A stretch of DNA of 21,068 bases from a virus. This document shows positions 1 to 21,068 of this stretch, in pieces. Under the pieces are notes generated by a model, which worked only from the letters and a program-made list of their open reading frames with translations, made no database searches and was not told the origin of the DNA. The stretch is from positions 1-21,068 of IMG/VR virus record IMGVR_UViG_3300030329_003494. One strand, written 5' to 3'. The translations under genes were made by a program, and so were the position numbers. The first letter of the stretch is position 1; every line of letters starts with the position of its first letter.

Positions 1-169
1 TTTGCAGACCAATTGCTTCCATGATTTTTAGACCCTCTTATTTATATTTATCTTAGTATGAATATGTATATGATAATATGGAAATAGGGGGTTACTCGCC
101 TGTTTTCATTGAGAAACCCCGTTCCATTTTTTGCCCATATTTCCATTTTTTGGGTTCTGCTTCCCTTTT
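1..169. other. AT-rich non-coding left edge, downstream of the integrase
   Basis: No convincing gene was found here. Positions 30-82 are very AT-rich, with several ATATG-type words; one resembles a -10 box (TATGATAAT near 69-77), but no matching -35 is clear in either direction. Positions 84-89 (GGGGTT) and 114-119 (AACCCC) can pair across a long loop, but no T-run follows on the minus strand, so I do not call it a terminator of the integrase message. Position next to the integrase makes this a plausible place for the phage attachment site; no core site can be identified from one end alone. Confidence 0.5.
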
Positions 170-173
170 TCAG
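122..173. repeat. Three-copy T-rich direct repeat next to int
   Basis: TTCCATTTTTTG occurs exactly at 122-133 and again at 141-152. A looser third copy, TTCCCTTTTTCAG, lies at 161-173 and runs into the integrase stop codon. Copies start 19 and 20 nt apart, close to two helical turns, so they present the same DNA face. This suits binding sites for a DNA-bending or recombination accessory protein near an attachment site, but that role is inferred. The integrase shows no obvious separate arm-binding domain, which weakens the arm-site reading. Confidence 0.5.
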
Positions 174-1189
174 GTTCCGGTGTCTAATTCGAGGTCCAAG
201 TCATCGAAGCAGGACATAACTTCCTCGGTCTTGATGCCGGTAGACTCGATGTAGTCAACGATTGTCTGGATGGATTTGTGTTTGGTCACGGACTGAATGT
301 ATTCGGCTGTCCTGCCCTCAACGGCCAACGCTGTGATGACTCCACGTCTGAACGAGTGAGTGCCGTAACCCTTGGGGTCGTAGCCAGCCAGTTCGAGGTA
401 GGAACGGGTAAGAGACTGAAGGGCACGCTCTGTGAGTCGTCGGCCAAGGTTGCGGTTGTAAGTGTTCACAGCATGAAAGACTGGAACGCCTGCCGTGTTG
501 CCGTTGATGTGTGAAGCATCGAGCCAACGCCGGAGGGCCTTGGCAGGGTTGCCTAGGTTCTTGGTTGTGATCATCTTCTTCATGGCTGTGTTCTGTTGAG
601 CCTTCGATTTGGGCCAGGTCAAATGATAGCCGTAGAACTTGTTGTCTCTGACGATTGGCTCAACGTTGTCTCGGGTGAGTCCTGTCATTTCTGACACCCT
701 CGCGCCCGTGGACCATTGGACGGTCAGAATCGCCTCGTTCCTGATCGTGTAAAGGCTGTCTGGGCCGTGGTGGTTTCGTCCGGCTCTGATGAGTGCGGCG
801 AGGTCCTGCGGGAGGATTGGTTTCATTTTACGCTTTTTGTAGCCGTTTGACGCTGCCTCTCTGGCTGCTCCGTCGATGGCCTTTTTTACTTCTGGGTGGT
901 CGGTGGGCGGTAGACGGTCAGGGTGCAGGGCCTTGAGTCGTTTTTTGATGCCTGCAAGTCTCGCCCTGATCGTGGTCGGGGCGTAGCCCAGCTTGTTGCC
1001 GTTTGGTGCTTCGTCTTGCATCCAGCAAACGAATTCCAACACGTCGTCAGATGTTGGGTTTTCTGCGTCAATCCCCTCGACCACGCAGAATTGAACCCAA
1101 ATTTTCCAGGCTACGTCGTAAGAGTCCGTCGTGTTTTTCGCACACGACTTCCCCTTTAGCGCCTTGATGCGCTCGGAACGCTTACCCAT
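170..1189 (-). CDS. int: Tyrosine recombinase / phage integrase
   Basis: A 339-aa site-specific recombinase of the tyrosine family, which joins phage and host chromosomes by cutting and religating one strand at a time through a phosphotyrosine link. The N-terminal half (about residues 15-110) looks like the helical core-binding SAM-like domain. The catalytic domain follows, with Arg164 (TGARVSE), His278 and Arg281 (HSFRR), His304 (KHKS) and the nucleophile Tyr313 (DYIES), all in usual order and spacing. I see no distinct N-terminal arm-binding domain, so it may be a simple core-type integrase. The start is the ATG at 1189, with GGGAG about 9 nt upstream. It is last in a leftward series of small genes, 87 nt after its neighbour. 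All catalytic residues are present, so it should be active; it marks the element as temperate or a prophage. Confidence 0.95.
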   Translation of the reverse strand: MGKRSERIKALKGKSCAKNTTDSYDVAWKIWVQFCVVEGIDAENPTSDDVLEFVCWMQDEAPNGNKLGYAPTTIRARLAGIKKRLKALHPDRLPPTDHPEVKKAIDGAAREAASNGYKKRKMKPILPQDLAALIRAGRNHHGPDSLYTIRNEAILTVQWSTGARVSEMTGLTRDNVEPIVRDNKFYGYHLTWPKSKAQQNTAMKKMITTKNLGNPAKALRRWLDASHINGNTAGVPVFHAVNTYNRNLGRRLTERALQSLTRSYLELAGYDPKGYGTHSFRRGVITALAVEGRTAEYIQSVTKHKSIQTIVDYIESTGIKTEEVMSCFDDLDLELDTGT

Positions 1190-1223
1190 TTTTAGTACTC
1201 CCAGTTACGGTGTTGTTGTTCTA

Positions 1224-1255
1224 GGTGCCCCGTAGATTGCCGTCCTTGGTGCCCC
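1224..1255. repeat. Paired GGTGCCCC direct repeat upstream of int
   Basis: GGTGCCCC occurs at 1224-1231 and again at 1248-1255, 24 nt apart, inside the 87-nt gap just upstream of the integrase start. Both copies are preceded by CT plus one base. The place and phasing suggest a protein-binding pair controlling int or acting in excision, but two copies of an 8-mer are weak evidence. Confidence 0.35.
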
Positions 1256-1276
1256 TGTTTCCCGTTTATTGTATCC

Positions 1277-1768
1277 CTATTTTTTTCGGTCGTCGATTAC
1301 GATTTGGCCCAATTCTTTGACTCTTCGAATGACGAAATTTTCCCATTCCTCGGTTGTCATGGACGTGCTCCGTGCGTGGACGTTCTTCACGCTCCGCTCG
1401 GAAAGCACCTCGGGTGGCATTCCCGAGAGGCCCTCGGCGAGGTTTTGCCTTGTTCTCTGAACGCTCTCTTCCATCGTGCAGCCTTCCCGGTAGTGTTTTT
1501 GGACATCGCGATGAATTTCATGGTCACGGTAGGCCCGCTTGGGCTGGCCAGGATTGTTCGCGAGGAACTGCTGGCCGTCTTTAACTGCGTTTAGCCGTTC
1601 GAGAACGTAGAGGAGTGCCAAAGGGTTCTCCGCAGCGAGGAGGAATGAAACGGGCACTTTAAGCTCAACCGTCTGCTCAATCCATTGTTTAATCAAGCGC
1701 GTGGACGCCTCCGCTTGCTCGGTACCGTTGCCGTAAGTCGCTGTTAAGTAGTCTTTTCTACCTTGCAT
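1277..1768 (-). CDS. Unknown 163-aa protein beside the integrase
   Basis: I do not recognise the family. The frame stays open further upstream to a TTG at 1843, but the ATG at 1768 is preferred: GGAAAG lies about 12 nt upstream, in a leader resembling those of neighbouring genes. The protein is mainly helical by composition: an N-terminal segment with LIKQWIEQ, a hydrophobic middle (VPVSFLLAAENPLALLYVLE, about residues 39-58) and a charged C-terminal half. Around residues 120-131 the stretch PPEVLSERSVKN loosely resembles the recognition part of a helix-turn-helix, so a small DNA-binding regulator or recombination directionality factor is possible given the position directly upstream of int. 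This is a guess; no diagnostic motif is present. No signal peptide is seen. Confidence 0.7.
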   Translation of the reverse strand: MQGRKDYLTATYGNGTEQAEASTRLIKQWIEQTVELKVPVSFLLAAENPLALLYVLERLNAVKDGQQFLANNPGQPKRAYRDHEIHRDVQKHYREGCTMEESVQRTRQNLAEGLSGMPPEVLSERSVKNVHARSTSMTTEEWENFVIRRVKELGQIVIDDRKK

Positions 1769-1915
1769 TGTGCTGTTGCTCTTTCCCCACCAAGACAGGT
1801 TGCCGCCTTGCGTTGGTGGTCTACATACTGCTTTCTCGTACAAAAACTAGACCCTATATTTCGGGAAATAAATGGGGGTTACCGATCAGGTATCGCCCGA
1901 CATTCAACCAGGCGG
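1769..1915. other. 147-nt gap between small leftward genes
   Basis: No gene is seen. At 1832-1840 lies TTTCTCGTA, one base off the TTTCTCGTT word repeated in the main control region, about 65 nt upstream of the ATG at 1768. Near 1852-1880 the DNA is AT-rich and could hold a leftward promoter, but no good -35/-10 pair was found. Confidence 0.4.
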
Positions 1916-2098
1916 TCAGCTTTGGGGTTCCTCCAAACCTAGCTTTTCCTGCACTTTCAGCTTGATAGACTCAACCTGCTCGGCGCTCATGTTCGTGGCT
2001 ATATGCTCGGCCATTGCTGAAGCCTCTTTGGCTTTTGGGTCGTTTGGGGCTGTTATTGCCAGCGTTAACGCTAGCTCTAGGGCTTTTTCTTGGTTCAT
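1916..2098 (-). CDS. Small 60-aa helical phage protein, unknown function
   Basis: The frame is open to a TTG at 2164, but the ATG at 2098 is chosen because AGAGGAG lies about 10 nt upstream. The 60-aa product (starting MNQEKALELA) is predicted almost all helix, with an Ala/Leu-rich first half (LALTLAITAP) and an acidic-to-basic second half (MSAEQVESIKLKVQEK). It resembles in style a widespread class of very small phage proteins of pattern ALxLAxxAPxD…AxxxAExxAxxMS, whose role is unknown to me. No membrane segment or cysteine motif. The word TTTCTCGTT lies 21-29 nt upstream of the start, overlapping the leader, so a regulator may bind there. It belongs to the leftward early series. Confidence 0.6.
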   Translation of the reverse strand: MNQEKALELALTLAITAPNDPKAKEASAMAEHIATNMSAEQVESIKLKVQEKLGLEEPQS

Positions 2099-2118
2099 TG
2101 TGTGGGCTCTCCTCTGTG

Positions 2119-2127
2119 TTTCTCGTT
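2119..2127. promoter_or_regulatory. TTTCTCGTT copy near a small gene start
   Basis: An exact copy of the 9-mer TTTCTCGTT that also occurs at 3138-3146 and, as an inverted pair, at 3350-3378. It lies just upstream of the ATG at 2098. It could be an operator half-site for a phage regulator; single half-site, so support is modest. Confidence 0.35.
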
Positions 2128-2170
2128 CTGACGGTGTTCTGACCTCATCAGGCGCGTAAGTCAACGCACG

Positions 2171-2185
2171 ACGCCCGGTGGGCGT
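2171..2185. terminator. GC-rich hairpin between small genes
   Basis: ACGCCC (2171-2176) and GGGCGT (2180-2185) form a perfect 6-bp stem with a 3-nt loop, 8 nt past the stop codon of the leftward gene ending at 2193. On the plus strand it is followed by a T-rich run (TTTCGGTCTT), like an intrinsic terminator facing right. On the minus strand, the direction of the genes here, no T-run follows. It may therefore weaken leftward readthrough, stabilise an mRNA 3' end or stop antisense transcripts. Confidence 0.4.
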
Positions 2186-2192
2186 TTCGGTC

Positions 2193-2468
2193 TTATTTGA
2201 GCTGTTTGTCTGAGTCCCACTCGGCCATGATGATCACTTGGGTTTCATCGCAAGCACCCAAAACATTCCAACCTTCCCTGATGAGGTGCGCCAATGCATT
2301 TTGTTGGGCGCTGTTAAATTCATAGGAATAAAGAATGACAATAGACTTACGCATGCGTTTATCAGTCAATCTGATTCTGGATTGTAAAGTGTTCGTTGCT
2401 GGGAGGTATTTGTAAGTAATGCAGCGCAAGTTTTTTACTCTGTCAATCTGCTTCTTTATGTCTGTCAT
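2193..2468 (-). CDS. Unknown 91-aa protein
   Basis: I do not recognise this protein. The start ATG at 2468 is well supported: the leader AAAGGACAGCAAC directly precedes it, and the identical 16 nt including the ATG precedes another gene at 2937. The product (MTDIKKQIDR…) has a basic N-terminal helix, then a likely beta segment (KSIVILYSYEFN, residues 41-52) and a helix-strand end (NALAHLIREGW, then TQVIIMAEWDSD). This alternation suggests a small alpha/beta fold resembling short phage proteins that estimate or bind something, but no motif fixes a role. It has two cysteines (C16, C73). It lies in the leftward early series, 30 nt downstream of the gene ending at 2499. Confidence 0.7.
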   Translation of the reverse strand: MTDIKKQIDRVKNLRCITYKYLPATNTLQSRIRLTDKRMRKSIVILYSYEFNSAQQNALAHLIREGWNVLGACDETQVIIMAEWDSDKQLK

Positions 2469-2481
2469 GTTGCTGTCCTTT
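2466..2481 (-). repeat. Duplicated 16-nt gene leader, copy 1
   Basis: On the minus strand this reads AAAGGACAGCAACATG, containing the ribosome-binding AAGGA, a 7-nt spacer and the start codon of the 91-aa gene. The same 16 nt occur at 2935-2950 before a different gene. The flanks differ, so only the leader is shared. Confidence 0.8.
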
Positions 2482-2498
2482 CCACTTTGCCGAGTGGG

Positions 2499-2681
2499 TT
2501 AGTTGGCCTTTGGCCAGTTTTCTTCTGTCTTCCAGCATCCGTCGCATTTTGGCGGGGTGATGGTGCAGAGGTATTCTTCGGGTCTGCCTTTGATGAGTCG
2601 GCAATTTGGGCCATCGGTCCCAAAGCCAATGCAATCACCGCAGAAAACGTATCCTAGCTGGTCTATCTTAAAGTGCTTCAT
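2499..2681 (-). CDS. Small six-cysteine protein, probably metal-binding
   Basis: A 60-aa product (MKHFKIDQLG…) with six cysteines: Cys14-x2-Cys17, Cys27, Cys39 and Cys46-x2-Cys49. Two CxxC knuckles plus two more cysteines suggest a small zinc-binding or iron-sulfur-type fold. I chose the ATG at 2681, preceded by AGGAACAAC, over the ATG at 2693, which is only 1 nt past the upstream stop codon; both are possible, since the downstream start sits in a leader resembling AAAGGACAGCAAC. Such small zinc-ribbon proteins in early phage operons often bind host enzymes or nucleic acid, but nothing here shows the partner. It is tightly packed with the gene ending at 2695. Confidence 0.7.
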   Translation of the reverse strand: MKHFKIDQLGYVFCGDCIGFGTDGPNCRLIKGRPEEYLCTITPPKCDGCWKTEENWPKAN

Positions 2682-2694
2682 GTTGTTCCTCATC

Positions 2695-2937
2695 TTACCA
2701 GCCTCCGCTCAGTAGACGGTCAATGCGTGCCGAGTCGCTGTCGAAACTAATGGCATGAACGCGAGTGCTGTAGGTGTTTAGCAAGTCGAAGTCTTCACCG
2801 GCTCTGGACATGTGCGCCATCTTTCGAAAATCGCCTTCTAGTCCGTCTTGATTCTTTACAAGTGAATCGATGGCCTGGTGTAGCGACTTCCATTTGTATT
2901 GTAGGTCAAATGCTTCGTGAGGGATTGCGTTTGGCAT
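2695..2937 (-). CDS. Unknown 80-aa protein, first gene of the leftward series
   Basis: Not recognised. There is an ATG at 2985, but the ATG at 2937 is preferred because the exact leader AAAGGACAGCAAC seen before the 91-aa gene also precedes it. The 80-aa product (MPNAIPHEAF…) looks helical: a segment with WKSLHQAIDSLVKN (residues 16-29), then an acidic and Ser-rich C-terminus with SFDSDSARIDRLLSGGW at the very end. No cysteine or membrane segment is seen. As the gene nearest the divergent control region it should be transcribed first from the leftward promoter, a position often held by early or lysogeny-control proteins. Confidence 0.65.
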   Translation of the reverse strand: MPNAIPHEAFDLQYKWKSLHQAIDSLVKNQDGLEGDFRKMAHMSRAGEDFDLLNTYSTRVHAISFDSDSARIDRLLSGGW

Positions 2938-2950
2938 GTTGCTGTCCTTT
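2935..2950 (-). repeat. Duplicated 16-nt gene leader, copy 2
   Basis: Identical on the minus strand to copy 1: AAAGGACAGCAACATG. It gives the ribosome-binding site and start codon of the 80-aa gene, and decides its start against the upstream ATG at 2985. A looser relative, AGGAACAACATG, precedes the six-cysteine gene at 2681. Confidence 0.8.
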
Positions 2951-2985
2951 GTTGTTGGGGCTGTGTCAGGGTAGAGAAATGGCAT

Positions 2986-3043
2986 CCAAGATATGCTGCG
3001 CGAAACATGTATCTTGGAAACACATAGGCGCGGTGTATCTTGG
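2986..3043. promoter_or_regulatory. TATCTTGG operator-like cluster
   Basis: CCAAGATA at 2986-2993 pairs with TATCTTGG at 3010-3017 across 16 nt, and a further direct copy lies at 3036-3043. The two direct copies are identical over ten bases (TGTATCTTGG at 3008-3017 and 3034-3043), 26 nt apart. The cluster lies 49-106 nt upstream of the first leftward gene, where a repressor or activator of that unit would bind. The binding protein is not identified. Confidence 0.5.
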
Positions 3044-3091
3044 TGTCTTGCCGATTCTCATTCTGAAACAGTCCCAATGGTTGTTGTTCTG

Positions 3092-3123
3092 GTCGGTTGC
3101 CGCCGACATAACTTCTGTTATGT
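3092..3123. promoter_or_regulatory. Two abutting palindromes, one an 18-bp operator-like dyad
   Basis: ACATAAC (3106-3112) and GTTATGT (3117-3123) form a perfect 7-bp dyad with a 4-nt centre, 18 bp in total, the size of operators bound by small dimeric helix-turn-helix repressors. It abuts GTCGG (3092-3096) and CCGAC (3103-3107), another perfect 5-bp dyad sharing two bases. As RNA the two would be competing hairpins; as DNA they could be adjacent protein sites. No other full copy was found. Confidence 0.5.
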
Positions 3124-3137
3124 GAACCATCGTAAGC

Positions 3138-3146
3138 TTTCTCGTT
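3138..3146. promoter_or_regulatory. TTTCTCGTT copy in the control region
   Basis: An exact single copy of the 9-mer which forms the inverted pair at 3350-3378 and also occurs at 2119-2127. It lies 15 nt from the 18-bp palindrome. Confidence 0.4.
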
Positions 3147-3196
3147 CCGATACACAAGATAAAAAGACAAATTCCCCCTCTTTGATGTACGTGAGA

Positions 3197-3289
3197 GGCT
3201 CCCAGAGCCAATCTGAGGCGTTTCTCAGGGTGAGACGTGCCCAAGGCAGGCCAAAAGGCTGACGGGGCTCAGAAAAGCTCTCAGAGCTT
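3197..3289. repeat. Three tight mini-hairpins in series
   Basis: Three short perfect stems with 3-nt loops follow one another: GGCTC/GAGCC at 3197-3209, TCTCA/TGAGA at 3223-3235 and AAGCTC/GAGCTT at 3275-3289. None is followed by a T-run on either strand, so they are not simple terminators. They could fold in a leader RNA or be protein sites. Confidence 0.4.
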
Positions 3290-3349
3290 CGAGGGGGGTA
3301 CCTCCGCAGGCCGGTTTCCCCTAAAAAACATTAATACCCACTCCAAAAC

Positions 3350-3378
3350 TTTCTCGTTATTGTTTCCCAAACGAGAAA
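3350..3378. promoter_or_regulatory. TTTCTCGTT / AACGAGAAA inverted repeat, candidate operator
   Basis: A perfect 9-bp inverted repeat: TTTCTCGTT at 3350-3358 and AACGAGAAA at 3370-3378, 11 nt apart, so half-site centres are 20 bp apart, about two helical turns. Extra single copies of the same word lie at 3138 and 2119, and a one-mismatch copy at 1832. It ends 75 nt before the first late gene. A dimeric regulator site for the late operon is the best reading. Confidence 0.55.
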
Positions 3379-3409
3379 CGCTGTCTTGGATCTCAAAATT
3401 GGACTCAGC

Positions 3410-3432
3410 AACAATGCACACAGGCCATTGTT
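3410..3432 (+). promoter_or_regulatory. AACAATG / CATTGTT inverted repeat in the late-operon leader
   Basis: A perfect 7-bp inverted repeat with a 9-nt spacer, ending 21 nt before the first late start codon and just ahead of its ribosome-binding site. It could be an operator or, if transcribed, a hairpin controlling translation of the first late gene. Confidence 0.45.
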
Positions 3433-3453
3433 ATGGGTGCGGGCAGGTAAGAC

Positions 3454-3957
3454 ATGTTTCCCCACAGGATCCTGCCCGTGCCCTCGACCAGAAAGACCAA
3501 CGTGAGCAAGAAGACCAAGCTAAACGTCAAATATGACTTCCGTACGGCCCAGGACCGCCAATCAAAAACTGAACGCTCTTTGGAGGCTGACGAACTTCTC
3601 GCCTCCGACGCCCTGGACGTAGAGATCAACAAAGACCTCCCCAGCAAGGTAGATGTTCACGTCTACCCATCCATCCACAGCATGATGCACAACGCTTACG
3701 CCACCATCGACTCAGAGTTCCGCCAACTCTCTCGAATCAGTCAGGGCTCAGGCTTGGACCATTACCAATCGAAGCACTTCACCAACATGGTGAACTCCTA
3801 CGCCAAACTGATGCAGCTAGAACTCGACATTCGCCAATCCTCCGACCTCGAAGCCCAATCGGACGAACAAATCCAACGCTTGGCAGAACAGGCTTACAAA
3901 AAACTCACCGGCAAGAAGATGCCGACTGTAAACAAGAAGAACAAAAACGATGGATGA
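3454..3957 (+). CDS. Putative terminase small subunit
   Basis: A 167-aa, mostly helical protein, first in the late operon. It has a basic N-terminal tail (STRKTNVSKKTK), a central helical region (about 72-130, including YQSKHFTNMVNSYAKLMQLE) and a closing helix with SDEQIQRLAEQAYKKL (136-151), then a Lys/Asn-rich end. A helical oligomer core followed by an SDEEL-type helix is common in small terminases, which select phage DNA and hand it to the large subunit. The position shortly before terL agrees. No clear helix-turn-helix is visible, so the call is tentative. The ATG at 3454 has AGG 6 nt upstream; a GTG at 3502 is an alternative. It overlaps the next gene by 8 nt. Confidence 0.6.
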   Translation: MFPHRILPVPSTRKTNVSKKTKLNVKYDFRTAQDRQSKTERSLEADELLASDALDVEINKDLPSKVDVHVYPSIHSMMHNAYATIDSEFRQLSRISQGSGLDHYQSKHFTNMVNSYAKLMQLELDIRQSSDLEAQSDEQIQRLAEQAYKKLTGKKMPTVNKKNKNDG

Positions 3958-4534
3958 TCTACGCTCACATATTCACCGCACAACGAAGTGCCACAAGTAC
4001 ACGCGAAACGACCCAATCAAGAAAGGCACACCAGAGGCCACCTACGACCCCAAACGCTTGGACAAGCTGCCTGTACGCATACGCCCGAGTGAACGCCAGG
4101 ATGGCCAGCTGATTTATCAGTCATGGCTAAAGAGCTACCAATCCAAAAACCTGGACCAGCCGAAAAAGACCTTCTACCAGTTGCACAAGGACGTGGTGAA
4201 ACGGCTGCTCCAAGGAGCAATCACGCTAGTTGCCTGTGACCAGAACCAAAGTTCCGAGGTCTACGCGTGGCTCTGCGCTCAACGAACCGACCGCTTCTTG
4301 ATAGTCCATTACGCATACACAAAAGCGTCGTTTAGGCGCTTTGGTCTTCAGAAGGCCCTTCTTGGAGGGTTTCAATACGCGAAAGGTGAACCCGTGCTGA
4401 TCTCACACAACGGACCAGTTGTTAGTGACTTAAAGCGCGCAGATCACACGCTGATGTACGTACCGCACTTGCAGCACGAGGGTGGGGTCAAACGAGTAGA
4501 GGAAATCTATGGAAATAATCGCAATGCAACTTAA
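3950..4534 (+). CDS. GNAT-fold (acetyltransferase-like) protein of the packaging module
   Basis: A 194-aa protein. The first 40 residues are basic and probably extended. The rest fits the GNAT N-acyltransferase fold: PVRIRPSERQD begins a first strand (41-51), LVACDQNQSSEVYAWLCAQ looks like strands 2-3 (93-111), FLIVHYAYTK is strand 4 (116-125) and the following SFRRFGLQKALL (127-138) resembles the acetyl-CoA-binding motif A, R-x-x-G-x-[QG/A]. The usual glycine spacing is imperfect, so cofactor binding is uncertain. Some phages carry such proteins near the terminase; its substrate is unknown, and it may be purely structural. It overlaps the preceding gene by 8 nt and the next by 26 nt, so it is translated in step with the packaging genes. 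Confidence 0.65.
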   Translation: MDDLRSHIHRTTKCHKYTRNDPIKKGTPEATYDPKRLDKLPVRIRPSERQDGQLIYQSWLKSYQSKNLDQPKKTFYQLHKDVVKRLLQGAITLVACDQNQSSEVYAWLCAQRTDRFLIVHYAYTKASFRRFGLQKALLGGFQYAKGEPVLISHNGPVVSDLKRADHTLMYVPHLQHEGGVKRVEEIYGNNRNAT

Positions 4535-4769
4535 AGAGTCAGCCAAGCCGCTGCTCAACATGACGCACATCAACACCAGCACAACTAAGCACGCAAGCTA
4601 TAAGCTAACGCTCGACAGCAGCGCACAATTCCTTGAGGTCCAAACGCCCGACAGGGGCACATACATGGTGCCCATCCAGTCCATTAGCTGGATGCAGCCA
4701 GCGAAACCCGCCAAGCCCCAACGCCTGCCCGTAAAGCGCAAGCCACCTAAGAGTGTCACGAGGAAATGA
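4509..4769 (+). CDS. Small protein with basic proline-rich tail, next to terminase
   Basis: An 86-aa product I do not recognise. The start at 4509 has AGAGGAAA just upstream; an in-frame ATG at 4524 is an alternative. Residues 29-63 look like a small beta structure (YKLTLDSSAQFLEVQTPDRG, then TYMVPIQSISWM). The tail from about residue 64 is strongly basic and Pro-rich (KPAKPQRLPVKRKPPKS), suited to binding nucleic acid or an acidic partner. It overlaps the terminase start by 4 nt (ATGA), so the two are translationally coupled. It could be a packaging accessory factor, or even the true DNA-binding small terminase subunit, but it lacks recognisable family features. Confidence 0.6.
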   Translation: MEIIAMQLKESAKPLLNMTHINTSTTKHASYKLTLDSSAQFLEVQTPDRGTYMVPIQSISWMQPAKPAKPQRLPVKRKPPKSVTRK

Positions 4770-6223
4770 GCAAACCTGCCTCCAAGCACGACGCGAGAGC
4801 CGTTCTACGCGAGTACATCAAACGCTTCGGTGACGTTCCAGAGGAACAGGCCCAGCAGATTGATGAGAAGCGGAGCTTTCGTTGGCGAGAGGACTTGTTT
4901 GATTTCCAACTGAACTTCATCGACGACCCAGCAAAACTAAAAACAGCCCTTTGCAGTCGGCGGGCGGGAAAGACGTATTGTGCTTGTTACTACCTCATCG
5001 AGATAGCCACACGTAAGCCTGGAAGTATTAGTGCGTACATCGCGCTCACGAGAGGGTCGGCTAAACGACTCATGTGGGCTGAGTTGAAGCGAGCAGCGCG
5101 CAAGTACATGCTGGACGTAAGGTTCAACAACTCTGAGCTAATCGCGACGCTCAAGAATGGAAGCCAAATCATATTGACCGGCGCAAATGATGAGGCAGAC
5201 GTGGACAAGCTAAGGGGTTCAGCTTACGCGTTGGTTATTCTAGATGAGGCAGCAAGTTTTGGTCCCCATATGGACAGTCTGGTTGAGGAAGTACTTGAGC
5301 CAGCATTAGTAGACCATCAGGGAACCATGGCGATGATAGGCACGCCGTCCGCCGCCTGCTCTGGGATGTTTCACAACGCCACCACGGACAAGTCCTATGG
5401 ATACAGCAATCACGCTTGGACCATCCGAGACAACCCACACATCCCGCACTCTGAGGAGTGGCTAGCCAAGAGAAAGAAGCAACGCGGCTGGTCAGACCAT
5501 AACCCCATCTACCTGCGTGAGTGGTGCGGCCAGTGGGTGCGCTCTGACGATAGCTTGGTGTACAGATTCACTGAGCAGAACATTGTCCAATCCATCCCAT
5601 TGCATGAGCATGAATTCGAGTATGTGCTGGGGGTAGACTTGGGCTACGAAGACTCTACGGGCTTTGTGGTAGGTGCTTTTACGCGAGACCTCCCAGAGTT
5701 CTACGTAGTAGAGACCCACAAAGAGAGCCATCTCATCCCAAGCCAAATTGCGGAACGCATCCGAGAGTATCACAACGTCTATAACTTCACGGTGATGGTG
5801 GCTGACACTGGCGGCCTGGGTAAGTCCATCGTTGAGGAATTCAAAACCCGTTACTACTTGCCCATACGACCCGCAGAGAAGCGCCACAAACTAAGCTACC
5901 AGGAACTGCTCAACGGCGACTTGGCAGATGGCAAGATCAAAGTTTTGGAGGGCAGCGACCTGCTGGAGGAGTGGAAGTATCTCCAGTACGACGAAGCCAA
6001 ACGCCGGGATTCAGACCGCTATGAAAACCACCTAAGTGACGCTTGTCTCTACGCGTGGCGCGAATCGAGACACTACACCCACACTGAGCCAACGCTAGAG
6101 CCAGCAGCTGGCACAGCCGCGTATTACCGCAAGCTAGAGCAGCGCATCATAGAGAACCTCGAAAACAAACTGACCGAAGACGAAGGAGAAGCGTGGTGGG
6201 AGAGTCACTATACACTGAATTAG
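4766..6223 (+). CDS. terL: Terminase large subunit (ATPase and nuclease)
   Basis: A 485-aa packaging motor that pumps DNA through the portal and cuts concatemers. The N-terminal ATPase has the Walker A SRRAGKT (64-70), Walker B LVILDE (156-161) with catalytic Glu161, and the coupling motif IGTPS (191-195). The RNase H-like nuclease has three acidic sites: Asp291 (GVDLGYEDST), Asp347 (VADTGG) and Asp425 (NHLSDACLYAW). All are intact and length is normal for the family. The start ATG overlaps the previous stop (ATGA); GAGG lies close upstream. The C-terminal 31 nt overlap a small gene in another frame. It belongs to the HK97-like terminase group found in many podo- and siphoviruses; headful versus cos cutting cannot be told from sequence. 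Confidence 0.95.
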   Translation: MSKPASKHDARAVLREYIKRFGDVPEEQAQQIDEKRSFRWREDLFDFQLNFIDDPAKLKTALCSRRAGKTYCACYYLIEIATRKPGSISAYIALTRGSAKRLMWAELKRAARKYMLDVRFNNSELIATLKNGSQIILTGANDEADVDKLRGSAYALVILDEAASFGPHMDSLVEEVLEPALVDHQGTMAMIGTPSAACSGMFHNATTDKSYGYSNHAWTIRDNPHIPHSEEWLAKRKKQRGWSDHNPIYLREWCGQWVRSDDSLVYRFTEQNIVQSIPLHEHEFEYVLGVDLGYEDSTGFVVGAFTRDLPEFYVVETHKESHLIPSQIAERIREYHNVYNFTVMVADTGGLGKSIVEEFKTRYYLPIRPAEKRHKLSYQELLNGDLADGKIKVLEGSDLLEEWKYLQYDEAKRRDSDRYENHLSDACLYAWRESRHYTHTEPTLEPAAGTAAYYRKLEQRIIENLENKLTEDEGEAWWESHYTLN

Positions 6224-6399
6224 ACACGCTAGAGGCCCTGATGCACTTGGCGGAAGACCATAACCTAAAACGCCTGAAGATAGGGGAGTTCGAGATTGAG
6301 TTCTTCGAGAGCCGACCCCTGCCTGTGCAAGGTGTAGCCGACGAATTGAAGTATGACTTCGATGACGACCGTTCAGATGACTTCTACTCAGGGATTTAA
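6193..6399 (+). CDS. Small acidic protein overlapping the terminase tail
   Basis: A 68-aa product starting at GTG 6193, with AGGAGAA directly upstream inside the terminase gene; a second GTG follows at once. It overlaps terL by 31 nt in another frame. The protein starts with a helix (ESLYTELDTLEALMHLAEDH), then a strand-like IGEFEIEFFES segment, and ends very acidic (DFDDDRSDDFYSGI). The good ribosome site and the 3-nt gap to the portal gene support it as real. No known function; small acidic proteins between terminase and portal recur in phages, possibly acting as packaging or portal assembly helpers, but this is inference. Confidence 0.7.
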   Translation: MVGESLYTELDTLEALMHLAEDHNLKRLKIGEFEIEFFESRPLPVQGVADELKYDFDDDRSDDFYSGI

Positions 6400-6402
6400 G
6401 GC

Positions 6403-8274
6403 ATGAAGTTCGAAAAAGAATACTGGTGGGCCAGTTCAGACAATCCTCATGAGGGAGTGGTTGAGGCGGTAGAGGGAATCAAGGACGCCCAAGAATTCCG
6501 CAGCACTGATAACCTCTACCACCTTCGCCTCTACGGGAATATCGCACCCACAACGCTGGGCAGCGTGAGTAACTACGAAGGCGCAAAGTCTTCATCGAAT
6601 CACAGGGTAACGCTCAATGTCATTCAGAGTTGCACGGACACAGTAACGGCCCGAATCGCAAAGAATAAGCCCAAGGCTACCTTCCTAACGACTGGTGGCG
6701 ATTGGTCCATGCAGCAGAAGGCTAAACGCCTGGATAAGTTTGTACAGGGGCAGTTCTACAACTCAAACATCTACGATGTGGCTCCAAAGGTCTTCTTGGA
6801 TGCCTGTGTGTTCGGCACAGGCTTTATGAAGATCTACGAGATGAACAACCAAATCAAAGTAGAACGCACCTTCCCTGATGAGATCTACGTTGATGACCTA
6901 GAAAGCCGCTACGCCGAGCCGCGCCAGATGTTTCACCGCAAGACGGTGAACAAGGACGTATTGCTGCACGCTTTCCCTGAGCATCGTGATGCAATTTTGA
7001 GCGCCGAACGGGTAGAGGAAACCTCAAGCCACTACCGGGCAGCAGAACAGTGTGCCGTATACGAAGCCTGGCACCTACCCAGCGCCCCAGGCGCTGATGA
7101 TGGCCGCCATGTAATTTGTATAGAGGGCGCGACCCTGGTCGATGAATCGTGGGACAAAGACTACTTTCCGTTTGCCATCATTCGGTGGACTGAGCGCCTG
7201 TTGGGGTTTTTCGGCCAGGGCCTTGCAGAACAGCTTACGGGTGTCCAGATTGAGATTAACAAGCTGCTCAAGGTCATTCAGGACTGCATGCACCTATCAC
7301 GGCCAAAGCTGTTCATAGAGGCCGGTAGCCAAATCTCAAAGGCACACATCAATAACGAAAACTGGGGCGTCATTGAGTATCGCAACCAGCCGCCGCAGTT
7401 CTTCGTTCCCAAGACGGTATCGGGTGAGGTCTTCAGCCATCTAGACCGCTTGTTTAATCGGGCCTACGAGATAGCGGGCATCTCCACGCTATCAGCCCAA
7501 TCCAAGAAACCAGCAGGACTTGAGTCAGCTGTAGCACTTCGAGAATTCTCAGATATTGAATCCGAGCGCTTCATGATTACGGCTCAGGCTTATGAGAATC
7601 TATTCTTAGAGGCAGCCAAGCAAATGATTGGCCTTGCCAAAGACATGCACGAGCGCGGCGAGAAGGTCGAAGTCATCTCACATGGCGACAAAGACATAGA
7701 GCGCATTAAGTGGAAGGAAATCAATCTGAAGGCAGACCAATACGTGATGAAGGTCTACCCGACGAGCCTCCTACCCAGCACACCAGCCGCAAAACTTCAG
7801 AAGGTTATCGAAATGCTCCAGGCCCAGATGCTCACGCAGCAAGAGGCCCGCATGCTTCTCGATTATCCTGATTTGGAATCGGTGAACCAGTTGGCTAGCG
7901 CAAGCTACGATGAAATCAACATGGTCATCGAGGATATGATTGAGAAGGGGAAGGTCCATCAGCCTGAACCTTTCACGAACTTAACGCTGGCCATTCAGAT
8001 GGTCCAGAATGCCTACACAAGGTCGAAGGTCCAGGGTGTGCCTGATGAGCGCCTTGACCTCCTGCGAAGGTATTTGGATGGGTGCATTCAGATGCTTACG
8101 TCGATGCAAGCAGCCGCACAGCCCACTACCCCACAGGGAGGTGAGGAGGCGGAGGGAGCTGGGGGGCCAGCGTTGGGTTCGTTACCAGAACTGACAGGAG
8201 GCACACCGCCTGCTGGCATGGAAACCATGGAGGAGGAGCTGATGACAGAGCCTACTCCAACACCAATGATGTAA
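6403..8274 (+). CDS. Portal protein
   Basis: A 623-aa protein expected to form the dodecameric ring at one capsid vertex, through which DNA enters and leaves and to which terminase and adaptor dock. Characteristic segments are NVIQSCTDTVTARIAKNKPK (72-91), then the helical wing with DKFVQGQFYNSNIYDVAPKVF (about 111-131) and ACVFGTGFMKIYE (134-146). A mid-protein stretch (about residues 240-310), with RWTERLLGFFGQGLAEQL and INKLLKVIQDCMHLSRPKL, is typical of portal stem helices and clip. The C-terminal tail from about residue 570 is low-complexity (Gln, Gly, Pro, Glu, Thr, Met) and likely disordered. Length and position between terminase and scaffold agree. The ATG lies 4 nt after the previous stop. 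Confidence 0.9.
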   Translation: MKFEKEYWWASSDNPHEGVVEAVEGIKDAQEFRSTDNLYHLRLYGNIAPTTLGSVSNYEGAKSSSNHRVTLNVIQSCTDTVTARIAKNKPKATFLTTGGDWSMQQKAKRLDKFVQGQFYNSNIYDVAPKVFLDACVFGTGFMKIYEMNNQIKVERTFPDEIYVDDLESRYAEPRQMFHRKTVNKDVLLHAFPEHRDAILSAERVEETSSHYRAAEQCAVYEAWHLPSAPGADDGRHVICIEGATLVDESWDKDYFPFAIIRWTERLLGFFGQGLAEQLTGVQIEINKLLKVIQDCMHLSRPKLFIEAGSQISKAHINNENWGVIEYRNQPPQFFVPKTVSGEVFSHLDRLFNRAYEIAGISTLSAQSKKPAGLESAVALREFSDIESERFMITAQAYENLFLEAAKQMIGLAKDMHERGEKVEVISHGDKDIERIKWKEINLKADQYVMKVYPTSLLPSTPAAKLQKVIEMLQAQMLTQQEARMLLDYPDLESVNQLASASYDEINMVIEDMIEKGKVHQPEPFTNLTLAIQMVQNAYTRSKVQGVPDERLDLLRRYLDGCIQMLTSMQAAAQPTTPQGGEEAEGAGGPALGSLPELTGGTPPAGMETMEEELMTEPTPTPMM

Positions 8275-8290
8275 TAACGGAGACAATTGA

Positions 8291-9181
8291 ATGGAAGAGA
8301 CAGCACCAGCGGCAGAAGTCGCTGAAGTCCAGACAGAAGCGCCAGCAGTAGAAGGCGCACAGGCAGAGCAGACAGAACAACAACCAGAAGCTCAGGAAGC
8401 GGCACCACCAGAGCCAAAGCAGGAATACGACGCTGACGCTGTGCGTAAGTTCCGCGCACTGGCAAAGCGCGAGCGTGAACTTCGAAGCAGAGAACAAGCC
8501 CTCAAAGAACGAGAGGCCGCACCGCAGCGAAACCCCTACGATGACATCCAGATGCTAGCGCGTACTGACCCGCTCAAAGCGATGAAGTCGCTGGGCATCA
8601 ACTACGATGAGCTAACCCAGCAAGTTATCAACGATGGCAACGTAACGGGGGAGATGAAGCTACAGCGCGAAAACGCTGCACTACGCGAACGCCTGGATAA
8701 GATTGAGAGCCAGTTTACTGAACGTGTAAAGCAGGACGAGAAACTGCGTTACGAATCAGCTTATGGGGCTTTCATTGACGAGATTAAGGGATTCGTGAAG
8801 AATAGCGACAGCTACGAACTCATCTCGAAGACTGATGCATATCAGGATGTAGCGAACGTGATGCAGAAGCATTACGATGACGTGGGTGAGGTGATGTCGT
8901 ACGCTGATGCTGCTCGCGAAGTTGAAAGCAGCCTTGAAGCGATTGCGGAGAAGTACCTCGGTACTAAAAAGCTAGAAGATAAGTACAGGGCCAAATGGTC
9001 CACCTCAGCGACTACGGAAGAGCCCGTCGAGCAAGACAGACAGGAGCCCCAGGCTTCTAATCGACCTAAGACATTGACGAACGAACTTGCTCATGGACGA
9101 AGCGAGAGCCAGACAGGCTTATTGCCTCGCGACGAGTCCCTGAAGCGCATGGCTGACATGCTTAGACGTGGAAGCCAATAA
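8291..9181 (+). CDS. Capsid scaffolding protein
   Basis: A 296-aa acidic, highly helical protein placed between portal and coat genes, the usual place for a scaffold that guides coat assembly and then leaves. The first 45 residues are rich in Ala, Glu, Gln and Pro and likely disordered. Coiled-coil segments follow at about 50-78 (KFRALAKRERELRSREQALK) and 122-150 (LQRENAALRERLDKIESQ). Between them lies DPLKAMKSLGINYDELTQ (93-110), a segment common in phage scaffolds. The C-terminal 60 residues are Arg/Lys-rich and polar, suited to contact the coat. GGAG lies about 9 nt before the ATG. No protease motif is seen, and no separate head protease occurs in the window, so the scaffold probably leaves intact. 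Confidence 0.8.
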   Translation: MEETAPAAEVAEVQTEAPAVEGAQAEQTEQQPEAQEAAPPEPKQEYDADAVRKFRALAKRERELRSREQALKEREAAPQRNPYDDIQMLARTDPLKAMKSLGINYDELTQQVINDGNVTGEMKLQRENAALRERLDKIESQFTERVKQDEKLRYESAYGAFIDEIKGFVKNSDSYELISKTDAYQDVANVMQKHYDDVGEVMSYADAAREVESSLEAIAEKYLGTKKLEDKYRAKWSTSATTEEPVEQDRQEPQASNRPKTLTNELAHGRSESQTGLLPRDESLKRMADMLRRGSQ

Positions 9182-9196
9182 TCACGAGGTGAGATC

Positions 9197-10450
9197 ATGG
9201 CGTTAGGCGTATTTAAAGGTACCGCAGCAACCGGCGAAACAGTCGTAGTTGACGCACTCAAGCAGCATTACAAAAAAGAGCGAATTAAGGAGATGGTTTA
9301 CAAAAACAATCCCCTTCTGGCGTTGATGCCAAAGTATGAGAGCTTTGGTGGTGAGAACCTTTCGGTTCCAATCATTGTCGGTGGCCCTCAGAGACGAAGT
9401 GCTACATTCTCCAACGGTCAGGCCGATAACTCATCGACCTCAAACGTTAAGAAATTTTTGCTCGAACGTGTTCGCGATTATTCCTTCGCGAGTATTACAC
9501 ACGAAGCGATCAGGGCTAGTCAGGGCAACGCTGACGCATTTGTCCGGTACGCAACGATGGAGATTGACGGTGCAATCCACGCACTGAAGCGTTCTATCGC
9601 TGTTGCAATGTATCGCGACGGTAGCGGTGCAATTGGTCAGCAGAGCACCACAGCATCAGACCCACAGGGCGCGAAGCTGATCACGCTGGAGAACCCTGAA
9701 GATATCTCTAACTTCGAGGTTGGGATGAAGATTGTCTTTGCAGAGTCAAAGACTGGCGCACTTCTCTCTAACGTCGGAACCAAAGAGATTGATTCAGTAG
9801 ACCGTTCTGCGGGAACGTTCACGGTTAAGGTAAACCTGCATAATGACGCTGATGCTGGTGACTACATCTTTCAGCTTGGTGATGCACATGCTGGTGTAGA
9901 CTTTAAGAAGATTCGTGGCCTTGAAGCATGGTGTCCTGCATCAGCTCCAAGTTCTGCATCTTTCTTCGGAGTTGACCGAACTTCAGATGTGACTCGTCTC
10001 GGGGGCAACCGCTACGATGGATCTGCACTTCCAATTGAGGAAGCGTTGATCGAAGGTCTTAGCCTTTGCGCTCGTAACGGCGGAACTCCTAGCCATGTCT
10101 TCATGCACTACAAGAACTATGCACAGCTTGAGAAAGCACTAGGTTCTAAGGTTCAGTATGACAAGGTAAGCTCTTCTGATTCTTCTGTTGGCTTCACGTC
10201 AATGAAGATTCACGGGCCTGCTGGAACCGTTGACGTTATTCCAGACGTAAACTGCCAGGCAGATGTTGCTTGGGGTCTTCAGCTTGATACCTGGAGCCTT
10301 AACAGCCTTGGGGCAGCTCCACAGATTCTTGACCTAGATTCCAATAAGCTCCTTCGGGAAAGTACAGCTGACGCTTACGAGGTACGCTGCGGTGCCTATA
10401 TGCAGATTGGCTGCACGGCTCCTGGGTGGAACGTTCGGATTGCACTTTAA
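9197..10450 (+). CDS. Major capsid protein
   Basis: A 417-aa coat protein, probably with the HK97 fold. Signature stretches include the N-terminal NNPLLALMPKYESFGGENL (37-55), which leads into the predicted E-loop region, the central spine helix region with AFVRYATMEIDGAIHALKRS, and the AVAMYRDGSGAIGQ segment (about 134-148) seen in many podovirus coats. The C-terminal part ends with a strand-rich segment containing YEVRCGAYMQIGC. No N-terminal cleaved domain is evident, consistent with a separate scaffold. The start has GAGGTGAG 5 nt upstream, a strong ribosome site for a highly made protein. Its codon use looks slightly enriched in T-ending codons relative to its neighbours by eye, as for highly expressed genes; not computed. 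Confidence 0.9.
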   Translation: MALGVFKGTAATGETVVVDALKQHYKKERIKEMVYKNNPLLALMPKYESFGGENLSVPIIVGGPQRRSATFSNGQADNSSTSNVKKFLLERVRDYSFASITHEAIRASQGNADAFVRYATMEIDGAIHALKRSIAVAMYRDGSGAIGQQSTTASDPQGAKLITLENPEDISNFEVGMKIVFAESKTGALLSNVGTKEIDSVDRSAGTFTVKVNLHNDADAGDYIFQLGDAHAGVDFKKIRGLEAWCPASAPSSASFFGVDRTSDVTRLGGNRYDGSALPIEEALIEGLSLCARNGGTPSHVFMHYKNYAQLEKALGSKVQYDKVSSSDSSVGFTSMKIHGPAGTVDVIPDVNCQADVAWGLQLDTWSLNSLGAAPQILDLDSNKLLRESTADAYEVRCGAYMQIGCTAPGWNVRIAL

Positions 10451-10478
10451 TTCAGACTCACTGAAAGGAGATTGAGTT

Positions 10479-10871
10479 ATGGCAAACCGTGATTTTAAAG
10501 ATTTTCAAGCCGCAGAGCGTGAAGTTAAACGCCTGTACTTGAAAGCCACCATCGGAGCTTCGGGCGCACCAACGCTTGTTGCTGCTGACAGCCTGGGCAT
10601 TAAAACTATTGTACGGAATACCACGGGTGACTACACGATCACTCTTGGCGTCCCATCCGGTGACACGGAGAAGTACAACAAACTGCTTTGGGCTGACGGA
10701 AAGCTTTTGGACCCAGACGCTGAGGACATCCGCGTGCAGATTGACACGGATAGCATCTCAAGCGCTGGCACCATGAAAATTCTGACTGTGACAGGCGGCA
10801 GTGCCGCAGACCCATCAAACGGGGCAACCTTGATGATGGCTCTTGATGTCAAAAACAGCAGCGTGAAGTAA
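10479..10871 (+). CDS. Putative capsid decoration / head fibre-type protein
   Basis: A 130-aa beta-rich protein directly after the coat gene. A short helix (KDFQAAEREVKRLYLKATIG, residues 6-25) is followed by the pattern GASGAPTLVAADSLGIKTIVRN (25-46) and TTGDYTITLGVPS. A GA…G..TL…S.GIK…RN..G.YT.TL pattern recurs in small phage proteins that coat or knob the capsid surface. The rest is a beta sandwich by look. GGAG lies 8 nt before the start. The function is inferred from place, size and pattern; a head-completion or minor structural role is the alternative. The stop overlaps the next start (TAATG). Confidence 0.65.
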   Translation: MANRDFKDFQAAEREVKRLYLKATIGASGAPTLVAADSLGIKTIVRNTTGDYTITLGVPSGDTEKYNKLLWADGKLLDPDAEDIRVQIDTDSISSAGTMKILTVTGGSAADPSNGATLMMALDVKNSSVK

Positions 10872-11080
10872 TGGCCAGGAAACCGGGCATTGCACGCATG
10901 GCTTTAGAGGCTGGCAAACCGCAGAAAAGCGGGGAGCAGCCAAACAAAGAGATGTACCGCGTTGCCAAAGTCGAGGCGTCCAAGGCTCTGATTCAGGGCC
11001 TGGGCGCTAAAGACGCCAACGCTGTAGCTGATGCGTTTGAAGATTTGTATGAGATCTGCGTAGCAGCAAACGACTACTAA
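10871..11080 (+). CDS. Small unknown protein between decoration and adaptor genes
   Basis: A 69-aa product starting at the TAATG overlap with the gene before it. The first third is basic and likely flexible (MARKPGIARMALEAGKPQKSG), and the rest is helical: YRVAKVEASKALIQGLGAKD, then AVADAFEDLYEICVAANDY. I do not recognise it. Short, charged, helical proteins in this place occur in many podo- and siphoviruses, without a settled role. A GGGGGG run 15 nt downstream is the ribosome site of the next gene. Confidence 0.65.
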   Translation: MARKPGIARMALEAGKPQKSGEQPNKEMYRVAKVEASKALIQGLGAKDANAVADAFEDLYEICVAANDY

Positions 11081-11095
11081 AAGAGGGGGGCCTCC

Positions 11096-11809
11096 ATGCC
11101 AGCGAACACGATTACATGCGGCGATTTAATCACTGCGGTAAGGCGTAGGGCTGACATGGAGGGATCCACCTTTGTCACCGATGCGGAGATTCGCAGCTAC
11201 ATCAACGTTGCTGTTGCAGAACTCCATGACATCCTCGTGCAGAAGTATGAGGATTACTACATCAACAGTGACACGACCTACACTCTCCCCATAGCGGACA
11301 ATAAAGGCACGTTGCCAGACCGATTCTACAAGATGCTCGGCGTTGATTTTGCGACTGGCGGAAACACGTTCCGGGTGCGTCCTTACAAGTTTCAAGAGCG
11401 AAACATGTACGGCAGTAACGCCACGTCTGGAACGCTTGCAAATCGCTTAACCTACCACGTCCAGGGCAATGAGATTCATTTCCGGCCAGCGGACGCATTG
11501 CCTAGTGGAACGGTAACGATTCACTATGTGCCGCAGGCAGACCAGTGGGCTACCAATGGCAGTGAAGACTCCGAGGCGCTAAGTGTGAACAACCGGGCGG
11601 TAGCTCCAGGGTATGAGGAGTACATCGTTATCGATGCAGCCATCAAATGCCTACTCAAGGAAGAGGCCGATGTGACGGTTCACTTGGTACAGCGCGAGAG
11701 TGCCAGGCGGCGAATCGAGGAGGCCGCAGGTAAACGTGACGCTGGTGAGCCTTACGCCATTAGTGACGTTACGACGGGCACGGCCATCTCTGACTTTTAC
11801 TGGAGGTAA
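11096..11809 (+). CDS. Head-tail adaptor (connector) protein
   Basis: A 237-aa protein expected to form the ring that binds beneath the portal and joins it to the tail nozzle. The first 60 residues look like the adaptor helical bundle: LITAVRRRADMEGS (11-24), then VTDAEIRSYINVAVAELHDI (27-46), a typical phage adaptor pattern. A beta-rich middle follows, YYINSDTTYTLPIADNKGTLPDRFYKMLGVDF, and a long C-terminal helix (KCLLKEEADVTVHLVQRESARRRIEEAAGKRD) that could bury into the portal. GAGGGGGG gives a strong ribosome site. Length and order resemble T7 gp11 (tail tubular A) and P22 gp4-type adaptors. Confidence 0.8.
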   Translation: MPANTITCGDLITAVRRRADMEGSTFVTDAEIRSYINVAVAELHDILVQKYEDYYINSDTTYTLPIADNKGTLPDRFYKMLGVDFATGGNTFRVRPYKFQERNMYGSNATSGTLANRLTYHVQGNEIHFRPADALPSGTVTIHYVPQADQWATNGSEDSEALSVNNRAVAPGYEEYIVIDAAIKCLLKEEADVTVHLVQRESARRRIEEAAGKRDAGEPYAISDVTTGTAISDFYWR

Positions 11810-11812
11810 GCC

Positions 11813-12130
11813 ATGCCAATCAATTACCTCCGATATCGCACAGACAACCCCGATATTGAGCAAGTGCAAGATAGCGTCGAGAAGAAGTTTGGCGAGCTTG
11901 ATGGGCTGGCAATTCTTAACGGCAAACTGCTTAAAGATGTCGAAATCACCAACAATGTTACGAACAAGATTTACCACGGACTGGGCCGACCATATCAAGG
12001 TTACATCGTCACGAAAATTGATGAGAAGGTCGTGGTCAAAGTCGTTACAGCAGACGATACAGACCCAGGCAAGTTCATCCCCCTATCGGTTGTCAGCTAC
12101 GACGCTGTAGCAGATTTGTGGGTATTCTGA
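11813..12130 (+). CDS. Small virion-associated protein of unknown function
   Basis: A 105-aa product, 3 nt after the adaptor gene, with GGAGG just upstream. The first 40 residues look helical (QVQDSVEKKFGEL), then a beta-rich part with AILNGKLLKDVEIT and NKIYHGLGRPYQGYIVTKI (52-70). The H-G-L-G-R-P-x-x-G-Y-I-V pattern recurs in small phage structural proteins near nozzle or fibre genes, where it forms a small jelly-roll or knob; the role here is not proved. The stop overlaps the next start (TGATG), so translation is probably coupled to the nozzle gene. Confidence 0.6.
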   Translation: MPINYLRYRTDNPDIEQVQDSVEKKFGELDGLAILNGKLLKDVEITNNVTNKIYHGLGRPYQGYIVTKIDEKVVVKVVTADDTDPGKFIPLSVVSYDAVADLWVF

Positions 12131-15100
12131 TGCCACTTACCAAAGAAGTAGTCAGTTTTCCATTCGCTGCCGGTCTTGATGAGAAGTCATCGGACAAAAC
12201 AACGCCACCAGGCAAGCTGGTCACAGCTGACAACGTTCGAATAGAGAAGACTGGTCAGATGATTAAGCGTGAGGCTTATGTGCGGCAGTCTCGGACAGGC
12301 AAAGCTCATAGCTCACTCATAAGCTCTGACATGACCAGCGGGACCTCAGCCATTCCTCACAAGGATGGTATGCTGCTTTTAGCCGACGAATACGCATACA
12401 AAAGAACAAGCACCGCAAACTCGACAACTCCCGGCGACTTGGTGGCGTTTGCGAATCATACGCCTTGCCACTTAACGCATGAGTTTGTTCGATCAGACAG
12501 ACGATGGAAGACAGGCAACGCTCACCATGTTCGCAATAACGGGTATGATGTATATACCTATGTTCGATATGCGCTAGATACCGATGAAACAGAATACCAC
12601 ACCATGCTTGAGGTGTATGATTCTGAAACCGGCGAGAGTCTCTACGCCGATACGATTGATACGGTAGTTGTGACGCAGGTTACTAACTCCATCCCACACG
12701 GTCTCTACTTTCACCCGCAGCCCCAGCTTTTGGCTCTTGGTGATTACGTGTTCATTTTCCTCGTGGATGACGCTAGGGCGGGCGGCACACCAACCCTGAA
12801 ATACTGCTCGATTAGAACGAGCACGGGAGTGGCTAGCTCAATCATTCCTACAAGCTTGGCCTCGATGGGTGTTTCGATCTACGCATCGCACCCAATTTAT
12901 TCAGTCGATAAAGCAAAGAACTACTTCACAACCAACACACTAAGCCAGTCTTCTGGGTGCGTACTACTGGCATATGTAGGTTCGAGTGATGTCATTAAGT
13001 TGCAATACTTTACGGTCAGCTCGGGCACCCTAACGGGCTCCGGGGTTACAGGTGCGACTCTCAGCTATGACGTAGTAAACACATCAGGAGTAGACAAGGA
13101 CCTATTTTTCTCAGAGGTTGAGACTTCAAGCCTTGGTGCAGCAATTGCTGATGAGAATCCGGTTGTCGCCGGGCTAAGTTTAAGCTGCCTTAACGATATC
13201 AATGGGGCTGATAGCGATCTTGTTAACGTGGTTTGTTACACGGCCTCTACGGCCTCCGGTGGCGGTGGGTCAGCCGTCCCGCAGGCCAGCTTTTTTGGGG
13301 CAAAGCTTTCAACTTCCCCAGAAACGATTAACCTTGGGACAGGCAAGTCTGACTATGTGATGGTTGCGGCTGGTGCTGCATCGCAGAGTGATGGTGGCTC
13401 GGTTCACATCTACTCAGAGCTTTCTCTAGAATCCACGGCCATCGACGCATCAACCAGTTCAGCGGCAGATCGGTACAGCGATCACGTAGTTGTTCTCTCG
13501 AAGCACACTCGTGGGGGCTCAACTAACTACTACGATATTGGGATTAATTGCAGCTTAACGAGCCACCCGTTCCGTCATGGAACAGCTACGTATGCAGTGC
13601 TCACTCATTACGCCTGTAATCAGTTTGTGCAGGGCGATGGTGCCAGTAGCAACATGTTCCTGGTAGATTCGAACTACTACCGGCTTCATGCAGCTGGTTC
13701 TATGGGAACAGCTCCGGTTGCATTTGCAGCAGAACACCACGCTCGTATCGCTCCAATTTATCGAAGAGTGGTCTACGGGGTGCAGCGAGTTCAAGGCGTA
13801 ACGACCGGCAAGTATATGTTCGGCTGCTCTAAGTTCGTCGGGTTTTCGGAATATATCCACGACACCAACGGCTTTCAGAATGAGGCGTCATTTGGCATTG
13901 CCAGCTGCACGGTTGACTTCAACCTAGACCGGCCAGTGCAGCACGTCGAAGCTGGCAAGGTAACACTGATGACAGGCGGCTGCCTGATGTCCTACGATGG
14001 CGAGCGCATTGTGGAGAATGGGTTTATAACCGCCCCGAAAATCGTAGAGTCGCGAGTTGTTAGTTCCGGGGGTGCTGTCATCAACGCAGCGCACAAATAT
14101 TGTGCAATTTGGGAGTGGGTTGATGCACAGGGGAACGTGCATCGTTCAAGCCCTTCCAACATTGAAACAGTCGAGCCTTCAAGTGGCACGACAAACATTG
14201 TCGAGATTGAAGTCCTAGAGCTGCCAATCACCAATAAGCGAACGGACTACCTAACCCAGGCATTTAAGAACGACGCTCGCTGTGTTCTCTACCGAACAAT
14301 GCCTACCGGCTCAGTGTTTTATCGGTACGCAGAAGCGGAGTGTGTGAAGACCGGCAAAACAATTCAGTTTGAAGATAAGGGCAATTTCTACTCAACGAGC
14401 GATGTGCTTCTTGAGGACAACGAGCAGCTGTACACTACAGCTGAATTGTCCAACGGATTTATCGGTAGCTGCACAGACATCGCAAAGCACAAGTCTCGCA
14501 TCTTCGCTCGAACAACTGAGAATATCGTCAATTGCTCCAAACCGCTCTTTGAGGGTGACGCTCCTGCATTTGTCACAGATCAACTTGCCTACAACATTAT
14601 CCTTGATGGCGAATCGAACCCCATCACATGCATCGAGTCGAATCTTGAGCATCTGCTAATTTTTACTGATGAGAACGGCTACATTTTAGCGGGTGATGGC
14701 CCTGACGCATTTGGAACTGGCGGTTTTTTAAAGCCCCGCAAGTTTGCCCCTGGCATTGGTGTGCTGGCCAATTCGCCTCACACAGTAACTCGTGACGGTG
14801 CATTTCTGGTCACCACGCGAGGTATCTATTTGGTGAAAGCGAACCTCAGCATCGAATACATTGGTGCAGCGGTTGAGGACATCATGGCGAGCCACGCCGG
14901 GATTGTTCTAAGTATCGATGTTCTGGATGGCACGAACGAGGTTCTAATTGCACTCAACAATAATGCGAGTGGCGGCAGTGATACCATCCTGCGCTACAAC
15001 TACGCTTACAAGCAGTGGACTCGTGACCTCGTTGGCTACGCTTCAACGAATAGCCAAGTGGACGCTTGCGTGTTGAGTGGCAACTATTACCGGCTAACTT

Positions 15101-15528
15101 CAGACGGCTACTTACATAAGCAGACGCCTGGCGGCTCTACATTCCAGGACTCAAGCACTGGCTCAAACGTTAGCTACAACATGGTTCTCAAAACTGGCTT
15201 CATCCCACGCGCTGGACTCCAGAAGTCCCAACGCATGTATCGGTGGATGTTGCTGGGCGACTACCTAAGTGACTTTACGCTAACGGTTAAGACTTTCACG
15301 GACTACAGCGGCAGCGCAGACACAACATTCACCAAGTCTGTCACAAGTAGCTTCGACAATCCTATGCAGTTCCGTGGGCACATCGACAAGCAAAAGAGCC
15401 AGGCCATAGCCGTAGAGATTACAGCGGCAGGAGCCGGCGCATGCGCCACTCTTGACAGCCTTGCTCTTGAAGTAGGCCGACGACCTTCGAAGACTTCAAT
15501 CAAACTTCCAGCAACGGAGACGCTCTAA
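12130..15528 (+). CDS. Tail nozzle / tail tubular B-like protein
   Basis: A 1132-aa protein. The start is the ATG of the TGATG overlap; a GTG at 12118 is less likely. The N-terminal part has PFAAGLDEKSSDKTTPPGKL and NVRIEKTGQMIKRE (about 10-50), the opening of podovirus nozzle proteins that begin with a GGL…G.L..A.N motif. The C-terminal part (residues about 800-910) has a beta-propeller-like block with ITCIESNLEHLLIFTD, GVLANSPHTVTRDGAFLV and GIYLVKANLSIEYIG, typical of the family. Protein is nearly all beta by look. At 1132 aa it is longer than T7 gp12 (794 aa), so it probably holds an inserted domain in the middle (roughly residues 100-550), rich in Ser, Thr, Ala and Gly. Six copies would make the tail tube. 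Confidence 0.8.
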   Translation: MPLTKEVVSFPFAAGLDEKSSDKTTPPGKLVTADNVRIEKTGQMIKREAYVRQSRTGKAHSSLISSDMTSGTSAIPHKDGMLLLADEYAYKRTSTANSTTPGDLVAFANHTPCHLTHEFVRSDRRWKTGNAHHVRNNGYDVYTYVRYALDTDETEYHTMLEVYDSETGESLYADTIDTVVVTQVTNSIPHGLYFHPQPQLLALGDYVFIFLVDDARAGGTPTLKYCSIRTSTGVASSIIPTSLASMGVSIYASHPIYSVDKAKNYFTTNTLSQSSGCVLLAYVGSSDVIKLQYFTVSSGTLTGSGVTGATLSYDVVNTSGVDKDLFFSEVETSSLGAAIADENPVVAGLSLSCLNDINGADSDLVNVVCYTASTASGGGGSAVPQASFFGAKLSTSPETINLGTGKSDYVMVAAGAASQSDGGSVHIYSELSLESTAIDASTSSAADRYSDHVVVLSKHTRGGSTNYYDIGINCSLTSHPFRHGTATYAVLTHYACNQFVQGDGASSNMFLVDSNYYRLHAAGSMGTAPVAFAAEHHARIAPIYRRVVYGVQRVQGVTTGKYMFGCSKFVGFSEYIHDTNGFQNEASFGIASCTVDFNLDRPVQHVEAGKVTLMTGGCLMSYDGERIVENGFITAPKIVESRVVSSGGAVINAAHKYCAIWEWVDAQGNVHRSSPSNIETVEPSSGTTNIVEIEVLELPITNKRTDYLTQAFKNDARCVLYRTMPTGSVFYRYAEAECVKTGKTIQFEDKGNFYSTSDVLLEDNEQLYTTAELSNGFIGSCTDIAKHKSRIFARTTENIVNCSKPLFEGDAPAFVTDQLAYNIILDGESNPITCIESNLEHLLIFTDENGYILAGDGPDAFGTGGFLKPRKFAPGIGVLANSPHTVTRDGAFLVTTRGIYLVKANLSIEYIGAAVEDIMASHAGIVLSIDVLDGTNEVLIALNNNASGGSDTILRYNYAYKQWTRDLVGYASTNSQVDACVLSGNYYRLTSDGYLHKQTPGGSTFQDSSTGSNVSYNMVLKTGFIPRAGLQKSQRMYRWMLLGDYLSDFTLTVKTFTDYSGSADTTFTKSVTSSFDNPMQFRGHIDKQKSQAIAVEITAAGAGACATLDSLALEVGRRPSKTSIKLPATETL

Positions 15529-16199
15529 TGGCTCGAACAATTAGCGCACGCCGACCAGTAGGGCCTGCTGGATACGGTGCAACAGCACAGCAGATTATGG
15601 ATGAGATGGCTCGCCGAAACCCCGGTGCATTCCTGGGAGACAGGCGAGCACAGGAAGCCATGGCTCTGCGGGTACTTCAGGGAATTGGTGAGCAGGAGCT
15701 AGCCAGGGATGTGGCCCACCAGGGCAGAGCAGCTCAGGCCATTATGGCCGCTAATCAGCAGGAGACTCGTCGAGCTATCGATCGAGAACGCTTGGAAGAT
15801 ATGAAGGCAGCGGCGGATGACTGGCGGCCAAAGGTTGCGCGAGTGGCTGGTGCAGTAGCTCCTGCGTTAGCGCTTGCAGGGATGGCGTATGAACAATATG
15901 CGGGACAAGACCCAGCGCCTGACCCAGAACAAAACGAACTGATTGACCCGATTCCATTTCGCCCAAGGCCAGAGGAAAGCATGGCTTTTGACGAGGGCCG
16001 TGTGGCTAGGGCGATGGAGAGCCTAACCCCTGAGCAGGTTCGCCTTGGTGAGCTAATGACGCCAAACGTTGCACGGGAAGACAAGCTTGAGGCCCGCCAA
16101 AAACTAAGGGCCGAAGACCAAGACCGCAGGAGAAGGTGGCTGCGTCTTATGTTGGAAGGTGCCCCAGCTAATCCTTACGTCGGAATGGAGGGGTACTAA
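15528..16199 (+). CDS. Putative small internal virion protein
   Basis: A 223-aa Ala/Arg-rich, helical protein. It holds a helix-rich N-terminal half with ATAQQIMDEMARRNPGAFLG and AMALRVLQGIGEQELARDV, then a hydrophobic Ala-rich segment at about 105-120 (VARVAGAVAPALALAGMAYE), then a proline-rich linker (DPAPDPEQNELIDPIPFRPR) and a highly charged end with REDKLEARQKLRAEDQDRRR. One hydrophobic helix in an otherwise polar protein, sitting right after the nozzle gene, fits T7 gp14-type internal proteins that form an envelope pore during DNA entry. No family is recognised. It starts at a TAATG overlap, with GGAGACG just upstream. Confidence 0.6.
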   Translation: MARTISARRPVGPAGYGATAQQIMDEMARRNPGAFLGDRRAQEAMALRVLQGIGEQELARDVAHQGRAAQAIMAANQQETRRAIDRERLEDMKAAADDWRPKVARVAGAVAPALALAGMAYEQYAGQDPAPDPEQNELIDPIPFRPRPEESMAFDEGRVARAMESLTPEQVRLGELMTPNVAREDKLEARQKLRAEDQDRRRRWLRLMLEGAPANPYVGMEGY

Positions 16200-17302
16200 T
16201 GCCTAGCTATTCAAACGAATCAGATGAAGCTCTCGCGGCATACGAAGATGCTGTATCGTCTGGAACAAGCACGCCGGGTTACTCCCAGCCTTCAAGGAAT
16301 ACTTCAAGAGGGCGTCAGGGTAATCCTCAAGGTAGTTCTACCTATGACCGAGCTGATAGTGTCACGGGTCAGGATATCGTCGATTACGCCCGCAGTCAGG
16401 GGCTAGATGTCAACAGCGTCGAAGATGTTCGAAAGGCTACGGGTGGATCATTCCAGCAATCATATATCGATGAAGTTGCCGAATGGAAAGGCCGCCGCGA
16501 TGCGGGGCTAGAAGGTGACCGAGCCCTAGCCATGGCTGAACAGCTTAAGGCACGGGCAGAAGGTACAGCAGGCCCCTCGTTCGCAGAGCAGGAGCTACAG
16601 AAGCGAATTGGTACAGCAGCTCGTGGTCAAGTTGGCGCGGCGCAGCGAGTCGGTGGGCGCTTCGCGGCAGGTGCAGCTAGAGCCGGGACACAAGCATCTG
16701 ACAGACTCAGGGCAGCCGGTGACACAGCCGTCACTGCTCTGCGGCAAATGGAGCAGCAGCAAGCTCAGCAGCAATACGACCAGTTCATGCTGTCAGCAGA
16801 GCAGGGTGCAGCTAACGCTGCCCTCGCCAGAGAACAGATGGAGTTTCAACGCCAGCAAGCTGAAGACGCTGGAAATGATGCGTTGTGGTCTGGGATTCTA
16901 GGGGCACTGGGCGCCATCGGTGGCGGATTTTTGGGAATGGCCGGAGGGCCTGCGGGAATTATTGCAGGAGCTGGAGCTGGCTACCAAGTTGGCGCAGGCA
17001 CTGGCAGCGCAATTTCTGACGAACGCCTCAAGACAAACGTCAACCCACACGAAGGCATGGAAGGCGCTTACCAGTTCCTCGATGCCTTGGATGGCGCACG
17101 CTACGACCTCCCAGCTACACGAGAGCAGGGCAGCTATGGCGTCATGGCACAGTCTGCTGAACGCACACCCATGGGCCGCAGCTTCGTAGAGCAGACCCCG
17201 CAAGGTGTCCGCACGCTGAACCCAGGCAAAGGTTTCAACGCACTGCTACTCGCACAGAAGAGTTTGCACGAACGACTAAAACGATTGGAAGGGGGTGAGT
17301 GA
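16199..17302 (+). CDS. Internal virion protein with C-terminal S74 self-cleaving chaperone domain
   Basis: A 367-aa protein. Residues 1-60 are Ser/Gly/Arg-rich and disordered. Residues 110-225 are Ala/Gln-rich and helical, with QMEQQQAQQQYDQF. Residues 229-270 form a Gly/Ala glycine-zipper-like hydrophobic stretch, likely membrane-active. The C-terminal 95 residues match the peptidase S74 intramolecular chaperone: SDERLKTNV (273-281), GVMAQSAERTP (314-324) and a closing coil ALLLAQKSLHERLKRLE. In endosialidase the dyad is Ser then Lys five residues later; here Ser273 and Lys278 have that spacing. Cleavage should remove about 94 residues. The domain is best known on tail fibres and spikes; here it sits among internal-type proteins, so it may be a tail-tip or ejection protein. 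GGAGGGG gives the ribosome site. Confidence 0.75.
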   Translation: MPSYSNESDEALAAYEDAVSSGTSTPGYSQPSRNTSRGRQGNPQGSSTYDRADSVTGQDIVDYARSQGLDVNSVEDVRKATGGSFQQSYIDEVAEWKGRRDAGLEGDRALAMAEQLKARAEGTAGPSFAEQELQKRIGTAARGQVGAAQRVGGRFAAGAARAGTQASDRLRAAGDTAVTALRQMEQQQAQQQYDQFMLSAEQGAANAALAREQMEFQRQQAEDAGNDALWSGILGALGAIGGGFLGMAGGPAGIIAGAGAGYQVGAGTGSAISDERLKTNVNPHEGMEGAYQFLDALDGARYDLPATREQGSYGVMAQSAERTPMGRSFVEQTPQGVRTLNPGKGFNALLLAQKSLHERLKRLEGGE

Positions 17303-18834
17303 TGGATGAAGAAGATGCGCTATTAGCTTTTCTGGAGAGGGCAATTAACGAAGACGAGCAGCCGCAGGTGGCTCCTCCCACGGCAGTGCAGCAGCCGGTT
17401 CAGCCCGCGCCACAGAAAAAGCCTAGCCGAAACATCGCTTTTGTTGGTGGCACTACCCCACAACAGAAGGCTGAGGCTGATGTGCAGCCTGAAATTGTCG
17501 AGCCAGAGCCTGAATATCAAGCCCTTGCGCGGGAGCTTTATGAGGACGCTAGCCGAATGCCTGGCCGATTGGCAGCTCAACGGGCAAGTGCAGCAGAGCA
17601 GTACGCTACAGGCGTAGAGGCACAGCGTGGGATGGCACAACAGCGCATGGATGCCCTTGATGCCCACGGCCAGCAAATTCAGCAGATTTGGGATGAGGCG
17701 ACCACCCAAAGGCGCAAGCTACAGCGGGCCCAGAACATTGAGCGTACGCTTCGGGAACGAGCGAGGCAAAAAGCCCGTGCTGATGTCGCTGATGTGAACG
17801 ACCGTATTACCAACTTCAAGGTGGACCCTAACGGTGCGTTCCCAACGCTTGGCGGTAAGATTATGGCTGCTATTTCGATAGCGGTAGGTGCGTTTGCGCA
17901 GGGGCTTAGTAAGGGTCAAATCCCTAACACCGCTCTTCGGATTATCACCGATGCAGCCAACCGCGACATTGAAGCGCAAAAGGTACAACTCTCAAGTCTT
18001 CGAACTTCTGCACAAAACCAAAATAACCTTTACTCCCAGCTCCTCACAGAACACGCCAACGAGGAGCGTGCTGAACTTCTGGCAATGAATGGAGCGCTAA
18101 CGTTTGCCAAGTCTCGCATCCAGCAGGCTATGAACGTGTTTGCAGGTGAGAAGTCTAAGGCAGCCTTGCAGCAGTTGATGGGCGCTCTCGATAACAAGTC
18201 CTCCGAGTTGACCTTGCAGAATATCCAGAACCGCGCCACCGATGAGCGTGCAGCACTCAGTTCAAGAGCGCAGGCTATTGGGCTGATGAGGCCAAAGGGA
18301 ACGGCGGCGGGGAGCGGAAACAGAGCCAAGGAGTCTATTAAAGAGGTTATCAATGGGCTTCAAGAGCTTGCCACATTGTCAGAGGAGATTGAGGGTCAAA
18401 GTGGCTTTCTGTCAGAAGCGCAGCGAATAGGGTCTGGTGTCGCTCTTTGGGCTGGTATGGATAAAGCCGCCCAGCAGATTGGCAGTGAAAAGCACCAGGA
18501 ATTCAACACGCGAGTAACGGGTGCGGCACAAAAGCTCATGAAAGCCTATCAAGGTTCAAAGCCTTCAGATCGAGATTGGGCTGTTTTCATCGGCATGTTT
18601 CCAATTCTTTGGCAAACAGGCGCCACTCGCAAAAATCAGATAACGGCGCTTACCAATACCCTGCTAGCTGCAACCGATGGCGGCAAAAGGAAGATGCGAC
18701 CGGGTGACCTTTGGCGCAGCTACAAGGCAAACCCCGATCTTCATCAGGGTGCAATCCGCATCAACGAAAAGACTATGATTGAAGACGCGCAAAACTTCAC
18801 AGGAGCCTTCGGCCTCCCTAGTGCAGATAGGTAA
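17302..18834 (+). CDS. Large internal / ejection virion protein
   Basis: A 510-aa protein starting at the ATG of a TGATG overlap; the GTG at 17299 is one codon earlier. GGGGG lies 6 nt upstream. The first 75 residues are acidic and Pro/Gln-rich. A long coiled-coil-like region follows (about 75-165, rich in Ala, Gln, Arg). Then GGKIMAAISIAVGAFAQGL (184-202) is a hydrophobic Gly/Ala helix, followed by a second helical region with NTALRIITDAANRDIEAQK (209-227). The hydrophobic G-K-I-x-A-x-x-x-x-x-G-A-F pattern with R-D-I-x-A-Q is one I associate with internal structural proteins of temperate podoviruses. Long helices with one membrane-prone helix fit a T7 gp15-like role in the ejection pore; no enzyme motif is seen. 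Confidence 0.65.
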   Translation: MDEEDALLAFLERAINEDEQPQVAPPTAVQQPVQPAPQKKPSRNIAFVGGTTPQQKAEADVQPEIVEPEPEYQALARELYEDASRMPGRLAAQRASAAEQYATGVEAQRGMAQQRMDALDAHGQQIQQIWDEATTQRRKLQRAQNIERTLRERARQKARADVADVNDRITNFKVDPNGAFPTLGGKIMAAISIAVGAFAQGLSKGQIPNTALRIITDAANRDIEAQKVQLSSLRTSAQNQNNLYSQLLTEHANEERAELLAMNGALTFAKSRIQQAMNVFAGEKSKAALQQLMGALDNKSSELTLQNIQNRATDERAALSSRAQAIGLMRPKGTAAGSGNRAKESIKEVINGLQELATLSEEIEGQSGFLSEAQRIGSGVALWAGMDKAAQQIGSEKHQEFNTRVTGAAQKLMKAYQGSKPSDRDWAVFIGMFPILWQTGATRKNQITALTNTLLAATDGGKRKMRPGDLWRSYKANPDLHQGAIRINEKTMIEDAQNFTGAFGLPSADR

Positions 18835-18840
18835 TCCACG

Positions 18841-21068
18841 ATGCCCATGATGTTCAGTACAGAGTTGGATGATTACCGCTTCGTTCCAGATGACGAGGTA
18901 GATGCCCGACTACGCACAGGACAATGGGGCTTTGATGGAGACACCAACGTTCACGTTCAGCTTGGCGATGGCACTTACACCCAGCGCCCTGCATCAGAGC
19001 TTGGGGCTGTGTATAGCAACGGTGGCGCTTACGACCCTGTATCTGCTCGTGTGGCCCGAAACGAAAAGAAGGAATGGGAAGGTAAGGGGGCTTTAGCGGC
19101 AACGGCGGGTGTATTTCGTGGCCTAACGTTTGGCTTAAGTGATGCTGGTCTAGCTGCATTGCCAGGAATTGACGAGGAAGACCTTCGAAATCTTGAGGAG
19201 TACAACAAAGCCGAAAGCATGACCGGCGAGCTAGCCGGGATGATTGTGCCTGCCTTTTTTACTGGTGGTGCTTCCGCAGCAGTGTCGGGTTCGAGTATCG
19301 CAGCGCGTGCTGCATTGGCTAGCGGCAAAGCAATGCGGGGTGTGGCTAAGTATACCCCGGCAGGTGTGACCGCAAAGGTTGGTCAGAAGGTCACTGGTAG
19401 GGTGATGGGTGCCATACCTGAAGGCGCGAGCCTAACCCAAAAAGCAATGCGTACAGGCGCGGCGCTAGGTGTTGGTGGTGGCGTTGAGGCTGGAATCTAC
19501 GGCGGGCATCAGTTCGTCGGTGACATGCTCGTCGATGAAGAGGCGTTGGGCCGCCCAGAGACTACAGCCGATGAGCTTCTCTCCACGGTCGGCTACGGGA
19601 TTGGTGGCGGTGCTGTACTGGGGGCAGGTGCGCCAGCTCTTGCTAAGGGCTTCCAGAAGATAGGTGAGACAGTAACTGATAACTTCGTCACTCAAACCTT
19701 GGGTAAAGGTTGGGACTGGTTAACCACCAAGCTCCATGACATGGACTATGATGCGTGGAGAAAAGCTCAAACTGATGACGATTATCTTTTCTTTGCTACT
19801 AGTGGGAAAAAGCGCAGTGAGCTTGAGGATGCCGTTGTAAATCAAACGGCTGACGTTACTGATAACATTCTAGATACGTTTGAAGACTTAAACGCTGCCG
19901 CATATGGGCCTGAGAAGCGTCGTAAGTTAGCTGAAATCGTAGAGCCGGAAAATGGTGAAGTTGCTGCTTCCACTGCTATCGACTTGCTTCGGAATATTAA
20001 GAACGCCTCTACTGAGCTTACGAAGAAAGGCCGTGCCCAAGAGTACGACCTTCCTGGCATCAATGAGATTAAAGACGCCTCAACTCACTACCTCGCGAAA
20101 CTGAAAGAGCGCATTGGTAAGCGTGGGGAGCAAATTGACCAAGCAGAGGTTGCAATGGAAGGCTTTATGCCAACTAGTGCAGTTGATGCAGTCCTTGAGC
20201 CAGCCCCCCTAAAGGACCCTGATAAGTTAGCCGCTGATGTCTTCATCATGATGGATGAGTTTAAGAAGCACCTTGGTGGGCGATGGGCAAAGTATTCAAG
20301 AAAGAGTTTTGAAACCTTAACGCCAGCGCAGCGCAACTCAAGCAATGAGGCGGGCGGCACCTATGCAACGGTTGCTGAGTTCCTTCAGGACCCTAAGATG
20401 TGGGGCAAGCCTGCTGCTGATCTACAACGCGAAGTAAATACTGCATTCAGCAGAGTTCAAAACGCTTTCCAGCATCCCCAAGGTTTCCGTTCGCGCTTCA
20501 CGGTTCCCGTGGCGGCAGAGTCTGGCGCAAAGAAGCAGGTGGCTTCTAGCAAGTCCAAGCTAAAGACATTTGTTCGAGGCTTTGGTGAAACAAGAAACGC
20601 CGACAGAGAGCGCATCTTTAACGAGTTCACCGACCGCTTCAGGGCTTACGTTAACAGCGTTGAGAAACACTATGGTGTTGCTGGCAAACGAGGCCAGGAT
20701 GTTGTTCGCCAGATTGATGAGGCCCATAAGTCCTGGGCCGACTACGGCGCAAAGATGGACGTGTTCAACGATATCAAGCACGTCGTACAGAACAAATCAG
20801 AATTCTATATGTCTGACTTGGCCGTGGGTGGAGCAACGGCAATCTATAACCCTGTAGCACTTCCGCTCGCCGTTGCAGCCAAGTCTATGATGGCTCCCGG
20901 CACTGTGCTTAGAAAGCAGGCAGCGGTCGCACGCATTAAGGCTAGTGTGAATGGCCGGCTACACGAGGCTGTTGACCGGGTAGCTGAAGGTATGCGGACA
21001 GGCACGACCGGGAACTGGGAGATGGGTCTTGCTACAGGTGGGCGTCGAATCTTCGCACTCACTGCCCA
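18841..21068 (+). CDS. Very large internal / ejection protein, cut by the window edge
   Basis: The frame is open from the ATG at 18841 to the edge (742 codons so far). AGG lies 9 nt upstream; ATGs at 18847 and 18850 are in frame. A small domain (about residues 12-62) has VPDDEVDARLRTGQW and VHVQLGDGTYTQRPASELG, a pattern I recall from large internal proteins of delta-proteobacterial phages. Residues about 84-108 and 128-160 are Gly/Ala-rich hydrophobic stretches (FRGLTFGLSDAGLAALPG; ELAGMIVPAFFTGGASAAVS), and two more lie near 203-225 and 246-266. The rest is helical and charged, with another hydrophobic patch (YNPVALPLAVAAKSMMAPG, about 680). No lysozyme or transglycosylase motif is seen so far. 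Size and place resemble T7 gp16, the long ejection-channel protein; the rest lies outside the window. Confidence 0.75.
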   Translation, partial: MPMMFSTELDDYRFVPDDEVDARLRTGQWGFDGDTNVHVQLGDGTYTQRPASELGAVYSNGGAYDPVSARVARNEKKEWEGKGALAATAGVFRGLTFGLSDAGLAALPGIDEEDLRNLEEYNKAESMTGELAGMIVPAFFTGGASAAVSGSSIAARAALASGKAMRGVAKYTPAGVTAKVGQKVTGRVMGAIPEGASLTQKAMRTGAALGVGGGVEAGIYGGHQFVGDMLVDEEALGRPETTADELLSTVGYGIGGGAVLGAGAPALAKGFQKIGETVTDNFVTQTLGKGWDWLTTKLHDMDYDAWRKAQTDDDYLFFATSGKKRSELEDAVVNQTADVTDNILDTFEDLNAAAYGPEKRRKLAEIVEPENGEVAASTAIDLLRNIKNASTELTKKGRAQEYDLPGINEIKDASTHYLAKLKERIGKRGEQIDQAEVAMEGFMPTSAVDAVLEPAPLKDPDKLAADVFIMMDEFKKHLGGRWAKYSRKSFETLTPAQRNSSNEAGGTYATVAEFLQDPKMWGKPAADLQREVNTAFSRVQNAFQHPQGFRSRFTVPVAAESGAKKQVASSKSKLKTFVRGFGETRNADRERIFNEFTDRFRAYVNSVEKHYGVAGKRGQDVVRQIDEAHKSWADYGAKMDVFNDIKHVVQNKSEFYMSDLAVGGATAIYNPVALPLAVAAKSMMAPGTVLRKQAAVARIKASVNGRLHEAVDRVAEGMRTGTTGNWEMGLATGGRRIFALTA

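Follow-up and report, generated by a model that had tools for sequence, protein, structure and literature searches.

A Peptidase_S74 Domain with an Invariant Ser/Lys Dyad on a Probable Ejection Protein of a Marine Short-tailed Phage

Introduction

Little is understood of the way in which ejection proteins that carry membrane-seeking parts are produced, held in solution, admitted to the head in the right number and matured. Peptidase_S74 (S74) domains are classically found on fibres and spikes (PMC8326128), and according to one review they serve other low-complexity proteins as well as fibres and spikes (PMC7824862). The DNA analysed here (the window) is a complete IMG/VR record of 21,068 bases, likely a genome fragment, from a marine short-tailed phage, and it encodes a 367-aa protein that ends in an S74 domain and lies among genes of putative ejection proteins. 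This locus raises the question of whether the protein is a tail fibre or an ejection protein, and of what a self-cleaving chaperone domain would do on the latter.

Results

Genomic Position of the S74 Gene

The gene plan of the window is of the short-tailed phage type and runs from a TerL-like gene through portal, capsid and adaptor genes and a 105-aa protein to a 1136-aa nozzle-like protein, after which come a 223-aa protein, the 367-aa S74 protein, a 511-aa protein and a large protein cut by the record end. The portal matches the Pfam families SU10_portal and P22_portal, the capsid protein SU10_MCP and the adaptor SU10_adaptor. The genes of interest are as follows.

12118..15528, + strand: nozzle / tail tube B-like protein, following the SU10_adaptor protein and conserved in relatives
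15528..16199, + strand: 223-aa upstream neighbour, putative ejection-block protein (from gene order only)
16199..17302, + strand: S74-bearing ejection-slot protein, 367 aa (open reading frame, Pfam)
17299..18834, + strand: 511-aa downstream neighbour, putative ejection protein, of a family that directly follows the S74 slot in many relatives
18841..21068, + strand: large putative ejection protein, truncated by the record end (relatives, 915-1560 aa)

The original prediction placed the S74 gene in an internal/ejection block, and the gene order bears this out, with a nozzle-like gene on one side and putative ejection genes on the other. The ejection proteins of podophages are encoded between the nozzle/tail tube and the large internal proteins and upstream of the fibre genes, and the 367-aa gene occupies this very position. 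Relatives were gathered through the capsid protein (77 loci), and their order is nozzle, a variable protein, the S74 slot, the 511-aa family, the large protein and a 110-aa protein, followed in those examined further by a fibre-like gene. No fibre gene was recognisable in the window, past whose end such genes would fall. Three related records (G028, G018 and G011) carry two S74 ORFs, one in the ejection slot and one downstream, and the downstream ORF of G028, the one scanned, matches tail fibre families (E 7e-25).

Comparison of the neighbours of the S74 gene with P22 gp20/gp16 and SU10 gp23/gp24 detected no homology, including no link of the 511-aa protein to P22 gp20 or SU10 gp23, and the large protein had no Pfam or PHROG match below 0.01. 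No relatives of the capsid protein were found in bacterial genomes. A tyrosine recombinase is encoded at 170-1189 (- strand; Phage_integrase, E 4e-11), and the phage may thus be temperate.

Other features of the region vary among the relatives. The small gene before the nozzle (window 11813-12130; L042:12218-13045; L057:12684-13403) encodes about 100 to 300 aa, and in the relatives its product mostly finishes in WVF or VF; it may be a tail needle or a short fibre whose C-terminal anchor is conserved. In L064 a classical S74 tail fibre (L064:4778-6859) occupies the slot before the nozzle, and the ejection-slot protein is without S74. A gene for a VanY-type D-Ala-D-Ala carboxypeptidase (L005:13448-13792, E 4e-11) lies directly 3' of the 511-aa family gene in L005. 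In a disjoint-group comparison the group of the window showed links of 97% and 95% with two further marine groups, a weak one (74%) with a freshwater group, and none with the L016/L005 group.

Architecture of the 367-aa Protein

The protein consists of a helical body, an uncharged hydrophobic segment and the S74 domain, with the following elements.

16337..16894, + strand: helical body, residues 47-232, with a long helix predicted at 156-232 (AF2 model)
16883..17014, + strand: uncharged Gly/Ala-rich hydrophobic segment, residues 229-272, the predicted C-terminus after cleavage (sequence; pLDDT <50 over 234-284)
17015..17299, + strand: Peptidase_S74 / intramolecular chaperone domain, residues 273-367 (Pfam, fold matches)
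17015..17017, + strand: Ser273, predicted nucleophile with the predicted cut just N-terminal to it, invariant in 26/26 domains and equivalent to endosialidase NF S911 and MyRF S587
17030..17032, + strand: Lys278, predicted dyad partner, invariant in 26/26 domains and equivalent to endosialidase NF K916 and MyRF K592
17138..17152, + strand: GVMAQ, residues 314-318, with an invariant Gly (alignment)
17222..17290, + strand: C-terminal helix, residues 342-364 (about), counterpart of the trimerising alpha4 (AF2 model; role of alpha4 from PMC8326128)

The motifs read originally from the sequence were found in place, SDERLK at residues 273-278 (with the Ser273 codon at 17015 and the Lys278 codon at 17030) and GVMAQ at 314-318, and the C-terminal coil proposed at the same time appears in the model as the helix at about 342-364. 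According to the AF2 model, residues 47-232 are helical with good confidence (pLDDT mostly 75-95 over a block at 51-220) and strands are confined to the S74 domain, whereas neither the beta-structured trimeric shaft nor the receptor-binding part that would mark a fibre or spike is seen in the predicted structure. The dyad region was modelled with low confidence. Matches of the full model to helical proteins were treated as generic.

To place the body of the protein, two ejection proteins established by experiment serve as references, P22 gp7, which is present in about 12 copies and has its N-terminus trimmed by a host protease (PMC4992974), and gp22 of SU10, one of the ejection proteins gp20-24 (PMC9509320). 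The 367-aa protein had no PHROG match, its profile comparison with P22 gp7-type proteins gave a probability of 0.4%, and no homology of its body to SU10 gp22 was detected, so that the ejection role is argued from position and analogy. The P22 gp7 family (phrog_598) shares with the window protein its place in the gene order and a Gly/Ala-rich hydrophobic C-terminus, although P22 gp7 is without S74 and is trimmed N-terminally, whereas the trimming predicted here is C-terminal. SU10 gp22 is similar in position and size and also has a C-terminal Gly/Ala tail, but it lacks S74, the only S74 domain of SU10 being on gp13. Position and architecture together argue that the 367-aa protein is very probably of the ejection type rather than a fibre.

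The C-terminal Domain and Its Ser/Lys Dyad

As the original prediction of an S74 domain had anticipated, PF13884 matched residues 273-321 (23.0 bits versus a cut-off of 22). Because this margin is thin, the domain was tested further through its homologues, a profile and its fold. The PF13884 match was found in 12/12 homologous S74 regions scanned from related contigs, and a profile of 12 S74 regions matched, weakly, the solved chains of the GA-1 neck appendage, MyRF and a long tail fibre subunit. When the model of the domain (pLDDT mostly 70-82) was ranked by fold, 3gw6 and 7dc3 (both Z 7.0), 4uw8 (6.4) and 3gud (6.3) came ahead of a fifth entry at 3.4, and these top four are exactly the four solved S74/ICA structures. 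It is therefore nearly certain that the C-terminal domain has the true Peptidase_S74/ICA fold.

Ser273 and Lys278 show the Ser-x4-Lys spacing of the dyads of endosialidase NF (S911/K916) and MyRF (S587/K592) (PMC8326128). Across an alignment of 26 S74 domains of this gene slot, 13 from the family of the window and 13 from phage records, the only fully invariant residues are this Ser, an Asp, the Lys at +5 and one Gly, while most other columns vary; the domains, several of which are close pairs, had been gathered by similarity or gene position and not by the motif. In the window's family the Ser is followed by 89-102 residues that take in the C-terminal helix (with the exception of L005, which has 197), and in the phage-record set mostly by 62-76, without this helix. 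In MyRF, cleavage depends on trimers formed by the C-terminal helix (PMC8326128). S74 is also the best conserved region between the window and its closest relative, L105 (81% identity, dN/dS about 0.08, with dS nearly saturated), the hydrophobic tail giving 57% identity and a dN/dS of 0.22.

The domain thus resembles the autocleaving S74/ICA domains of endosialidase NF, the T5 L-shaped fibre pb1, the GA-1 neck appendage and MyRF in Pfam family, fold, Ser-x4-Lys dyad and C-terminal helix. In contrast to these, which are preceded by a triple beta-helix, it comes after a helical body and an uncharged stretch of Gly/Ala, and it sits on a probable ejection protein. Self-cleavage at Ser273 is predicted as likely.

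The Gly/Ala Tail and the Predicted Mature End

The glycine-zipper-like stretch described originally is present, residues 229-272 being Gly/Ala-rich with 0 charged residues and 8 GxxxG overlaps. The uncharged run of 46 residues was equalled in 1/5000 shuffles of the protein, and in each of the 13 S74-bearing proteins of the window's family the 17 consecutive residues of highest hydrophobicity are found within the 45 residues that precede the Ser. The hydropathy of the tail (maximum 1.63) is borderline for a transmembrane helix.

A cut before Ser273 would remove 95 residues (10.5 kDa), rather than the approximately 94 first proposed, and the proposal that the mature protein would then end in the hydrophobic Gly/Ala segment finds support in proteins that are without S74. 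Relative L008 ends in ..GVVLGASVMGGAGKATGRTFG (ATGRTFG, stop), at about the point of the predicted cut, and its next gene starts 15 bases on. Relative L039 ends in ..GFSAGSASGMSVGSAI (SVGSAI, stop), its last residue being the one that precedes the would-be Ser, and there the next gene starts 2 bases on. P22 gp7 (..STPWGAAIGGGIGLLGSLF) and SU10 gp22 (..GSSFGPWGALAGGVIGGLAST) likewise end in Gly/Ala tails, so that the predicted cleavage would give the 367-aa protein the same kind of end. In the S74-less relatives such a tail is exposed from the outset, and masking is therefore not generally needed; that the predicted trimming unmasks a membrane-inserting tail is a doubtful idea. S74 in the slot switches between present and absent 6-7 times along a tree built from 22 nozzle proteins of related genomes, which indicates that trimming is not required in all relatives.

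The Same Slot in Named Phages

Direct tblastn against phage records with the window protein and the relatives L057, L033 and L024 gave no matches, and it was relative L078 as a query that led to cultured relatives, with Rhizobium phage RHph_N2 as the best lead. The S74 protein of RHph_N2 belongs to phrog_6121, which has relatives in Sulfitobacter, Myxococcus, Microcystis and other phages. In Sulfitobacter phage phiGT1, gene 17 is annotated as Peptidase_S74 and is flanked by a gp14-like protein on one side and two injection proteins on the other; the phiGT1 paper treats the internal virion proteins IVPA, IVPB and IVPD and does not mention S74 (PMC10386132). The proteins of phrog_6121 and phrog_4287 (phiGT1 gene 17, RHph_N2, Ochrobactrum phage OH and Myxococcus phage Mx8 p54) resemble the window protein in having a C-terminal S74 domain with the dyad and in preceding injection proteins, and phrog_4287 is labelled DNA ejection protein; they differ from it in their short S74 domains (62-76 aa after the Ser versus 89-102) and in their bodies, which show no detectable homology to that of the window protein. 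In the cultured Pseudomonas phage PAE2, which has a P22-type coat protein, PAE2_13 is homologous to P22 gp7 (its residues 3-228 match phrog_598, E 5.7e-30; P22 gp7 itself, 6.5e-95) and shares with the window protein the gene-order place, the Gly/Ala-rich C-terminus and a C-terminal S74 domain, but without the C-terminal helix. S74 in the ejection slot thus recurs in unrelated podophages of Rhizobium, Sulfitobacter and Pseudomonas.

Two further proteins show other arrangements. The assembled metagenomic phage ct7L0027 (L121:5173-8727, MW202675) encodes a single 1185-aa chain with a similar ejection-like N-terminal part, an S74 domain in mid-chain (277-327) and an SLT lytic transglycosylase domain (601-694). 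The chain looks like a polyprotein, which self-cleavage by S74 would split. Roseobacter phage CRP-235 encodes an 844-aa protein with a C-terminal S74 domain (L129:2682-5213), and its genome has three S74 matches in total.

Public annotation therefore already contains the S74-on-ejection-type architecture (phiGT1 gene 17, Rhizobium phages, phrog_4287), which is not new at that level; no paper describing or testing S74 on ejection proteins was found in the open-licence literature.

Discussion

We propose, as the reading that is on balance probable, that the 367-aa protein is the precursor of a small ejection protein that trimerises through S74 and loses its last 95 residues by self-cleavage before Ser273. 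The precursor, at the position of P22 gp7 and SU10 gp22, would comprise the helical body, the Gly/Ala hydrophobic tail and the C-terminal S74 domain. Three S74 domains may trimerise through the C-terminal helix and keep three ejection proteins in register, after which the Ser273/Lys278 dyad would cut between Ile272 and Ser273 and release the 10.5-kDa domain. A 28-kDa product ending in the uncharged tail would be packaged in the head close to the portal, for later ejection. In the most speculative step, the tail would enter a membrane, S74 having kept it soluble until then.

A different reading makes the protein a plain tail fibre, a spike or some other part of the outer tail, equipped with the usual S74 chaperone. 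It draws on the classical occurrence of the domain and on the name tail fibre protein borne by several PHROGs matched through it. This reading is very improbable, however, since the body is predicted to be all-helical and not beta, the gene has nozzle-like and ejection-type genes on its two sides, the P22 gp7 homologue PAE2_13 bears S74, and G028, G018 and G011 have a second, downstream S74 ORF, in G028 with matches to fibre families. Granted an ejection protein, S74 might instead be a mobile fibre module that landed on the slot gene and is gained and lost without much effect, as its scattered presence would allow; the strong constraint on the domain between the window and L105, the invariance of the dyad across very divergent members and the same placement in unrelated podophages make such near-neutrality improbable.

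The repeated absence of S74 from the slot also fits a domain that folds and trimerises but stays uncut, or is cut incidentally, and so stays on the ejection protein to support its trimerisation or solubility. In agreement with this, the cultured gp7-type relatives have only the short stretch after the Ser and lack the helix that drives trimerisation and cleavage in MyRF. We consider this unlikely, because Ser and Lys are invariant in an alignment that otherwise mostly varies, the C-terminal helix is kept in the window's family, and the S74-less relatives stop where cleavage would end the protein.

The proposed self-removal of S74 from an ejection protein may have wider bearing. That one class of podophage ejection proteins is generally matured in this way, with the domain assembling the trimer, keeping the tail harmless during synthesis and freeing it at packaging to enter the host envelope on ejection, is for now a tentative suggestion that we hold to be less probable than the proposal for the window protein itself. 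The automatic label 'tail fibre' on S74 proteins can mislead. If our proposal is correct, a self-removing trimeric chaperone would explain a step in the maturation of ejection proteins, and the range of S74 would be extended from fibres to the ejection apparatus.
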